A program made the position numbers and the translations under genes. A DNA stretch of 64,000 bases from Limnohabitans sp. Lineage in GTDB: Bacteria > Pseudomonadota > Gammaproteobacteria > Burkholderiales > Burkholderiaceae_C. Each line of letters begins with the position of its first letter. Position 1 is the first letter of the stretch. The stretch is taken from NCBI GenBank assembly GCA_030158125.1, contig JAOATL010000004.1:248001-312000 (forward strand), written 5' to 3'. Below the pieces are notes generated by a model, which saw nothing but the letters and a program-made list of their open reading frames with translations, did not search any database and was not told where the DNA came from. Positions 1 to 64,000 of this stretch are shown in pieces.

Positions 1-1
1 C

Positions 2-898
2 TGGTTTCTCGCCCCCACTGACTTGCAGGCCATCAAAGCTGCAGGCGTGACCTTTGTGGCCAGCATGCTGGAGCGTGTGATCGAAGAACAAGCACGAGGC
101 GATGCCGCCAAAGCAGAGAGTGTTCGCAAGGCCGTGATCGATGTCATGGGCGACAACCTGCGCAACGTCAAACCGGGTTCGGCACAAGCCATGAAACTCA
201 AAGAAGTGTTGGTGGCACAAGGTGTTTGGTCGCAGTACCTTGAAGTGGGCATTGGCCCCGACGCCGAAATTTTCACCAAATCACAAGCCATGAGTGCCGT
301 AGGTTCTGGCTTTGCGGTGGGCTTGCACCCCGGCAGTTCTTGGAACAACCCAGAACCCGAAATTGTGCTGGTCATCAATTCCAAAGGCCACGTGGTGGGA
401 GCGGCCCTGGGCAATGATGTCAATCTGCGCGACTTCGAAGGCCGAAGCGCCCTGCTCTTAGGCAAAGCCAAAGACAACAATGCCAGCTGCGCCATCGGGC
501 CCTTCATCCGCTTGTTTGACGGCCAATACACCCTCGACAGCGTTCGAAACACCGACCTCAGCATGGCCGTCCATGGCCCCGAAGGCTTTTTGATGCAAGG
601 CAGCAGCTCCCTGAGCCAAATCAGCCGCGACCCGCTGGACTTAGCGGCACAAGCCATTGGGCCCTACCACCAGTACCCCGACGGGCTTGTGTTGTTCTTG
701 GGCACGATGTTTGCACCCACCCAAGACCGACATGGCCCAGGCCAAGGCTTTACGCATGTGGTGGGCGATACGGTGGCCATCACCACCCCACAATTGGGTA
801 CCCTGTTCAACCGCGTCACCACTTCCGACCAAGCACCTGAATGGACCTATGGCGTTCGAGCCCTCATGCAGGACTTGGCCAAGCGCTCTAGCCCATGA
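2..898 (+). CDS. Fumarylacetoacetate hydrolase family protein (5' end outside window)
   Basis: The reading frame is open from the first full codon of the window, so this is the C-terminal part (about 298 residues) of a longer protein; family members of this type have roughly 390 residues. A TTG at 23 could be read as a start, but the protein-like sequence continues upstream of it (WFLAPTDLQAIKAAG), so I treat it as internal. The visible part carries the family's metal-site region, with the GNDVNLRDFEGRS segment followed by LLLGKAKD and a serine/glycine-rich stretch. Such enzymes hydrolyse or decarboxylate 2-oxo acids in sugar-acid or aromatic catabolism; the exact substrate cannot be told. 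It lies 121 bp upstream of the FKBP gene on the same strand. Confidence 0.8.
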   Translation, partial: WFLAPTDLQAIKAAGVTFVASMLERVIEEQARGDAAKAESVRKAVIDVMGDNLRNVKPGSAQAMKLKEVLVAQGVWSQYLEVGIGPDAEIFTKSQAMSAVGSGFAVGLHPGSSWNNPEPEIVLVINSKGHVVGAALGNDVNLRDFEGRSALLLGKAKDNNASCAIGPFIRLFDGQYTLDSVRNTDLSMAVHGPEGFLMQGSSSLSQISRDPLDLAAQAIGPYHQYPDGLVLFLGTMFAPTQDRHGPGQGFTHVVGDTVAITTPQLGTLFNRVTTSDQAPEWTYGVRALMQDLAKRSSP

Positions 899-968
899 GC
901 GACTAAACGTCCTCTGCGCCCTCCAGGCCGAAGGTTCTTTTCAGTCAACTGGCATAATTCAGCCTACA

Positions 969-993
969 GCCGGTCTTGAACCGGCCTTTCTTT
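969..993 (+). terminator. Hairpin between the FAA-hydrolase gene and the FKBP gene
   Basis: GCCGGT (969-974) and ACCGGC (980-985) form a perfect 6-bp stem with a 5-nt loop. It is followed by a pyrimidine-rich CTTTCTTT stretch. It may end transcription of the upstream gene or sit in the leader of the FKBP mRNA. The T-run is broken, so termination would be weak. Confidence 0.4.
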
Positions 994-1019
994 GTCACCC
1001 CATTTTCAAGGACACCTTC

Positions 1020-1370
1020 ATGATTACCACAGCCACAGGCCTGCAATACGAAGACACCGTGGTCGGCGACGGCGCCGAAGCCACCAAAGGCCAAACTGTC
1101 ACCGTGCACTACACAGGCTGGTTGTACAAAGACGGCGAGCAAGGTGCCAAATTTGACTCTAGCAAAGACCGCCGCGACCCCTTCCAATTTATTTTGGGCG
1201 CAGGCATGGTCATTCGCGGCTGGGACGAAGGCGTGGCCGGCATGAAAATCGGCGGCGCACGCACCTTGATCATTCCTTCTGACTTAGGTTACGGCCCGCG
1301 TGGCGCTGGCGGCGTCATTCCCCCGAATGCCACCCTCAAATTCGACGTCGAATTGCTCGAACTGTCTTGA
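1020..1370 (+). CDS. FKBP-type peptidyl-prolyl cis-trans isomerase, single domain
   Basis: This 116-residue protein is one compact FKBP domain with no signal peptide, so it should be cytoplasmic. It catalyses cis-trans isomerisation of prolyl bonds during folding. Family hallmarks are visible: VTVHYTGWL near residue 30, DSSKDR, then PFQFILGAGMVIRGWDEGV, and the C-terminal GYGPRGAGGVIPPNATLKF. The ATG at 1020 is chosen because an AAGGA ribosome-binding site (1008-1012) sits 7 bases upstream; the frame stays open further upstream but only in antisense-like sequence overlapping the previous gene. It stands just ahead of the grpE-dnaK-dnaJ chaperone block on the same strand, which suits a folding role. 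Confidence 0.93.
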   Translation: MITTATGLQYEDTVVGDGAEATKGQTVTVHYTGWLYKDGEQGAKFDSSKDRRDPFQFILGAGMVIRGWDEGVAGMKIGGARTLIIPSDLGYGPRGAGGVIPPNATLKFDVELLELS

Positions 1371-1407
1371 CCTGATGCAAGCCCCCAAGGCAGTTTGCCA
1401 ACGGGGT

Positions 1408-1435
1408 CTTGAAATCTTTCAAAACGCCCCCAAGT
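1408..1435 (+). promoter_or_regulatory. Sigma-32-like heat-shock promoter for grpE
   Basis: CTTGAAA at 1408-1414 matches the heat-shock -35 consensus. CCCCAAGT at 1428-1435 resembles the -10 consensus CCCCATnT. The gap from CTTGAA to CCCC is 14 bp, within the 13-17 bp known for sigma-32. Transcription would begin near 1441-1443, about 26 bases before the grpE start. This is a motif match only. Confidence 0.6.
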
Positions 1436-1445
1436 CTGGGGCGTT
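1423..1445 (+). terminator. Perfect 8-bp hairpin upstream of grpE
   Basis: AACGCCCC (1423-1430) pairs with GGGGCGTT (1438-1445) across a 7-nt loop. The tail (GTCATTTA) is only modestly T-rich. Transcripts from the FKBP gene would form it, while transcripts starting at the overlapping heat-shock promoter would not. It could therefore partly insulate grpE from read-through. Confidence 0.5.
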
Positions 1446-1468
1446 GTCATTTATTGCGGATGCATTCC

Positions 1469-2074
1469 ATGTCTGATTCCAGCTCACAAAACACCTCAAA
1501 TTCAAACCCCGGCACCGCCAATGTGATGCCGACTGCTGAAGCCTTGGCTGCGGCCGCTGCTGCCATGGGCACAGACAACCAGGCAGCACCAGCGCCAGCA
1601 ACCCACGATCCTTTGGCTGACGCCCAAGCCGAACTGGCCAACATCAAAGCCCAAAACGCAACATTGGCCGATCAATACCTGCGTGCGCAAGCCGATGTGC
1701 AAAATGCCCGTCGCCGTGCCGATGAAGAAATTTCAAAAGCCCGTAAATTTGCAGTGGAAGGCTTTGCCGACAGCCTGTTGCCCGTGCTGGACAGTTTAGA
1801 AGCTGGCCTGGCCATTCAGTCGGCCACGCCCGAACAAATTCGTGAGGGTGCCGAAGCCACCCTGCGTCAGCTTAAAAGTGCCTTGGAACGCAACAAAGTG
1901 GTCGACATCAATCCCGCCGCTGGTACCAAGTTTGACCCCCATCACCACCAAGCCATCAGCGTGGTGCCTGCGCAGCAAGAAGCCAACACGGTGGTGACTG
2001 TCCTGCAAAAAGGTTACCTGATTGCTGACCGCGTGCTGCGTCCGGCCTTGGTCACCGTCACCGCACCCAAATAA
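1469..2074 (+). CDS. grpE: Nucleotide exchange factor GrpE
   Basis: GrpE releases ADP from DnaK and so resets the Hsp70 cycle. The protein has 201 residues from the chosen ATG, close to the usual 190-200. A low-complexity Ala/Gln/Pro-rich N-terminus (to about residue 55) is followed by the coiled-coil region ([20 protein letters not shown]) and the [15 protein letters not shown] segment, here [17 protein letters not shown]. The C-terminal beta domain ends with [19 protein letters not shown], a family signature. Upstream in-frame ATGs at 1460 and alternative codons to 1409 exist; 1469 is preferred because it fits family N-termini and a GGA lies 8 bases upstream. It is followed by dnaK after 93 bp that contain a second heat-shock-type promoter. 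Confidence 0.95.
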
Positions 2075-2080
2075 AACAGC

Positions 2081-2130
2081 TCAGAAGTAGAAAACGGGCT
2101 TGAAATTACCCAAACCGCCCCTACTTCTGA
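2081..2130 (+). repeat. 10-bp perfect inverted repeat between grpE and dnaK
   Basis: TCAGAAGTAG (2081-2090) and CTACTTCTGA (2121-2130) are exact inverted copies separated by 30 bases. The loop holds GGGC and GCCC tracts that could pair further. The right arm overlaps the -10 region of the dnaK heat-shock-like promoter. It may be an attenuator for grpE transcripts or a DNA site. Confidence 0.6.
2099..2125 (+). promoter_or_regulatory. Sigma-32-like heat-shock promoter for dnaK
   Basis: CTTGAAA at 2099-2105 and CCCCTACT at 2118-2125 resemble the heat-shock -35 and -10 elements, with 13 bp from CTTGAA to CCCC. The predicted start near 2131-2133 leaves a leader of about 36 bases before dnaK. No CIRCE-type (HrcA) inverted repeat is present here. 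Confidence 0.6.
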
Positions 2131-2167
2131 TTCATTCAAGCATTTTTTAGATTTACCGGAGAAAAAC

Positions 2168-4099
2168 ATGGGAAGAATCATTGGCATTGACTTGGGCACC
2201 ACCAACTCGTGTGTGGCCATCATGGAAGGCAACACCACCAAGGTGATTGAGAACGCCGAAGGCGCGCGTACCACACCTTCCATCATTGCGTACCAGGAAG
2301 ACGGCGAAATTTTGGTCGGTGCATCCGCCAAGCGCCAAGCGGTCACCAACCCCCGCAACACGCTGTATGCCGTGAAGCGTTTGATTGGTCGCAAGTTCGC
2401 CGAAAAAGAAGTTCAAAAAGACATCGACCTGATGCCTTACACCATTGCCAAAGCCGACAACGGCGACGCTTGGGTGGAAGTGCGCGGCAACAAATTGGCG
2501 CCCCCACAAATCAGCGCAGAAGTCTTGCGCAAGATGAAGAAAACCGCCGAAGACTACCTCGGCGAAGAAGTGACAGAAGCCGTGATCACGGTGCCTGCTT
2601 ACTTCAACGACGCACAACGTCAAGCCACCAAAGATGCAGGTCGCATCGCTGGTTTGGATGTGAAGCGCATCATCAACGAACCCACTGCTGCTGCATTGGC
2701 TTTCGGTTTGGACAAGACCGAAAAAGGCGATCGCAAAATTGCCGTGTACGACTTGGGTGGCGGTACGTTTGACGTGTCCATCATTGAAATTGCCGACGTC
2801 GATGGCGAAAAGCAATTTGAAGTCTTGTCCACCAACGGCGACACCTTCTTGGGCGGCGAAGACTTCGACCAACGCATCATTGATTTCATCATCACCGAGT
2901 TCAAGAAAGAAAGCGGCGTTGATTTGTCCAAAGACGTGTTGGCCTTGCAGCGCTTGAAAGAAGCCGCCGAAAAAGCCAAGATCGAATTGTCAAGCTCGGC
3001 TGGCACCGACATCAACCTGCCCTACATTACCGCTGATGCCACAGGTCCTAAACACCTGAACATCAAACTCAGCCGCGCCAAGTTGGAAAGCCTGGTTGAA
3101 GAGCTGATCGAACGCACCATTGCACCTTGCCGCATGGCCATCAAAGATGCTGGCGTGAGCGTGTCTGACATCGACGACATCATTTTGGTCGGCGGCATGT
3201 CCCGCATGCCCAAAGTCCAAGACAAGGTCAAAGAGTTCTTTGGCAAAGAGCCACGCAAAGACGTGAACCCTGACGAAGCTGTGGCCGTAGGCGCAGCCAT
3301 TCAAGGTCAAGTTTTGTCCGGCGATCGCAAAGACGTGTTGTTGTTGGACGTCACACCTTTGTCTTTGGGCATTGAAACCTTGGGCGGTGTGATGACCAAA
3401 ATGATCACCAAGAACACCACCATTCCAACCAAGTTTGCACAAACATACTCTACAGCCGACGACAACCAGCCTGCTGTGACCATCAAGGTTTACCAAGGCG
3501 AGCGCGAGATGGCCAGCGGCAACAAGTTGCTGGGTGAGTTCAACCTCGAGGGCATTCCACCCGCAGCGCGTGGCACACCGCAAATTGAAGTGTCCTTTGA
3601 CATTGACGCCAACGGCATCTTGCACGTGGGTGCCAAAGACAAAGGCACTGGCAAAGAAAACAAGATCACCATCAAGGCCAACTCTGGTTTGTCTGAAGCC
3701 GAAATTCAACAGATGGTGAAAGACGCCGAGTTGAATGCTGAAGACGACAAGAAAAAACTCGAAATCGTTCAAGCCAAAAATTCAGGCGAAGCCACTGTCC
3801 ACAGCGTGAAGAAAAGCTTGACCGAGTACGGCGACAAAATTGAAGCTGACGAGAAATCAAAAATCGAAGCGGCTGTGAAGGAGTTGGAAGAAGCTTTGAA
3901 TGGCGAAGACAAAGATGCCATTACTGCAAAAACTGAAACCCTCATGACCGTCAGCCAAAAGCTGGGCGAAAAAATGTACGCTGACATGCAAGCCAAAGAA
4001 GCGGCAGCGGGTGGCGCAGCAGGCGGCCCTGGTGCCGACGCCAAACCTGCAGACGACAACGTGGTCGATGCAGAAGTGAAAGAAGTTAAAAAAGGCTAA
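2168..4099 (+). CDS. dnaK: Molecular chaperone DnaK (Hsp70)
   Basis: Hsp70 ATPase that binds exposed hydrophobic segments of client proteins, working with DnaJ and GrpE. At 643 residues it has the usual length. The N-terminal ATPase domain shows [13 protein letters not shown], the second phosphate loop [11 protein letters not shown] and the adenosine motif [10 protein letters not shown]. The substrate-binding domain follows after the [14 protein letters not shown] linker, and the helical lid is followed by a Gly/Ala-rich tail ending [13 protein letters not shown] ribosome-binding site lies about 7 bases before the ATG. It sits between grpE and dnaJ, with its own heat-shock-like promoter and a long hairpin downstream. 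Confidence 0.98.
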
Positions 4100-4128
4100 G
4101 CCTTTCATTCAAGGGCAATAGCCCAAGC

Positions 4129-4169
4129 CGCCGCGTCAGCGCATTCCTTAGGAAATCGCTTTCGCGGCG
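4129..4169 (+). repeat. Long imperfect hairpin between dnaK and dnaJ
   Basis: CGCCGCG (4129-4135) pairs with CGCGGCG (4163-4169), AGCG with CGCT, and TTCC with GGAA around a 3-nt loop. That gives 15 base pairs interrupted by two symmetric 2x2 internal loops. It ends 27 bases before the dnaJ ATG. There is no T-run, so it is more likely an RNA-stability or processing element than a terminator. Confidence 0.6.
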
Positions 4170-4196
4170 TTCTTGTTCAAACAGTAGCAAAAAACG

Positions 4197-5336
4197 ATGG
4201 CCAAAAGAGACTTTTACGAAGTATTGGGTGTAGCCAAGAACGCCTCTGAAGAAGAGATCAAAAAGGCGTATCGCAAATTGGCAATGAAGTTCCACCCTGA
4301 CCGTCATCAGGGCGACGAAGCCAAAGAGGCAGAAGGCAAATTCAAAGAGGTCAAAGAGGCCTATGAGATGTTGTCGGACGCGCAAAAACGTGCAGCCTAC
4401 GACCAATACGGTCACGCCGGTGTCGACCCCAACATGCGCGGTGGCGCAGGTGGCGCGGAAGGCTTTGGCGGTTTTGGCGAAGCCTTTGGCGACATCTTTG
4501 GTGACATCTTTGGCCAGCAACGCGGTGGTGGCCGTGGTGGCCGTCAAGTGTTCCGTGGCGGCGATTTGAGTTATGCCATGGAAGTCACCTTGGAAGAGGC
4601 TGCTGCCGGCAAGGATGCGCAAATTCGCATCCCCGGTTGGGAAGAGTGCGAGCCCTGCGATGGCACCGGCGCCAAAAAAGGCACCAGCGCCAAAACCTGT
4701 GGCACCTGCCAAGGTTCAGGCACGGTGCAAATGCGCCAAGGCTTTTTCAGTGTGCAACAAACCTGCCCACATTGCCGCGGCTCAGGCAAAATCATCTCCG
4801 ACCCCTGCCCTTCGTGCAGTGGTCAAGGCAAGCTCAAAAAGCAAAAAACGCTCGAAGTCAAAATCCCTGCAGGCATTGACGACGGCATGCGCATTCGCAG
4901 CACGGGCAATGGTGAACCGGGCACCAACGGCGGGCCGCCTGGCGATTTGTACATTGAGATTCGACTCAAGAAACACGACATCTTTGAGCGTGATGGCGAC
5001 GACCTGCATTGCTCAGTCCCCATCGGCTTTAGCAAAGCGGCATTGGGTGGCGAGATTGATGTTCCCACACTCAATGGCAAGGCGGCCATCGACATTCCTG
5101 AAGGCACACAAACTGGCAAGCAATTCCGTTTGCGCGGCAAAGGCATCAAGGGCGTGCGCGCCAGCTACCCGGGCGACTTGTACTGCCACATCACTGTGGA
5201 AACGCCGGTCAAGCTCACAGAACACCAGCGCAAGCTGCTCAAAGAGTTTGACGAGTCACTGCAAAAAGGCGGTGCCAAGCACATGCCCACGGGCAACAGC
5301 TGGACCGACAAACTGAAGGGACTGTTCGGCGCCTAA
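4197..5336 (+). CDS. dnaJ: Chaperone protein DnaJ (Hsp40)
   Basis: Co-chaperone that delivers clients to DnaK and stimulates its ATPase. The 379 residues show the full class A layout: J domain (1-70) with the HPD triad in KFHPDRHQ, a Gly/Phe-rich linker (about 75-120), the zinc-finger region with four CxxCxGxG repeats ([32 protein letters not shown]), and the C-terminal client-binding barrels. All eight zinc cysteines are present. No strong ribosome-binding site precedes the ATG, so translation may depend on coupling or on the upstream hairpin. No separate heat-shock promoter was seen in the 97-bp gap, so it is probably co-transcribed with dnaK. Confidence 0.98.
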
Positions 5337-5354
5337 AAGGACTAAGATGTCTTC

Positions 5355-6719
5355 ATGACTCTGAACATACGTTTTTTAGGCGGTGCCGATACGGTCACCG
5401 GTTCCAAATACTGCGTCGAGCACGACGGCAAAAAGCTGTTGGTCGACTGCGGTTTGTTTCAAGGCTACAAACAACTGCGCCTGCGCAACTGGGACGCATG
5501 TCCTGTGCCACCCAGCGATGTCGATGCGGTTATCCTGACGCACGCCCACTTGGACCACAGTGGCTATTTGCCGCTGCTGGCCCGCAACGGGTTTGAAGGC
5601 AAGGTGCACACCACCTCGGGTACCCGCGACTTGTGCGCCATCTTGTTGCCCGACAGCGGGCACATCCAAGAAGAAGACGCCTACTTTGCCAACCGGCATG
5701 GCTTCTCCAAGCACAGCCCTGCACTGCCGCTTTACACGCAGCAAGACGCCAAGTACTGCATGCAGCAGTTTCGTGTTGAAAAGCTCAATGAGTGGTTTCA
5801 GCCCATCAAGGGATGGAATGCCAAATTCAGCAGTGCGGGTCACATTTTGGGTGCCGCCAGTTTGCTGCTTGAGGTTGCGGGCCGACGCATTCTGTTCTCT
5901 GGCGACTTGGGCCGCCCCGACGACAGCTTGATGAACCCTCCAGATGCACCGCCCCAGGCCGACACTGTGCTCATCGAGTCCACCTATGGCAACCGAAGCC
6001 ACCCCATCGAAAATGTGAATGCCGAGCTTGGCGCAGCATTGAAAAAAGTTGCTGCGCGTGGCGGTGTCGCCGTGGTGCCAGTGTTTGCGGTAGGTCGTGC
6101 ACAAGCCATCTTGCACAGCATTGCCCAGCTCAAAGCGCAAGGCGAAATTCCGCACGGCCTGCCCATTTTCTTAGACAGCCCCATGGCCATCCACACCACC
6201 GCACTGTACAAGCGTCACATGGGCGAACACCGCCTTCAGCCAGAAGAAGTTCAAGCGATGGACCATGTGGCCACCATGATTGAAACCCCCGAGCAGTCCA
6301 AAGCCTTGGTCAAACGACATGGTCCCATGGTGATCTTATCGGCCAGTGGCATGGCAACCGGTGGGCGTGTGTTACATCATTTGGCCAACCATGTCGGCAG
6401 CCACAAAAACATGGTCATCCTGACGGGCTATCAATCGCCCGGTACGCGCGGCGCTACCTTGGCCAGTGGCAGTGCCACCATTCGGCTGCATGGCAAAGAC
6501 CTGCCTGTTGCCGCCGAAATTGTGCAACTGTCCTCCGCGTCTGCGCACGCAGACGGCAATCAACTCCTGGCATGGCTCCAAAAAATGCCCAAGCCACCTG
6601 CTCAGGTTTATGTGGTGCATGGTGAACTGGACGCATCAGACACCTTGCGACAACGCATTGAAAGAGAGCTGAAAATGCGCGCGGTGGTGCCAGAACACGC
6701 CTCGCTATGGCCCGCTTAA
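5355..6719 (+). CDS. Beta-CASP family metallo-beta-lactamase (RNA-processing type)
   Basis: A 454-residue protein with the metallo-beta-lactamase motif HAHLDH at residues 63-68 for two-zinc binding, and further metal ligands in SGH and GDLGRPDD. The insert after about residue 180 and the later GMATGGR and SASAHADGNQ motifs mark the beta-CASP/RMMBL layout shared with CPSF73-like and archaeal-type RNA nucleases. It is predicted to be an RNA endo- or exonuclease in the cytoplasm; the substrate is unknown. It starts 18 bp after dnaJ, too far from the AGGA at about 5338 for a tight Shine-Dalgarno fit, and is followed by eptA after 26 bp, so the genes may share a transcript. Confidence 0.88.
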   Translation: MTLNIRFLGGADTVTGSKYCVEHDGKKLLVDCGLFQGYKQLRLRNWDACPVPPSDVDAVILTHAHLDHSGYLPLLARNGFEGKVHTTSGTRDLCAILLPDSGHIQEEDAYFANRHGFSKHSPALPLYTQQDAKYCMQQFRVEKLNEWFQPIKGWNAKFSSAGHILGAASLLLEVAGRRILFSGDLGRPDDSLMNPPDAPPQADTVLIESTYGNRSHPIENVNAELGAALKKVAARGGVAVVPVFAVGRAQAILHSIAQLKAQGEIPHGLPIFLDSPMAIHTTALYKRHMGEHRLQPEEVQAMDHVATMIETPEQSKALVKRHGPMVILSASGMATGGRVLHHLANHVGSHKNMVILTGYQSPGTRGATLASGSATIRLHGKDLPVAAEIVQLSSASAHADGNQLLAWLQKMPKPPAQVYVVHGELDASDTLRQRIERELKMRAVVPEHASLWPA

Positions 6720-6745
6720 GGCCCTGACGCTTTAAACTCGGCGTT

Positions 6746-8407
6746 ATGACATCTCAACGCCTCAAGAACTCTGGGTCTCAAACCAACACTTGGCACCCCG
6801 CCTGGGTCGCAGTCCTGGGCAGCTTATGGCTTGCCAGCGTGGGCAACTATGCACTTTGGCAACAAATCCACCAACTGCCAGAAGTATCTGGCTTGCGTGG
6901 GCTGGCCTTTGCGCTGGGATTTGGCGCCATCATCGCGGCCACCATCACCACGCTGTTGGGCTTCCTGAATTGGCGAGGCGGCCTCAAACCGGTGCTGTCT
7001 GTTTTCTTTTTGAGTGCCGCCAGCGGTGCCTACTTCATGGTGAGCTACGGCATCGTCATTGACAGCACCATGATCACCAACGTGCTTCAAACGGACACCA
7101 AAGAAGCACTGGACTTGCTCAACTGGCGCATGCTCATCAGCCTCATGCTCCTGGGCGTGCTGCCTTGCTGGGTGCTTTGGATCACGCCCCTCAAAACGCT
7201 GCGCTTTGGCCAACAGGCGATCAGCAACATCATCACGGTAGTGGCCTCTTTAGCCTTGATTGTGGCTGCGTTGTTGGCTGTCTTTCAAGACTTCTCATCC
7301 ATCATGCGCAATCACACGCAGTTGCGGTATTTGGTCAACCCCTTAAACAGTTTTTATGCCATCGGCGTGGTCGCCGCCAAGCCTTTCCAACGCGACAATA
7401 AAATCTTGTTACCGGTGGGCCAAGACGCCAAGGCGGCAGCCCTCAAGCCTTCAGACAAGCCCCCGTTGTTGCTATTGGTTTTGGGTGAAACAGCTCGCAT
7501 GGGCAACTTTGGCATCAACGGCTATGAGCGCAACACCACACCAGAATTGGCCAAAGAAAATATCATCAGCCTAAAAGGCGTGATGTCTTGTGGCACCAGT
7601 ACGGCCACTTCGGTGCCCTGCATGTTCTCTCACATGGGCAAAGAGACATTTGAAGCGCGAAAGAACAACTTCGAAAGCTTGATCGATGTTTTGCAACATG
7701 CGGGCTTGGCGGTCTTGTGGATCGACAACCAATCGGGTTGCAAAGGCGTTTGCGAACGCGTGCCGCAGGCACTGACCAAAGAACTCAAGCACCCTACGCT
7801 TTGCAAAGATGGCGAGTGTTTTGACGAAATCATGTTGCAGCAACTGGACGATCGCATCAAAGCCTTGCCGGCAGAAAGGCGCGCTAAGGGCGTGGTTGTG
7901 GTGATGCACCAAATGGGCAGTCATGGCCCAGCCTATTACAAGCGCGTCCCCGATTCGTTTAAAAAGTTTCAACCTGAGTGCAAAAGTAATGCGCTGCAAG
8001 ATTGTTCACGCGATCAAGTGGTCAACTCTTTTGACAACACCATTCTCTACACCGATCATTTCTTAGGGCAAGCCATTCAATGGCTCAAGAAAACCGAAGC
8101 AACGGCCGCACCAGCACTGCTGTATGTCTCCGACCATGGCGAATCACTGGGTGAAAACAATCTGTATTTGCACGGCTTGCCGTATCGGGTTGCGCCCGAT
8201 GTCCAAAAACGTGTGCCATGGATTACTTGGTGGTCATCTCGTTTTGAGCAACAAAGAGGTTTGTCCCGCGGGTGCTTGAAGAACAAAGTCAACGCAGCCC
8301 TGACGCACGACAGCTACTTCCATTCCGTCTTGGGTCTGATGGGTGTCAGCACTGAGGTGTATCAGGCCAAACTGGATGTGCATGCGGACTGCCGCAGTGC
8401 CTCATAG
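6746..8407 (+). CDS. eptA: Phosphoethanolamine transferase, EptA family
   Basis: Inner-membrane enzyme that moves phosphoethanolamine from phosphatidylethanolamine to lipid A or a related glycan on the periplasmic side. The 553-residue protein has about five N-terminal membrane helices (about 20-215) and a periplasmic sulfatase-like domain. Visible catalytic features are GETAR at 247-251, the nucleophile-containing SCGTSTATSVPCMFS around 281-295, and the metal-binding SDHGESLG near the end. Several cysteines (CKGVCE, CKDGECF, CKSNALQDC) fit the family's disulphides. Modification of lipid A by this family lowers binding of cationic peptides in other species; that role is inferred here. Its stop overlaps the convergent DUF1854 gene by 6 bp. 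Confidence 0.88.
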   Translation: MTSQRLKNSGSQTNTWHPAWVAVLGSLWLASVGNYALWQQIHQLPEVSGLRGLAFALGFGAIIAATITTLLGFLNWRGGLKPVLSVFFLSAASGAYFMVSYGIVIDSTMITNVLQTDTKEALDLLNWRMLISLMLLGVLPCWVLWITPLKTLRFGQQAISNIITVVASLALIVAALLAVFQDFSSIMRNHTQLRYLVNPLNSFYAIGVVAAKPFQRDNKILLPVGQDAKAAALKPSDKPPLLLLVLGETARMGNFGINGYERNTTPELAKENIISLKGVMSCGTSTATSVPCMFSHMGKETFEARKNNFESLIDVLQHAGLAVLWIDNQSGCKGVCERVPQALTKELKHPTLCKDGECFDEIMLQQLDDRIKALPAERRAKGVVVVMHQMGSHGPAYYKRVPDSFKKFQPECKSNALQDCSRDQVVNSFDNTILYTDHFLGQAIQWLKKTEATAAPALLYVSDHGESLGENNLYLHGLPYRVAPDVQKRVPWITWWSSRFEQQRGLSRGCLKNKVNAALTHDSYFHSVLGLMGVSTEVYQAKLDVHADCRSAS

Positions 8408-8878
8408 AAATCGGTCGAGCAGTTTGCGGGAGTGCCGGTCCATTTGGGCCAGATTTCGAATTAAAAACTGCACGCCGTGACCATCGGTCACCAACAGAAC
8501 CGTTGCAGACAATCGTCGAATGTCTTCCTCACCCTTGAGCAACAAGCTTGTAGCACCTCGGTCTGTCTCCACGTCCCATGTACAAGGCGTGACAAAACTG
8601 CTCACGCCATGCAGCTTCATAATCTGTGGCATGAACTCGCGCTGCGTCATGGCTTTCACAATTTGGACGCGTACGGATTCTGACAATTGATTCAGGTGGG
8701 GTATCCACAGCAACTCTTTGCCATCCACGTCCACCACCGCAACCCCCTCTTCAGGCGCAGCCACAGGAAAGGAGCGGACCGCCATCACGGGTTCGTGCTG
8801 TACGCCTTCGGCACTGACAAAGAACCAGCGTCCAGCAGCATTTTGGTCAAACTGAATGTTTTGCAATGCGTTGTTCAT
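8402..8878 (-). CDS. DUF1854 protein associated with cyanophycin loci
   Basis: A 158-residue soluble protein without signal peptide or membrane helices. It matches the DUF1854 family by its layout, including FFVSAEGVQHEPVMAVRSFP and the central DGKELLWIPHLNQLS. The biochemical function is unknown to me. Members are recurrent neighbours of cyanophycin synthetase genes in betaproteobacteria, always beside an ABC protein like the one here, and that arrangement is seen in this window. Its ATG overlaps the stop of the upstream ABC gene by 4 bases (ATGA), so the two are translationally coupled and very likely work together. Confidence 0.8.
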   Translation of the reverse strand: MNNALQNIQFDQNAAGRWFFVSAEGVQHEPVMAVRSFPVAAPEEGVAVVDVDGKELLWIPHLNQLSESVRVQIVKAMTQREFMPQIMKLHGVSSFVTPCTWDVETDRGATSLLLKGEEDIRRLSATVLLVTDGHGVQFLIRNLAQMDRHSRKLLDRFL

Positions 8879-11205
8879 GATGTCACCGTCTCCCGCAAAA
8901 CAGCGCCTTCCGATTCGGCTTGTCGTTGCTGTGCCTCATACAAACGCCAGTATGCCCCTTTGCGATCGATCAACACGTCATGCGTGCCCTCTTCCACAAT
9001 GAGGCCCTTGTCCATGACCACCAATCGATCAGCCTTGCGCAAAGTGGACAGACGGTGAGCAATGGCAATGGTGGTGCGTCCACGAACCAAATTGTCCAAT
9101 GCGTTTTGAATTTCTTTTTCGGTTTCGGTGTCGACTGCGGAGGTGGCCTCATCCAAAATCAAAATGCGGGGATTGATCAACAGTGCGCGGGCGATCGAAA
9201 TGCGCTGACGCTCGCCACCCGACAATCCTTGACCCCGCTCTCCCACCAACGAATCGTAGCCCTGCGGCATGCGCAAAATAAATTCGTGTGCGTGCGCAGC
9301 ACGGGCCGCCGCCACAATCTCCTCACGCGAGGCATCGGGCAGGCCATAAGCGATGTTGTCAGCAATGGTGCCAAAGAACAAGAACGGCTCTTGCAGCACC
9401 AAGCCAATGTGTCTGCGGTAATCGGCCACTTTGAGCTGCTTGATGTCGACACCATCTAGCGCAATGCTGCCCTCTGACAAATCGTAGAAGCGGCACATCA
9501 AGTTGACCAAGGTACTTTTACCCGAGCCACTGTGCCCTACCAAACCAATCATTTCGCCCGGTTTGATGTCGAGGTTCAATTGTTTGATCACTGCACGGTT
9601 GCCATAGCGGAAGCTTGCATCTGTCAGGGTGATGCGGCCCTCTACTTTTGGCAAAGCCACTGGATTGACTGGCTCAGGCACGCTGGACACGTGGTCCAAA
9701 ATTTCAAAAATTCGCTTGGCGCCCGATGCCGCTTTTTGAGTGGAGGACACAATGCGGCTCATGGAATCGAGGCGCGTGTAAAAGCGCCCGATGTAAGCCA
9801 AGAATGCCGTGAGCACACCCACCGTAATTTGATCTTTAGACACCAGCCAAATGCCAAAGCCCCACACCACCAATAAACCAATTTCGGTCATCAAGGTGAC
9901 GGTGGGCGAGAACACTGACCAGACGCGGTTCAAGCGGTCATTCACCGCCAAATTGTGTTTGTTGGCATCGATGAAACGCTGCGCCTCTCGGTCCTCTTGC
10001 GCAAATGCTTTGACCACGCGAATACCCGGAATGGTATCTGCCAACACATTGGTAACTTCTGACCAAACTCTGTCGATTTTTTCAAATCCAGTGCGCAATT
10101 TTTCGCGCACCACGTGAATCAACCAACCAATGAACGGCAGGGGCAACAAAGTGACCAAGGCCAAGGTCGGGTTGATTGAAAACAGGATGATCGAGGTCAT
10201 CAGGATCATCAAAATATCGGTGGCGAAATCAAGCAAATGCAGTGACAAGAAAACATTGATTCGGTCGGTTTCACTGCCAATGCGTGCGATCAAATCTCCG
10301 GTTCGGCGACCGCCAAAATACTCGAGTGAAAGCTTCAACAAGTGTTGGTAGGTGGTGGTGCGCAAATCAGCGCCAATGCGCTCGGAGACCAACGCCAAAA
10401 TGTAAGTCTTGATCCACCCAAGGCCCCAGGCCACCAAAGCAGACGCCAGCAAGCCCAACAGATACCAGGAGACAGTGACCGGATCGATGGGTTTGCCGTT
10501 CTGATAGGGAATCAGGACATCGTCCATCAAGGGCATGGTGAGATAAGGGGGCACCAAAGTGGCAGCCGTTGAAGCCAGGGTCAGGACAAAACCCAGCAAC
10601 AACTGCCATTGGTAAGGTTTGGCAAATCGCCAAAGTTTGAACAGGGTCCAACTTGACGTTGGCGTCTGCTCTTTTTCCAGACACACAGGACACTCCTCGT
10701 CAGCCGCGTCCACCACGTTCTGACATACGGGACAAAGTACATGCCGCATGACACCCACACCGGGCTCAAATAACTCTCCATCGACTTGACTCTGGTGGGA
10801 CTGCACGCCCAAACTGGCGCTTTGAGAGGCTTGAATTTGCTGATTTTCAAAACGCAATTTCCACCGCAAAACAGCCGCCTCAAGCCCCAACGTAAATCGC
10901 CAAACCGCAACGCGACGGCCGGCTTGATGCATGGCGAGGGTGCCGACACCTGCGTGATCCAACACACGCAGACTTAAATCGGGGCCGAGAGCGCAGAAAT
11001 TCCAACTTTTTTGGACATGGTCTGTGGAGATGACCCTTTGATCGGTCAAAATAACAAGGTTTTTTTCGAACCTTAATTCATCATTCAGGTCAACCTCTAG
11101 CCAGGCTAGGACGTTTTCACCTAGGTGAACTTGAGACAACACGCCCTCCTGCCAGAACAAAGGCAATCCCAGCAAGTCAGTGGGAGGATGGGATTTGGAG
11201 TTCAT
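8875..11205 (-). CDS. ABC transporter (fused TM-NBD) with N-terminal PH-like segment and zinc-ribbon cysteines
   Basis: The 776 residues fall into four parts. Residues 1-130 resemble a bacterial PH-like domain (NLVILTDQRVIS). A CPVC...CPVC zinc-ribbon motif has cysteines at 158, 161, 172 and 175. An exporter-type six-helix membrane domain spans about 195-480, and a nucleotide-binding domain runs from about 520. The latter has Walker A GHSGSGKST (557-565), signature LSGGE (661-665), Walker B ILILDEATS (681) and the switch His717, so it should hydrolyse ATP. As a half-transporter it would act as a homodimer in the inner membrane. The cargo is unknown; its coupling to DUF1854 and divergent position to two cphA genes point to cyanophycin metabolism. 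Confidence 0.85.
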   Translation of the reverse strand: MNSKSHPPTDLLGLPLFWQEGVLSQVHLGENVLAWLEVDLNDELRFEKNLVILTDQRVISTDHVQKSWNFCALGPDLSLRVLDHAGVGTLAMHQAGRRVAVWRFTLGLEAAVLRWKLRFENQQIQASQSASLGVQSHQSQVDGELFEPGVGVMRHVLCPVCQNVVDAADEECPVCLEKEQTPTSSWTLFKLWRFAKPYQWQLLLGFVLTLASTAATLVPPYLTMPLMDDVLIPYQNGKPIDPVTVSWYLLGLLASALVAWGLGWIKTYILALVSERIGADLRTTTYQHLLKLSLEYFGGRRTGDLIARIGSETDRINVFLSLHLLDFATDILMILMTSIILFSINPTLALVTLLPLPFIGWLIHVVREKLRTGFEKIDRVWSEVTNVLADTIPGIRVVKAFAQEDREAQRFIDANKHNLAVNDRLNRVWSVFSPTVTLMTEIGLLVVWGFGIWLVSKDQITVGVLTAFLAYIGRFYTRLDSMSRIVSSTQKAASGAKRIFEILDHVSSVPEPVNPVALPKVEGRITLTDASFRYGNRAVIKQLNLDIKPGEMIGLVGHSGSGKSTLVNLMCRFYDLSEGSIALDGVDIKQLKVADYRRHIGLVLQEPFLFFGTIADNIAYGLPDASREEIVAAARAAHAHEFILRMPQGYDSLVGERGQGLSGGERQRISIARALLINPRILILDEATSAVDTETEKEIQNALDNLVRGRTTIAIAHRLSTLRKADRLVVMDKGLIVEEGTHDVLIDRKGAYWRLYEAQQRQAESEGAVLRETVTS

Positions 11206-11385
11206 AAGAGTTCAAACAGCAAGAGTCAACATGTGTTGGCGGCAAACAAAAATAGCAAAAGAAGCGGCCAGGACCCAGCCCATGCACCTTGTTTATCAGA
11301 CGATCACTGCCAGTGTTGCAACTGGCCGGTCATTGTATCCCCGGACACGAATCGCTCCGTGCCATCGCTCAGAATCGTCAGGCAC
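11206..11385. promoter_or_regulatory. Divergent intergenic region of the cyanophycin locus
   Basis: These 180 bp separate the minus-strand ABC gene from the first cphA homologue and must contain both promoters. I see no convincing -35/-10 pair. GCCAGT (11309-11314) and ACTGGC (11321-11326) form an inverted repeat with a 6-bp spacer about 60 bp before the cphA-like ATG. It is a candidate operator or small leader hairpin. Confidence 0.4.
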
Positions 11386-13569
11386 ATGGAAATGAGTTCT
11401 AAAGACATCAAATTTTTGCGCATGACCCATCTTAAGGGTCCCAACATCTGGACGTATCGCCCTGTGATGGAAGCATGGATCGACATTGGCGACCTTGAAG
11501 ACTGTCCGTCTGACACCCTGCCCGGCTTCAACGAGCGGCTGCAAGCCCTGTTGCCTGGCCTCATTGAGCATCGGTGCAGTGTGGGTGAACGAGGTGGTTT
11601 TTTGAAGCGATTGGCCGAAGGCACCTGGCCCGGTCACATCATGGAACACGTGGCCCTAGAACTGCAAAACCGCGCAGGCATGCAAACCGGTTTTGGCAAG
11701 GCCCGCGAGGCAGGTCCTCGAGGCATTTACAAAGTGGTCATCCGAACGCGCAATGAAACCGTCAGCCGCGCAGCCCTGCAGGCTGCCCGGGACTTGGTCA
11801 TGGCAGCCATCGAAAACCGTCCCTACCCCGTTAAGCAAGTCATCGCCGATCTCACCCAAATGGTAGACCGTTTGTGCATTGGCCCCAGCACTGCATGCAT
11901 TGTCGATGCCGCCGCAGAGCGCAGCATCCCCGCTATTCGCTTAAACGATGGCAACTTGGTGCAATTGGGCTATGGCGCCAGCCAACGCCGCATCTGGACC
12001 GCCGAGACCGACCAAACCAGCGCCATCGCTGAAGGCGTGTCAAAGGACAAAGACCTCACCAAGAGCCTGCTGGCCAATTGCGGCGTGCCCGTGCCGGAAG
12101 GTCGCAACGTGTCCTCACCGGCTGAAGCTTGGGATGCCGCCCAAGACATCGGCCTGCCTGTCTGCGTCAAACCTGTCGACGGCAACCATGCCCGTGGTGT
12201 TTCCCTAGAACTGCGCACACAAGCTGAAGTCGAAGCGGCTTACCATTTGGCCGAAGCCGAAGGCAGCGATGTTTTGGTTGAACGCCACATTTTGGGTGAT
12301 GAACACCGTCTCTTGGTGGTGGGCGGCAAAGTGGTCGCAGCCAACAAAGGTGAAGTGGCCAGCGTGGTGGGTGATGGCGTCCACACGGTTGCGCAGCTGA
12401 TCGAAATTCAAATCAACTCTGACCCGCGTCGGGGTGAGGAAGAAGACTTTCCGCTTGACACCATCCGACTCAAAGATCACACCACAGCCGTGCTTGAACT
12501 CAAGCGCCAAGGCTTAACGGGCGACAGCGTGCCAGAACAAGGCCGCAGCGTCATGGTCATGCGCACTGGCAACATGGCCATGGATGTCACAGACCTGGTT
12601 CACCCCGATGTGGCCGAATTGGCCGCCTTGGCCGCCCGCATTGTGGGACTGGACATTGCAGGCGTTGACCTCGTTGCTCAAGACATTTCAAAGCCCATGA
12701 AAGCACAAGGCGCCGCCATTGTGGAAGTCAATGCAGGTCCAGGTTTGCTGATGCACTTGAAGCCTGCCACGGGATCGGCTCGGCCTGTAGGTCAAGCCAT
12801 TGCGGCGCATTTGTTTGCTGAAAACTCCGAGCCCCGCATCCCGGTCGTTGGCATCATTGGCAACGACAACACCACAGGGACCAGCCTGCTCGTTGCTTGG
12901 CTTTTGCATTTGCAAGGTTTACAAACAGGCCTGGCTTCTGCCAAAGGCTTGTTTTTGGGACAACGTTGCCTGCAAAACCAAAGCGGCATGGAATGGGATT
13001 CTGCACAGCGCTTGCTCATCAACCGTTCTGTTCAGGCCGCCGTGTTTGAAACCACCGCACGACACCTCTTGGCCGAAGGTCTCCCGTACGATCGCTGCCA
13101 AGTCGGGGTCATCACCTCCATGCCCAAGGCCGATGGACTTCAAGACCTCTACATTCAAAGCGACGAGCAGATGCCCAATGTCATCCGCACTCAAATGGAT
13201 GTGGTCCTGCCCCAAGGCATGGCCGTCCTGAATGCCGAAGATCCCGAAGTGGCCAACTTGGCGCAATACTGCGACGGCGAAGTCACCTACTTTGCCAGCT
13301 CAGAAGAACACCCCCTCATCGCCAAGCATCGCAGCGAAAACGGTCGCGTTGTGTTTTGGCGAAAAAATCATTTGGTGTTGGCCCAAGGTGATCAAGAAAT
13401 TGATGCCCTCAACCGCCAATTGCCAGCCATTGACAAATTGTTCAAAAACCAACACCTCAAGTGCGTTGAAGTTTTGGCTGCTGCAGCCACCGCTTGGGCA
13501 TTGGGCATCAGCACTGACTTGATTCGCGCAGGCATCAAGAGTTTTGGTCAAAGCCCAGGTGCGCACTGA
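11386..13569 (+). CDS. CphA-like cyanophycin synthetase homologue with degenerate, truncated Mur-ligase half
   Basis: The 727-residue protein shares the CphA layout: N domain (KGPNIWTYRP near residue 20), ATP-grasp domain (about 210-460, with KDKDLTKSLL and the metal-binding VEVNAGPG), then a Mur-ligase-like part. In true CphA the Mur P-loop reads GTNGKTTT; here positions 492-499 read GNDNTTGT, without the lysine. The protein also ends before the Mur C-terminal domain, so the Arg-adding half should be inactive while the Asp-adding ATP-grasp half looks intact. A second CphA-like protein next to CphA is known from other betaproteobacteria. ATGs at 11386 and 11392 are both possible starts. The true cphA follows after 60 bp. 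Confidence 0.85.
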   Translation: MEMSSKDIKFLRMTHLKGPNIWTYRPVMEAWIDIGDLEDCPSDTLPGFNERLQALLPGLIEHRCSVGERGGFLKRLAEGTWPGHIMEHVALELQNRAGMQTGFGKAREAGPRGIYKVVIRTRNETVSRAALQAARDLVMAAIENRPYPVKQVIADLTQMVDRLCIGPSTACIVDAAAERSIPAIRLNDGNLVQLGYGASQRRIWTAETDQTSAIAEGVSKDKDLTKSLLANCGVPVPEGRNVSSPAEAWDAAQDIGLPVCVKPVDGNHARGVSLELRTQAEVEAAYHLAEAEGSDVLVERHILGDEHRLLVVGGKVVAANKGEVASVVGDGVHTVAQLIEIQINSDPRRGEEEDFPLDTIRLKDHTTAVLELKRQGLTGDSVPEQGRSVMVMRTGNMAMDVTDLVHPDVAELAALAARIVGLDIAGVDLVAQDISKPMKAQGAAIVEVNAGPGLLMHLKPATGSARPVGQAIAAHLFAENSEPRIPVVGIIGNDNTTGTSLLVAWLLHLQGLQTGLASAKGLFLGQRCLQNQSGMEWDSAQRLLINRSVQAAVFETTARHLLAEGLPYDRCQVGVITSMPKADGLQDLYIQSDEQMPNVIRTQMDVVLPQGMAVLNAEDPEVANLAQYCDGEVTYFASSEEHPLIAKHRSENGRVVFWRKNHLVLAQGDQEIDALNRQLPAIDKLFKNQHLKCVEVLAAAATAWALGISTDLIRAGIKSFGQSPGAH

Positions 13570-13629
13570 TACTGCAGCACCCGCCCTCACAATTACCAGA
13601 CGACGCGCGTCAAACAGGATATCTGCTTC

Positions 13630-16215
13630 ATGGAAGTTTCAAGAATTAGAGCTTTGCGGGGACCCAATTTATGGAGTCGACAAACCAGCATTGAAGCCAT
13701 CGTCAGTTGCATACCGTCAGAGCGAGATATGTTGCCTGGCAATGAATTTGAAAAACAGTTGCGTCGAATTTTTCCGGCGGTAGGTCCGCTTGAAGGTTCA
13801 AGGCCTGGTCAGCCCGCCAGCATGGCGCACGCACTCGAAAAAATCACCCTCAGTTTGCAAACGCAAGCGGGGTGCCCGGTGACGTTCAGTCGCACCACCG
13901 CCACCGAAGAAGAAGGCATCTTCCAAGTCGTGGTTCAGTACACCGAAGAAGCTGTCGGCCGTTTGGCACTCGAATGGGCGGAGAAACTTTGCCAAGCTGT
14001 GCAATCGCAATCTGCATTTGATTTAAACCAAGCCCTCGCAGAATTGCGCGAATTGGACGAAGACGTCCGTTTAGGTCCATCCACTGGTGCCATCGTCGAT
14101 GCAGCTGTCATCAAGGGCATTCCATACCGTCGCCTCACAGAAGGCAGCATGGTGCAATTTGGATGGGGCTCTAAACAGCGCCGCATTCAAGCGGCCGAGA
14201 CTGACACAACCAGTGCCATTGCCGAATCCATAGCCCAAGACAAAGACCTGACCAAATCTTTGTTGTTGGCCGCCGGTGTCCCTGTTCCCCTTGGCCGCCC
14301 CGCCAAAGATTTGGAAGATGCCTGGACCATTGCACAAAGCATTGGCTTGCCGGTGGTGGTCAAACCTCAAGACGGCAACCAAGGAAAAGGTGTCACCGTC
14401 AACATCACCGAACGTGACTTGTTCAATCAGGCATATGAAACGGCCGCCCGCTACGGCGAAGTCTTGGTTGAAAAATTCTTGCCGGGCAGCGACTACCGCC
14501 TGCTGGTGGTTGGCAACAAACTGGTCGCTGCCGCTCGTCGCGAACCGCCTTTGGTTGTAGGCGATGGCGTCCTCACTGTCCGTGAATTGGTTGACAAGGT
14601 CAACGCAGACCCTCGCCGTGGCGATGGCCACTCCACCTCATTGACCAAAATTAGATTTGATGACATCGCCATAGGCCGCTTGAAGTTGCAAGACCTCGAA
14701 CCCAATTCCGTGCCTGAGAAAGGCCGCAGGGTCATCCTTCGCAACAATGCCAACTTGTCGACCGGCGGTACCGCCACCGATGTCACTGACGATGTCCATG
14801 CAGAAGTTGCGGCGCGTGCCGTGGCGGCCGCTCAAATGGTGGGGGTAGACATCTGCGGCGTCGACGTGGTCTGTGAATCTGTCCTGAAACCACTCGAAGA
14901 ACAAAACGGTGGGGTTGTGGAAGTCAATGCCGCCCCTGGTTTGCGCATGCACATCAGCCCATCATTTGGCAAAGGCCGAAACGTCGGCAAAGCTGTCATA
15001 GATCACATGTTTCCCAATGGGGACAATGGTCGCATTCCCGTCATTGCAGTGACTGGCACCAACGGGAAAACAACCACGGTGCGTCTCACAGCACACCTGC
15101 TCAAAGCCAACCAACTTCGCGTCGGCATGACCAACACCGATGGCGTGTATGTCAACGGACGCCAAATTGACGATGGCGATTGCAGCGGTCCTCGCAGCGC
15201 GCGCAATGTGTTGATGCACCCAGACGTCGATGCGGCAGTCTTTGAGACGGCACGGGGCGGCTTGCTTCGCGAAGGTTTGGCTTTTGACCGTTGCCAAGTG
15301 GCCATTGTCACCAACATGGGCTCTGGCGACCACTTGGGTTTGAATTACATCACCACCTTGGAAGACTTGTCGGTCCTCAAACGTGTGATTGTGCTGAATG
15401 TGGCCCCAGATGGCATGGCCGTCCTGAATGCCGCCGATCCACAAGTGGCCATGATGGCCAACATGTGCCCTGGCGACGTTACTTTCTTTGCACTCGACCC
15501 ACACCACCCCGTATTGGCCACACATCGCGCGCAAGGCAAACGTGTGGTCTACACCCAGAACGGCGACATCGTTGCGCAACAAGGCAAGAAGTCTTTCCGA
15601 ATTTCATTGAGTGAAGTACCTCTCACTCGCCAAGGACAAATTGGCTTTCAAACCGAAAACGTCATGGCAGCCGTGGCTGCGGCTTGGGCAGTCAGTGTGC
15701 CCTGGGACACCATTGCCCAAGGCTTGTCCACCTTCATCAGTGACATTCAGGGCGTGCCTGGTCGCTTCAATGTGTTCGACTACAAAGGTGCCACCCTCAT
15801 TGCAGACTATGGGCACAACCCCGATGCCATTCAAGCCTTGGTACAAGCGGTTGACAACATGCCCGCACAAAAACGGGTGGTGGTCATCAGCGGCGCGGGT
15901 GATCGACGTGATCAAGACATTCGCGATCAAACCCAAATTTTGGGTACTGCCTTTGACGAAGTGCTTTTGTACCAAGATGCATGCCAACGCGGCCGCAGTG
16001 ATGGCGAGGTCATTCAACTTTTGCGCGAAGGCCTGAACGGCGCACCTCGAACCACGCACGTGCAAGACATCCAAGGCGAGTTCAATGCCATTGACACCGC
16101 TTTGTCACGCCTGTCTTCTGGTGACCTGTGCCTGATTTTGATTGATCAGGTTGAGGCTGCACTGGCCTACATTCAGGGCAAGGTAGACGACAGCAAACTC
16201 AGCTTGTCTAAGTAA
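13630..16215 (+). CDS. cphA: Cyanophycin synthetase CphA
   Basis: Makes cyanophycin, a poly-aspartate backbone with arginine side chains, from Asp, Arg and ATP without a ribosome; the polymer is stored in cytoplasmic granules. At 861 residues it has the normal length. The N domain begins MEVSRIRALRGPNLW, the ATP-grasp domain (about 200-450) includes QDKDLTKSLLLAAGVPVP and VEVNAAPG, and the Mur-ligase domain has an intact P-loop GTNGKTTT at 476-483 and the downstream YGHNPDAIQAL motif. It lies 60 bp after the degenerate homologue, so both are probably made together. No cyanophycinase or isoaspartyl dipeptidase gene is in the window. The stop overlaps the convergent acyltransferase gene by 8 bp. 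Confidence 0.95.
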   Translation: MEVSRIRALRGPNLWSRQTSIEAIVSCIPSERDMLPGNEFEKQLRRIFPAVGPLEGSRPGQPASMAHALEKITLSLQTQAGCPVTFSRTTATEEEGIFQVVVQYTEEAVGRLALEWAEKLCQAVQSQSAFDLNQALAELRELDEDVRLGPSTGAIVDAAVIKGIPYRRLTEGSMVQFGWGSKQRRIQAAETDTTSAIAESIAQDKDLTKSLLLAAGVPVPLGRPAKDLEDAWTIAQSIGLPVVVKPQDGNQGKGVTVNITERDLFNQAYETAARYGEVLVEKFLPGSDYRLLVVGNKLVAAARREPPLVVGDGVLTVRELVDKVNADPRRGDGHSTSLTKIRFDDIAIGRLKLQDLEPNSVPEKGRRVILRNNANLSTGGTATDVTDDVHAEVAARAVAAAQMVGVDICGVDVVCESVLKPLEEQNGGVVEVNAAPGLRMHISPSFGKGRNVGKAVIDHMFPNGDNGRIPVIAVTGTNGKTTTVRLTAHLLKANQLRVGMTNTDGVYVNGRQIDDGDCSGPRSARNVLMHPDVDAAVFETARGGLLREGLAFDRCQVAIVTNMGSGDHLGLNYITTLEDLSVLKRVIVLNVAPDGMAVLNAADPQVAMMANMCPGDVTFFALDPHHPVLATHRAQGKRVVYTQNGDIVAQQGKKSFRISLSEVPLTRQGQIGFQTENVMAAVAAAWAVSVPWDTIAQGLSTFISDIQGVPGRFNVFDYKGATLIADYGHNPDAIQALVQAVDNMPAQKRVVVISGAGDRRDQDIRDQTQILGTAFDEVLLYQDACQRGRSDGEVIQLLREGLNGAPRTTHVQDIQGEFNAIDTALSRLSSGDLCLILIDQVEAALAYIQGKVDDSKLSLSK

Positions 16216-17323
16216 GCCATATGACAGCAGTGCAGCTTGCCCCAAAGGCAGCTGCCCACTGCAACAGGCGCCGCCAGTTGGGCGGCTGTTTTTCCACCTG
16301 TGCATGCAAGCATCGCCCCGCAGCGATTGAGGTCACAAAGGATGCCAGCATGCCAAGTGCGTTGGCCACCACGTGGGTCGGCCACAGGTTTGTCACCACG
16401 GCACTGAACAACAAACTCACGCCAAAATGAATCAGAAAAATGGCGTACGAGGCATCCGACAGTTGCCGAACCCATTTGTTTTTGAGAATCTCAATTGACC
16501 GGCCTTCTCGAAACTCATAGAGGGCCAACAACACTGCGGTCAACATCGCTACGAGCAACCTCATTCGAGGTTGCTCAAGCCACGCAGCACAATTCACAAG
16601 TGCTATCAGCACGGCCAGATGCAAATGACTCAGTGGGAATCCAGCTTGCCGCCAAATACCGACACACAAACCCAGACCGTAAGCGCCAAAAAAATAGACC
16701 GCCCACATGTCCAATGAGGCTTGAAGGTTCCAAACAAAGAGCGATGCCATCGCAAGGCCAACCCAAAGCACCACGGCCTTTTGGGCAACACGACCCTGCC
16801 CCGACCAACGCTGCCATCGCCTCGCCACGACAGCCGCACCAAGCCCCAAAGCGAACAGCTGAAAATCGATTGCAACATACCAAACGCCAGCAGAAAAAGC
16901 TTCAAGCTGCAAAATATCTTGCAACAACAAAATGTGCGCCACCACCTGCAGGGGCTCAGGCGCTGCTGACAAAGATGGATGGTCAAAAAAAGGCCTCACC
17001 ACCGCGGTGGCAATCACTGCAAAAGACAGCGCGGCCAGCAGTGGGATGGCCAGGCGTTGATAGCGTGAGCTCAAGCGATGGAGGAATCGAAAATCAGCAT
17101 CGGCCAAAGCACGCGACCAAGATTTGGCACTCAGGTACCCCCCCAAGACCAAGAAAACCTGCACTGCCAGAGGGCCGTGATCGAACAGAAATCGAATCAG
17201 CACTGGCACTTGCAAAGCGACAACATCTGACATTGGCCCGTACAAAGCGAGGTGATGCCAGACGATCGTCACACAGGCGCAAGCCTTGAGAAAGTCAACG
17301 ACCTCCGAGCGCTCAGATTTCAC
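16208..17323 (-). CDS. Acyltransferase family 3 membrane protein
   Basis: A 371-residue integral membrane protein with about ten hydrophobic helices. The N-terminal VVDFLKACACVTIVWHHLA contains the His-bearing first segment typical of acyltransferase family 3 (OafA/NodX type), which moves acyl groups onto cell-surface sugars or other carbohydrates. The family's second-segment Arg and the FLVLGGYLSAKS motif are also visible. The acceptor is unknown, and no glycan biosynthesis genes lie nearby. It is 18 bp upstream of the nitronate monooxygenase stop region on the same strand and convergent with cphA, so it may be transcribed independently. Confidence 0.8.
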   Translation of the reverse strand: MKSERSEVVDFLKACACVTIVWHHLALYGPMSDVVALQVPVLIRFLFDHGPLAVQVFLVLGGYLSAKSWSRALADADFRFLHRLSSRYQRLAIPLLAALSFAVIATAVVRPFFDHPSLSAAPEPLQVVAHILLLQDILQLEAFSAGVWYVAIDFQLFALGLGAAVVARRWQRWSGQGRVAQKAVVLWVGLAMASLFVWNLQASLDMWAVYFFGAYGLGLCVGIWRQAGFPLSHLHLAVLIALVNCAAWLEQPRMRLLVAMLTAVLLALYEFREGRSIEILKNKWVRQLSDASYAIFLIHFGVSLLFSAVVTNLWPTHVVANALGMLASFVTSIAAGRCLHAQVEKQPPNWRRLLQWAAAFGASCTAVIWLT

Positions 17324-17341
17324 CAGTGATCTCGCTGCCGC

Positions 17342-18295
17342 TTAGAGTGCCAAGCGAGCGCGCGCTGCGGCGTATTCTTGTTTCAGTTTGGCGACACGCT
17401 CAGCTGTACTGACAACGGCATTGATAGCGCCAATGCCCTGGCCACAACCCCAGATGTCTTTCCAAGCTTTTTTGGCATCACCGCCAAAGTTCATCGCAGA
17501 AGGATCTGAGACAGGTAAATTGGCGGGGTCCAAACCTGCCGCTTTGATGGAGGGCGCCAAATAGTTGCCATGCACACCCGTGAACAAGTTGCTGTAAACG
17601 ATGTCGTCAGAATTGCAATCCACAATGGCTTGTTTGTATTCATCGGCTGCACGCGCTTCTTCTGTCGCAATGAAGGCGGAGCCGATGTAGGCGAAGTCAG
17701 CACCCATGGCTTGCGCCGCCAGAATGGCATCGCCGCTGGCGATAGAGCCCGACAAGGCGACGGGGCCATCAAACCACTGGCGGATTTCTTGAATCAAGGC
17801 AAACGGACTTTTCTCTCCCGCATGGCCACCCGCACCCGCGGCCACTGCAATCAAACCATCCGCACCTTTTTCAATGGCTTTGTGTGCAAATTTATTGTTG
17901 ATGATGTCGTGCAACACCACGCCCCCATAACTGTGTGCAGCTTGGTTGATGTCCTCACGGGCACCCAAAGATGTGATGATGATGGGCACCTTGTACTTCA
18001 CGCACATGGCCATGTCGTGTTCTAAGCGATCGTTGCTTTTGTGAACAATTTGATTGATGGCAAAAGGCGCAGCAGGCTTGTCAGGGTTGGCCTTGTTGTA
18101 TGCCGCCAGCGTTTCAGTGATTTCAATCAACCACTCTTCTAATTGCGCTGCAGGCCGTGCATTCAATGCAGGCATAGAACCCACGATACCAGCCTTGCAC
18201 TGCTCAATGACCAGCTTTGGATTGCTGATGATGAACAAGGGTGAGGCAATCACCGGAAAAGGAAGATGGGCCAGGGCCGCGGGTAATTTGGACAT
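17342..18295 (-). CDS. NAD(P)H-dependent flavin oxidoreductase / nitronate monooxygenase family
   Basis: A 317-residue TIM-barrel flavoprotein of the nitronate monooxygenase (2-nitropropane dioxygenase) family. FMN-binding motifs are visible: FPVIASPLFIISNPKLV at the N-terminus, VAAGAGGHAGEKSPFALI in the phosphate-binding region, and ALSGSIASGDAILAAQAMGAD. Such enzymes oxidise alkyl nitronates, but many members have other or unknown substrates. The start at 18295 (MSKLPAALAH) is chosen because GGAG lies 7 bases upstream; the frame is open further upstream without a ribosome site. It follows the acyl-CoA dehydrogenase gene by 41 bp and is probably in the same operon. Confidence 0.87.
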   Translation of the reverse strand: MSKLPAALAHLPFPVIASPLFIISNPKLVIEQCKAGIVGSMPALNARPAAQLEEWLIEITETLAAYNKANPDKPAAPFAINQIVHKSNDRLEHDMAMCVKYKVPIIITSLGAREDINQAAHSYGGVVLHDIINNKFAHKAIEKGADGLIAVAAGAGGHAGEKSPFALIQEIRQWFDGPVALSGSIASGDAILAAQAMGADFAYIGSAFIATEEARAADEYKQAIVDCNSDDIVYSNLFTGVHGNYLAPSIKAAGLDPANLPVSDPSAMNFGGDAKKAWKDIWGCGQGIGAINAVVSTAERVAKLKQEYAAARARLAL

Positions 18296-18336
18296 GAAGT
18301 CTCCAGTTATTTTGAATGCGCAAGAAAAGCAGAATT

Positions 18337-20127
18337 TTAGAAAGCTTCTAAAGAAAGCTCTGTCACGCACTTTGCACCGTCCACAATGCTGTCACGCATG
18401 CCTGGGGCACGGCTGAGCAAATGATCAGCATAGAAACGTGCGGTGGTCACCTTGGCATCCATGAAAGCTTTGTCATTGCCTTGGGCACTTTGCCCTAAGG
18501 CCACCAACAAGGCGCGGCCCATTTGCCAGCCCGCCATCAAATTGCCCGTCAACATCAAGTACGGCACGCTGCCGGCAAAGACGTCATTGGGGTTGGCTTT
18601 GGTATTGCCGGCCACAAAGTTGACAACGTCCAAGAACGCCAAACGAGCGGCTTTCAAACGACGCCCCACCGCTTGAGCGTCTGCATTGCCGTTGGCCAAC
18701 AGTTCATTTTCTGTTTGCTCAACTTGACCTGCCAATGCTTTGGCAGTTTGACCACCATCACGTGCTGTTTTGCGGCCCACCAAGTCATTGGCTTGAATCG
18801 CAGTTGTGCCCTCGTAGATGGTCAAAATTTTGGCATCGCGGTAGTACTGCGCAGCACCTGTTTCTTCGATGAAGCCCATGCCGCCGTGCACTTGTACGCC
18901 CAATGAGGTCACTTCCAAACTCATCTCGGTGCTGTAGCCTTTAACGAGGGGCACCATGAATTCGTAGAACAACGCATTTTGTTTGCGCACTTCTGCATCG
19001 GTGTGATGATGGGCCGCATCGTAGGCAGCAGCGGCCACTGTGGCCAATGCACGGCAACCCTCTGTGCTGGCACGCATGGTCATGAGCATGCGCTTGACGT
19101 CAGGGTGATGAATGATGGGAGCGGAAGTGTTCATGCTGCCATCGACAGGACGACTTTGCACGCGGTCTTTGGCGTATTGCACCGCTTTTTGATAGGCACG
19201 TTCGGCAATGGCAATGCCCTGAACGCCTACCGCATAACGCGCCGCGTTCATCATGATGAACATGTACTCAAGGCCACGGTTTTCTTCGCCCACCAAGTAG
19301 CCAATGGCACCGCCGTTGTCGCCATACTGCAGCACGGCAGTCGGGCTGGCCTTGATGCCCATTTTGTGTTCGATGCTGACGCAGTGAACATCGTTGCGCT
19401 CACCCAAGCTGCCATCGGCTTTCACCATGAACTTGGGCACCACAAACAAGCTAATGCCCTTCACGCCTTCGGGTGCGCCTTGCACACGGGCCAACACCAA
19501 GTGCACGATGTTGTCGGCCATGTCGTGTTCACCGTAGGTGATGTAAATTTTGGTGCCAAACACTTTGTAAGTGCCATCGGGCAATGGCTCTGCACGTGTG
19601 CGAACCAGGGCGAGATCAGAACCTGCTTGCGGCTCTGTCAAATTCATGGTGCCTGTCCATTCACCTGAAATCAATTTTTCAAGGTAAATGTTTTTCAAAT
19701 CGTCAGAGCCCGCTGTCAACAGTGCTTCAATGGCGCCATCGGTGAGCAAGGGGCACAAGGCAAAACTCATGTTGGCAGAGTTGAGCATTTCGCCGCATGC
19801 TGCACCAATGGTTTTGGGCAAGCCTTGACCGCCAAAGTCCGTGGGGTGCTGCAGTCCTTGCCAGCCGCCCTCGCCGTATTGTTTGAACGCTTCTTTAAAA
19901 CCAGGCGTGGTTTTCACTGCGCCATTGGCAAATGCGGATGGGTTTTTGTCGCCTTCCCAGTTCAAAGGTGCAATCACATCTTGATTCAACTTGGCGCACT
20001 CTTCCAGCACGGCTTGTGCTGTTTCTAAGCCAGCGTCTTCAAAGCCTGGCATTTGAGCGACTTGGTCTATACGGGCCAAGTGCTCGATGTTAAAAAGCAT
20101 GTCTTTGAGGGGGGCAACGTAACTCAT
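18337..20127 (-). CDS. Acyl-CoA dehydrogenase, long form (DmdC-like)
   Basis: FAD enzyme that introduces a trans-2 double bond into an acyl-CoA and passes electrons to ETF. The 596 residues exceed the usual 380 because of an N-terminal extension and an extra C-terminal domain, the layout seen in 3-methylmercaptopropionyl-CoA dehydrogenase DmdC and related proteins. Motifs include NLTEPQAGSDLALVRT and the catalytic-glutamate segment IYEGTTAIQANDL. The substrate is uncertain: medium-chain, branched or methylthio acyl-CoA are all possible. The start at 20127 is preceded by GGAG; an upstream ATG at 20154 is less likely. It follows etfBA, its probable electron acceptor. Confidence 0.88.
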   Translation of the reverse strand: MSYVAPLKDMLFNIEHLARIDQVAQMPGFEDAGLETAQAVLEECAKLNQDVIAPLNWEGDKNPSAFANGAVKTTPGFKEAFKQYGEGGWQGLQHPTDFGGQGLPKTIGAACGEMLNSANMSFALCPLLTDGAIEALLTAGSDDLKNIYLEKLISGEWTGTMNLTEPQAGSDLALVRTRAEPLPDGTYKVFGTKIYITYGEHDMADNIVHLVLARVQGAPEGVKGISLFVVPKFMVKADGSLGERNDVHCVSIEHKMGIKASPTAVLQYGDNGGAIGYLVGEENRGLEYMFIMMNAARYAVGVQGIAIAERAYQKAVQYAKDRVQSRPVDGSMNTSAPIIHHPDVKRMLMTMRASTEGCRALATVAAAAYDAAHHHTDAEVRKQNALFYEFMVPLVKGYSTEMSLEVTSLGVQVHGGMGFIEETGAAQYYRDAKILTIYEGTTAIQANDLVGRKTARDGGQTAKALAGQVEQTENELLANGNADAQAVGRRLKAARLAFLDVVNFVAGNTKANPNDVFAGSVPYLMLTGNLMAGWQMGRALLVALGQSAQGNDKAFMDAKVTTARFYADHLLSRAPGMRDSIVDGAKCVTELSLEAF

Positions 20128-20145
20128 CTCATTCTCCAAATAAGA

Positions 20146-20171
20146 GAAAGGCACCTCAACGGATGCCTTTC
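20146..20171 (-). terminator. Hairpin between etfA and the acyl-CoA dehydrogenase gene
   Basis: GAAAGGCA (20146-20153) and TGCCTTTC (20164-20171) make a perfect 8-bp stem with a 10-nt loop. Read on the minus strand it is followed by CTCTTATTT, only partly T-rich. It may lower dehydrogenase expression relative to ETF rather than end the operon, since the next gene's ribosome site follows directly. Confidence 0.45.
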
Positions 20172-20201
20172 CAACTCACATATCAAGTCAAATCAAACGC
20201 T

Positions 20202-21134
20202 TCACAAAGCGTTGACCAGTTCAGGCACAGCCGCAAACAGATCGGCCTCCAAGCCATAGTCGGCCACACTGAAGATGGGGGCTTCTGGATCTTTGTTGAT
20301 GGCCACAATCACCTTGCTGTCTTTCATACCGGCCAAGTGCTGAATGGCACCGGAGATACCGCAAGCCACATACAACTGGGGCGCCACAATCTTGCCGGTT
20401 TGGCCTACTTGCCAATCGTTTGGCGCATAGCCTGCGTCCACCGCAGCACGGCTGGCACCCATGGCGGCCCCCAGCTTGTCGGCCAAAGGCGTCATGACTT
20501 CAGCAAACTTTTCTGCGCTGCCCAAGGCACGGCCACCGGACACAATGATCTTGGCTGCTGTGAGTTCAGGGCGGTCGTTCTTGGCAATTTCGCTGCCCTT
20601 GAAAGCGCTCTTGCCGCTGTCGGCAGTTGCCGCTGCTGCTTCAACGCTGGCAGAACCGCCAGTGGCTGCTGCTGCATCAAAACCTGTGGTGCGAACGGTC
20701 AACACTTTGACAGTGTCTTTGCTTTGCACAGTGGCGATGGCGTTACCTGCATAGATGGGGCGCTCGAAAGTGTCGGCAGACACCACCAACGTAACGTCGC
20801 TCAATTGCGCCACATCCAACTTGGCTGCCACGCGAGGCGCCACGTTTTTGCCGCCTGCCGTTGCAGGAAACAAGATGTGTGAATAGTTGTTAGCAATGGC
20901 CAACACTTGGGCTGCCACGTTTTCGGCCAAGCCATGCGCCAGACCTTCTGCGTCAGCATGAATCACTTTGGACACGCCTGCAATTTGCGCAGCTGCTTGA
21001 GCTGCCGCACCGGCGTTGTGACCTGCCACCAAAACGTGCACATCACCGCCGCAAGCCACAGCGGCTGTGACGGTGTTCAAAGTTGCACCCTTGATGGATG
21101 CGTTGTCGTGTTCTGCAATAACCAATGAAGCCAT
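20202..21134 (-). CDS. etfA: Electron transfer flavoprotein subunit alpha
   Basis: Alpha subunit of ETF, the soluble FAD/AMP heterodimer that takes electrons from acyl-CoA dehydrogenases and hands them to ETF-ubiquinone oxidoreductase. The protein has 310 residues, as expected. The C-terminal FAD-binding half shows IIVSGGRALGSAEKF, AVDAGYAPNDWQVGQTGK and YVACGISGAIQHLAGM, the family signature. The N-terminal half is Ala-rich. A GGAAA ribosome-binding site precedes the ATG. It is 69 bp downstream of etfB and upstream of an acyl-CoA dehydrogenase. Confidence 0.96.
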   Translation of the reverse strand: MASLVIAEHDNASIKGATLNTVTAAVACGGDVHVLVAGHNAGAAAQAAAQIAGVSKVIHADAEGLAHGLAENVAAQVLAIANNYSHILFPATAGGKNVAPRVAAKLDVAQLSDVTLVVSADTFERPIYAGNAIATVQSKDTVKVLTVRTTGFDAAAATGGSASVEAAAATADSGKSAFKGSEIAKNDRPELTAAKIIVSGGRALGSAEKFAEVMTPLADKLGAAMGASRAAVDAGYAPNDWQVGQTGKIVAPQLYVACGISGAIQHLAGMKDSKVIVAINKDPEAPIFSVADYGLEADLFAAVPELVNAL

Positions 21135-21203
21135 AAAATTTCCTTAATCAGTTGAGGACAGAGCAAATTTGCTTCGCAAATATTGGCCAGTCCCGCAAAT
21201 TTA

Positions 21204-21959
21204 TTAGATTACCTTCGAAACGTTCTTCAACTTATCAACCAATGTCGCCACATCGGGCACCTTGATACCGGCAGAGCGCTTAGGTGGCTCGGACACTTTC
21301 AAAGTGGCAATGCGAGGCGCAACGTCCACACCCAAGTCTTCAGGCTTGAACGTGTCGAGTTGTTTCTTCTTGGCCTTCATGATGTTGGGCAAAGTGACGT
21401 AGCGTGGCTCGTTCAAACGCAAGTCGGTGGTGATCACAGCGGGCATGCTCAAGGACAAAACTTCCAAGCCACCATCCACTTCGCGCGTCACTTGTGCTTT
21501 GCCATCGACCACTTCCACTTTGGAAGCAAAGGTAGCTTGTGGCAAGTCGGCCAATGCGGCCAACATTTGACCGGTTTGGTTGCAATCGTCGTCAATGGCT
21601 TGTTTGCCCAGGATGATCAAACCAGGTTGTTCTTTGTCGACCAAGGCTTTGAGCAACTTGGCAACAGCCAATGGCTGCAATTCCAAGTCTGCAGGCGTTT
21701 CCACCAAGATACCGCGATCGGCGCCAATGGCCATGGCCGTGCGCAATGTTTCTTGGCACTGAGTCACGCCGCATGACACAGCGATCACTTCAGTGGCAAC
21801 GCCCTTCTCTTTCAGGCGCACGGCTTCTTCCACTGCAATCTCGTCAAAGGGGTTCATGCTCATTTTGACGTTGGCGATGTCCACGCCTGTGCCATCTGAT
21901 TTGACGCGCACTTTCACGTTGTAGTCGACAACCCGCTTCACGGGAACAAGAATTTTCAT
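21204..21959 (-). CDS. etfB: Electron transfer flavoprotein subunit beta
   Basis: Beta subunit of ETF, which binds AMP and completes the FAD site of EtfA. The protein has 251 residues from the ATG at 21959, which has GGAGA 8 bases upstream; a longer frame to 21992 lacks a ribosome site. Family motifs are [19 protein letters not shown] at the N-terminus, [16 protein letters not shown], and the recognition-loop region [13 protein letters not shown]. It is the first gene of the minus-strand etfB-etfA-dehydrogenase-monooxygenase group. A 24-bp near-palindrome lies about 48 bp upstream. Confidence 0.96.
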
Positions 21960-22006
21960 TGCCAAATCTCCAAGATAAAAACAGGCCCACAAACGCCTTT
22001 TGTTTG

Positions 22007-22030
22007 ATTGACGTTAACGTAAACGTCAAT
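22007..22030. promoter_or_regulatory. 24-bp near-palindrome, candidate operator of the etf operon
   Basis: The arms ATTGACGTT (22007-22015) and AACGTCAAT (22022-22030) are exact inverted copies. The 6-bp core AACGTA has only one mismatched pair, so 11 of 12 pairs match. The shape resembles, as I recall it, operators of LiuR-type MerR-family regulators of branched-chain amino-acid and acyl-CoA degradation. It lies 48 bp upstream of etfB. The regulator assignment is inference. Confidence 0.6.
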
Positions 22031-22099
22031 TGTGCCCTAATCTTTGATTTTCTCAAGACTTTAGGCTCAAAAAAGCACGACCGTTCGAATTTTATATCA

Positions 22100-22233
22100 G
22101 GCAAGAGGCTTGCCCCAATGCAAAACCTCGGGAATTCACCGACCAATCGGTTGGGGAATTGGAGTTACCATGCGAAATGAAGGGTTTTTAACCCTGCGCC
22201 CTTGAGCATGTTCCAAATCTTCATTTGGCATGC
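22100..22233 (+). promoter_or_regulatory. Structured leader region upstream of dctP
   Basis: Four inverted repeats follow one another: GGCAAG/CTTGCC (22100-22114), CCAA/TTGG (22143-22154), AGGGTT/AACCCT (22181-22195), and a strong one at 22206-22233. In the last, GCATG and CCAAAT pair with ATTTGG and CATGC around a CTTC loop, with a TT bulge. It ends 17 bases before the dctP ribosome-binding site (ACGGAG, 22251-22256). No known riboswitch class is recognised. Confidence 0.45.
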
Positions 22234-22263
22234 CCTTTCCTATCCATTGAACGGAGTCCCTCC

Positions 22264-23280
22264 ATGAAAAAGTCGCTTTCATCTTTGGCTGTCGTGGCCT
22301 TGACCGCCTTGACTTCACAAGTCCAAGCTCAGACCGTTTTGACCGTCTCCAGCTGGTTACCCCCTACCCATACAGCGTCCATGGCCCAAAAAGAATGGTG
22401 CGACCTGCTTGAAAACAACACCAAGGGCCGCATCAAATGCAACATCTTGCCCCGTGGCGTGACACCTGCACCAGGCACTTACGACGCGGTGAAAAACGGC
22501 TTGGCAGACTTGTCATACACCGTTCACGGCTATACACCCGGACGTTTTGTGCACACCCAAATGACTGAACTGCCATTTTTGGGCAACAGTGCCGAGACCA
22601 TTTCAGTAGCCTTAAGCCGTGTGACAGCAAAGCATCCTGAATTTGCAGCCGAGCACCAAGGCGTCAAGGTCATTTCATTGTTTTCACACGGACCTGGCAT
22701 TGTCTTCAACGTCAAGCGTCCCATCGCAAAAGTGGAAGACTTGTCTGGCCTGAAGTTTCGCGTTGGCGGCGGCATGGTGAACGAAATGTCCAAAGCCCTG
22801 AACATGAACGTAACCCTCAAGCCAGCACCAGACTCCTATGAGTTGCTGTCCTCTGGTGTGATGGATGGCACATTGTTTCCAGCAGAATCAACTGAGTCGT
22901 TCAAGATCGACAAAATCGTCAAGCACGCAACCACATTCCCTGGTGGTTTGTACAACACCAGCTTCGTGTTCATGATGAACCAAGCCAAATATGACAAGCT
23001 GTCGGCCGACGACAAAAAAGCTGTAGACGCCATTTCAGGCGAAACAGCAGCGCGTATTTTTGGCCGCGGCTGGGACAAAGTTGACCGCCGCGCTTTTGCG
23101 TTGATGCAAGTCAACAACGTGCAGGTGACCAAAGCCGATGCCAAATTCGTGGCAGAAGTCAAAGCCAAGACACAGCCCCTCGAGCAAAATTGGGTTGCGG
23201 CTTCCAAGGCCAAAGGCTTGAAAGATCCTGCCAAAGTCTTGGCTGAATTCCGCGCCGAAATCGCCAAACTCGAAAAGTAA
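22264..23280 (+). CDS. dctP: TRAP transporter substrate-binding protein DctP
   Basis: Periplasmic solute receptor of a tripartite ATP-independent periplasmic transporter, which uses the ion gradient to import carboxylates. The protein has 338 residues with a clear signal peptide: MKKS, a hydrophobic stretch, and cleavage expected after VQAQ near residue 23. The mature part shows the DctP fold, including KNGLADLSYTVHGYTPGRF and the conserved-Arg region LSGLKFRVGGGMVNEMSKAL. The substrate is not known; the family takes C4-dicarboxylates, 2-oxo acids and sugar acids. The ATG at 22264 has ACGGAG at the right distance. The permease genes follow after a strong terminator-like hairpin. Confidence 0.92.
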   Translation: MKKSLSSLAVVALTALTSQVQAQTVLTVSSWLPPTHTASMAQKEWCDLLENNTKGRIKCNILPRGVTPAPGTYDAVKNGLADLSYTVHGYTPGRFVHTQMTELPFLGNSAETISVALSRVTAKHPEFAAEHQGVKVISLFSHGPGIVFNVKRPIAKVEDLSGLKFRVGGGMVNEMSKALNMNVTLKPAPDSYELLSSGVMDGTLFPAESTESFKIDKIVKHATTFPGGLYNTSFVFMMNQAKYDKLSADDKKAVDAISGETAARIFGRGWDKVDRRAFALMQVNNVQVTKADAKFVAEVKAKTQPLEQNWVAASKAKGLKDPAKVLAEFRAEIAKLEK

Positions 23281-23318
23281 TCAGGGCACAACGCCTCACC
23301 GCGTTTGTCATCGCACTG

Positions 23319-23358
23319 AAAGCGGTACCTGTCAAAATGAGAGGTACCGCTTTTTTTT
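23319..23358 (+). terminator. Strong intrinsic terminator between dctP and dctQ
   Basis: AAAGCGGTACC (23319-23329) pairs perfectly with GGTACCGCTTT (23343-23353) over a 13-nt loop and runs into eight consecutive Ts (23351-23358). It lies inside the transporter operon, so it should make the binding protein more abundant than the membrane subunits by partial termination. Confidence 0.85.
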
Positions 23359-23375
23359 GACCCACTGGACAACTT

Positions 23376-23861
23376 GTGAACAAATTTCTCGACAAACTCT
23401 GCAGCCTGATTTCTGGGCTGGCACTTTTTGCCATCATGGTTTTAACTTTCTTTGATGTCACCGGCAGAAAACTCTTAGACCACTCCATCACCGGCTCGCT
23501 CGAGCTGACCGAGTTGTTCATGGTCGTCGTTATTTTTGGTGCATTGCCACTCGTGTCGCGCAAAGGCGAGCATGTGGTGTTTGACTCCATGGACAGCTTC
23601 TGGCCCGCAGGCTTCGTGAAGTTCCAGAAAAGCTTGGTCAACTTGTTGTGCAGTGCTGCCTTGTTGGCGCTTGGATGGCTCATGCTGGCGACTGGCATCG
23701 ACTTTGCGTCTTTTGGTGAAACCACCGCGCAACTCAAAATATCCAAAGCCCCGTTCATCATGGGCATGGGCTTCATGTGTGCCCTTGCAGGCATCGTTCA
23801 TTTGGTCTTGGTGTTTCAGCCTTTGCGTGAAGATGAAGAAGCCGAAGGAGGTTTACTGTGA
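23376..23861 (+). CDS. dctQ: TRAP transporter small permease DctQ
   Basis: Small inner-membrane subunit that joins DctM to form the transport channel. The protein has 161 residues and four predicted membrane helices (about 12-32, 47-67, 88-110 and 125-147), the expected DctQ layout. VTGRKLLDHSITGSLELTE between the first two helices is a family-typical segment. The start is GTG at 23376; no strong ribosome-binding site is seen. Its last codon overlaps the GTG start of dctM (GTGA), indicating coupled translation. Confidence 0.88.
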   Translation: MNKFLDKLCSLISGLALFAIMVLTFFDVTGRKLLDHSITGSLELTELFMVVVIFGALPLVSRKGEHVVFDSMDSFWPAGFVKFQKSLVNLLCSAALLALGWLMLATGIDFASFGETTAQLKISKAPFIMGMGFMCALAGIVHLVLVFQPLREDEEAEGGLL

Positions 23862-25153
23862 CTGAAGCCCTCATTGGATTTGCCGCCATCTTTGCATTGG
23901 CGTTGTTGCGCATGCCCTTGGCTTTCTCCATGGGCCTGGTGGGTGTGGTCGGCATCGGCCTCACACGCGGCTGGATGCCCGCACTGGCAAGCACCGCCCA
24001 AGTGGTTCAAGAAACAGGCTTTGCCTACACCCTCTCAGTCATCCCACTGTTCATTTTGATGGGCAACTTTGTGGCGCGGGCAGGCTTGGCTCATGAATTG
24101 TTTCATGCGGCCTACACGTTCATTGGCCATCGCCGCGGTGGCCTGGCTCACGCCACCATTGCCGCTTGCGCTGGATTTGGTGCCATCTGCGGCTCCTCCA
24201 TTGCCACGGCCGCAACCATGAGCAAGGTCGCCTACCCGTCCATGAAAAAACTGGGCTACAGCGATGCTTTGTCCACGGGCGTGATTGCATCGGGTGGCAC
24301 CTTGGGCATCATGATTCCGCCATCCACCATCATGGTCATCTACGGCATCGTCACTGAAACGCACATTGGCAAATTGTTTGCCGCTGGTGTTTTCCCGGGC
24401 ATTTTGACGGCCATCTTGTTGATGCTGGCGGTGGTCTTCATGACACTGCGTGATCCTGAACATGCGCCGCCAGGTGAACACTTTACGTGGTCACAACGCT
24501 TTGAAGCTTTGCGTGGTATTTGGGGCGTTTTGTTGTTGGTCATTGTTGTGCTGGGTGGCATCTATGGTGGCATCTTCACAGCCACTGAAGGTGCCGGTAT
24601 GGGTGCAGCAGGTGCATTCTTGTTTGCATGGGCACGTAAAGCGCTCACCTGGGATGTGCTCATCAGTATCTTGGTCGAGTCGGCGCGAACCACGGGCATG
24701 CTGTTTACTTTGTTGATTGCCGCAACTGTGTTTGCCAACTTTGTAAACTTCACCACCATGCCTGGTGACCTCAAAGAATGGATCACGCACCTTGGACTGT
24801 CCCCCATCATGGTGGTGGGTGCCATGATGCTCATCTACATCATTTTGGGCACAGTGATGGAAGAACTCACCATGGTCTTGCTCACCATCCCTCTGTTTTT
24901 CCCCATTGTGGTTCAATTGGGTTTTGACCCCGTTTGGTTTGGCGTCTTGATTGTGATGGTCATTCAAATCGGTCTCATTTCTCCACCTGTTGGCATGAAC
25001 TTGTTTGTATTGAACACGCTCTTACCCAAGGTGGGACTTGGCACCATCTTCAGTGGCTGCTGGCCCTTTGTGGTGATGCAAATTGTCACACTGGCAATCT
25101 TGCTGAGTTTCCCAGCGATCAGTTTGTATTTACCCTCCCTCATGACCACCTGA
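23858..25153 (+). CDS. dctM: TRAP transporter large permease DctM
   Basis: Main ion-coupled transport subunit of the TRAP system in the inner membrane. The 431 residues form about 12-13 hydrophobic helices of two repeats. Typical DctM motifs are seen: VIPLFILMGNFVARAGLA, GFGAICGSSIATAATMSKVA with the Ser-rich re-entrant hairpin, and ASGGTLGIMIPPSTIMVIYG. The C-terminal half repeats this theme (IGLISPPVGMNLFVLN). The GTG start is preceded by a strong GAAGGAGG site and overlaps the dctQ stop. It is followed by an alpha/beta hydrolase after 37 bp. Confidence 0.94.
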   Translation: MTEALIGFAAIFALALLRMPLAFSMGLVGVVGIGLTRGWMPALASTAQVVQETGFAYTLSVIPLFILMGNFVARAGLAHELFHAAYTFIGHRRGGLAHATIAACAGFGAICGSSIATAATMSKVAYPSMKKLGYSDALSTGVIASGGTLGIMIPPSTIMVIYGIVTETHIGKLFAAGVFPGILTAILLMLAVVFMTLRDPEHAPPGEHFTWSQRFEALRGIWGVLLLVIVVLGGIYGGIFTATEGAGMGAAGAFLFAWARKALTWDVLISILVESARTTGMLFTLLIAATVFANFVNFTTMPGDLKEWITHLGLSPIMVVGAMMLIYIILGTVMEELTMVLLTIPLFFPIVVQLGFDPVWFGVLIVMVIQIGLISPPVGMNLFVLNTLLPKVGLGTIFSGCWPFVVMQIVTLAILLSFPAISLYLPSLMTT

Positions 25154-25190
25154 TTCAAACAAGCTGCTGATTCATCCGAAGGACATCGCA

Positions 25191-26144
25191 ATGTTAGACC
25201 CGCAAGCTCAAGCCCTGATGCAACTCATGATTGACAAGGGGGTTCCACCTGTGAACACCCTCACGCCTGTGGAGGCGCGAGCGTCGTACAGGTCTAGGCG
25301 CGCTTTCACGCAGCCCGACGCACCAGAGGTTTTCAAAATAGAAGACCGAGTGGTGTCTCACAATGGGGTGAATGTGCCTGTGCGGATTTACCATCCCCAA
25401 GGTGCAAAGACACAAAAAGCATTGCCAGCTTTGGTCTACATCCACGGCGGTGGCTGGACCATCGGCGACCTCGACACACACGATGTGCTGTGCCGAAGCC
25501 TCTGCGTTCAGGCCGACATCGTGGTGGTCTCTGTCGATTACCGCATGGGCCCAGAGCACAAGTTTCCTGCGGCTTACGACGATACGGTGGCAGCCTTCAA
25601 CTGGACGGTGGCACACGCAAGCAATCTGGGCATAGACCCTTCGCGCATTGCCATTGGTGGTGACAGTGCAGGCGGCAACTTGTCGGCTGCAGCTTGCATT
25701 GGGCTGCGCGACCAAACCGGCCTGTCGGTGCAGCCCGCTTTTCAATTGCTGATCTACCCTGCCACCATCATGTGGCCCGATACGGCGTCTTACCATGCCA
25801 ACGGCAAAGGGTACATGCTCACCAAAGACTCGATTGCGTACTACACAGAAAACTATTTGCGCAACCGAGAAGATGCCAAAGACTGGCGCGCGTCCCCGCA
25901 ATTGGCAAGCAGCCATGCAGGCCTGCCGCCAGCGTTTGTCATGACAGCGGGCTTTGACCCCTTGCGCGATGAAGGCTTGATGTACGCCGATGCATTGTCA
26001 CAGGCAGGCGTTCCCTCTCAATACATTTGCTTTGAGCGACAAATTCATGGTTTCATCACCATGGGCCGTGTCATGCAAGAGGCCAACACGGCCGTGAGTT
26101 TGTGCGCACAGGTTTTGAAAGAGCAGCTGCACACCCCAAGCTAA
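25191..26144 (+). CDS. Alpha/beta hydrolase (HSL-type esterase/lipase family)
   Basis: A 317-residue cytoplasmic hydrolase of the hormone-sensitive-lipase group. The oxyanion-hole motif HGGG sits at 85-88 and the nucleophile elbow GDSAGG at 157-162 (Ser159). The catalytic Asp is in AGFDPLRDEG and the His in QIHGFI. The family hydrolyses short-chain esters or amides; the natural substrate is unknown. AAGGAC precedes the ATG by about 8 bases. Its position 37 bp after dctM suggests it may process the compound taken up by the TRAP transporter, which is inference. It converges on the MscS gene with one base between the stops. Confidence 0.9.
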   Translation: MLDPQAQALMQLMIDKGVPPVNTLTPVEARASYRSRRAFTQPDAPEVFKIEDRVVSHNGVNVPVRIYHPQGAKTQKALPALVYIHGGGWTIGDLDTHDVLCRSLCVQADIVVVSVDYRMGPEHKFPAAYDDTVAAFNWTVAHASNLGIDPSRIAIGGDSAGGNLSAAACIGLRDQTGLSVQPAFQLLIYPATIMWPDTASYHANGKGYMLTKDSIAYYTENYLRNREDAKDWRASPQLASSHAGLPPAFVMTAGFDPLRDEGLMYADALSQAGVPSQYICFERQIHGFITMGRVMQEANTAVSLCAQVLKEQLHTPS

Positions 26145-26145
26145 T

Positions 26146-27414
26146 TTAGCCAGCGCGTGTATGAACCACGCGTTGCGGATATGGAATTTCAATGCCGTTG
26201 TTGTGCAGCAGTTGCAAAATACTGACATTGATTTCCGATTTCAGCGTGAGCAAGCCAGACTGCTGCTCGTCTACCCAGTAATGTGCTCCAAACTCAAGGC
26301 CATCGGCACCAAATGCGGTGAGGGTGACAAACGGCGCAGGATCTTTGAGCACGCGCGCTTGCGTCTCACAGGCTTGCGTTAACAGGCGCATCACCAAGTC
26401 GACCTGACTGCCATAGGCCACAGACACCGAGGTACTTTGCAAAACCCGCGAATCGGCCAATGACAAATTCTCTACGCGGCTGTTAATGAGCATCTCATTG
26501 GGCACAATCGATTCACGGCCCGTTGGCGCCCGGATGACGGTGTAGCGGGCTTTGATGTCGGTCACACGGCCTTCAAAACCATCCACCTTGACACTGTCGC
26601 CAATGCGCATGCTGCGCTCGGCCAAAATCACAAAACCACTGACGTAATTGGCGGCCAACTTTTGCAAGCCAAAGCCAATGCCCACACCCACTGCCCCCCC
26701 CAGCACAGACAAGGCTGTGAGGTCGATGCCCACCGCTGACAAAGACACCATCAGGCCCACAAACATCAACAAGGATGTGACGGCGTTGCTCACGGCCTTG
26801 CGCAATGACAATTCGCTGCCGGAAGAGGTTTTGAGCAAGCGCGCCTCAATGGCAGACGACACCCACAAAGTGAGCAACATCACCAAGCAAGCTGTCAAGC
26901 CGCCTTCGATCAGCGTACGAACAGAGAGGTGGGATGAGCCAACTTTCCAGTGAATTCGGTCCAACTCTTCCAGCACCAAAGGCAGCAAACCCGTCAACCA
27001 GAGCACGACCGCCCCCCAAGCCAACCAAGACAAACTGCGCTCGATGGGACGGACCCAAACGGCTTCTTTGAAGGCCACTTGCAACACTTTCACGCCCAAA
27101 CGGATGACGGCCAAAGACAAGCAAACAGGCAGCAAGAAATCAAACAACCACAACTGATGGGCCTTGGCCCACACGGTGCGCGTTGCAAATACCAAGCCCA
27201 ACAACAAACTTGGAAACATGACACCGTCGACCAACTTGCGCCCTAACAAGACCGACAACTCCCATTGCGGGGTAGACCTGCGCAATGCCCACACCAATGT
27301 CCAAGCCAAGCAGATACATGCCGCAAACAGCATCAACTCTTGCAATGCTTGGAACGAGTTCAATCGACTCCACCACAAAAGTGGATCGTTCATCATCAAT
27401 GGTGCTTGGGACAC
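26146..27414 (-). CDS. Mechanosensitive ion channel, MscS family
   Basis: Inner-membrane channel that opens on membrane tension to release solutes after hypo-osmotic shock. The protein has 422 residues: about five N-terminal helices, then the pore helix with the MscS glycine/alanine pattern (VLGGAVGVGIGFGLQKLAAN, about residues 235-255). The cytoplasmic beta domain follows (MRIGDSVKVDGFEGRVTDI) and then the C-terminal alpha/beta domain. It is longer than E. coli MscS (286) and closer to the larger members with extra N-terminal helices. An ATG at 27393 is an alternative start. It is downstream of the histone-deacetylase-like gene on the same strand. Confidence 0.9.
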   Translation of the reverse strand: MSQAPLMMNDPLLWWSRLNSFQALQELMLFAACICLAWTLVWALRRSTPQWELSVLLGRKLVDGVMFPSLLLGLVFATRTVWAKAHQLWLFDFLLPVCLSLAVIRLGVKVLQVAFKEAVWVRPIERSLSWLAWGAVVLWLTGLLPLVLEELDRIHWKVGSSHLSVRTLIEGGLTACLVMLLTLWVSSAIEARLLKTSSGSELSLRKAVSNAVTSLLMFVGLMVSLSAVGIDLTALSVLGGAVGVGIGFGLQKLAANYVSGFVILAERSMRIGDSVKVDGFEGRVTDIKARYTVIRAPTGRESIVPNEMLINSRVENLSLADSRVLQSTSVSVAYGSQVDLVMRLLTQACETQARVLKDPAPFVTLTAFGADGLEFGAHYWVDEQQSGLLTLKSEINVSILQLLHNNGIEIPYPQRVVHTRAG

Positions 27415-27432
27415 AGTGCTATCTTTCTAAGT

Positions 27433-28386
27433 TTAGACGTCAGCCAATACTCGGATATGGGCTTCAACGCTTCGCGCCAAGGCGCTGAGGCTGTAGCCCC
27501 CCTCAAGGCAACTGACAATGCGGCCCTTGGCAGATTTAGCCGCGACATCCTTGATGCGCTGCGTGATCCACACGTAGTCTTGTTCGACCAAACCCAGCTG
27601 CCCCATGTCGTCTTCACGGTGTGCATCAAAGCCAGCGCTGATGAAAATCATTTCGGGTCGGTGTTCTTCCAAGCGTGGCATCCAGATCGTGTCAATCAGC
27701 TCCCGAATGTCCATGCCTTTTGTGTAAGCTGGCACAGGCAAATTGACCAAATTGGCATCGTGCCTGAGCGCCCCCCCCTCTGGATAGAACGGGTGTTGGT
27801 AAAAGCTGACCATCAGGATGCGGTCGTCGCCAGCCACAATGTCCTCGGTGCCATTGCCGTGGTGCACATCAAAGTCAACAATGGCCACTCGCTTAAGACC
27901 GTGTCGCTCTAGCGCGTACTTGGCAGCAATGGCCACGTTGTTAAAGAAACAAAAACCCATGGCCTTGTCGTGGCAGGCATGGTGTCCTGGTGGGCGAATG
28001 GCACAAAAAGCATTTTCTAATTCACCAGCCAGTACAGCATCGGTGGCCTCCAGTGCTGCGCCGGCAGAACGCAGTGCAGCCTTCCAAGTATGGGCATTGA
28101 TGGCAGTATCGGGGTCCAGGGCACTGTGTGCAGGACCGCCGGCTTGCATGTCTTCAATCAGGGCATCACTTAAGCCGCGCAAAGAGGCCACATACATGCG
28201 GTCGTGGGCTAGCTCTATGTCGGCCAGTGAGGCGGGTGCCGCCTCTTTTCGGGTCAGGGCATGGTCCAGGCCAGTTATCAGCAGCCTGTCTTCAATGGCG
28301 TCAAGGCGTTGTGGGCATTCGGGGTGCCCCTCGCCCATTTCATGAAGACGACAATCCGAATGTGTGAAATAGCCTGTAGCGCCCAT
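27433..28386 (-). CDS. Histone deacetylase family protein (acetylpolyamine amidohydrolase-like)
   Basis: Zinc-dependent amidohydrolase of 317 residues that removes acetyl groups from polyamines or protein lysines; bacterial targets are usually not known. The active site appears complete: PPGHH (135-136 His pair), zinc ligands in DFDVHHGNG (Asp171, Asp173, His175), Asp254 in SAGFDAHREDD, and the LEGGYSL loop near 294-300. The N-terminus (HPECPQRLDAI) is typical. The ATG at 28386 is the first in frame. It is divergent from mltB over 88 bp, and 18 bp upstream of the MscS gene. Confidence 0.92.
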   Translation of the reverse strand: MGATGYFTHSDCRLHEMGEGHPECPQRLDAIEDRLLITGLDHALTRKEAAPASLADIELAHDRMYVASLRGLSDALIEDMQAGGPAHSALDPDTAINAHTWKAALRSAGAALEATDAVLAGELENAFCAIRPPGHHACHDKAMGFCFFNNVAIAAKYALERHGLKRVAIVDFDVHHGNGTEDIVAGDDRILMVSFYQHPFYPEGGALRHDANLVNLPVPAYTKGMDIRELIDTIWMPRLEEHRPEMIFISAGFDAHREDDMGQLGLVEQDYVWITQRIKDVAAKSAKGRIVSCLEGGYSLSALARSVEAHIRVLADV

Positions 28387-28474
28387 GGATCACTTTGCAA
28401 TAGTACGGTTCGAATACCCAATGTTTCCAGCTTATCACGACAGCCCGTCCCAATTCAAAGGCTAAACTCAAGGG

Positions 28475-29566
28475 ATGCGCATTTTGTCGACCTTTTTAGC
28501 CCTTCTGCTCTTGTGTTTTTCATTGGGTGTGCACGCCGCTGACGCCAAGAAAAAGAGCAAATCTAAAACAGCCAAAGCCAGCACCGCAAACCCTGCAGCG
28601 GGTCCGTCCTACGCCAAACGCAAGGACGTGAACGAGTGGGCTGAGCAAATGGCGCAGGCCAACCAAATCGACGTCAAATGGGTCAAGGCGCAATTGGCAC
28701 AGGCTCATCTGATTCCCAGCATACCCAAGTTGATTTTGCCGCCCACCCAAATCAGCAAGAAAAACTGGAATGCCTATCAAGCGCGCTTCATTGAACCCAA
28801 ACGAGTTCAGGCAGGTGTGCAGTTTTGGAAAGAAAACCAGAGCACCTTGGATCGGGCAGAACAGACTTTTGGGGTTCCGCCTTGGCTGATTGTGGGCATC
28901 ATCGGTGTCGAAACTTTCTATGGCCAACACACAGGCAATTTTCGAACGTTGGATGCCCTGAGTACATTGACCTTTGACTTTCCCAAAGAACACCCTCGCG
29001 CCACAGAACGGCAGGCGTTTTTCTCCAAAGAACTGGCGCAGTTTTTAATGCTTGCGCACAAAGAAAAGGTCAAACCCACCAGCATCAAGGGCAGTTATGC
29101 CGGTGCGCTGGGATTGCCTCAATTCATGCCTTCCAGCTGGGCCAAGTTTGCAGTTGATTTTGATGGCGACCAACACATCGATTTGTTCGCCAACAAGGTG
29201 GATGTCATTGGCTCGGTGGCCAACTACTTCAAGGCATTTCAGTGGCAAAGCGGCATGCCTACCCACTACCCCGTGGCGTTCAATCGGGAACTGCTGGACA
29301 TGGACGCACTGATGGCGCCCGACATTTTGCCAAGCTTCAGCATCGCCAACTTCACGGCCAAAGGCGCTGTCATCGAAGGCGAAGCGCTTGCACACAAAGG
29401 CCCACTGGCTTTGATTGAATTGCTGAATGGCGATGACACGCCCAGTTATGTGGCTGGCACCGAAAATTTCTACGCCATCACGCGCTACAACTGGAGCAGT
29501 TATTACGCGATGGCAGTGATTGAGTTGGGGCAAGCAGTGGAAATCAAGATCAAAGCCAAACCTTGA
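28475..29566 (+). CDS. mltB: Lytic murein transglycosylase B
   Basis: Cleaves peptidoglycan glycan strands, leaving 1,6-anhydromuramic ends, during wall turnover. The protein has 363 residues with an N-terminal signal sequence (hydrophobic to about residue 20, cleavage expected after VHA), then a Lys/Ala-rich linker. The catalytic glutamate is Glu146 in VGIIGVETFYG, followed by GQHTGNFRTLDALSTL and the GALGLPQFMPSSW segment. No lipobox cysteine is seen at the signal end, so unlike E. coli MltB it is probably soluble in the periplasm. It converges with the alpha-E gene 60 bp away. Confidence 0.93.
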   Translation: MRILSTFLALLLLCFSLGVHAADAKKKSKSKTAKASTANPAAGPSYAKRKDVNEWAEQMAQANQIDVKWVKAQLAQAHLIPSIPKLILPPTQISKKNWNAYQARFIEPKRVQAGVQFWKENQSTLDRAEQTFGVPPWLIVGIIGVETFYGQHTGNFRTLDALSTLTFDFPKEHPRATERQAFFSKELAQFLMLAHKEKVKPTSIKGSYAGALGLPQFMPSSWAKFAVDFDGDQHIDLFANKVDVIGSVANYFKAFQWQSGMPTHYPVAFNRELLDMDALMAPDILPSFSIANFTAKGAVIEGEALAHKGPLALIELLNGDDTPSYVAGTENFYAITRYNWSSYYAMAVIELGQAVEIKIKAKP

Positions 29567-29626
29567 GCGGATGCTCCATGAATCTTCTCAACCTCAAAAA
29601 ATTAAATCTGACAAAGTGGACAGCCG

Positions 29627-30661
29627 TCAAACCTGTGGCATCAAAAACTCGCGGCTGATACGGCCGCCCAACACATTGACGCGCTCCAAGAACTGCGTGA
29701 GATAGGCGTGCAGGCCCGTGGCCAAAATTTCATCAATTCGGCCATAGGCCAAATCTGCACGCAATTTACCCGCATGTCGCAAAGTTTCGCTTTGCATGTT
29801 GTCTGTCACTGCTTCTAAATTGTTGACCACCTCGTTCAAACTGGCGTGCAGAGAACGCGGCATGTCGGGGCGCAAAATGAGCAATTCCGCAACGCGATCG
29901 GGGCGAATCACATCGCGGTAGACCTTGCGGTAAATTTCAAAGCCACTGACGCTGCGCAAGATGGCGCTCCAGTGATAGAAGTCAAACTCTTGCGAGCCAT
30001 CCAAACCTGCGTCCTGGGCCGGGACAAGGGTCTGTGCTTGCATTTGCGTCACTGAAACTGGGGACACAATGGGTGACACAGGCAATGCGCCGTATCGATC
30101 GTTTTGGCCCGCATGAAACTTCACATCGACCAAACGTGCGGTATTGTCGGCGCGCTCCAAGAAAGTCCCCAAACGCATGAAGTGCAAAGACTCATCCATC
30201 AACATGGTGCCCACCGTCACGCCACGCGACAGATGAGACCTGAACTTCACCCATTCAAAAAACTTACCGGGATCGGCATCAAACTCACCGGATCGAATCA
30301 TGCGATTGACTTCCAGCCAGGTTTGATTTTGCGTTTCCCACACTTCGGTGGTGAGTGCACCACGAACCGCCCGTGCGTTTTCTCGGGCAGCTCGTAAACA
30401 AGAAATGATCGAGGAGGGATTGTTGGGGTCCATCACCATGAACTGCATCACATGGTGCGGCGTGACCTCGCCATGCAACTGGGTATAGGCTGGAAGCAAC
30501 TCACTGATCGACAACAAACCTTCCCAACCCGATTGCACCGTGGCGCTGGACTGTGGCAACAAAGAAGTTTCATAACTCACATTCAACATGCGGGCGGTGT
30601 TTTCTGCGCGCTCGGTGTAGCGCGACATCCAGAACAAGTGATCAGCAGTTCGGCTTAGCAT
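29627..30661 (-). CDS. Alpha-E domain protein
   Basis: A 344-residue, mostly helical alpha-E (DUF403) domain protein, starting MLSRTADHLFWMSRYTERAE, which is the family signature. No enzymatic function is established. In many bacteria it is encoded next to a circularly permuted ATP-grasp and a transglutaminase-like protein, which together are predicted to make or modify a peptide. Here it lies 49 bp downstream of the ATP-grasp gene on the same strand. A second alpha-E domain is fused to an ATP-grasp in the plus-strand operon at 38401-41055, so the window holds two copies. Confidence 0.9.
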   Translation of the reverse strand: MLSRTADHLFWMSRYTERAENTARMLNVSYETSLLPQSSATVQSGWEGLLSISELLPAYTQLHGEVTPHHVMQFMVMDPNNPSSIISCLRAARENARAVRGALTTEVWETQNQTWLEVNRMIRSGEFDADPGKFFEWVKFRSHLSRGVTVGTMLMDESLHFMRLGTFLERADNTARLVDVKFHAGQNDRYGALPVSPIVSPVSVTQMQAQTLVPAQDAGLDGSQEFDFYHWSAILRSVSGFEIYRKVYRDVIRPDRVAELLILRPDMPRSLHASLNEVVNNLEAVTDNMQSETLRHAGKLRADLAYGRIDEILATGLHAYLTQFLERVNVLGGRISREFLMPQV

Positions 30662-30710
30662 GCGTCATCTTTCAAATTCTTAAAGTGTTTGCCTGGCAGT
30701 TGATTGCAGA

Positions 30711-32162
30711 TCAAGCCTGCAAGATCCAGGTGTCTTTGGTGCCGCCGCCCTGAGACGAATTGACCACCAAGGAGCCTTCTTTCAAAGCGACACGGGTTAG
30801 CCCACCTGGCACCATTTGCACGGTGCGGCCACTGAGCACAAAGGGCCGCAAATCGATGTGACGTGGCGCCACACCACTTTCAACATACGTGGGGCAACTC
30901 GACAAACTCAATGTCGGTTGCGCAATGTAGCCCGAAGGATTGGCCAACAAGGCTGCGCGAAAGTTTTCAATTTCGGCTTTGGTCGAGGCGGGTCCCACCA
31001 ACATGCCATAGCCGCCTGCACCGTGCACCTCTTTGACCACCAGGTCTTTCAAATTGGCCAGGGTGTAGGCCAAGTCGTCAGGCTTGCGGCACATGAAGGT
31101 GGGCACGTTGTTCAAAATGGGCTTTTCGCCCAAATAGAACTCGATCATTTGCGGCACGTAGGGGTAAATCGATTTGTCATCGGCCACACCGGTACCCACG
31201 GCATTGCAGATGGCCACATTGCCTGCACGGTATGCGTCCATCAATCCTGCGCAGCCCAATGTGGACGTGGGCCTGAACACTTGGGGGTCGAGAAAGTCGT
31301 CGTCAACACGGCGATAAATAACGTCGACTTTTTTCGGGCCGCGGGTGGTGCGCATGTACACAAACTGGTCTTTGACAAACAAGTCTTGACCTTCCACCAA
31401 CTCCACACCCATTTGCTGAGCCAAGAAGGCGTGCTCAAAATAAGCGCTGTTGTACATGCCAGGCGTCAGCACCACCACCGTGGGCTCTGCTGATGAAGCT
31501 GGACTTGAAGCCCGTAAAGTTTCTAAGAGCAAGTCAGGGTAGTGGGCCACAGGGGCGACACGGTGACGACTGAAAAGTTCAGGAAAGAGGCGCATCATCA
31601 TCTTGCGGTCTTCCAGCATGTAGCTCACGCCACTGGGCACCCGCAAGTTGTCTTCTAGTACGTAATACGCGCCCTCGCCTTGCGCATTGGGTGCGCGCAC
31701 AATGTCAATGCCACTGATGTGCGAATAAATTTGATGCGGCACATCCACCCCCATCATCTCGGGGCGAAACTGTGCATTGTTCAAAATTTGATCGGCCGGA
31801 ATGATGCCGGCTTTGATGATGTCTTGGTCGTGGTACACATCGTGAATGAACCGGTTCAGAGCAGTCACCCGCTGCACCAAGCCCTTCTCCATGCTTTGCC
31901 ACTCATGCGCCGGAATGATGCGAGGGATCAGGTCAAACGGAATGAGGCGTTCTGTGCCAGAGCCGTTTTCATCTTTGTCGCCATAAACAGCGAAGGTAAT
32001 GCCCACTCGCCGAAAAATCATTTCTGCTTCTTCGCGCCGCGCCAGCATGGAGCTGTCGGTTTGTCCTGCCAACCAATCGGCATAGGCTTTGTAATGGGCT
32101 CTGACAGGACTGCCGGGCTGGGTGGCCGACGCCTGACTGTACATTTCATCAAATTGCTGCAT
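30711..32162 (-). CDS. Circularly permuted type 2 ATP-grasp protein
   Basis: A 483-residue enzyme of the circularly permuted ATP-grasp family, which probably forms amide bonds between carboxylates and amines using ATP. Motifs include GITFAVYGDKDENGSGTERLI, VLEDNLRVPSGVSYMLEDR and HGAGGYGMLVGP, covering the permuted nucleotide site. No membrane or signal sequence is present. AGGAG precedes the ATG by about 9 bases. It is upstream of the alpha-E gene and 77 bp downstream of comEC on the same strand. Substrates are unknown; the conserved partnership with alpha-E and transglutaminase-like proteins is the main clue. Confidence 0.9.
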   Translation of the reverse strand: MQQFDEMYSQASATQPGSPVRAHYKAYADWLAGQTDSSMLARREEAEMIFRRVGITFAVYGDKDENGSGTERLIPFDLIPRIIPAHEWQSMEKGLVQRVTALNRFIHDVYHDQDIIKAGIIPADQILNNAQFRPEMMGVDVPHQIYSHISGIDIVRAPNAQGEGAYYVLEDNLRVPSGVSYMLEDRKMMMRLFPELFSRHRVAPVAHYPDLLLETLRASSPASSAEPTVVVLTPGMYNSAYFEHAFLAQQMGVELVEGQDLFVKDQFVYMRTTRGPKKVDVIYRRVDDDFLDPQVFRPTSTLGCAGLMDAYRAGNVAICNAVGTGVADDKSIYPYVPQMIEFYLGEKPILNNVPTFMCRKPDDLAYTLANLKDLVVKEVHGAGGYGMLVGPASTKAEIENFRAALLANPSGYIAQPTLSLSSCPTYVESGVAPRHIDLRPFVLSGRTVQMVPGGLTRVALKEGSLVVNSSQGGGTKDTWILQA

Positions 32163-32239
32163 CTGACTTCACTCCTGTTTCTTGAAAAGCAAGATGCATA
32201 CCCGCACCCACTCACACACCCTTGACGCACGCCATGGGC

Positions 32240-34846
32240 TTATGGCGCCTTGAAATGCCAGTAGCGTCGCCGCGTGTCACGCTCACAGTCTAGCCGTTGT
32301 GGGGAAAGGCTTTGCCAATAGGCGGCGCCACACACAGCCGAGCTGGCCAGGGGCACCTCCATTTGGGCATACCGCATGAGCACGCTTTCTGCAGGATGTC
32401 CATATCGATTGCGGTAGCCCGCCTGCACCATGGCCCACAGAGGCTTTAGCGTTTGCACAAATGCAGGTGTTGACGATGTTTGACTACCGTGATGCGGCAC
32501 CAACAAAAAATCAACCGATTTGAGCATTTGCGCTTGCAACAAAGCCGCCTCCTGAGGCGCCTCGATGTCGCCCACCAACAAAGCACTTGCACCGGTCATA
32601 TCATGCCCGCGCTGCGAATGTTGGTCTTGACTTGCATCAACTCGCAAAACACAACTGAGCCCGTTGGATGTTTTGGCAGCGGTGTAATCGGCAGGCGTTG
32701 GGTGCAACACTTCAAAGCGCACGCCATCCCACACCCACCACTCACCCGCAATGCAGCGATGAACATCTCGAAGGTGTGACAATGGATGGCCCTCCTCCAA
32801 TGAAGTCCAAAGTTCAGCCTGAAGGTGAGCCCGCAAAACTGATGCAGCACCCCCCGTGTGATCTGCGTCTCTGTGGCTCAACACCAAGCGGTCCAGAGGC
32901 GTGCCCAATCGAGCCATGAAGGGTACCAGCACGCGTTGGCCAGCATCTGCATCGTCGCCCCATTCAGGTCCTGTGTCATACAGCAAGGCATGGTGGGCGG
33001 TTCGCACCAATACAGCATTGCCTTGTCCAACATCGAGAGCCCATAGCTCAAACTGCCCCCATGCGGGGTGAGGCGATTGCCATACCAACACCGGTAAAAG
33101 CCAAAGCGCACCCCAACCACGCACCACCCAAGGCCATTGCTGAAAGCAGATCAAAGCGCCAAGCAGTGACAAAACAATGAGACTGAATGGTGGCTGTGCA
33201 AAGCTCAACACACCGGCCGGCCAAGTGGCCAGCCATGTCAGCGCGCTCACCAAGGGCTGACATGCCTCAGCCGCTACTTGCCAAAGTGGCTGCCACACCA
33301 AGCCGGCCAGCGCCAGGGGTGTGATGCACAACGTCACCCAAGGAATGGCCACCAGATTGGCCAACAAACCCGACACCGACAGTTGCCCAAAAAACAAAAT
33401 GGACAAAGGCGCCAAAGACACGGTCACCACCCATTGCGTCCGAGTCAGCGACTTCAAATGTTGCACAAAACGGGGGACTAGAATGAGGCGAAATGTGGCC
33501 CATCGCCCGTCTTGCACCATTTCGGTGTCTTGAACTGCCAACTTGGTGCGCACACTGAGTCCCCCTGGATCGGACAGTATCAGGGCACCCACGGCCACAA
33601 AGCTTAACCAAAAGCTGGCTTGAAGCAAGGCCCAGGGATCCCACAGTGCGATCGCCCACAAAGCCCCACCCCACACCCAATACCAAGGCCAACGCAAGCC
33701 CTGCCATCTGAGCAAACTCATCGTCAGCAGCATCAACATGGTCCTTTGGGCTGGCAAGCCCCAACCACAAAAGATGGCATAGGCACTGGCCAGCAAGACC
33801 CCTCCCAAAGAAGCCGCGAGAGGCGCAGGAATGCGCAAGCACAGCGAGCTTCCGTGCAGCGCAGCGGCGCGCCAGCCCCGCCCAATGAAGGCCGATACAA
33901 GCCAAGCAAGCATGGTGATGTGCAAGCCAGAAATGCTCATCAGATGCGCCACACCTGTGGCTCTGAAGGTTTGCCAATCCGCCTGGGTGATGGCCGCCTG
34001 ATCGCCCATCACCAAAGCAGCGATCAAACCTGCTGAAGATTGCGCTTGGCTGCTGCCATTTCGCAAGGCACGCTCAATTTGCAAGCGCACGTGTTGTCTC
34101 AATTGGTCTACTGGGTAGTGCCATGAGCTGCTGAGTTTGCGCGGTGCAAACTGTGATTTGCCAGCACGAACGCTGCCTGTGGCTTGAACACCCAATTCCC
34201 ACAAGCGCAACTCTTCATCAAAACCACCTGGATTCAAACTGCCGTGGGGCACCTTCAGCCGCACTTGAAACTGCCATTGATCCCCTGGGGTTAGCGTCTG
34301 CCAAAGGGGCAAGTCCAGGCTGGTGGGCGCATCCCATTCAGACCAAATGAGTTCAATCCATTGGGGTAGCTTTACCTCGGTCTCAGTGTTCACTTGAGTG
34401 GCATGCAGCACCCGACCTTTAAACTTAACACCCTTGTTGCCAAAGTGCGGCAACGACGCCACCTCCACCACCAAGCGCAAATCTTGTCCTTGCAAACCTG
34501 GATCCAAGGCGTTTTGCAATTGCAGCCAGCAGCGTGCATCGAGGGTGGACCATGACAGACAAAATGTCCCCATGCAAAGCACCAGTTTGAAAACCAAGGG
34601 TTGGCACACTAACCTGGCAACACGGTGTGCTGTGCAGTGACGTGCCAGTTCCAAGCTCAGAAAAGTCAGCGCACTGATCCCAAAGCCAAAGCGCCAAGCC
34701 AATGGCAACACATGGGACTGCTGCATCTGCAGCACCGTACCCAAGAGCCATGCCGACACCCACCAGGGTGCCAAGGACACAATCGGCCGCATGCTCAGAC
34801 TGCGCAAAATGCGCCAGCGCAGCAATCTGTGCCAGAAGCGACTCAT
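32240..34846 (-). CDS. comEC: DNA internalization-related competence protein ComEC/Rec2
   Basis: Inner-membrane channel that takes single-stranded DNA into the cytoplasm during natural transformation. The 868 residues comprise an N-terminal extracytoplasmic OB-like domain between early helices, the central competence domain with many helices (ATGVAHLMSISGLHITMLAW), and a C-terminal metallo-beta-lactamase-like domain around residue 655 (SHRDADHTGG). This is the full three-domain architecture. The ATG at 34846 has AAAGGA at proper spacing; an ATG at 34870 is possible but lacks a ribosome site. No other competence gene is nearby. It is divergent from the transglutaminase operon over about 100 bp. 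Confidence 0.93.
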   Translation of the reverse strand: MSRFWHRLLRWRILRSLSMRPIVSLAPWWVSAWLLGTVLQMQQSHVLPLAWRFGFGISALTFLSLELARHCTAHRVARLVCQPLVFKLVLCMGTFCLSWSTLDARCWLQLQNALDPGLQGQDLRLVVEVASLPHFGNKGVKFKGRVLHATQVNTETEVKLPQWIELIWSEWDAPTSLDLPLWQTLTPGDQWQFQVRLKVPHGSLNPGGFDEELRLWELGVQATGSVRAGKSQFAPRKLSSSWHYPVDQLRQHVRLQIERALRNGSSQAQSSAGLIAALVMGDQAAITQADWQTFRATGVAHLMSISGLHITMLAWLVSAFIGRGWRAAALHGSSLCLRIPAPLAASLGGVLLASAYAIFCGWGLPAQRTMLMLLTMSLLRWQGLRWPWYWVWGGALWAIALWDPWALLQASFWLSFVAVGALILSDPGGLSVRTKLAVQDTEMVQDGRWATFRLILVPRFVQHLKSLTRTQWVVTVSLAPLSILFFGQLSVSGLLANLVAIPWVTLCITPLALAGLVWQPLWQVAAEACQPLVSALTWLATWPAGVLSFAQPPFSLIVLSLLGALICFQQWPWVVRGWGALWLLPVLVWQSPHPAWGQFELWALDVGQGNAVLVRTAHHALLYDTGPEWGDDADAGQRVLVPFMARLGTPLDRLVLSHRDADHTGGAASVLRAHLQAELWTSLEEGHPLSHLRDVHRCIAGEWWVWDGVRFEVLHPTPADYTAAKTSNGLSCVLRVDASQDQHSQRGHDMTGASALLVGDIEAPQEAALLQAQMLKSVDFLLVPHHGSQTSSTPAFVQTLKPLWAMVQAGYRNRYGHPAESVLMRYAQMEVPLASSAVCGAAYWQSLSPQRLDCERDTRRRYWHFKAP

Positions 34847-34947
34847 GCCTGATCCTTTCTGCTGGGCCAAGCATGGCGCGGCTTTTGCTAGTTTAGACAG
34901 CCCGAGCTGCTATTTCGATGCAGCCGCTGTTGCGCTTACTTGCATTT

Positions 34948-37900
34948 ATGTCTATCCACGTCGCACTGCATCACGTTACGCACTACCGTTACGACCGCCC
35001 CATTCAATTGGGACCTCAAGTCATTCGCTTGCGACCTGCGCCACACAGCCGAAGTCACATCCTGTCGTACAGCTTGAAGGTCGAGCCTGCCGATCACTTC
35101 ATCAATTGGCAACAAGATCCTTTTGCCAATTACCAGGCACGCTTGGTCTTTCCCAACAAAACCACCGAGTTCAAAGTGACGGTGGACTTGGTCACCGAGA
35201 TGGCCGTCTTCAACCCCTTTGACTTTTTCTTAGAACCCAGCGCTGAACACGTGCCATTGACGTATACACCAGCGCTCAAAGAAGAACTCAGCAGTTATTT
35301 GGAAAAGTTGCCCCGCACGCCGCTGTTCAAAAAATACCTCAATTCACTCGACAGAAGCCGTCAAAGAACCATTGATTTTTTGGTGCAGATCAACCAAAGG
35401 ATCTACCAGGACATCAACTACCTGATTCGCATGGAACCGGGTGTTCAAACACCCGACGAAACTTTGCAACGCCAAAGTGGTTCATGCCGTGACTCCGCTT
35501 GGTTGCTGGTGCAACTCATGCGTCACATGGGCTTGGCAGCACGCTTCGTATCGGGCTACTTGATTCAACTCACGCCCGATGTGAAATCACTCGATGGCCC
35601 TAGCGGCACCGAAGTTGACTTCACAGATTTGCACGCTTGGTGCGAAGTTTATTTGCCGGGTGCTGGTTGGGTTGGCTTGGACCCTACTTCGGGTCTGCTT
35701 GCCGGTGAAGGCCACATTCCTCTGGCATGCACGCCACAGCCCTCTGGCGCAGCGCCCATCGAGGGCTTGATGGACGAAGCCGAAGTTGAATTCAGCCACG
35801 AGATGGCCATCACGCGCATTCACGAATCACCCCGCGTCACAAAACCCTATACCGAAGCGCAATGGGCAGGCGTATTGTCGCTGGGTGAACAAGTTGACCA
35901 ACAATTGCTAGCGGGCGATGTGCGCCTGACGATGGGCGGCGAGCCTACCTTTGTGGCCACAGAAAATCGTGATGCGGCAGAATGGAACACTGACGCCTTG
36001 GGGCCGACCAAACGCGGCTTGGCCACAGAATTAGTCCACAAACTGCGTCAGCAATACGGCCAAGGCGGGTTTCTGCATTTTGGCCAAGGCAAGTGGTATC
36101 CCGGCGAACAACTACCGCGTTGGGCGCTGAGCATTTATTGGCGTACGGACGGTCAGCCTTGCTGGCAAGACCCCGCGTTGTTTGCAGATGAGCAGGAAGC
36201 GCATCACTACACGCCGCTGGATGCCAAACGCTTTTTGGCCGGTTTGGCTTCTGAACTGGGCGTGTCGACAGCGTACATCATGCCAGGCTACGAGGACACC
36301 TGGTACTACCTCTGGCGTGAGCGGCGTTTGCCAGTCAATGTCGACCCCTTCGATTCGCGGCTGGACGATGCATTAGAGCGCGCGCGACTGCACCGCGTTT
36401 TCTCGCAAGGGCTGGACCGTGAGGTGGGCTACCTCATGCCATTGCAAGCGCTAGACCCCCTTGAAGAAACACAAGTCAGCAGTGCTTGGCAAAGTGGCCC
36501 CTGGTTTGTACGCGACGAGCGTCTGTACCTCATGCCTGGCGACTCCGCCATGGGTTGGCGCTTGCCGTTGGATGCCTTGCCATGGTCCGCGCCCACAGAC
36601 CGCCACACGTTGATTGACCAGGACCCTTATGCACCGCGCAGTCCGCTGGGCAACAGCGTGTCAGCGCCGATGCTTCAACCTAGGCATTTCAACGATGCTG
36701 TCAAGCCAGCACGCCAGGCAGCGTTCAATACCTCCAACCCTGCGCAGGCCTGCGACAAAGCACCCGCACGATTGAGCTCCGACACGCGCACTGTGCGCAC
36801 AGCCTTGTGCGTCGAGATACGAGATCCGCGCCGCGCCAATGGCCCCATTGCATTAGAGGACGCCCAAACGGATGCAGATTTACAAGGCGTCTTGTATGTG
36901 TTCATGCCACCGCTGGCTCGCCTAGAGGACTACTTGAATTTGTTGTGCGCTGTTGAAAAAACAGCCCAACAACTTCAAATGAAAATTGTATTGGAAGGCT
37001 ATCCCGCGCCGCGCGACCCGCGCTTGAAGTTGCTGCAAGTGACGCCCGATCCTGGTGTGATTGAAGTCAATATTCACCCCGCCAGCAATTGGCAAGAAGT
37101 GGTGCAACACACCGAGTTTCTCTATCAAGCTGCTTTTGAAACGCGCTTGAGTGCAGAGAAGTTCATGACCGACGGCCGTCACACCGGCACAGGCGGTGGC
37201 AACCACGTGGTGATGGGCGGCGCAACACCGCAAGACAGCCCCTTCTTGCGCCGACCTGAGGTGTTGGCCAGCCTGTTGCTGTATTGGCACAACCATCCCA
37301 GTCTCAGCTACCTTTTCAGCGGCATGTTCATTGGCCCCACCAGCCAAGCGCCCCGCGTGGACGAGGCACGCAATGATCAGGTGTATGAGTTGGAAATTGC
37401 ACTGCGCGAGATTGCACGTAACCGACAAATTCATGGGCAAAGCATGCCGCCGTGGTTGGTCGATCGCAGCCTGCGAAACATCTTGGTAGACATGACAGGC
37501 AACACTCACCGCAGCGAGTTTTGCATCGACAAAATGTACTCACCCGACTCCGCGACGGGTCGTTTGGGCTTGCTTGAATTGCGTGCGTTTGAGATGCCAC
37601 CCCATGCACGCATGAGCGTGGTTCAGCAGTTGTTGTTGCGCGCCTTGGTGGCCCGATTCTGGGATGAGTCCTATACCGCCCCAGTCACACGATGGGGCAC
37701 CACACTGCACGACCGGTTCATGCTGCCAACGTTTGTCAAAATGGATTTTGACGATGTGCTCACGGAGTTGGGTGATGCAGGATTTCATTTTGATCCCGCA
37801 TGGTTTGCACCGCACTTTGAGTTCAGATTCCCACGTGTTGGCGAGTTTTGCGTTGATGCCATTCAAGTCACTCTTCGAAATGCCTTGGAGCCTTGGCACG

Positions 37901-38382
37901 TCATGGGCGAGGAAAGTTCGTCGAGTGGCACAGCGCGCTATGTCGACTCATCCTTGGAGCGACTGGAAGTTCATGTGACGGGCCTCAATCCCAGCCGTTA
38001 CAGCGTCACTGTCAATGGACAAGCTTTGCCCCTACAGCCCACCGGCACAGCGGGCGAGTTCGTGGCCAGCGTACGCTACAAAGCTTGGAATCCGCCCTCT
38101 TCTTTGCACCCTGGCATTGGCGTGCATGCCCCCCTCACATTGGATGTTCTGGACACATGGATGAAACGCTCAATAGGTGGTGCGCAATACCACGTGGCGC
38201 ATCCTGGCGGCCGCAGTTACGACACACTGCCAGTCAATGCGTATGAAGCTGAAAGCCGTCGTTTGGCCCGATTCTTTCGGATGGGCCACTCGCCAGGCCG
38301 CATGACCATGCCACCGGCCAACCTTGAATTGGCTGCCAGCCCAGAATTTCCATTCACATTGGACCTGCGCAGGGTCAGATGA
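34948..38382 (+). CDS. Large transglutaminase-like protein with DUF2126 C-terminus
   Basis: An 1144-residue protein. The N-terminal 300 residues are a transglutaminase-like cysteine-protease fold with an intact catalytic triad: Cys180 in GSCRDSAWLL, His229 in DLHAWCEVY and Asp245 in LDPTSG. The remaining about 800 residues form the DUF2126 region, which includes LTMGGEPTFVATENRDAAEWN and TGGGNHVVMGGATPQDSPFLRRP; DUF2126 is regarded as related to glutamine-synthetase-like ligases. No signal peptide is seen. The ATG at 34948 fits the family start MSIHVALHHVTHYRYDR. It heads a tight operon with an ATP-grasp/alpha-E fusion and a second transglutaminase. Confidence 0.9.
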   Translation: MSIHVALHHVTHYRYDRPIQLGPQVIRLRPAPHSRSHILSYSLKVEPADHFINWQQDPFANYQARLVFPNKTTEFKVTVDLVTEMAVFNPFDFFLEPSAEHVPLTYTPALKEELSSYLEKLPRTPLFKKYLNSLDRSRQRTIDFLVQINQRIYQDINYLIRMEPGVQTPDETLQRQSGSCRDSAWLLVQLMRHMGLAARFVSGYLIQLTPDVKSLDGPSGTEVDFTDLHAWCEVYLPGAGWVGLDPTSGLLAGEGHIPLACTPQPSGAAPIEGLMDEAEVEFSHEMAITRIHESPRVTKPYTEAQWAGVLSLGEQVDQQLLAGDVRLTMGGEPTFVATENRDAAEWNTDALGPTKRGLATELVHKLRQQYGQGGFLHFGQGKWYPGEQLPRWALSIYWRTDGQPCWQDPALFADEQEAHHYTPLDAKRFLAGLASELGVSTAYIMPGYEDTWYYLWRERRLPVNVDPFDSRLDDALERARLHRVFSQGLDREVGYLMPLQALDPLEETQVSSAWQSGPWFVRDERLYLMPGDSAMGWRLPLDALPWSAPTDRHTLIDQDPYAPRSPLGNSVSAPMLQPRHFNDAVKPARQAAFNTSNPAQACDKAPARLSSDTRTVRTALCVEIRDPRRANGPIALEDAQTDADLQGVLYVFMPPLARLEDYLNLLCAVEKTAQQLQMKIVLEGYPAPRDPRLKLLQVTPDPGVIEVNIHPASNWQEVVQHTEFLYQAAFETRLSAEKFMTDGRHTGTGGGNHVVMGGATPQDSPFLRRPEVLASLLLYWHNHPSLSYLFSGMFIGPTSQAPRVDEARNDQVYELEIALREIARNRQIHGQSMPPWLVDRSLRNILVDMTGNTHRSEFCIDKMYSPDSATGRLGLLELRAFEMPPHARMSVVQQLLLRALVARFWDESYTAPVTRWGTTLHDRFMLPTFVKMDFDDVLTELGDAGFHFDPAWFAPHFEFRFPRVGEFCVDAIQVTLRNALEPWHVMGEESSSSGTARYVDSSLERLEVHVTGLNPSRYSVTVNGQALPLQPTGTAGEFVASVRYKAWNPPSSLHPGIGVHAPLTLDVLDTWMKRSIGGAQYHVAHPGGRSYDTLPVNAYEAESRRLARFFRMGHSPGRMTMPPANLELAASPEFPFTLDLRRVR

Positions 38383-38400
38383 GGTGACAATTGACGCATT

Positions 38401-41055
38401 GTGGAATTTAACAACAACAGCTCTTCCGCCAGTGCTCAAGGCACGCCCTTAGCCATCGACGCCATGGCCGTGGCGCAAGCCCTTGTTCGAGACATCGTGC
38501 GTGACATCGATGTGCCCCCCATGGGTCACTGGGATGAGCTGCGCGGTGATGTGAGCAAAACGTCCGACGTTCCCAAACACTTGTCTGCGGCAAAACAAAC
38601 GGCCACCGCGCATTGGGCTGAATTTTTATCGCATCTAGGTGCTTCAGGCATTGAAAGCTTGCCTGCACGCCATGAGGCCATGATGCGACAAGTTCGCGAC
38701 AACGGCATGACCTACAACGTCTATGCCAATGCAGACCAACCACAGCGCCCTTGGTCGCTGGATTTGCTGCCGCTGATTTTGTCGCCGCAAGACTGGTCGC
38801 AAATTCAAACTGGCGTGGTGCAACGCATGCGCCTGTTGGAAGGCATCATGTCCGATGTTTACGGCATGCAGCATCTTTTAAAACAAGGCGCTGTTCCCTA
38901 CGCCCTGGTCCAAGGGCATCCCGGCTATTTGCACGCCATGCAAGGCAGCGCGCCAGTAGGCGGTCGGCATTTGAACTTGGCTGCGTTTGACTTGGTCAAA
39001 GGCCCAGATGGTTGCTGGTGGCTTTTGTCCCAAAGAACACAAGCACCGTCGGGTTTGGGCTATCTCCTTGAAAACCGGCAAATCATTTCTAACCAATTTT
39101 CACGAGCCTTTGAAGCCATGCCTGTGAGGGCCTTGGCCGAGTCCTATCGCTCGTTTGTCAACGCACTCAAGTTGCGTACATCGGCTGGCATGCAAGCGCA
39201 CATTGCCCTGCTCACGCCAGGCCCTTACAACGAAACTTATTTTGAACAAGCTTACCTCGCACGCTACCTCGGCCTCACGTTGGTACAGGGCAATGACTTG
39301 TTGGTGCGCGACGAAAAGCTTTACCTGAAAACCCTTGAAGGCTTGCAGCCCGTTCACGGCTTGCTCAAGCGCGTTGACGACGATTGGTTAGACCCGTTAG
39401 AGCTGCGCGCAGAATCCACACTGGGAATTCCAGGTTTGTTGCAAGCCGTTCGCGCTGGCAATGTCTTGGTGGCCAACACACCGGGCTCAGGTTTCTTAGA
39501 GTCCAACGCACTCTTAGGCTTTTTGCCGCAACTGTCACGCACGCTGTTGCAAGAAGAATTGTTGTTGCCTGCCATTCCCAGTTGGTGGTGCGGCGAGCAA
39601 GCGGCCATGCATGATGTCTTGCCGCGCTTGCAAGAATGCGTCATCAAACCCACCTACCCTTACACCCCTGACCGCACCAGCTTTGAGCCCGTCATGGGGC
39701 ATCGCCTCGATTGGCGTGGGCTAGAGGAATGGCGCACCCGCATTCAAAATGATCCTGAAGCACACACGGTTCAAAGCTTCATCCCTTTGTCGCACACACC
39801 CACGTTTGCCAACCTGCGGTCCATGCCCTCTCGGCCTGCCATTTTGCGCGTCTTTGTGCTCGCCAACGAAGAAGGTGGTTGGCAAGTGTTGCCAGGCGGC
39901 TTGGCCAGGTTGGGCACAGACAACGGCATCGCTTCCATGCAACAAGGTGGCAGCAGTGCCGATGTCTGGGTCTTGGGTGATGCATCAAGCAATGCCACGT
40001 TTAGCGCCACAGAACAAGACAGACCGGCGGTGAAAGAAGCTGTGTTTGTGGCCAATTCACAGCGCCATCGCTTGGTCACCAGCCGCGCGGCTGAAAATTT
40101 GTTTTGGATGGGACGCTACTCTGAGCGAACCGAAAACACACTTCGTTTGTCCAAACTGGCACTTAACACGCTGAACAGCGAAGCACAGCACAGCCCGCAA
40201 TTGCTCAATTGGTTGACACAGCTGTGCGTGGTGCATGGTTTGGTGGCACCTGGTGTGGTACAGGCCCAGCATTCAAGACGAGTCTTTGAACGCGCCTTGA
40301 TTGCAGGTTTTTGGGATACCCAACACACCACAGGCGTGGGCTACAACTTGCGCGCCATCAAGCTGGCTGCAGCCGCTGTGCGTGAACGACTTTCACCAGA
40401 GCATTGGACCCTGATCGAGCAAACTGAAAATGCATTTTTTCAACCGCAAGAAAACGATGCGCCGGTGGCCAGCAGCGTGTGGGCTCAGCAGCTCTTAGCA
40501 CGGACCAGCCAACTGATGGCAGCCCTCACTGGCGCCCAAACAGACCGCATGACACGCGATGATGGCTGGCGACTGCTGTCCATTGGACGGCACATTGAGC
40601 GCCTCGATTTTTTGGCACACGCCCTCGCCACAGCCGTCGAAACGCAATGTCTTCAAAATCAAGCTGGCTTTGATGCTGTCTTGGCTTTGTTTGACAGCAC
40701 CATCTCATTTCACGCGCAATACCAACAAAGCCGCACCTTGGGTGCACTCTTAGAGTTGCTACTGACCCACACCGACAACCCGCGCGCCTTAGGTTGGGTG
40801 GCTCAAACTTTGCGCGGCCGATTGGCAAAAATGGGTCACCTGGCCAATGGTGCGACGGAAGAAATGTCGCACAAAATTCCAAAGCTTTCCGAGCTTGATT
40901 TCCAATCGCTATCGACCGATGGCCTTCACCCAACGCCTGAACTGCTGTCCTTGTTGCGCCAATGTCGAGAGACCGCCAGAACAGTGTCTGATCAGCTGAA
41001 CAGTTTGTTTTTCTCACACAGCGATGAATCACAGCAAAGCGTGGGGGCCAGCTAA
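38401..41055 (+). CDS. Circularly permuted ATP-grasp / alpha-E fusion protein
   Basis: An 884-residue protein that joins the two functions encoded separately at 30711-32162 and 29627-30661. Residues about 90-520 are the ATP-grasp part (NGMTYNVYANADQPQRPWSL, VKGPDGCWWLL, LLENRQIISNQFSRAF). Residues about 558-870 are the alpha-E part, beginning VTSRAAENLFWMGRYSERTE. The GTG at 38401 is used as start; GAGGTGA upstream supports it, although it lies a little far away (about 13 bases). It starts 18 bp after the DUF2126 gene and ends 18 bp before the next transglutaminase, so the three are surely co-transcribed. Confidence 0.9.
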   Translation: MEFNNNSSSASAQGTPLAIDAMAVAQALVRDIVRDIDVPPMGHWDELRGDVSKTSDVPKHLSAAKQTATAHWAEFLSHLGASGIESLPARHEAMMRQVRDNGMTYNVYANADQPQRPWSLDLLPLILSPQDWSQIQTGVVQRMRLLEGIMSDVYGMQHLLKQGAVPYALVQGHPGYLHAMQGSAPVGGRHLNLAAFDLVKGPDGCWWLLSQRTQAPSGLGYLLENRQIISNQFSRAFEAMPVRALAESYRSFVNALKLRTSAGMQAHIALLTPGPYNETYFEQAYLARYLGLTLVQGNDLLVRDEKLYLKTLEGLQPVHGLLKRVDDDWLDPLELRAESTLGIPGLLQAVRAGNVLVANTPGSGFLESNALLGFLPQLSRTLLQEELLLPAIPSWWCGEQAAMHDVLPRLQECVIKPTYPYTPDRTSFEPVMGHRLDWRGLEEWRTRIQNDPEAHTVQSFIPLSHTPTFANLRSMPSRPAILRVFVLANEEGGWQVLPGGLARLGTDNGIASMQQGGSSADVWVLGDASSNATFSATEQDRPAVKEAVFVANSQRHRLVTSRAAENLFWMGRYSERTENTLRLSKLALNTLNSEAQHSPQLLNWLTQLCVVHGLVAPGVVQAQHSRRVFERALIAGFWDTQHTTGVGYNLRAIKLAAAAVRERLSPEHWTLIEQTENAFFQPQENDAPVASSVWAQQLLARTSQLMAALTGAQTDRMTRDDGWRLLSIGRHIERLDFLAHALATAVETQCLQNQAGFDAVLALFDSTISFHAQYQQSRTLGALLELLLTHTDNPRALGWVAQTLRGRLAKMGHLANGATEEMSHKIPKLSELDFQSLSTDGLHPTPELLSLLRQCRETARTVSDQLNSLFFSHSDESQQSVGAS

Positions 41056-41073
41056 AAAGCCACGGCCAAAGAC

Positions 41074-41997
41074 ATGAAGCTTCGCATCACCCACAACACG
41101 CATTACAGCTACACCCCCATGGTGGTGACAGCGCAACATGTGGCGCATCTAGAGCCGGTGAACACACCTTGCCAGATTTGCCTTTTGCACACGCTCAGCA
41201 CGCTGCCTCAAGCGCACAAAATCAGCCGCCATCAAGATGCGTTTGGCAACCACCGCTCTTACTGGTCTCTGCCTGCCGCACACAGCACACTGCAAGTCAA
41301 CGCACAGTCGGTCCTTGAAACCTATGCCATGCCGACAGCGCAAATTGCCGAATTGACAGCCTACGCAGGCACGCTCACTTGGGAACAAGCGCAAAAAGCC
41401 TACGCCTTTCAAGCCGGTCAAGCCTGCGATGAAGCCACTGGCTTTGCCTATGCTTCGCACCACGCGCCCATCGACATCGCATTCAAACGCTACGCCCAAA
41501 GCAGCTTCACACCCGGCAGGCACTTGTTGGATGCCGCACATGACTTGATGCACCGCATTCACACAGAATTCAAGTACGAATCTCTGAGCACCGACATCAG
41601 CACCCCGGCCTTGAAAGTCCTGACAGACAAACGTGGTGTTTGCCAAGACTTTGCACATGTCATGCTGGCTTGTTTGCGTAGCATGGGTCTGGCGGCCAGG
41701 TATGTCAGCGGCTATTTGTTGACGGAGCCGCCCCCCGGCCAAGCCAGATTGCTTGGCAGTGATGCGTCTCACGCTTGGGTCTCGCTTCGTGTACCCAACG
41801 TCAAAGCATGCACCAGCACCGAATCTTGGTACGATTTAGATCCCACCAACCACCGGGAAGGCTGGAGCAGCCCTGGCACAGACTATGTGCGCTTGGCTGT
41901 TGGCCGCGATTTTGCAGATGTCTCACCCCTGCGAGGCGTGTTGCAAGGTGGGGCCAACCACACACTGCAAGTCCAAGTGACTGTGGAACCCATTTAA
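41074..41997 (+). CDS. Transglutaminase-like family protein
   Basis: A 307-residue protein with an N-terminal bacterial transglutaminase-like beta domain and a C-terminal papain-like core. The triad is visible: Cys190 in DKRGVCQDFAH, His233 in SDASHAWVSL and Asp255 in YDLDPTNH. It has no signal peptide, so it acts in the cytoplasm. The family may hydrolyse or transfer peptide amide bonds; the target is unknown. It is the third gene of the operon and is followed by ridA after 24 bp. Confidence 0.92.
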   Translation: MKLRITHNTHYSYTPMVVTAQHVAHLEPVNTPCQICLLHTLSTLPQAHKISRHQDAFGNHRSYWSLPAAHSTLQVNAQSVLETYAMPTAQIAELTAYAGTLTWEQAQKAYAFQAGQACDEATGFAYASHHAPIDIAFKRYAQSSFTPGRHLLDAAHDLMHRIHTEFKYESLSTDISTPALKVLTDKRGVCQDFAHVMLACLRSMGLAARYVSGYLLTEPPPGQARLLGSDASHAWVSLRVPNVKACTSTESWYDLDPTNHREGWSSPGTDYVRLAVGRDFADVSPLRGVLQGGANHTLQVQVTVEPI

Positions 41998-42021
41998 TTT
42001 TTCGAAAGTACAGAGCCCATC

Positions 42022-42477
42022 ATGTCCATCTACAAACGCCTCGAAGCACTTCAAATCACATTGCCCCCGGTTGCCACCCCAGCGGCGGCTTATGTGCCTT
42101 TTGTCAAATCAGGGAACTTGGTATTTCTCAGCGGCCACATCTCTAAAAAAGACGGCCAAGTTTGGGCCGGCCAATTGGGCAAGAACATGCACACTGATGA
42201 AGGCAAGTTGGCAGCGCGCGCTGTGGCCATCGATTTGATGGGCACCTTGCAAGCTGCCGTGGGCGACCTTCACAAAATCACTCGCATCGTCAAAGTGATG
42301 AGTTTGGTCAACTCCACACCAGACTTCACCGAGCAACATTTGGTGACCAATGGCTGCAGCGAGTTGCTGGGTCAGGTATTTGGTGATGCGGGCGTGCATG
42401 CGCGCAGTGCTTTCGGCGTCGCGCAATTGCCCATGGGTGCCTGTGTCGAAATTGAGTTGATTGCAGAACTGGCTTGA
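42022..42477 (+). CDS. RidA family protein (YjgF/UK114)
   Basis: Small trimeric enzyme (151 residues) of the Rid family, which hydrolyses reactive enamine and imine intermediates such as 2-aminoacrylate. VPFVKSGNLVFLSGHISKKD near the N-terminus and FGDAGVHARSAFGVAQLPMGACVEIE at the C-terminus are typical, with the conserved Arg in HARSAFG and the Glu/Val pair after it. It follows the second transglutaminase gene by 24 bp and may be co-transcribed with that operon, although a metabolic link is not obvious. No strong ribosome-binding site is seen. Confidence 0.9.
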   Translation: MSIYKRLEALQITLPPVATPAAAYVPFVKSGNLVFLSGHISKKDGQVWAGQLGKNMHTDEGKLAARAVAIDLMGTLQAAVGDLHKITRIVKVMSLVNSTPDFTEQHLVTNGCSELLGQVFGDAGVHARSAFGVAQLPMGACVEIELIAELA

Positions 42478-42718
42478 AGAAGGGGATGGGAGGCTCTGCC
42501 CCCGCCTAAACTTCTAGATTCAACAAATTTGCCACATTGTTAATCCATGCAAGCACTTGGCAAGACAATGCAAAAATTGAAGCTTTGAGAGGGGAAATGC
42601 AGATTTTTCGTGAATATGTATATCTTTTATGTAAATTATTAGTTACAAGATACGCATAAATGTATACAAAAAGAATTACTATGAATTCTTAAGTCAACAT
42701 TTAACAAGGAAATCTGTC
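42478..42718. other. AT-rich intergenic stretch upstream of an orphan response regulator
   Basis: These 241 bp contain no gene I can support. From about 42520 to 42700 the base composition is clearly richer in A and T than the rest of the window. There are runs such as TATGTATATC (near 42616) and ATGTATAC (near 42660) that recur as loose direct repeats and offer several -10-like hexamers. An AAGGA ribosome-binding site lies at 42706-42710. Confidence 0.6.
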
Positions 42719-43408
42719 ATGAAACCACTCTGCGTCAGCTTCGTTGAGCAAGACCCCCAATTGGCAGAACAAGTGCTCATGCACCTGAACAACACGGGCA
42801 TGCAGGGCTTTCATTGCAAACATCCAGATGAATTGGCGCAACAGAATTCCCAAACGCAATGTGACGTCTTGATATTGGATGCTGTCACGCTGGGTGAACA
42901 ATGCCACACAATGGCCGCACAATGGGCCAAACACCCGGAGCTTCGAGTCATCATGGTGGCGCCAGCCGCACAACCTGAAGAGCGAATCGCAGCCATTGCG
43001 GCCGGTGCTGACGTGTGCATCAGCAAACCCTTCAATCCGATTGAGCTGATTGCCATCATCCAACGCTTGGCCGCCAGACTGCCCAGAACACTCCAAAAAG
43101 CTTGGACCATTGACCCGATGCGGTCTTTGATCACGGGCCCAAGCAACAACGCCATATGCCTCACAGCCATGGAGACTGTTCTTCTCACGCAGTTGGCCAT
43201 GGCCCCACAACAAGCCTTGCGCAGCGATGCCCTTGAAATGGCCATCTGGGGGCTTTCAGACTTTTACAACAACAAGCGTTTGCAAGTGTGTGTGTCTCGC
43301 CTGCGCAAAAAACTCACGCACCGTCACGGGCCCGAAGAGCTGCTGGCAACTTGCTGGCGTTCAACGTATCAGTTTGTACCTCGCATGCACTTTGCGCCCA
43401 AACACTGA
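42719..43408 (+). CDS. Orphan response regulator with winged-helix C-terminal domain
   Basis: The 229-residue protein has an N-terminal receiver-like domain with acidic residues Glu10/Asp12, phospho-acceptor Asp54 (LILDAVTLG) and Lys103 (ISKPFN). A C-terminal OmpR-type winged helix follows (about 130-225), with RSDALEMAIWG and NNKRLQVCVSRLRKKL. The position after beta-strand 4 that normally holds Thr or Ser is Ala81, which may weaken phosphorylation-dependent switching. No histidine kinase gene is adjacent. AAGGA lies 8 bases before the ATG. It converges on parC with 9 bp between stops. Target genes are unknown. Confidence 0.85.
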   Translation: MKPLCVSFVEQDPQLAEQVLMHLNNTGMQGFHCKHPDELAQQNSQTQCDVLILDAVTLGEQCHTMAAQWAKHPELRVIMVAPAAQPEERIAAIAAGADVCISKPFNPIELIAIIQRLAARLPRTLQKAWTIDPMRSLITGPSNNAICLTAMETVLLTQLAMAPQQALRSDALEMAIWGLSDFYNNKRLQVCVSRLRKKLTHRHGPEELLATCWRSTYQFVPRMHFAPKH

Positions 43409-43417
43409 ACCTGAGGT

Positions 43418-45787
43418 TTATTCCACACGTGCAATGTGCGTGGGCTTGAAACCCAGATCTGCAGCTTTGCCTTTTCGTGCTCTGGCCGCGCGCGCGTTGT
43501 TCAAGCTGCGAATTTCCAAAGTCTCCTCACGGTCTTTGCCGCCTCGACCAATGCCTGTCAGCTTCACACTGCGGGTATAGGCCGCAGCGCCAGCCAATGC
43601 GTCTTTGGCTTCTAAATCCAACAGCATCAAACCTCGCCCACCTTTTTCCATCAGCTTGAGTTCACTGATTTCAAAAGTAAGGATGCGGCCGCCTGTGGAG
43701 GCACATGCCACATGGGTTGCAGCCGGCATTGCAACAGCGCCAGGCTGTGGGGTTGCATTGGAGCCAGACACATGGGAAGGTGCACAAACAGACTCACCCT
43801 CACCCACTGTGAGGAATGACTTGCCGCCTTTTTGACGAGAAATCATGTTGTCCACTGTGGCCATGAAACCATAGCCACCAGAACTGGACAACAGCAAGGT
43901 GGCTGTCGCAGGTCCCGCAAAGAAGTGCGCCACTTGCGTACCCGCCTCTAGTTCAATCAAGGTGGTAATGGGCTGACCATCGCCGCGCGCGCCAGGCAAA
44001 GACGCCACAGGCACAGAGTAAACGCGGCCACTGCCCTTTTGTGCTGTACCAAACGCCAACAGCGTGTCGACAGTGCGGCATTCGAAGGTGCCGTACAGAC
44101 CGTCGCCCGCTTTGAATGCAAAACTGCTGGCATCGTGACCATGACCTTGGCGAGCACGCACCCAACCTTTTTGCGACACCACCACCGTGACGGGCTCGTC
44201 CACCACTTTCACTTCGGCCACAGCCTTCTTTTCTTCCTGAATCAGTGTACGGCGGGGATCGGCAAAGGTCTTGGCGTCTTGCTCAATCTCTTTGACCATC
44301 AAACGTTTCAGCGATGCTGGGTTGGCCAAAATTTCTTCGAGTTGAGTTTGCTCTGTACGCAACTCTTTCAACTCTTGCTCAATCTTGATGCCCTCCAAAC
44401 GGGCCAATTGGCGAAGGCGAATTTCAAGAATGTCTTCAGCTTGTCGTTCACTGAGCTTGAAGCGATCCATCAAGGCCTGTTTGGGCTCATCGCTTTGGCG
44501 AATGATGGCAATCACCTCATCGATGTTGAGCAACACCAGCTGACGACCCTCCAAAATGTGGATACGGTCCATGACTTTGCCTAAGCGATGCTCGGACCGT
44601 CGAACGATGGTTTGCTGACGGAACGTGATCCATTCAGAAATCATTTGGCGCAAGGACTTTTGGACCGGTTTGCCATCAATGCCCACCGAGGTCATGTTGA
44701 TGGGTGACGATGTTTCCAAGCTGGTGTGGGCCAGCAAAGCTGTGATCAATTCTTGCTGTTCAATGCGGCTGGTTTTAGGTTCAAACACCAAACGCACCGC
44801 GGCATCTTTGCTAGACTCATCGCGCACCACATCGAGCACCGACAAGATGCTGGCCTTGAGTTGCATTTGATCAGCACTTAAGGCTTTTTTGCCCGCCTTC
44901 ACTTTGGGATTGGTGAGCTCTTCAATTTCTTCCAACACTTTTTGCGAACTGACGCCGATGGGCAACTCAGTGACCACCAATTGCCACTGTCCGCGCGCCA
45001 TGTCTTCAATTTTCCAACGTGCGCGAACTTTGAGTGACCCACGGCCAGTACGGTAGGCATCGGCAATGTCACTGGCTGGGCTGATGATTTGACCACCACC
45101 TGGATAGTCGGGGCCCGGAATGAGTGCGAACAATTCTTCGTCACTGAGCTTGGGCGATTTGATGAGTGCCACGCAAGCATCGGCCACTTCACGCAAATTG
45201 TGACTTGGAATTTCGGTGGCCAAACCCACTGCAATGCCACTGGCACCATTCATCAATACAAAAGGCAAGCGCGCTGGCAACTGTCGGGGTTCCTCTGTGG
45301 AGCCGTCATAGTTGGGAATAAAGTCGACTGTGCCTTGGTCAATTTCATCCAACAACAAAGTCGTGATCTTGGAAAGTCGCGCTTCGGTGTAACGCATGGC
45401 CGCCGCACCATCGCCGTCGCGGCTGCCAAAGTTGCCTTGACCATCAATCAGGGGGTAGCGCTGGCTGAAGTCTTGCGCCATGCGCACCAACGCATCGTAA
45501 GCCGCTTGGTCGCCGTGCGGATGAAAACGACCCAACACATCGCCCACCACACGAGCACTTTTGACTGGCTTGGCGCCTGTGGCCCCCGAGAAGTCTAGAC
45601 CCATGCGGGACATCGAATAAAGAATGCGGCGTTGCACTGGCTTTTGGCCATCGCACACATCGGGCAACGCACGGCCCTTGACCACGCTTAGCGCATATTC
45701 AAGGTAAGCACGCTGTGCGTAGGTGGCCAAGTTCAAGGAGTCATCGGACTCGCTGTTTTGCAGGTCTAAAGTGGGTTGATCATTCAT
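43418..45787 (-). CDS. parC: DNA topoisomerase IV subunit A
   Basis: Breaks and rejoins DNA to separate linked daughter chromosomes, together with ParE. The protein has 789 residues, slightly longer than E. coli ParC (752). The active-site tyrosine is Tyr133 in [11 protein letters not shown], in the winged-helix domain, and the region around residues 85-95 ([20 protein letters not shown]) is the quinolone-resistance region. The C-terminal beta-pinwheel is less conserved and contains [13 protein letters not shown]. The start at 45787 is the first ATG in frame and fits family N-termini. It is 35 bp downstream of parE on the same strand. Confidence 0.96.
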
Positions 45788-45822
45788 GGTGTGTTCAATT
45801 CAATTTTGCGCATGGCAAGCGA

Positions 45823-47802
45823 TTAGATGTCCACGTCGATGTCATCGCCGTGCAACTCCATGAGTTCACGGCGTGCCGCGGCCTCGCCTTTGCCCATCAA
45901 TTGCGTGATCAAACTTTCAGTTTGTGCAAAATTCAAAGTGCCCAATTGCACAGGCAGCAAACGGCGGGTATCAGGGTTCAGCGTGGTTTCCCACAACTGC
46001 TCGGCACTCATCTCGCCCAAGCCTTTGAAACGGCTGATGCTCCAAGCGCCCTCGCGCACACCATCTTTGCGCAACTTGTCGAGCATGCTTTGCAACTCGG
46101 CATCGTCCAAAGCATACATTTTGGAAGCTGGTTTTTTGCCGCGCGCTGGTGCATCCACTCGGAACAAAGGTGGACGCGCCACAAACACATTGCCGGTTTC
46201 GATCAGCTTGGGAAAATGGCGGAAGAACAGCGTGAGCAGCAAGACTTGAATGTGCGAGCCATCCACATCAGCATCACTCAAGATGCAAATTTTGCCGTAA
46301 CGCAAACCCGACAAATCGGGCGAGTCGTTGGGGCCATGGGGGTCCACACCAATCGCGACGGAGATGTCGTGAATTTCGTTGTTGGCAAACAACCGATCAC
46401 GATCGACTTCCCACGTGTTAAGGACCTTGCCGCGCAGCGGCAAAATGGCTTGACACTCTTTGTCTCGGCCCATCTTGGCACTGCCGCCCGCCGAGTCGCC
46501 CTCGACCAAAAACACCTCATTGTGCGCCGTGTCTTTGCTTTCGCAGTCGGTCAATTTACCTGGTAAAACCGCCACACCAGAGCTCTTGCGCTTCTCCACT
46601 TTTTGGCCCGCTTTTTGGCGGTGCTGTGCGGCCTTGATGGCCAGCTCAGCCAATTTCTTGCCATACTCCACGTGCTCGTTGAGCCACAACTCCAAACTAG
46701 GGCGCACAAAGCTGGAAACCAAACGCACGGCATCACGCGAATTCAAGCGTTCTTTGATTTGTCCTTGAAATTGGGGGTCGAGCACTTTGGCCGACAGCAC
46801 AAAACTGGCGCGTGCAAACACGTCCTCTGGCATGAGCTTGACGCCCTTGGGCAGCAAACTATGCAATTCGATGAAACTTTTAACCGCCGTGAACAAGCCG
46901 TCGCGTAAACCACTGTCGTGCGTGCCACCCGCGCTGGTGGGAATCAAGTTTACATAACTCTCTCGAACCGGCTGGCCGTCCTCGGTAAATGCCACAGCCC
47001 AACTGGCGCCTTCGCCTTCAGCAAAGCTGTCGTTGTTGCCATCGGCAAAGCCTTCGCCTTCAAACAAGGGGATGACAGGGTCGCCGTGCAATGTTTGCAT
47101 GAGGTAATCACGCAAGCCCGCTTTGTATTGCCACGTTTGAGTGTCCTTGGTTTTCTCATTGAGCAAGGTCACTGTGACACCGGGCATGAGCACCGCTTTG
47201 CTGCGCAGCAAATGCGTGAGCTCGGCCATCGGCAACGCACTCGATTCAAAATATTTGGCATCGGGCCATACGCGCACAGTGGTGCCCTGCTTGCGATCCC
47301 CCTCACCCGCTTTGCGCGTGACCAAGGCTTCCACCACATCGCCGCCCGAAAAAGCCAATGTGGCCACTTGACCTTCACGATAACTGCTGGCTTCCAAACG
47401 CTTGGCCAGCGCATTGGTAACGCTGACACCCACACCGTGCAAACCGCCTGAAAAACTGTAGGCACCGCCCTTGCCTTTGTCGAACTTGCCGCCCGCATGC
47501 AAGCGTGTGAACACCAATTCAATGACCGGCGCTTTTTCCTCAGGGTGCAGCCCAAAGGGAATGCCACGACCATCGTCTTCTATGCTGACCGAACCATCGG
47601 CGTGCAGGGTGACTTTGATTTTTTTACCGTGGCCAGCCAGCGCTTCGTCGGCAGCGTTGTCCAACACCTCTTGAATCACGTGCAAGGGGTTGTCGGTTCG
47701 GGTGTACATGCCCGGGCGTTGTTTGACGGGCTCTAGGCCTTTGAGAACTCGAATTGAGCCTTCGCCATATTCAGGAGATGCATTGGAGGTAGTAGTAGCC
47801 AT
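45823..47802 (-). CDS. parE: DNA topoisomerase IV subunit B
   Basis: ATPase subunit of topoisomerase IV, partner of ParC. From the ATG at 47802 it has 659 residues, close to the normal 630-660. Visible motifs are the GHKL nucleotide-binding segments VLDNAADEALAGHGKKI, DGRGIPFG and GGLHGVGVS. The TOPRIM metal site has EGDSAGGSA and DADVDGSHI, and the ParE-specific MSAEQLWETTLNP lies near the C-terminus. A longer frame to 47976 exists upstream, but it is not protein-like and lies opposite the methyltransferase promoter region. It is followed by parC. Confidence 0.96.
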   Translation of the reverse strand: MATTTSNASPEYGEGSIRVLKGLEPVKQRPGMYTRTDNPLHVIQEVLDNAADEALAGHGKKIKVTLHADGSVSIEDDGRGIPFGLHPEEKAPVIELVFTRLHAGGKFDKGKGGAYSFSGGLHGVGVSVTNALAKRLEASSYREGQVATLAFSGGDVVEALVTRKAGEGDRKQGTTVRVWPDAKYFESSALPMAELTHLLRSKAVLMPGVTVTLLNEKTKDTQTWQYKAGLRDYLMQTLHGDPVIPLFEGEGFADGNNDSFAEGEGASWAVAFTEDGQPVRESYVNLIPTSAGGTHDSGLRDGLFTAVKSFIELHSLLPKGVKLMPEDVFARASFVLSAKVLDPQFQGQIKERLNSRDAVRLVSSFVRPSLELWLNEHVEYGKKLAELAIKAAQHRQKAGQKVEKRKSSGVAVLPGKLTDCESKDTAHNEVFLVEGDSAGGSAKMGRDKECQAILPLRGKVLNTWEVDRDRLFANNEIHDISVAIGVDPHGPNDSPDLSGLRYGKICILSDADVDGSHIQVLLLTLFFRHFPKLIETGNVFVARPPLFRVDAPARGKKPASKMYALDDAELQSMLDKLRKDGVREGAWSISRFKGLGEMSAEQLWETTLNPDTRRLLPVQLGTLNFAQTESLITQLMGKGEAAARRELMELHGDDIDVDI

Positions 47803-47928
47803 GGGCGCAGATTGTAGTGTGATTTCAAACAAACCACTGGATGAATTTACAGCCCTGCAGAACCGCGAAGGTTCTGGACATTCAGGCATCATTGCCCATT
47901 CACAACCCTGAACAGAAAATTCCCCGAC

Positions 47929-48471
47929 ATGCACGGCACCGAAGCACCTTCCCAATGGGTCACACGCTGGACGCACCTCCTCTCACCCCAAAGCCAAGTC
48001 TTGGACCTGGCGTGTGGGGCTGGCCGGCACATGCGCTGGCTTGCTGAACATGGGCACAACTGCGTGGGCGTCGACCGTTCACCAGAGGCACTCGATGCCG
48101 CTCAAGCGTTTGGACAAGTGATTCATGCAGACATCGAGGGCGGGCCCTGGCCCTTTCAGGGTCAACAGTTTGATGCGATCGTTGTGACAAATTACCTATG
48201 GCGCCCGCTCATGCCTGCCATTTTGGAAAGCCTTCATCCGCAAGGCATTTTGATTTACGAGACCTTCGCGCTTGGCCATGAAAAAATTGGCAAGCCATCC
48301 AGACCAGAATTTTTGCTTAAACCGGGTGAATTGCTGCAAATTTGCATGCAAATGCACGTCATTGCATACGAAGACGGTTACTCAGACCAGCCGCCCAAAT
48401 TTGTTCAACGAATTGTGGCGACACCACAAGTCCCAGCATCCGGTCAACAGTTTGGTCTTGGCTGTCGTTAG
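47929..48471 (+). CDS. SAM-dependent methyltransferase (class I)
   Basis: A 180-residue Rossmann-fold methyltransferase. SAM motif I is VLDLACGAGRHMRWLA near residue 25-40, followed by VGVDRSPEAL as motif II and QFDAIVVTNYLWRPLMPAI as the later core. It resembles the TehB/tellurite-resistance group of small methyltransferases, but the substrate is unknown. It is divergent from parE over about 126 bp and 30 bp upstream of dapA, with which it may be transcribed. Confidence 0.85.
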   Translation: MHGTEAPSQWVTRWTHLLSPQSQVLDLACGAGRHMRWLAEHGHNCVGVDRSPEALDAAQAFGQVIHADIEGGPWPFQGQQFDAIVVTNYLWRPLMPAILESLHPQGILIYETFALGHEKIGKPSRPEFLLKPGELLQICMQMHVIAYEDGYSDQPPKFVQRIVATPQVPASGQQFGLGCR

Positions 48472-48501
48472 AATGCTCAATTGTCGCTTTACTCATACGC
48501 C

Positions 48502-49398
48502 ATGACGAAAACTTTCCAACCCATTACTGGCAGCATTCCCGCCCTCATCACCCCCATGCTCGAAGACGGCGCGGTGGACTATGGCAGCCTGCGAAAACTG
48601 ATTGATTGGCACATTGCCGAAGGCACTGACTGTATTGGGGTGGTCGGCACCACGGGCGAGTCGCCAACGGTCAATGTTGAAGAACACCGAGAAATCATTC
48701 GCGTCTCAGTCGAGCAAGCCAAAGGCCGCGTACCCATCATGGCGGGCTGCGGCGCCAACTCCACGGCCGAAGCCATCGAATTGGCCAAGTTTGCCAAAAA
48801 CGTTGGCGCAGATTGCCAATTGCAAGTGGTGCCCTACTACAACAAGCCAACGCAAGAAGGCATGTACCAACACTTCAAGGCCATTGCAGAAGCAGTGCCC
48901 GATTTGCCCATCATTCTGTACAACGTACCAGGCCGTTCAGTGGCCGACATGCAGCACGACACTGTGTTGCGTTTGGCCCAAGTGCCAGGCATCGTGGGCA
49001 TCAAAGAAGCAACAGGTAACATCGAGCGGGCGCAGTGGCTTATTCGTGATCTGCCCAAAGAGTTTGCGGTTTATTCCGGAGACGATCCAACCGCTGTGGC
49101 ACTGATGCTTTGCGGTGGCAAAGGCAACGTCAGTGTGACAGCCAACGTGGCGCCACGTTTGATGCATGAGCTATGTGTTGCAGCCATGTCTGGCAACATT
49201 CAAAAAGCCATGGACATTCAATTCAAGTTGATGCCTATGCACAAGAATTTATTTGTAGAAGCCAACCCCATTCCTGTCAAATGGGCCTTGGCCCGGATGG
49301 GCATGTGCGGTGGCACATTGCGCCTGCCCATGACAGAACTCTCTTCCTCGCAGCAACCCGCGGTAGAAGCCGCGATGCGCGCCAGCGGACTCATTTAA
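48502..49398 (+). CDS. dapA: 4-hydroxy-tetrahydrodipicolinate synthase
   Basis: Condenses pyruvate with aspartate semialdehyde in the lysine and diaminopimelate pathway. The protein has 298 residues from the ATG at 48502 (family-like [19 protein letters not shown]). The Schiff-base lysine is Lys168 in [11 protein letters not shown], the catalytic tyrosines are Tyr112/113 ([10 protein letters not shown]) and Tyr140 (YNVPGR), and Thr50/Thr51 lie in GTTGES. A TTG frame to 48481 is open but overlaps nothing else of note. It is followed directly by bamC (9 bp), as in many proteobacteria, so the pair is probably one operon. Confidence 0.97.
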
Positions 49399-49407
49399 GG
49401 ACAAACC

Positions 49408-50550
49408 GTGAATCGATTTGAATCTATGCCTCGCCGTTTGAATGTTTTGGCATGCGCAGCCGGCCTCACCTGCTTGCTGGCCGCTTGCTCTAGCTTGGAA
49501 GAAAGCAAAATCGATTACAAGAGTGCCAGCCAAGCGCCCACCCTTTCTGTCCCACCCGATCTGACACAACTGAAAAGAGATTCTCGGTATCAAGTTGCCG
49601 GCACGGGTCCCTCAAGTGCGTTGGCCAACAGCAACGCTGGTGCACCTCGTGCAATCAACGACGCCGGGACAGCCACCAATCAAGCTGGCAATGCCAAAAT
49701 TGTTCGCACCGGAACTCAGCGTTATTTGGTGGTGCAGCGCACAGCCGATTCGGTTTGGGAACCCCTGCGTGAATTCTGGAAAGACAATGGCTTTGTGCTC
49801 AGCACGGACCAAGCCGAGTTGGGCATCATGGAAACAGAATGGGCTGAAAACCGCGCCAAGTTGCCCCAAGATTTCATTCGCAAAACTGTGGGCAAAATGT
49901 TCGATTCGCTCTACTCAACGGGTGAGCGAGATCGCTTTAGAACGCGTGTAGAACGCACGGCCAATGGTCTAGAAATTACCATCACACACCGCGGCATGGC
50001 TGAAATTTACACCAGCCCCCTCAAAGACCAAACGGTGTGGTCACCTCGACCTGCAGACACCGAATTGGAAATCGAGTTCCTGCGTCGTTTGATGTTGCGT
50101 TTGGGTGGGCAGCAGCAGACTGGCACGAACAACAATGTGGCTGCACTCGCCACCACCAGCATGCCCCAGTCCAAAGGTCTGGCTGCCGATGTCAAATTGA
50201 GCAGAGTGAACCAACTGCCAGCCATTGAAATCAAAGACGGTTTTGACCGGGCTTGGCGTCGTGTGGGGGTGGCCATTGACCGAACCGGGTTTACAGTCGA
50301 AGACCGTGACCGCGCACAAGGTGTCTTTTTTGTGCGGTATGCGCCACCAGGCTCACCAGACAAGGAACCCGGCTTCTTTGCCAAGCTTTTCTCCAGCGAA
50401 AAAGCAGCGCCTGCTTTGGCCAAGTACCGCATTGCCGTCACCAGCAAAGGTGATGTGTCTACAGTACAAGTTCAAGGCGCAGATGGGATTGCCGAAACTT
50501 CTGCCAACGCTGAAAAAATCATCAAACTCTTGGCCGATGAAATCAAGTAA
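49408..50550 (+). CDS. bamC: Outer-membrane protein assembly factor BamC
   Basis: Lipoprotein of the BAM complex that helps insert beta-barrel proteins into the outer membrane. The 380 residues start with GTG, a signal peptide and a lipobox LAAC whose lipidated cysteine is Cys27. The N-terminal unstructured segment and two helix-grip domains follow; RTADSVWEPLREFWKDNGF and the later DGFDRAWRRVGVAIDRTGF mark them. The sequence is divergent, and the call depends on the lipobox, length and position after dapA. A bidirectional terminator lies about 80 bp after the stop. Confidence 0.88.
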   Translation: MNRFESMPRRLNVLACAAGLTCLLAACSSLEESKIDYKSASQAPTLSVPPDLTQLKRDSRYQVAGTGPSSALANSNAGAPRAINDAGTATNQAGNAKIVRTGTQRYLVVQRTADSVWEPLREFWKDNGFVLSTDQAELGIMETEWAENRAKLPQDFIRKTVGKMFDSLYSTGERDRFRTRVERTANGLEITITHRGMAEIYTSPLKDQTVWSPRPADTELEIEFLRRLMLRLGGQQQTGTNNNVAALATTSMPQSKGLAADVKLSRVNQLPAIEIKDGFDRAWRRVGVAIDRTGFTVEDRDRAQGVFFVRYAPPGSPDKEPGFFAKLFSSEKAAPALAKYRIAVTSKGDVSTVQVQGADGIAETSANAEKIIKLLADEIK

Positions 50551-50631
50551 CGCTTGAAGCAACGCTTGAAATAAGGCTTGCACGTGCCCACACCCAAAGT
50601 CTGGGCAAGAAGTTAGTACAGCGACAGACGA

Positions 50632-50660
50632 AAAAAAACCCCGCAATGCGGGGTTTTTTT
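50632..50660. terminator. Bidirectional intrinsic terminator between bamC and the small lipoprotein gene
   Basis: CCCCGC (50639-50644) pairs with GCGGGG (50648-50653) around the loop AAT, with eight As before and seven Ts after. The A and T tracts can extend the stem and serve as U-tracts in both directions. It serves bamC on the plus strand and the small lipoprotein on the minus strand. Confidence 0.9.
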
Positions 50661-50672
50661 GCATTCCAAGAA

Positions 50673-50882
50673 TTACTTCTTAGGAGCTTCTGCAGGAGCA
50701 GCAGCAGGTGCGGCAGCAGCGTCAGCTGGCTTAGCGTCAGCAGCAGGCGCAGCAGGTGCGTCAGCAGCAGGTGCAGGTGCAGCAGCAGCAGGTGCGGGTG
50801 CAGGAGCAGCTTCTTCTTTTTTACCGCAGGCAGCCAAAGCAGCAGCAGCGATCACGGCGGCCAAAACGAGAGACTTGTTCAT
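50673..50882 (-). CDS. Small Ala/Pro-rich lipoprotein, function unknown
   Basis: A 69-residue protein: signal peptide with lipobox LAAC (Cys19), then GKKEE and a tail made almost only of Ala, Pro, Asp, Glu and Lys (repeats of APA, ADAPA, AAPAEA). No enzyme domain can be present, and the tail should be extended and flexible. It resembles no family I can name beyond the general Ala-rich lipoproteins of Burkholderiales. AAGGAAAA precedes the ATG at good spacing. A TATAAT-like box and a structured leader of about 110 bases lie upstream, and a strong terminator downstream, so it looks like a well-expressed monocistronic gene. Low-complexity sequence alone would be doubtful; the lipobox and ribosome site support it. 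Confidence 0.7.
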   Translation of the reverse strand: MNKSLVLAAVIAAAALAACGKKEEAAPAPAPAAAAPAPAADAPAAPAADAKPADAAAAPAAAPAEAPKK

Positions 50883-50910
50883 GATTATTTTCCTTAAAGT
50901 TAGTGAAAAA

Positions 50911-50929
50911 ACAATTTCCGGGAAATTGT
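50911..50929. promoter_or_regulatory. 19-bp palindrome upstream of the small lipoprotein gene
   Basis: The arms ACAATTTCC (50911-50919) and GGAAATTGT (50921-50929) are exact inverted copies around one central G. It sits 28 bases upstream of the lipoprotein ATG. It could be a leader hairpin or a site for a regulator. Confidence 0.55.
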
Positions 50930-50977
50930 CATCAAGGCTGGTTAAAACCCTGTTGACAGAACAGCGAGCACTCGAGC

Positions 50978-51002
50978 TCCCGCTGTACAGCCGGGAATTA
51001 TA
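50978..51002 (-). promoter_or_regulatory. Probable promoter box and leader hairpin of the small lipoprotein gene
   Basis: On the minus strand a perfect TATAAT lies at 51002-50997, but no good -35 is seen 16-18 bp upstream. Just inside it, TCCC/CGGGA flank the perfect 10-bp palindrome GCTGTACAGC (50982-50991). If this is the promoter, the mRNA leader is about 110 bases and carries this hairpin and the 50911-50929 palindrome. Confidence 0.45.
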
Positions 51003-51050
51003 GCCGGACTTACAGGGTAATTACTAGGGCCATAAAAGACCCCACGATGA

Positions 51051-52187
51051 TTAGTGCCACCAGCCCTCTTCCCACCATGCTTGCATCAATTCGGCAGCGT
51101 CATCACTCAACTGTTCTGCCAAATCTGCAGACAAGCATTTGTCATTTGCCAACTGTCGCAACAATTTGGCATCCCGCCCTGCTGCTCTAAAGCTTTCCCC
51201 GTTGATGAAGATGTGCTTGGGGTCGAATAACATTTTGGTTCGGCGGTCTAAGCGCACATCAGCTGGCCAGGCGAAGTTTGGCAAATCATCTTGGTCGGGG
51301 GTGTCAAACCAAACATTGGGCTTGGGCTCGGTCAAAGACTCACCCAGCAAACAATTTAACAATTGAGGATCTTTCAAGGCTTTGGCCACGGCGTCGGCCG
51401 CAAACTGCTGTAGCGCCTGCGGTATGGCGGCATCTCGGATGGCGGCATCTTGCCCAGGGTCTTGGTAAAGCGCATCTCTTGCGCTGCCACATTCTTCCGC
51501 AACTTCTTCCGACAAGCCCATCAACAATTCGCTGGCCAATTCGGCACTGCGAGGCACGCGAAAACCGACAGAGTAAGTCATGCACTCGCCAACAGCAATG
51601 CCATCGTGCGCGTAGCCCGGCGGCAAGTACAGCATGTCCCCAGGATTGAGAACGAACTCAGTTTCTGGCGTAAATTCTTTGAGAATTTTGAGCGGTACAC
51701 CTTCTTGTAATTCAAATTTTTTCTGCCGGCCAATGCGCCACTTGCGCTGGCCATGGGCTTGCAGCAAAAACACGTCATAGCTGTCGAAATGCGGCCCCAC
51801 GCCGCCGCCATCAGTGGCATAGCTGATCATCAAATCGTCTAATCGCGCATCGGGCACAAATCGAAACTGTTGAAGCAACGCGTGCACATCCTCGTTGTGT
51901 AAATCAACGCCCTGAATCAACACCGTCCAATCTGGGGTTTTAAAGGTCGGCAGGCTTTTACGGGCCATTGGGCCTTTTTTCAAAGTCCACTGACCGCCTT
52001 GGCGAACAATGTGCCTAGACTCCACTTCTTCACTTTCCACCATCTCCAGCAGCGCTGTGCGTGCAATGAGGGGCTTCATCTGCGGTATGGCTTGGCGAAT
52101 CAGCAAAGGCTTTTTCTGCCAGTGGCGTTTCATAAACTGTTCGGGCGTCAAACCACCCAACAAGGTTAAAGCTGTGTTTTTTTGCAT
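51051..52187 (-). CDS. roxA: JmjC-type ribosomal protein oxygenase (RoxA/YcfD-like)
   Basis: Fe(II)/2-oxoglutarate-dependent hydroxylase of the cupin fold; the E. coli homologue hydroxylates an arginine of ribosomal protein L16. The protein has 378 residues from the ATG at 52187. The iron ligands are His133 and Asp135 (GPHFDSYDVF) and His194 (PPGYAHDGIA). The C-terminal region supplies a dimerisation helix and a winged-helix domain. A TTG at 52202 in frame is possible but less likely. It is divergent from slyD over 44 bp. Confidence 0.9.
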   Translation of the reverse strand: MQKNTALTLLGGLTPEQFMKRHWQKKPLLIRQAIPQMKPLIARTALLEMVESEEVESRHIVRQGGQWTLKKGPMARKSLPTFKTPDWTVLIQGVDLHNEDVHALLQQFRFVPDARLDDLMISYATDGGGVGPHFDSYDVFLLQAHGQRKWRIGRQKKFELQEGVPLKILKEFTPETEFVLNPGDMLYLPPGYAHDGIAVGECMTYSVGFRVPRSAELASELLMGLSEEVAEECGSARDALYQDPGQDAAIRDAAIPQALQQFAADAVAKALKDPQLLNCLLGESLTEPKPNVWFDTPDQDDLPNFAWPADVRLDRRTKMLFDPKHIFINGESFRAAGRDAKLLRQLANDKCLSADLAEQLSDDAAELMQAWWEEGWWH

Positions 52188-52231
52188 AGGAACCTGATCC
52201 AAATCGATTTCAAAACTGCGACAATTCTGGG

Positions 52232-52768
52232 ATGGATATTACTTCTCAATGTGTGGTCGAACTGACCTGGACGCTCAAAGATACTTTGGGCGAAGTTTTG
52301 GACCAGCTCGACGAGCCTGTGGCTTTCTATGTAGGCGGCCATGATTTGCTGCCCAAAATTGAAGAGGCTTTGCAAGGTCACAGCGTAGGTGCCAAGGTCG
52401 ACTTGCACCTAGAACCCGAAGACGCCTTTGGCGACTTCGACGAAAATCTGCTTTTTTTAGAACCGCGCGCGCTGTTTCCCAAAGACATCGAAGAAGGCCT
52501 GACCATTGAGGGCTCCGCTTTGCCATCTGCATGCAACCCCGACGCACCGCGCAACGTGCTCTACACCATCACCGAAATTTACCCCGAGCATGTCGTGCTA
52601 GACGGCAACCACCCCTTGTCGGGCATTGCCCTTCGACTGAGTTTGCAAGTCACGGATGTGCGCTTGGCCACCGATCAGGAGCAAGAAGCCGGCACTTGTG
52701 GCACTGGTTTTTTCAAGATTGAAATTGGTGACACGCCAGCGTCGTCTGGTGGTGGCTTGCTTCACTGA
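52232..52768 (+). CDS. slyD: FKBP-type peptidyl-prolyl isomerase SlyD-like
   Basis: Prolyl isomerase with chaperone activity. At 178 residues it has the FKBP core split by an insert-in-flap domain: VVELTWTLKD and VAFYVGGHDLLPKIEEALQG form the first core part, and LEPEDAFGDFDENL leads into the insert. The usual His/Cys-rich metal-binding tail of E. coli SlyD is absent (only one Cys in the last 20 residues), so nickel storage is unlikely. No strong ribosome-binding site is seen before the ATG. It converges on dut with 5 bp between stops. Confidence 0.88.
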   Translation: MDITSQCVVELTWTLKDTLGEVLDQLDEPVAFYVGGHDLLPKIEEALQGHSVGAKVDLHLEPEDAFGDFDENLLFLEPRALFPKDIEEGLTIEGSALPSACNPDAPRNVLYTITEIYPEHVVLDGNHPLSGIALRLSLQVTDVRLATDQEQEAGTCGTGFFKIEIGDTPASSGGGLLH

Positions 52769-52773
52769 GCCGT

Positions 52774-53226
52774 TCAACGCTTTCCAGTTGAGCCGTAGCC
52801 ACCTTCTCCGCGCTCGCTGGGTGCATCAAACTCGGTCACCACATTGAAGCGTGCTTGCACCACGGGTACGATGACCATTTGTGCAATGCGCTCCATCGGC
52901 TGAATGGTGAATGCTTCCTGGCTGCGATTCCAGCAACTCACCATCAAAGGCCCTTGGTAATCACTGTCGATCAAGCCCACCAAGTTACCCAGCACGATGC
53001 CGTGCTTATGGCCCAAGCCTGAACGAGGCAACAACATGGCTGCAAAGCCTGCGTCTTTGAGGTAGACCGACAAGCCCGTTGGTATCAATTGCCAAGCATT
53101 CGGTTGCAGCGTGATGGGCGCATCCAAACAAGCCCGCAAATCGAGGCCAGCACTGCCAGGCGTGGCATAGGCAGGCAATTGATCCGCCATGCGCGGGTCT
53201 AAAATTTTGACATCAACATTCATCAT
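52774..53226 (-). CDS. dut: Deoxyuridine 5'-triphosphate nucleotidohydrolase (dUTPase)
   Basis: Hydrolyses dUTP to dUMP, keeping uracil out of DNA and feeding dTMP synthesis. The protein has 150 residues (149 from the second ATG at 53223), as usual for the trimeric family. Motifs are visible: [44 protein letters not shown], and the C-terminal [11 protein letters not shown] that closes the active site. A TTG at 53235 would extend it, overlapping the coaBC end; ATG 53226 is preferred. It follows coaBC by 12 bp on the same strand, a common bacterial pairing. Confidence 0.97.
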
Positions 53227-53238
53227 ATTTGGCAAGAC

Positions 53239-56202
<2,964 letters not shown>

Positions 56203-56229
56203 TTTTCAAGCCACTAGACAAGGAACACC

Positions 56230-57084
56230 ATGAAACTGTGCGGATTTAATGTTGGTTTAGACCAGCGCTTCTTTTTGATTGCTGGCCCTTGCGTCATTGA
56301 GTCCGAGCAATTGCAAATGGACACTGCAGGCACCTTGAAAGAGATCACGTCGGCATTGGGCATCCCTTTCATCTTCAAGAGCAGCTATGACAAAGCCAAC
56401 CGATCTTCCGGCAGCACCTTCCGCGGCCCTGGCATGGAAAAAGGTTTGGAAATTTTGGCCAAGGTCAAGCGCGAGCTAAACGTGCCCATCCTCACTGATG
56501 TGCACACCGAAGCTGACATCCCCACAGTGGCCGCCATTGTGGACGTGTTGCAAACACCCGCATTTCTGTGTCGTCAGACCGACTTCATTCGCGCCGTGGC
56601 CCAATCGGGCAAACCGGTCAATATCAAGAAGGGTCAGTTCTTGGCCCCTCACGACATGAAGAATGTAATTGACAAAGCGCGCGCTGCCGCTCGCGATGCC
56701 GGCTTACCGGAAGACAACTTCATGGCCTGTGAACGGGGCGCCAGCTTTGGTTACAACAACCTGGTGTCCGACATGCGCAGCTTGGCCATCATGCGCGAAA
56801 CAGGTGCGCCCGTGGTGTACGACGCCACCCACTCTGTTCAATTGCCAGGCGGTCAAGGCACCAGCTCTGGCGGCATGCGCGAGATGGTGCCCGTGTTGTC
56901 ACGCGCCGCCGTGGCGGTGGGTGTGGCAGGATTGTTCATGGAAACACACCCCAACCCAGCACAAGCCATGTCTGACGGCCCCAATGCCGTGCCGCTGCAG
57001 CACATGAAGGCCCTGTTGGAGACTTTGTTGGAACTGGACGCCGTAACCAAAAAGAACCCGTTCCTTGAAAACAACTTCCAGTGA
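56230..57084 (+). CDS. kdsA: 3-deoxy-8-phosphooctulonate synthase
   Basis: Condenses arabinose 5-phosphate with phosphoenolpyruvate to make KDO 8-phosphate for lipopolysaccharide. The protein has 284 residues, the usual size. Motifs: [47 protein letters not shown], and [16 protein letters not shown]. The metal-ligand set cannot be judged fully from reading, so metal-dependent and independent forms are not separated. AAGGAACACC lies just upstream. It lies between pyrG and eno and draws on the PEP made by enolase. Confidence 0.97.
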
Positions 57085-57122
57085 TTGACGGCATGATCCG
57101 TTGTGGGTTGAAGGTTTTTTAA

Positions 57123-58427
<1,305 letters not shown>

Positions 58428-58449
58428 CTGACACGCATCGACTCTTTCA

Positions 58450-58731
58450 ATGCTCATGGGAACCCGTTTTTTACCTGCCATTCTGGTCGCTTTGCTGCTG
58501 ATACTGCAAGGACAAATTTGGCTGGGCAAAGGCGGCGTGCCCACCGTTCTTGAACTCGAAAAAAAAATCAAGGCGCAAAATGAGTTGAATGCCAAGGGCA
58601 AGCGCATCAATGGCCAACTCAGCTCTGAGGTGAACGACCTCAAAGAAGGTTTGAACACCGTTGAAGAACGTGCCCGCCACGAACTGGGCATGGTCAAAGC
58701 CAACGAAATATTTGTGCAGATCGACAAATGA
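58450..58731 (+). CDS. ftsB: Cell division protein FtsB
   Basis: Bitopic inner-membrane protein that joins FtsL and FtsQ at the divisome to control septal wall synthesis. The protein has 93 residues: a short cytoplasmic start, one membrane helix (about 7-25), then a coiled coil (LELEKKIKAQNELNAKGKRI, about 34-55) and the conserved ERARHELGMVKANE. These fit FtsB in length and position after eno. ATGs at 58450 and 58456 are both possible. Its stop overlaps the pnuC start (ATGA). Confidence 0.9.
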   Translation: MLMGTRFLPAILVALLLILQGQIWLGKGGVPTVLELEKKIKAQNELNAKGKRINGQLSSEVNDLKEGLNTVEERARHELGMVKANEIFVQIDK

Positions 58732-59306
58732 TGGACTCGGTCGAGTTGGCCGGATTCGTTTTGTCATTGGCCATGGTGTATTGCAACATCAAGGAAATAC
58801 ATTGGGGCTGGCCCTTGGCCATCCTCAGCTCTGCGCTGTATGGCATGGTGTTTTGGAACAGCCAACTCTACGGAGAAGCGTCTCTGCAGGTCATGTTCAT
58901 TTTGACTTCCATCTGGGGCTGGCGACAATGGCGTCTGGTTTCCCGGCCAGAAGCCCCGAACACCACGCCATTTCGTTTGTCTATCAAGACGCTCACACCC
59001 GCAGAACGGCAAAAGGCCATCTTGGCCACGCTATTGGTTTGGCCTGCCCTCTCTTTTTTCTTGCACCGATTCACAGACAGTGATGTGGCAGTTTGGGACG
59101 GCCTGGTCACTGCCTTGAGTTTGCTGGCTCAATATTTATTGGCCAAAAAGAAATTGGAAAACTGGTGGGTTTGGCTTGCCGTCAATCTCATCACCGTGGG
59201 CTTGATGCTGGCCAAATCTCTTTGGCTCACATCCCTGTTGTACCTGATCTTTGCAATTCTCAGCTATGTGGGCCTCAAGGCCTGGCACAAACAATATGCG
59301 AACTGA
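58728..59306 (+). CDS. pnuC: Nicotinamide riboside transporter PnuC
   Basis: Inner-membrane carrier for nicotinamide riboside used in NAD salvage. The protein has 192 residues with about six or seven hydrophobic segments; NIKEIHWGWPLAILSSALYG is the family's early motif and WGWRQW follows the third segment. The transport direction is by facilitated diffusion driven by phosphorylation in the cytoplasm, and the next gene encodes a matching kinase. It overlaps ftsB by 4 bases and the kinase gene by 11. Confidence 0.9.
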   Translation: MMDSVELAGFVLSLAMVYCNIKEIHWGWPLAILSSALYGMVFWNSQLYGEASLQVMFILTSIWGWRQWRLVSRPEAPNTTPFRLSIKTLTPAERQKAILATLLVWPALSFFLHRFTDSDVAVWDGLVTALSLLAQYLLAKKKLENWWVWLAVNLITVGLMLAKSLWLTSLLYLIFAILSYVGLKAWHKQYAN

Positions 59307-60009
59307 TGTGATTCGCATTGCCGTGTTGGGCGCCGAAAGTACAGGTAAAACCAGCCTGAGTTTTGGTATTGCACAGGCTCTTCAATCGATGGGATTGACT
59401 GCCACTGCTGTGCCCGAGGTCCTGCGTGAATGGTGCGATGCGCAGGGTCGAACACCTCTGGCGCATGAACAAGCATTGATTGCACAGCAACAAGCCGAAC
59501 GAATTTTTTCCATTGCCAAAGGCTGGGTGATTGCCGACACCAGCCCTGTGATGACAGCTGTTTACAGCGACTATATTTTTCAAGACCAAAGCCTTTACAC
59601 AAATGCATTAACGCATCAAACCCAGTTTGATTTAACGCTGGTGATGGGCCTGGACATTGCATGGAAAGCGGATGGCTTGCAACGTGACGGTGCCCATGTG
59701 CGTGAGCCAGTCGACACATTGTTGCGACAAGCCTTGCAAAGCGCCAACATCCCTTTTAAAGTGATTTACGGCCAGTCGGAAGCGCGTTTGAATGCGGCAC
59801 TCTTGGCCATTCAAGAAGGTGTGACGCACATCAATTCAGAACTGTTGCCGCACCTGCGTTCGTTCAAGTCAGCTCAGACGCAGCGTGAAGTTTCTCAATA
59901 TGGTTTAAACCAAGGCAAGACAGCCTGGCGCTGCGATTTGTGCAGCGACGCAGACTGTGAACACAAATTGTTCAGCGACTTACTGAAGACGAATGGCGCA
60001 TGGAAATGA
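59296..60009 (+). CDS. NadR-like ribosylnicotinamide kinase (AAA family ATPase)
   Basis: A 237-residue nucleotide kinase with P-loop GAESTGKTS (12-20) and a later DTSPVMTAVYSDYIF segment, as in the C-terminal kinase domain of NadR. It would phosphorylate nicotinamide riboside to NMN after PnuC uptake; no adenylyltransferase or helix-turn-helix domain is attached. The C-terminal tail carries Cys213, Cys216, Cys221 and His223 (WRCDLCSDADCEHKLF), a possible metal site that is not a usual part of the domain. The ATG at 59296 lies within pnuC, so the two are tightly coupled. It converges on hslO. Confidence 0.85.
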   Translation: MRTDVIRIAVLGAESTGKTSLSFGIAQALQSMGLTATAVPEVLREWCDAQGRTPLAHEQALIAQQQAERIFSIAKGWVIADTSPVMTAVYSDYIFQDQSLYTNALTHQTQFDLTLVMGLDIAWKADGLQRDGAHVREPVDTLLRQALQSANIPFKVIYGQSEARLNAALLAIQEGVTHINSELLPHLRSFKSAQTQREVSQYGLNQGKTAWRCDLCSDADCEHKLFSDLLKTNGAWK

Positions 60010-60028
60010 GGATGCCGTCACTGATCAC

Positions 60029-61018
60029 TCAGTGAACAGAGGGTCCTGTGGGCGGCGTTGCTTCTGGCTGTGTGAACAAACTGGCCGCATCGACAGGGTC
60101 AAAGTGGTATTGCTTGCCACAGAACTCGCAGCCCACTTCAATGTTCTCACGCTCCGACAAAATACTCTCCACCTCTTGCACGCCCAAGCCTTTGATCATT
60201 CGGCCCACGCGTTCGCGGCTGCAACTGCAGCGGAACTTCGGCCCCGTGTCACCCACCAGCGGTTCAAAGCGCAGCAAAGGCTCTTCCCAGAACAAGCGGT
60301 GCAAAACCGTTTCAATGTCCAGGCCCAGCAGTTCTTCAGCTTTCAAACTTTTGGCCAAAATAGAAATGCGGTTGTAGTCTTCGCTTTGGCCCAAAGCGGC
60401 TTCGCGCTCCACAGCGTCGTACTTGCCCGCCAAGTTGCCAGAGCCTTCCAATGGCAAGCGCTGAATCAAGATGCCTGCGGCCACATCCATGTTGGCCGCC
60501 AGCACCAGCGTCGTGTCGAGTTGCTCTGACTGCAGCATGTAGTGCTCGAGCACTTCACTCAACTTCTCAAGCTTCTCCTTGTGATCGCCAAACAAAGGCA
60601 CCACCCCCTGGTAGGGCTGCTGCCCGGGCAAACGGTCGAGGGGGTCTAATGTGATGGCACAGCGGCCTTCGTTGTTTTGGTTCACCATTTGACTGAGGCT
60701 GGCCTGTGTAGCAACTTCGCCTTGCAGGGTGGCGGTTGCACGCACCCCAAAGTCGGGTTGGACTTCTACCACCGCAAGCTTCACGGGACCATCGCCAAAG
60801 ACCTGCAAAACCAACGCGCCATTGAATTTGATGTTGGCTTGCATCAACACAGCAGCCGCCGACATCTCACCCAAAAGCTCGGTCACAGGCGCTGGGTAGG
60901 CACCGGTTTCGTTGTTGGCGGCACGGCGTTTGAGAATCTCTTGCCAAGCGTCGGTTAATCGAACGATGGCGCCGCGAACGGGCAAACCCTCAAATAAAAA
61001 TTTATGAAGTTCAGACAA
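60029..61018 (-). CDS. hslO: Redox-activated chaperonin Hsp33
   Basis: Holdase switched on by oxidative unfolding: under oxidants it releases zinc and forms disulphides. The protein has 329 residues, slightly longer than usual (about 290). The redox switch cysteines are Cys264 and Cys266 (RCSCSRE) and Cys297 and Cys300 ([10 protein letters not shown]). The start is TTG at 61018, inside the last codons of the gamma-carbonic anhydrase gene, giving [10 protein letters not shown] and implying coupled translation. The gene converges on the NadR-like kinase with 19 bp between. Confidence 0.95.
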
Positions 61019-61535
61019 TTTTTTTCAAACCTGATTGAAAGCGGTGTGCGTTCTCGATGTAATGCTTTGCGGACATGCGCAAACCTTGAATTTGTTCTGG
61101 CGACAACTCACGAACTACTTTGGCTGGCGAGCCCATGATCATGGAACCATCGGGAAATTCTTTGCCCTCTGTCACCAATGAACCTGCACCCACCAAGCAG
61201 TTTTTCCCAATCTTGGCGCCATTCAACACCACAGCGCCAATGCCGATCAGCGACTCATCGCCAATGGTGCAGCCGTGCAGCATCACTTGGTGGCCAACCG
61301 TGACGTTATTGCCCACAGTGAGTGGCTTGCCCACATCGGCGTGCAAGACGCTGCAGTCTTGGATATTGGTGCCCTCGCCGATGCGAATGGTTTCAGTATC
61401 ACCACGAATAACTGTGCCAAACCATACGCTGGCATTCGCCCCTAATTCCACAGCGCCAATGACTTGTGCGCTATCGGCCACCCAAGCACCTTCGGCTACC
61501 ACAGGGTGCTTTTCATCCAACGAATAAATAGCCAT
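61011..61535 (-). CDS. Gamma-carbonic anhydrase family protein
   Basis: Left-handed beta-helix protein of 174 residues that would form a trimer with zinc or iron at the subunit interfaces. The metal ligands are at His65, His82 and His87 ([18 protein letters not shown]), all present, and the hexapeptide pattern covers residues about 20-130. Activity as carbonic anhydrase is possible but not certain, since many members (YrdA/PaaY types) are inactive or have other roles. AAGAGGG precedes the ATG at 61535; a much longer upstream frame is antisense-like. The stop overlaps the hslO start by 8 bases. Confidence 0.93.
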
Positions 61536-61593
61536 TTCAGCCCTCTTTAACTTAGACTCAAAAGCTCCATTGTAGGCAACCCTAAAATAAGGC

Positions 61594-62409
61594 ATGTCTC
61601 GCACTGAAATGCCCCAATTTGAGCCCGAACTCCGACGAGCCGTGCTTGCCCCCCTGCTTGAAAAACATGCCGTACGCAAGGCCGAGCTCACCCTGGCTTT
61701 GCCTGCAGATTTGCGTGTGGATGGCCAGGCTCTCATTGCCGATCCCGGCTGTATTCCAGGCCGCCCCGACCAGCCCGTCTTGGTGTCGCACACCAGCCTC
61801 AAAGCCAAACCACTGAACACCCCCGAGGGCCGTGCGCTTTTACTGCATGCGATCGCGCACATTGAACTGAACGCCATTGATTTGGCGCTGGATGTGGTGT
61901 GGCGTTACAACGCCATGCCCGACACTTTTTACCAAGACTGGGTGCGCATTGCCAAAGAAGAAGCCAAACACTTCCTGCTGATCCAAAAGCATTTGGTGGG
62001 CATGGGTTTTGACTATGGGCAGTTTCCTGCGCACAACTCACTGTGGGAGATGGCCGAGCGCACCAAGGGTGACATCTTGGCCCGCATCGGGCTGGTGCCC
62101 AGAACCATGGAGGCGCGCGGCTTGGATGCCTCGCCTGGCGTCAAGAACAAACTGATCAGCGCAGGCGACTTAGCGGCTGGCCGCATTTTGGACATCATTC
62201 TGGAAGATGAAATTGGCCATGTGGCTGCGGGCAATCGGTGGTACCGACATGTCTGCCAAGAGCGCGGTCTCGATCCCATTGCCACCTACCGCGACTTGAT
62301 CGTGCAATACGACGCGCCCAAACTCAAATCGCCCTACAACCTCGAAGCGCGGCGCTTGGCCGGCTTCGACGATGAAGAACTGAATTACTTGGCGGCCAAC
62401 GGCTTGTAA
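61594..62409 (+). CDS. DUF455 ferritin-like protein
   Basis: A 271-residue soluble protein of the DUF455 family, predicted to be a ferritin-like four-helix bundle with a di-iron site. Candidate ligands are Glu/His in [33 protein letters not shown] and [12 protein letters not shown], which match the EXXH pattern. The function is unknown. It is divergent from the gamma-carbonic anhydrase gene and followed 8 bp later by the amino-acid deaminase, suggesting one transcript. Confidence 0.88.
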
Positions 62410-62417
62410 ATGATCAC

Positions 62418-63686
62418 ATGACATACATCGATGCCACTTTCAAAGGTTTTCCGGGCCACCTCACGCCCGTTGAATTGTCTCAAGTAGGGGTGCAAGGCTG
62501 GTCTCTGCTGAAAGGCCATTTGTCCTTTCCTTTGGCTGTTCTCAAGCAATCAGCATTGACGCACAACTTGGCTTGGATGCAAGATTTTTGCAATGACCGA
62601 AACTTGGACATTGCACCGCATGGAAAAACCACCATGTCACCCGCGCTTTACAACAAACAGTTGCAAGCAGGGGCATGGGGCATCAGCTTTGCAACAGTCT
62701 TTCAAGCAGGACTTGGTATTCGCAATGGCGTTGAACGCATCATCATTGCCAATCAGGTTTTTCAAGAACCCGATCTCGACACATTGTCAGGCCTCTTAAC
62801 CCAGCACCCCAAGGTACGCGTTTATTTCTTGGTGGACTCACTGGCGCAGATTGATGCGATTGAGGCGTGGCGGGTGTCCCGCGCCTCCTCCACCATCTTC
62901 ACAGTTCTCATTGAATTGGGCATCGAGGGCAAACGAACGGGCTGCCGCGATCATTCGCAAGCCATGGCCTTGGCCAGAAGGGTCAAAGCAAGTGCCGGAC
63001 TGCAATTGAGTGGCGTCGAATGTTACGAAGGCGCCTTGGCCACATGCAACCATGTTCATGACCAGGCCACTGTTGCCGCACTCATGTCGCGCGTTCAATG
63101 GCTTGCCAACGAATGTGAAGCAGAAAATTTATTTGAATGCGATGAGGTTTTGCTCACAGCGGGTGGCTCTGCGATCTTTGACTTGGTGGCTGAACATCTC
63201 ACGCCCCTGCTCTCGCGCCCAGCACGCGGCGTTTTGCGATCTGGCTGCTACCTCACACATGACCATGTGCAGTACCGAAAAATGCTGAAATGTGTGGGTG
63301 AGCGTTTGCAACTCACCGAGACCCTCAAGCCCGCATTGGAGGTAATCAGCTGCGTTCAGTCATGCCCTGAACCCGGCTTGGCATTTCTTTCCATGGGAAA
63401 ACGCGATGTGTCGTTTGACATGGACTTACCGGTGCCTGTTTGGCGTGCCCAGTTCAACGACTTGAACACGCGTGGTGTGCCTGCACACTGGGAAATTACG
63501 GCGCTGAACGACCAACATGCATACTTGCGCTTTGACCCCAATTCACGTGAAGAAGAACACCCTTTTGTGGGCATGTTGGTGGGCAGCGGCATTTCACATC
63601 CTTGCACCACTTTTGACAAATGGCGATGGATGCCTGTAGTCAATGACGATTACGAAGTGATTGACGCCATCACCATTCACTTTTGA
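62418..63686 (+). CDS. PLP-dependent amino-acid deaminase (D-serine dehydratase/DSD1-like)
   Basis: A 422-residue enzyme of the alanine-racemase-fold deaminase and aldolase family, which acts on D-amino acids. The cofactor lysine is Lys70 in APHGKTTMSP, near the N-terminal barrel as expected, and GISFATVFQAGLGIRNGV follows. The C-terminal zinc/metal-site region is VGMLVGSGISHPCTTFDKWR. D-serine dehydratase, D-threonine aldolase and related deaminases cannot be separated by reading alone. It converges on the xerD-like gene with 7 bp between. Confidence 0.85.
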   Translation: MTYIDATFKGFPGHLTPVELSQVGVQGWSLLKGHLSFPLAVLKQSALTHNLAWMQDFCNDRNLDIAPHGKTTMSPALYNKQLQAGAWGISFATVFQAGLGIRNGVERIIIANQVFQEPDLDTLSGLLTQHPKVRVYFLVDSLAQIDAIEAWRVSRASSTIFTVLIELGIEGKRTGCRDHSQAMALARRVKASAGLQLSGVECYEGALATCNHVHDQATVAALMSRVQWLANECEAENLFECDEVLLTAGGSAIFDLVAEHLTPLLSRPARGVLRSGCYLTHDHVQYRKMLKCVGERLQLTETLKPALEVISCVQSCPEPGLAFLSMGKRDVSFDMDLPVPVWRAQFNDLNTRGVPAHWEITALNDQHAYLRFDPNSREEEHPFVGMLVGSGISHPCTTFDKWRWMPVVNDDYEVIDAITIHF

Positions 63687-63693
63687 GCCAGTG

Positions 63694-64000
63694 TCACCCT
63701 CTGGGATGATGCTGCGCATGCAAATTCTTCAGGCGCTCTCGCGCCACATGCGTGTAGATGGTGGTGGTTGAAATGTCGGCATGTCCCAGCAACACCTGCA
63801 CAGACCTTAGGTCGGCGCCGTGATTGAGCAAATGCGTGGCAAACGCATGGCGCAAGGTGTGGGGCGACAAAGGTGCCGTAATGCCCGCGATCACCGCATA
63901 TTTTTTGATCAAGCTCCAAAACATGATGCGTGACATGGCGGTGCCCGCTTTGGGGCCACTGGCCGTGACGAACAAATCATCGGTTTGCTTGGCGCCTAGC
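63694..64000 (-). CDS. xerD: Tyrosine recombinase XerD-like (5' part outside window)
   Basis: Only the C-terminal about 102 residues are inside the window; the frame is open to the right edge ([13 protein letters not shown]), and the TTG at 63975 is internal. The catalytic core is visible: [19 protein letters not shown], with the His/Arg pair, then [20 protein letters not shown], with the nucleophile Tyr. The C-terminal form ([15 protein letters not shown]) fits XerD, which resolves chromosome dimers at dif together with XerC. XerC or a phage integrase cannot be excluded from this part alone, but no attachment site or phage gene is seen. Confidence 0.85.

Follow-up and report, generated by a model that had tools for sequence, protein, structure and literature searches.

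The window, i.e. the whole analysed stretch of 64,000 nucleotides from Limnohabitans sp. (contig JAOATL010000004.1), carries two neighbouring genes, both on the + strand, for homologues of the cyanophycin synthetase CphA. Their products, here called P1 and P2, were probably formed by a duplication after which the functions of a self-sufficient CphA1 were shared out between a protein that cuts the polymer and makes primers (P1) and a primer-dependent elongase (P2). In the ancestral CphA1, the N domain would have cut the polymer to make primers, the G domain would have ligated Asp and the M domain Arg, and these jobs would then have been divided between the two copies. This reading draws on the reciprocal loss and retention of sites, the pattern of conservation, a phylogenetic tree and the gene neighbourhood, all of them taken from sequences. 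The features concerned are collected in Table 1.

Table 1. Features of the P1/P2 locus (positions in the window).
Feature	Position	Strand	Remarks
NF052234 "cyanophycin metabolism-associated DUF1854 family protein", 158 aa	8402..8878	-	NCBI family name
NF052233 "cyanophycin metabolism-associated ABC transporter", 776 aa	8875..11205	-	divergent from P1
P1 (CphA' type), 727 aa	11386..13569	+	hydrolase motif in the N domain; acceptor pocket of the ATP-grasp G domain altered; Mur core present, but neither P-loop nor lid
P1 N-domain metallopeptidase-like motif Cx19HxxEH (C64, H84, E87, H88)	11575..11649	+	site defined in PMC9262961
P1 G322, at the position of CphA1 R323 (Asp beta-carboxylate ligand)	12349..12351	+	role: PMC9427784
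P1 shortened G-omega loop RTGNMA, replacing ANLSTGGIA; S396 position deleted	12562..12579	+	alignment
P1 L455, at the position of CphA1 R458 (Asp alpha-carboxylate ligand)	12748..12750	+	role: PMC9427784
P1 degenerate Mur P-loop GNDNTTGT (residues 492-499)	12859..12882	+	sequence read
P1 R601 to D605, SuCphA1 M-core positions 603 and 607	13186..13200	+	R and D in 60/60 P1s
P2 (CphA1 type), 861 aa	13630..16215	+	complete G and M domains; N-domain hydrolase motif lost
P2 intact Mur P-loop GTNGKTTT (residues 476-483)	15055..15078	+	sequence read

The length of P1 depends on its start, which was taken over from a preliminary description of the locus; the mechanically called open reading frame begins at 11125. 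As that description had stated, the Mur P-loop of P1 is degenerate and its C-terminal Mur domain is absent, and P2 has an intact P-loop. Pfam models Mur_ligase_M and Mur_ligase_C both matched P2, which also has the lid, and neither matched P1. The accompanying claim that P1 has lost its Mur-ligase half was overstated, however: the P-loop and the lid are gone, but the Mur core is still there, P1 being alignable with CphA1 chains (879-910 residues) as far as residue 723-724. Judging from this alignment, the missing part of P1 is the lid (the C-terminal Mur domain), and a dead-looking Mur core without a P-loop remains. The AlphaFold model of P1 (mean pLDDT 84.6) matched the CphA1 structures 7lgj and 7txv with TM-scores of 0.88 and 0.89, respectively (by query length). 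With the NCBIfam models, P1 scored 708 bits for TIGR02068 (cut-off 850) and 995 bits for NF010623 (cut-off 877), and the family score of P2 was 969 bits, above the 850 cut-off. The catalytic residues K499, D585, H586, R323, S396 and R458 are present in P2, and the position of H267 is occupied by Q. An acyltransferase-like ORF (16208-17323, - strand; weak match to MdoC) overlaps the end of P2 with its own end by 8 bases.

Two explanations of the P1 P-loop, raised in the preliminary description, were rejected. No lysine is displaced by a small insertion: VGIIGNDNTTGTSL is ungapped against CphA1, and the sole gap near this stretch in the CphA1 alignment (2 columns) was opened by one other P1 (L168). 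Nor is a sequencing error involved, because the pair recurs in the family and order of the window's organism; relatives read DGDTT, GGEETT and DGQSA at the same place. Equally degenerate homologues, whose existence had also been considered, proved numerous (GK[TS] is absent in 52 of the 60 P1s), and none reported to be active was found among them.

For the comparison of sites, 158 sequences were aligned with SuCphA1 as the ruler, and residues whose roles are given in PMC9427784 and PMC9262961 were counted. The 60 P1s comprise that of the window and 59 from fetched loci. Set aside were four of the 34 single CphAs, i.e. L082 (no N motif), L123 (motif intact, Q267), L138 and L140 (motif lost in both), and two of the 63 P2-type rows, i.e. 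L139 (motif lost) and L174 (motif intact); L138, L139 and L140 come from genomes that also carry a P1/P2 pair. The 61 P2 rows include a duplicate (L073, the same as the P2 of L173) and two pieces of the broken L176 P2, and counts over 60 P2s leave out the duplicate as well. The lone homologue L082 (genome G719) has, besides the missing N motif, an odd G loop (KPKASGKGKG), and it may be another enzyme.

In CphA1, the Cx19HxxEH endo-cyanophycinase site of the N domain, which was described in 2022, makes primers, and the full motif occurs in 83% of nr70 CphA1s (PMC9262961). In our alignment it is present in 60/60 P1s and 30/30 of the kept single CphA1s, and in 0/61 P2 rows. A plain text search over more loci found it in 95 of 95 distinct P1 records and in 1 of 112 P2-type records (L174), some of the records being partial copies of the same gene. 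The metal site and its neighbours (H57, C59, F67, R70, H79, E82, H83, E87 and Y110) are present in every one of the 60 P1s. Among the residues that contact the polymer in SuCphA1, R70 and Y110 are kept in P1, positions 603 and 607 are invariant but read R and D instead of S and E, and positions 60 and 90 vary (G in 34/60 and N in 43/60, respectively). Four P1s with eroded G sites (L168, L171, L172 and L173) still carry the N motif. One of these, the 673-residue P1 of L173 (genome G582), has a G domain that is eroded or partly gone beside an intact motif, and is in effect a natural G knock-out. By keeping the HxxEH site, P1 would act in trans as the cutting, primer-making partner. As read from the alignment, this N-domain site, invariant in P1 and absent from P2, together with the lost Asp pocket of P1, had been overlooked in the preliminary description.

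That description had instead credited P1 with keeping an Asp-adding ATP-grasp domain. This holds for the ATP residues K220, K261, R309 and E450, which are kept in 57/60 P1s, but not for the Asp pocket. R323, S396 and R458, ligands or close neighbours of the incoming Asp in CphA1 (PMC9427784), are all absent in 60/60 P1s and all present in 58/60 P2s and 30/30 singles, so P1 cannot be said simply to keep an Asp-adding domain. The P1 acceptor pocket has a new, near-fixed consensus instead (R323G in 56/60, R458L in 56/60, A393G in 55/60 and the shortened omega loop), and N394 is aligned to N in 51/60, though within that shortened loop. H267, whose exchange in H267A gave the SuCphA1 mutant used for its inactive G domain (PMC9262961), is found in 53/60 P1s and 4/61 P2 rows, with Q in 56 of these 61 rows. 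The Mur P-loop GK[TS] is present in 8/60 P1s versus 60/61 P2s, and the Mur lid in 3/60 versus 59/61. The 60 P1s share the same residue at just 8 of 234 M positions. Among these are 603 and 607, which contact polymer lying in the N active site of SuCphA1 (PMC9262961), and 8 randomly placed invariant positions would hit both with a chance of ~0.001. The weight of this observation is limited, because the letters differ from those of SuCphA1, 52/60 P2 rows also have R at 603, and other contacts vary.

Translated into functions, P1 would have lost Arg ligation with its P-loop and lid and canonical Asp ligation with its Asp pocket, and the Mur core may have persisted chiefly because it forms a wall of the N site, at which the polymer would be hydrolysed. 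Binding of ATP and of the chain end has probably been retained in the G domain of P1, the acceptor being altered or unassigned. P2, presumably active on the same chain, would keep both Asp and Arg ligation and, without primers of its own, would depend on P1, whose cut chain ends most likely serve as primers for the non-cutting P2.

The domains of the two proteins also differ in conservation. Over the 59 loci with both genes, mean identity between loci was 0.637 in P1 and 0.535 in P2 for the N domain, 0.638 and 0.692 for the G domain, and 0.439 and 0.686 for the Mur core. P1 exceeded P2 in 1421 of 1711 locus pairs in the N domain and in 0 of 1711 in the Mur core. The dN/dS ratio, taken from 25 rows (the closest of 129 listed pairs, with some genes repeated), was below 1 throughout. 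It reached at most 0.395 in any P1 domain and 0.298 in P2, save for the broken L176 copy, which gave values of up to 0.591 in two rows. In P1 it was lower for N than for M in 24/25 rows, and in P2 it was higher for N than for G in 19 of the 22 rows with both values, two of which involve the broken L176 copy.

In a tree built with a mixture model from the N and G domains (40 rows), P1 and P2 were each monophyletic (100/100) and combined with L174 into a single clade (99/99); the union of P1 and P2 had an SH-aLRT value of only 86 in a quick tree of 93 rows. The earliest P1 branches of that quick tree (L157, L151, L169 and L170) keep GKT, yet R323G and the short loop are already there, which suggests that P1 lost the Asp pocket before the Mur site; the mixture-model tree leaves the order of these P1s open. 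The L174 protein (genome G1021, C9:3500-11782) is a CphA with the N motif, R323, the NLSTGG loop and the Mur P-loop all intact. ABC and DUF1854 genes lie nearby, and the contig ends inside the CphA gene. A second CphA was not found in G1021, a genome that is 93% complete and 8% contaminated, so that L174 is a candidate for the undivided ancestral state but could also reflect an assembly gap. Among 150 relatives of G1021, five matched: besides G1021, these were two genomes already known to hold the pair and two with a single CphA, and no second such case was seen.

The pair is a conserved system and not a local accident. With P1 as the query (E 1e-80), 125 of 200 genomes sampled from the same family matched, 121 of them with two or more matches, as did 113 of 300 genomes from the order, 101 with two or more (the two samples share a few genomes). 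Of the 12 order genomes with a single match, G229 and G370 hold both genes, cut by contig ends, G480 has P2 at a contig start, and the other nine have one CphA1-type gene each, in one case in pieces. In the class sample, 15 of 369 genomes beyond the order matched (18 including three of the window's family), with pairs in G703, G803 and G582 and a single match in 12; in the phylum sample, 29 of 398 matched, and the 9 outside the order had one match each. Nineteen plasmid records matched P1 at 32 to 40% identity and are annotated plainly as cphA or cyanophycin synthetase. In G195, G473, G046 and G482, the single cphA gene has in its vicinity a separate gene that resembles a Mur ligase (32 to 38% against the P2 M domain).

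The ABC transporter and DUF1854 genes accompany the pair at 56 of the 60 fetched loci (they were not found in L154, L164, L169 and L186), and the ABC gene is upstream and divergent at 55 of the 60. In the window, the DUF1854 gene adjoins a gene for a phosphoethanolamine-lipid A transferase (6746-8407, + strand; NF028537, EptA-like). Gene contents were tallied in 59 hand-picked, related genomes (44 with the pair and 15 with a single CphA) of >200 found. The DUF1854 gene was present in 44/44 pair genomes versus 0/15 single-CphA genomes, cyanophycinase (TIGR02069) in 10/44 versus 15/15 (Fisher p 8e-8, uncorrected for kinship), and PF01112 isoaspartyl peptidases in 10/44 and 6/15. In three of these ten pair genomes, the cyanophycinase gene adjoins extra cphA copies. 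The window genome is also one of the ten: its TIGR02069 protein is encoded on another contig, C1 (L347:5983-6960, + strand), beside an ORF of 255 aa, and its RR-containing hydrophobic N-terminal leader suggests export. Loci L350, L351 and L352 (genomes G254, G462 and G490, which also hold a P1/P2 pair) each present a second CphA pair, in divergent gene orientation, beside a cyanophycinase, neither member having a full N motif. According to PMC5178258, Betaproteobacteria had not yielded a cyanophycinase; genomes with both the pair and the enzyme would be exceptions to this statement, if they are betaproteobacterial.

These neighbourhoods invite the view that P1 is mainly a depolymerase or oligomer maker, which cuts the polymer of P2 for mobilisation or ABC export and so replaces cyanophycinase. 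The uneven distribution of cyanophycinase, its association with extra cphA copies, the location and leader of the window genome's enzyme, and the attachment of the ABC and DUF1854 genes to the pair all speak for this, but the N site of SuCphA1 is slow, acting over hours to days (PMC9262961), and the linked transporter is a putative exporter with an unassigned substrate. An unrecognised cyanophycinase could moreover exist, and the genomes compared were hand-picked and related, the window genome and nine others of the 44 having the enzyme; we regard this as a rather unlikely main role of P1. Alternatively, the ATP-grasp domain of P1 may be active with another nucleophile and cap or extend the chain end, giving a variant polymer such as the preliminary description had suggested, with the N site being secondary. 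The retained ATP-binding and chain-end residues beside the near-fixed new pocket would fit such an enzyme, yet H267 is lost in 7/60 P1s (L173 with its eroded G domain among them) and the N motif in none, and this reading seems unlikely. In a wider, speculative reading, which we consider possible but doubtful, CphA', CphA, ABC and DUF1854 would form a distinct cyanophycin system, usually without cyanophycinase: P2 would build the chain, P1 would cut it at the N site and might cap the pieces through a re-specified ATP-grasp, and the short oligomers would be recycled, used as primers or exported by the ABC transporter, and not stored as granules. If true, this would explain the missing cyanophycinase in most of the examined pair genomes and why no cyanophycin was observed in Ralstonia eutropha.

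The preliminary description had proposed a regulatory or mixed-oligomer subunit, which pointed in the right direction as regards a partner or mixed-complex role. CphA1 is a tetramer whose Mur core touches other chains (PMC9427784), and the P1 and P2 genes are adjacent, but a purely regulatory P1 fits poorly because the metal site of its N domain is invariant (H57, C59, H79, E82, H83 and E87 in 60/60), so a non-catalytic structural or regulatory subunit appears quite improbable. A CphA2-like polymerase of beta-Asp-Arg dipeptides is very improbable and was rejected on the basis of three aligned proteins from cyanobacterial genomes (L321, L323 and L324, three of five CphA2-like loci, L320 and L322 being empty rows). 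CphA2 shares with P1 the absence of the Mur P-loop and lid, and betaproteobacterial pairs have been labelled CphA1/CphA2 (PMC5178258); however, the aligned proteins have only these losses in common with P1. They retain both R323 and the NLSSGG loop but have no N motif, the reverse of P1, and in the quick tree they sit apart on a long branch of their own. Finally, fast decay of the Mur core and one internal stop in each of two P1 matches among those listed might hint at a decaying pseudogene or an assembly error, but the frame is open in the window, the gene recurs in many genera and the dN/dS values are low in all P1 domains; together with the alignment of relatives, this led us to dismiss such an origin almost entirely.

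The split of a self-sufficient CphA1 into a primer maker and an elongase, which we favour, has difficulties of its own. The Q of P2 at H267, the residue whose alanine mutant is the inactive SuCphA1 G domain, counts against it, and the loss of the N motif in P2 need not be compensated, because TmCphA1 and L082 lack the motif without a known partner. Primer making alone does not explain P1, because conservation is as high in its G domain as in its N domain. This conserved G domain with its changed acceptor pocket, Q267 of P2 and the ABC transporter, whatever it carries, would also allow for capping, for depolymerisation by P1 or for the export of oligomers. Even so, in a pair that many genera have kept, evolution seems to have parted the primer site from the sites of synthesis. 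This provides a natural test of how the N domain primes and a means of turning priming on and off. The pair may also explain polymer handling in organisms without a recognised cyanophycinase.

Pairs of cphA and cphA' genes in betaproteobacteria, e.g. in R. eutropha H16, resemble P1/P2 in comprising two homologues. We take the cphA/cphA' genes of R. eutropha H16 to be very likely the same system. Partial loss of the J-loop in CphA' was reportedly noted by Adames et al. in 2013. CphA-like partners in other betaproteobacteria, which the preliminary description had mentioned, have already been published: Sideroxydans was described as having two neighbouring synthetases, to which the labels CphA1 and CphA2 were given (PMC5178258), and no cyanophycin was observed in R. 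eutropha H16 with its two homologues (PMC11362209). The latter means that P2 may not make ordinary cyanophycin, and the pair may account for this observation. In the openly readable text that the literature search covered, we found no report of the reciprocal loss seen here, of the loss of R323 and R458, or of a link to the presence of DUF1854 or the absence of cyanophycinase; DUF1854 as the sole query returned no paper.

With CphA1 (SuCphA1, TeCphA1; TIGR02068, NF010623), the pair shares homology over the whole length and the domain order N-G-M, and the CphA1 sites are found again as Cx19HxxEH in P1 and as the G and M sites in P2. The difference is that one CphA1 protein can carry three sites, which are here split over two proteins, P1 being also without the Asp pocket. 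CphA2 (Gloeothece 7ta5, Stanieria 8fxh) is like P1 in its missing Mur P-loop and lid, and unlike it in having no N motif (PMC9262961) and keeping the Asp-pocket loop and R323 in the three aligned proteins. The primer-dependent TmCphA1 (Tatumella, 7lgn) is closest to P2, with full G and M domains and no N motif (PMC9262961), but it keeps H267, where most P2s have Q, and no CphA' partner is mentioned for it in the available text of that paper. SuCphA1 with dead G and M domains, or its isolated N domain, makes TmCphA1 primer-independent in trans (PMC9262961), and this published trans-priming is what the P1/P2 pair would look like if evolution had fixed it.
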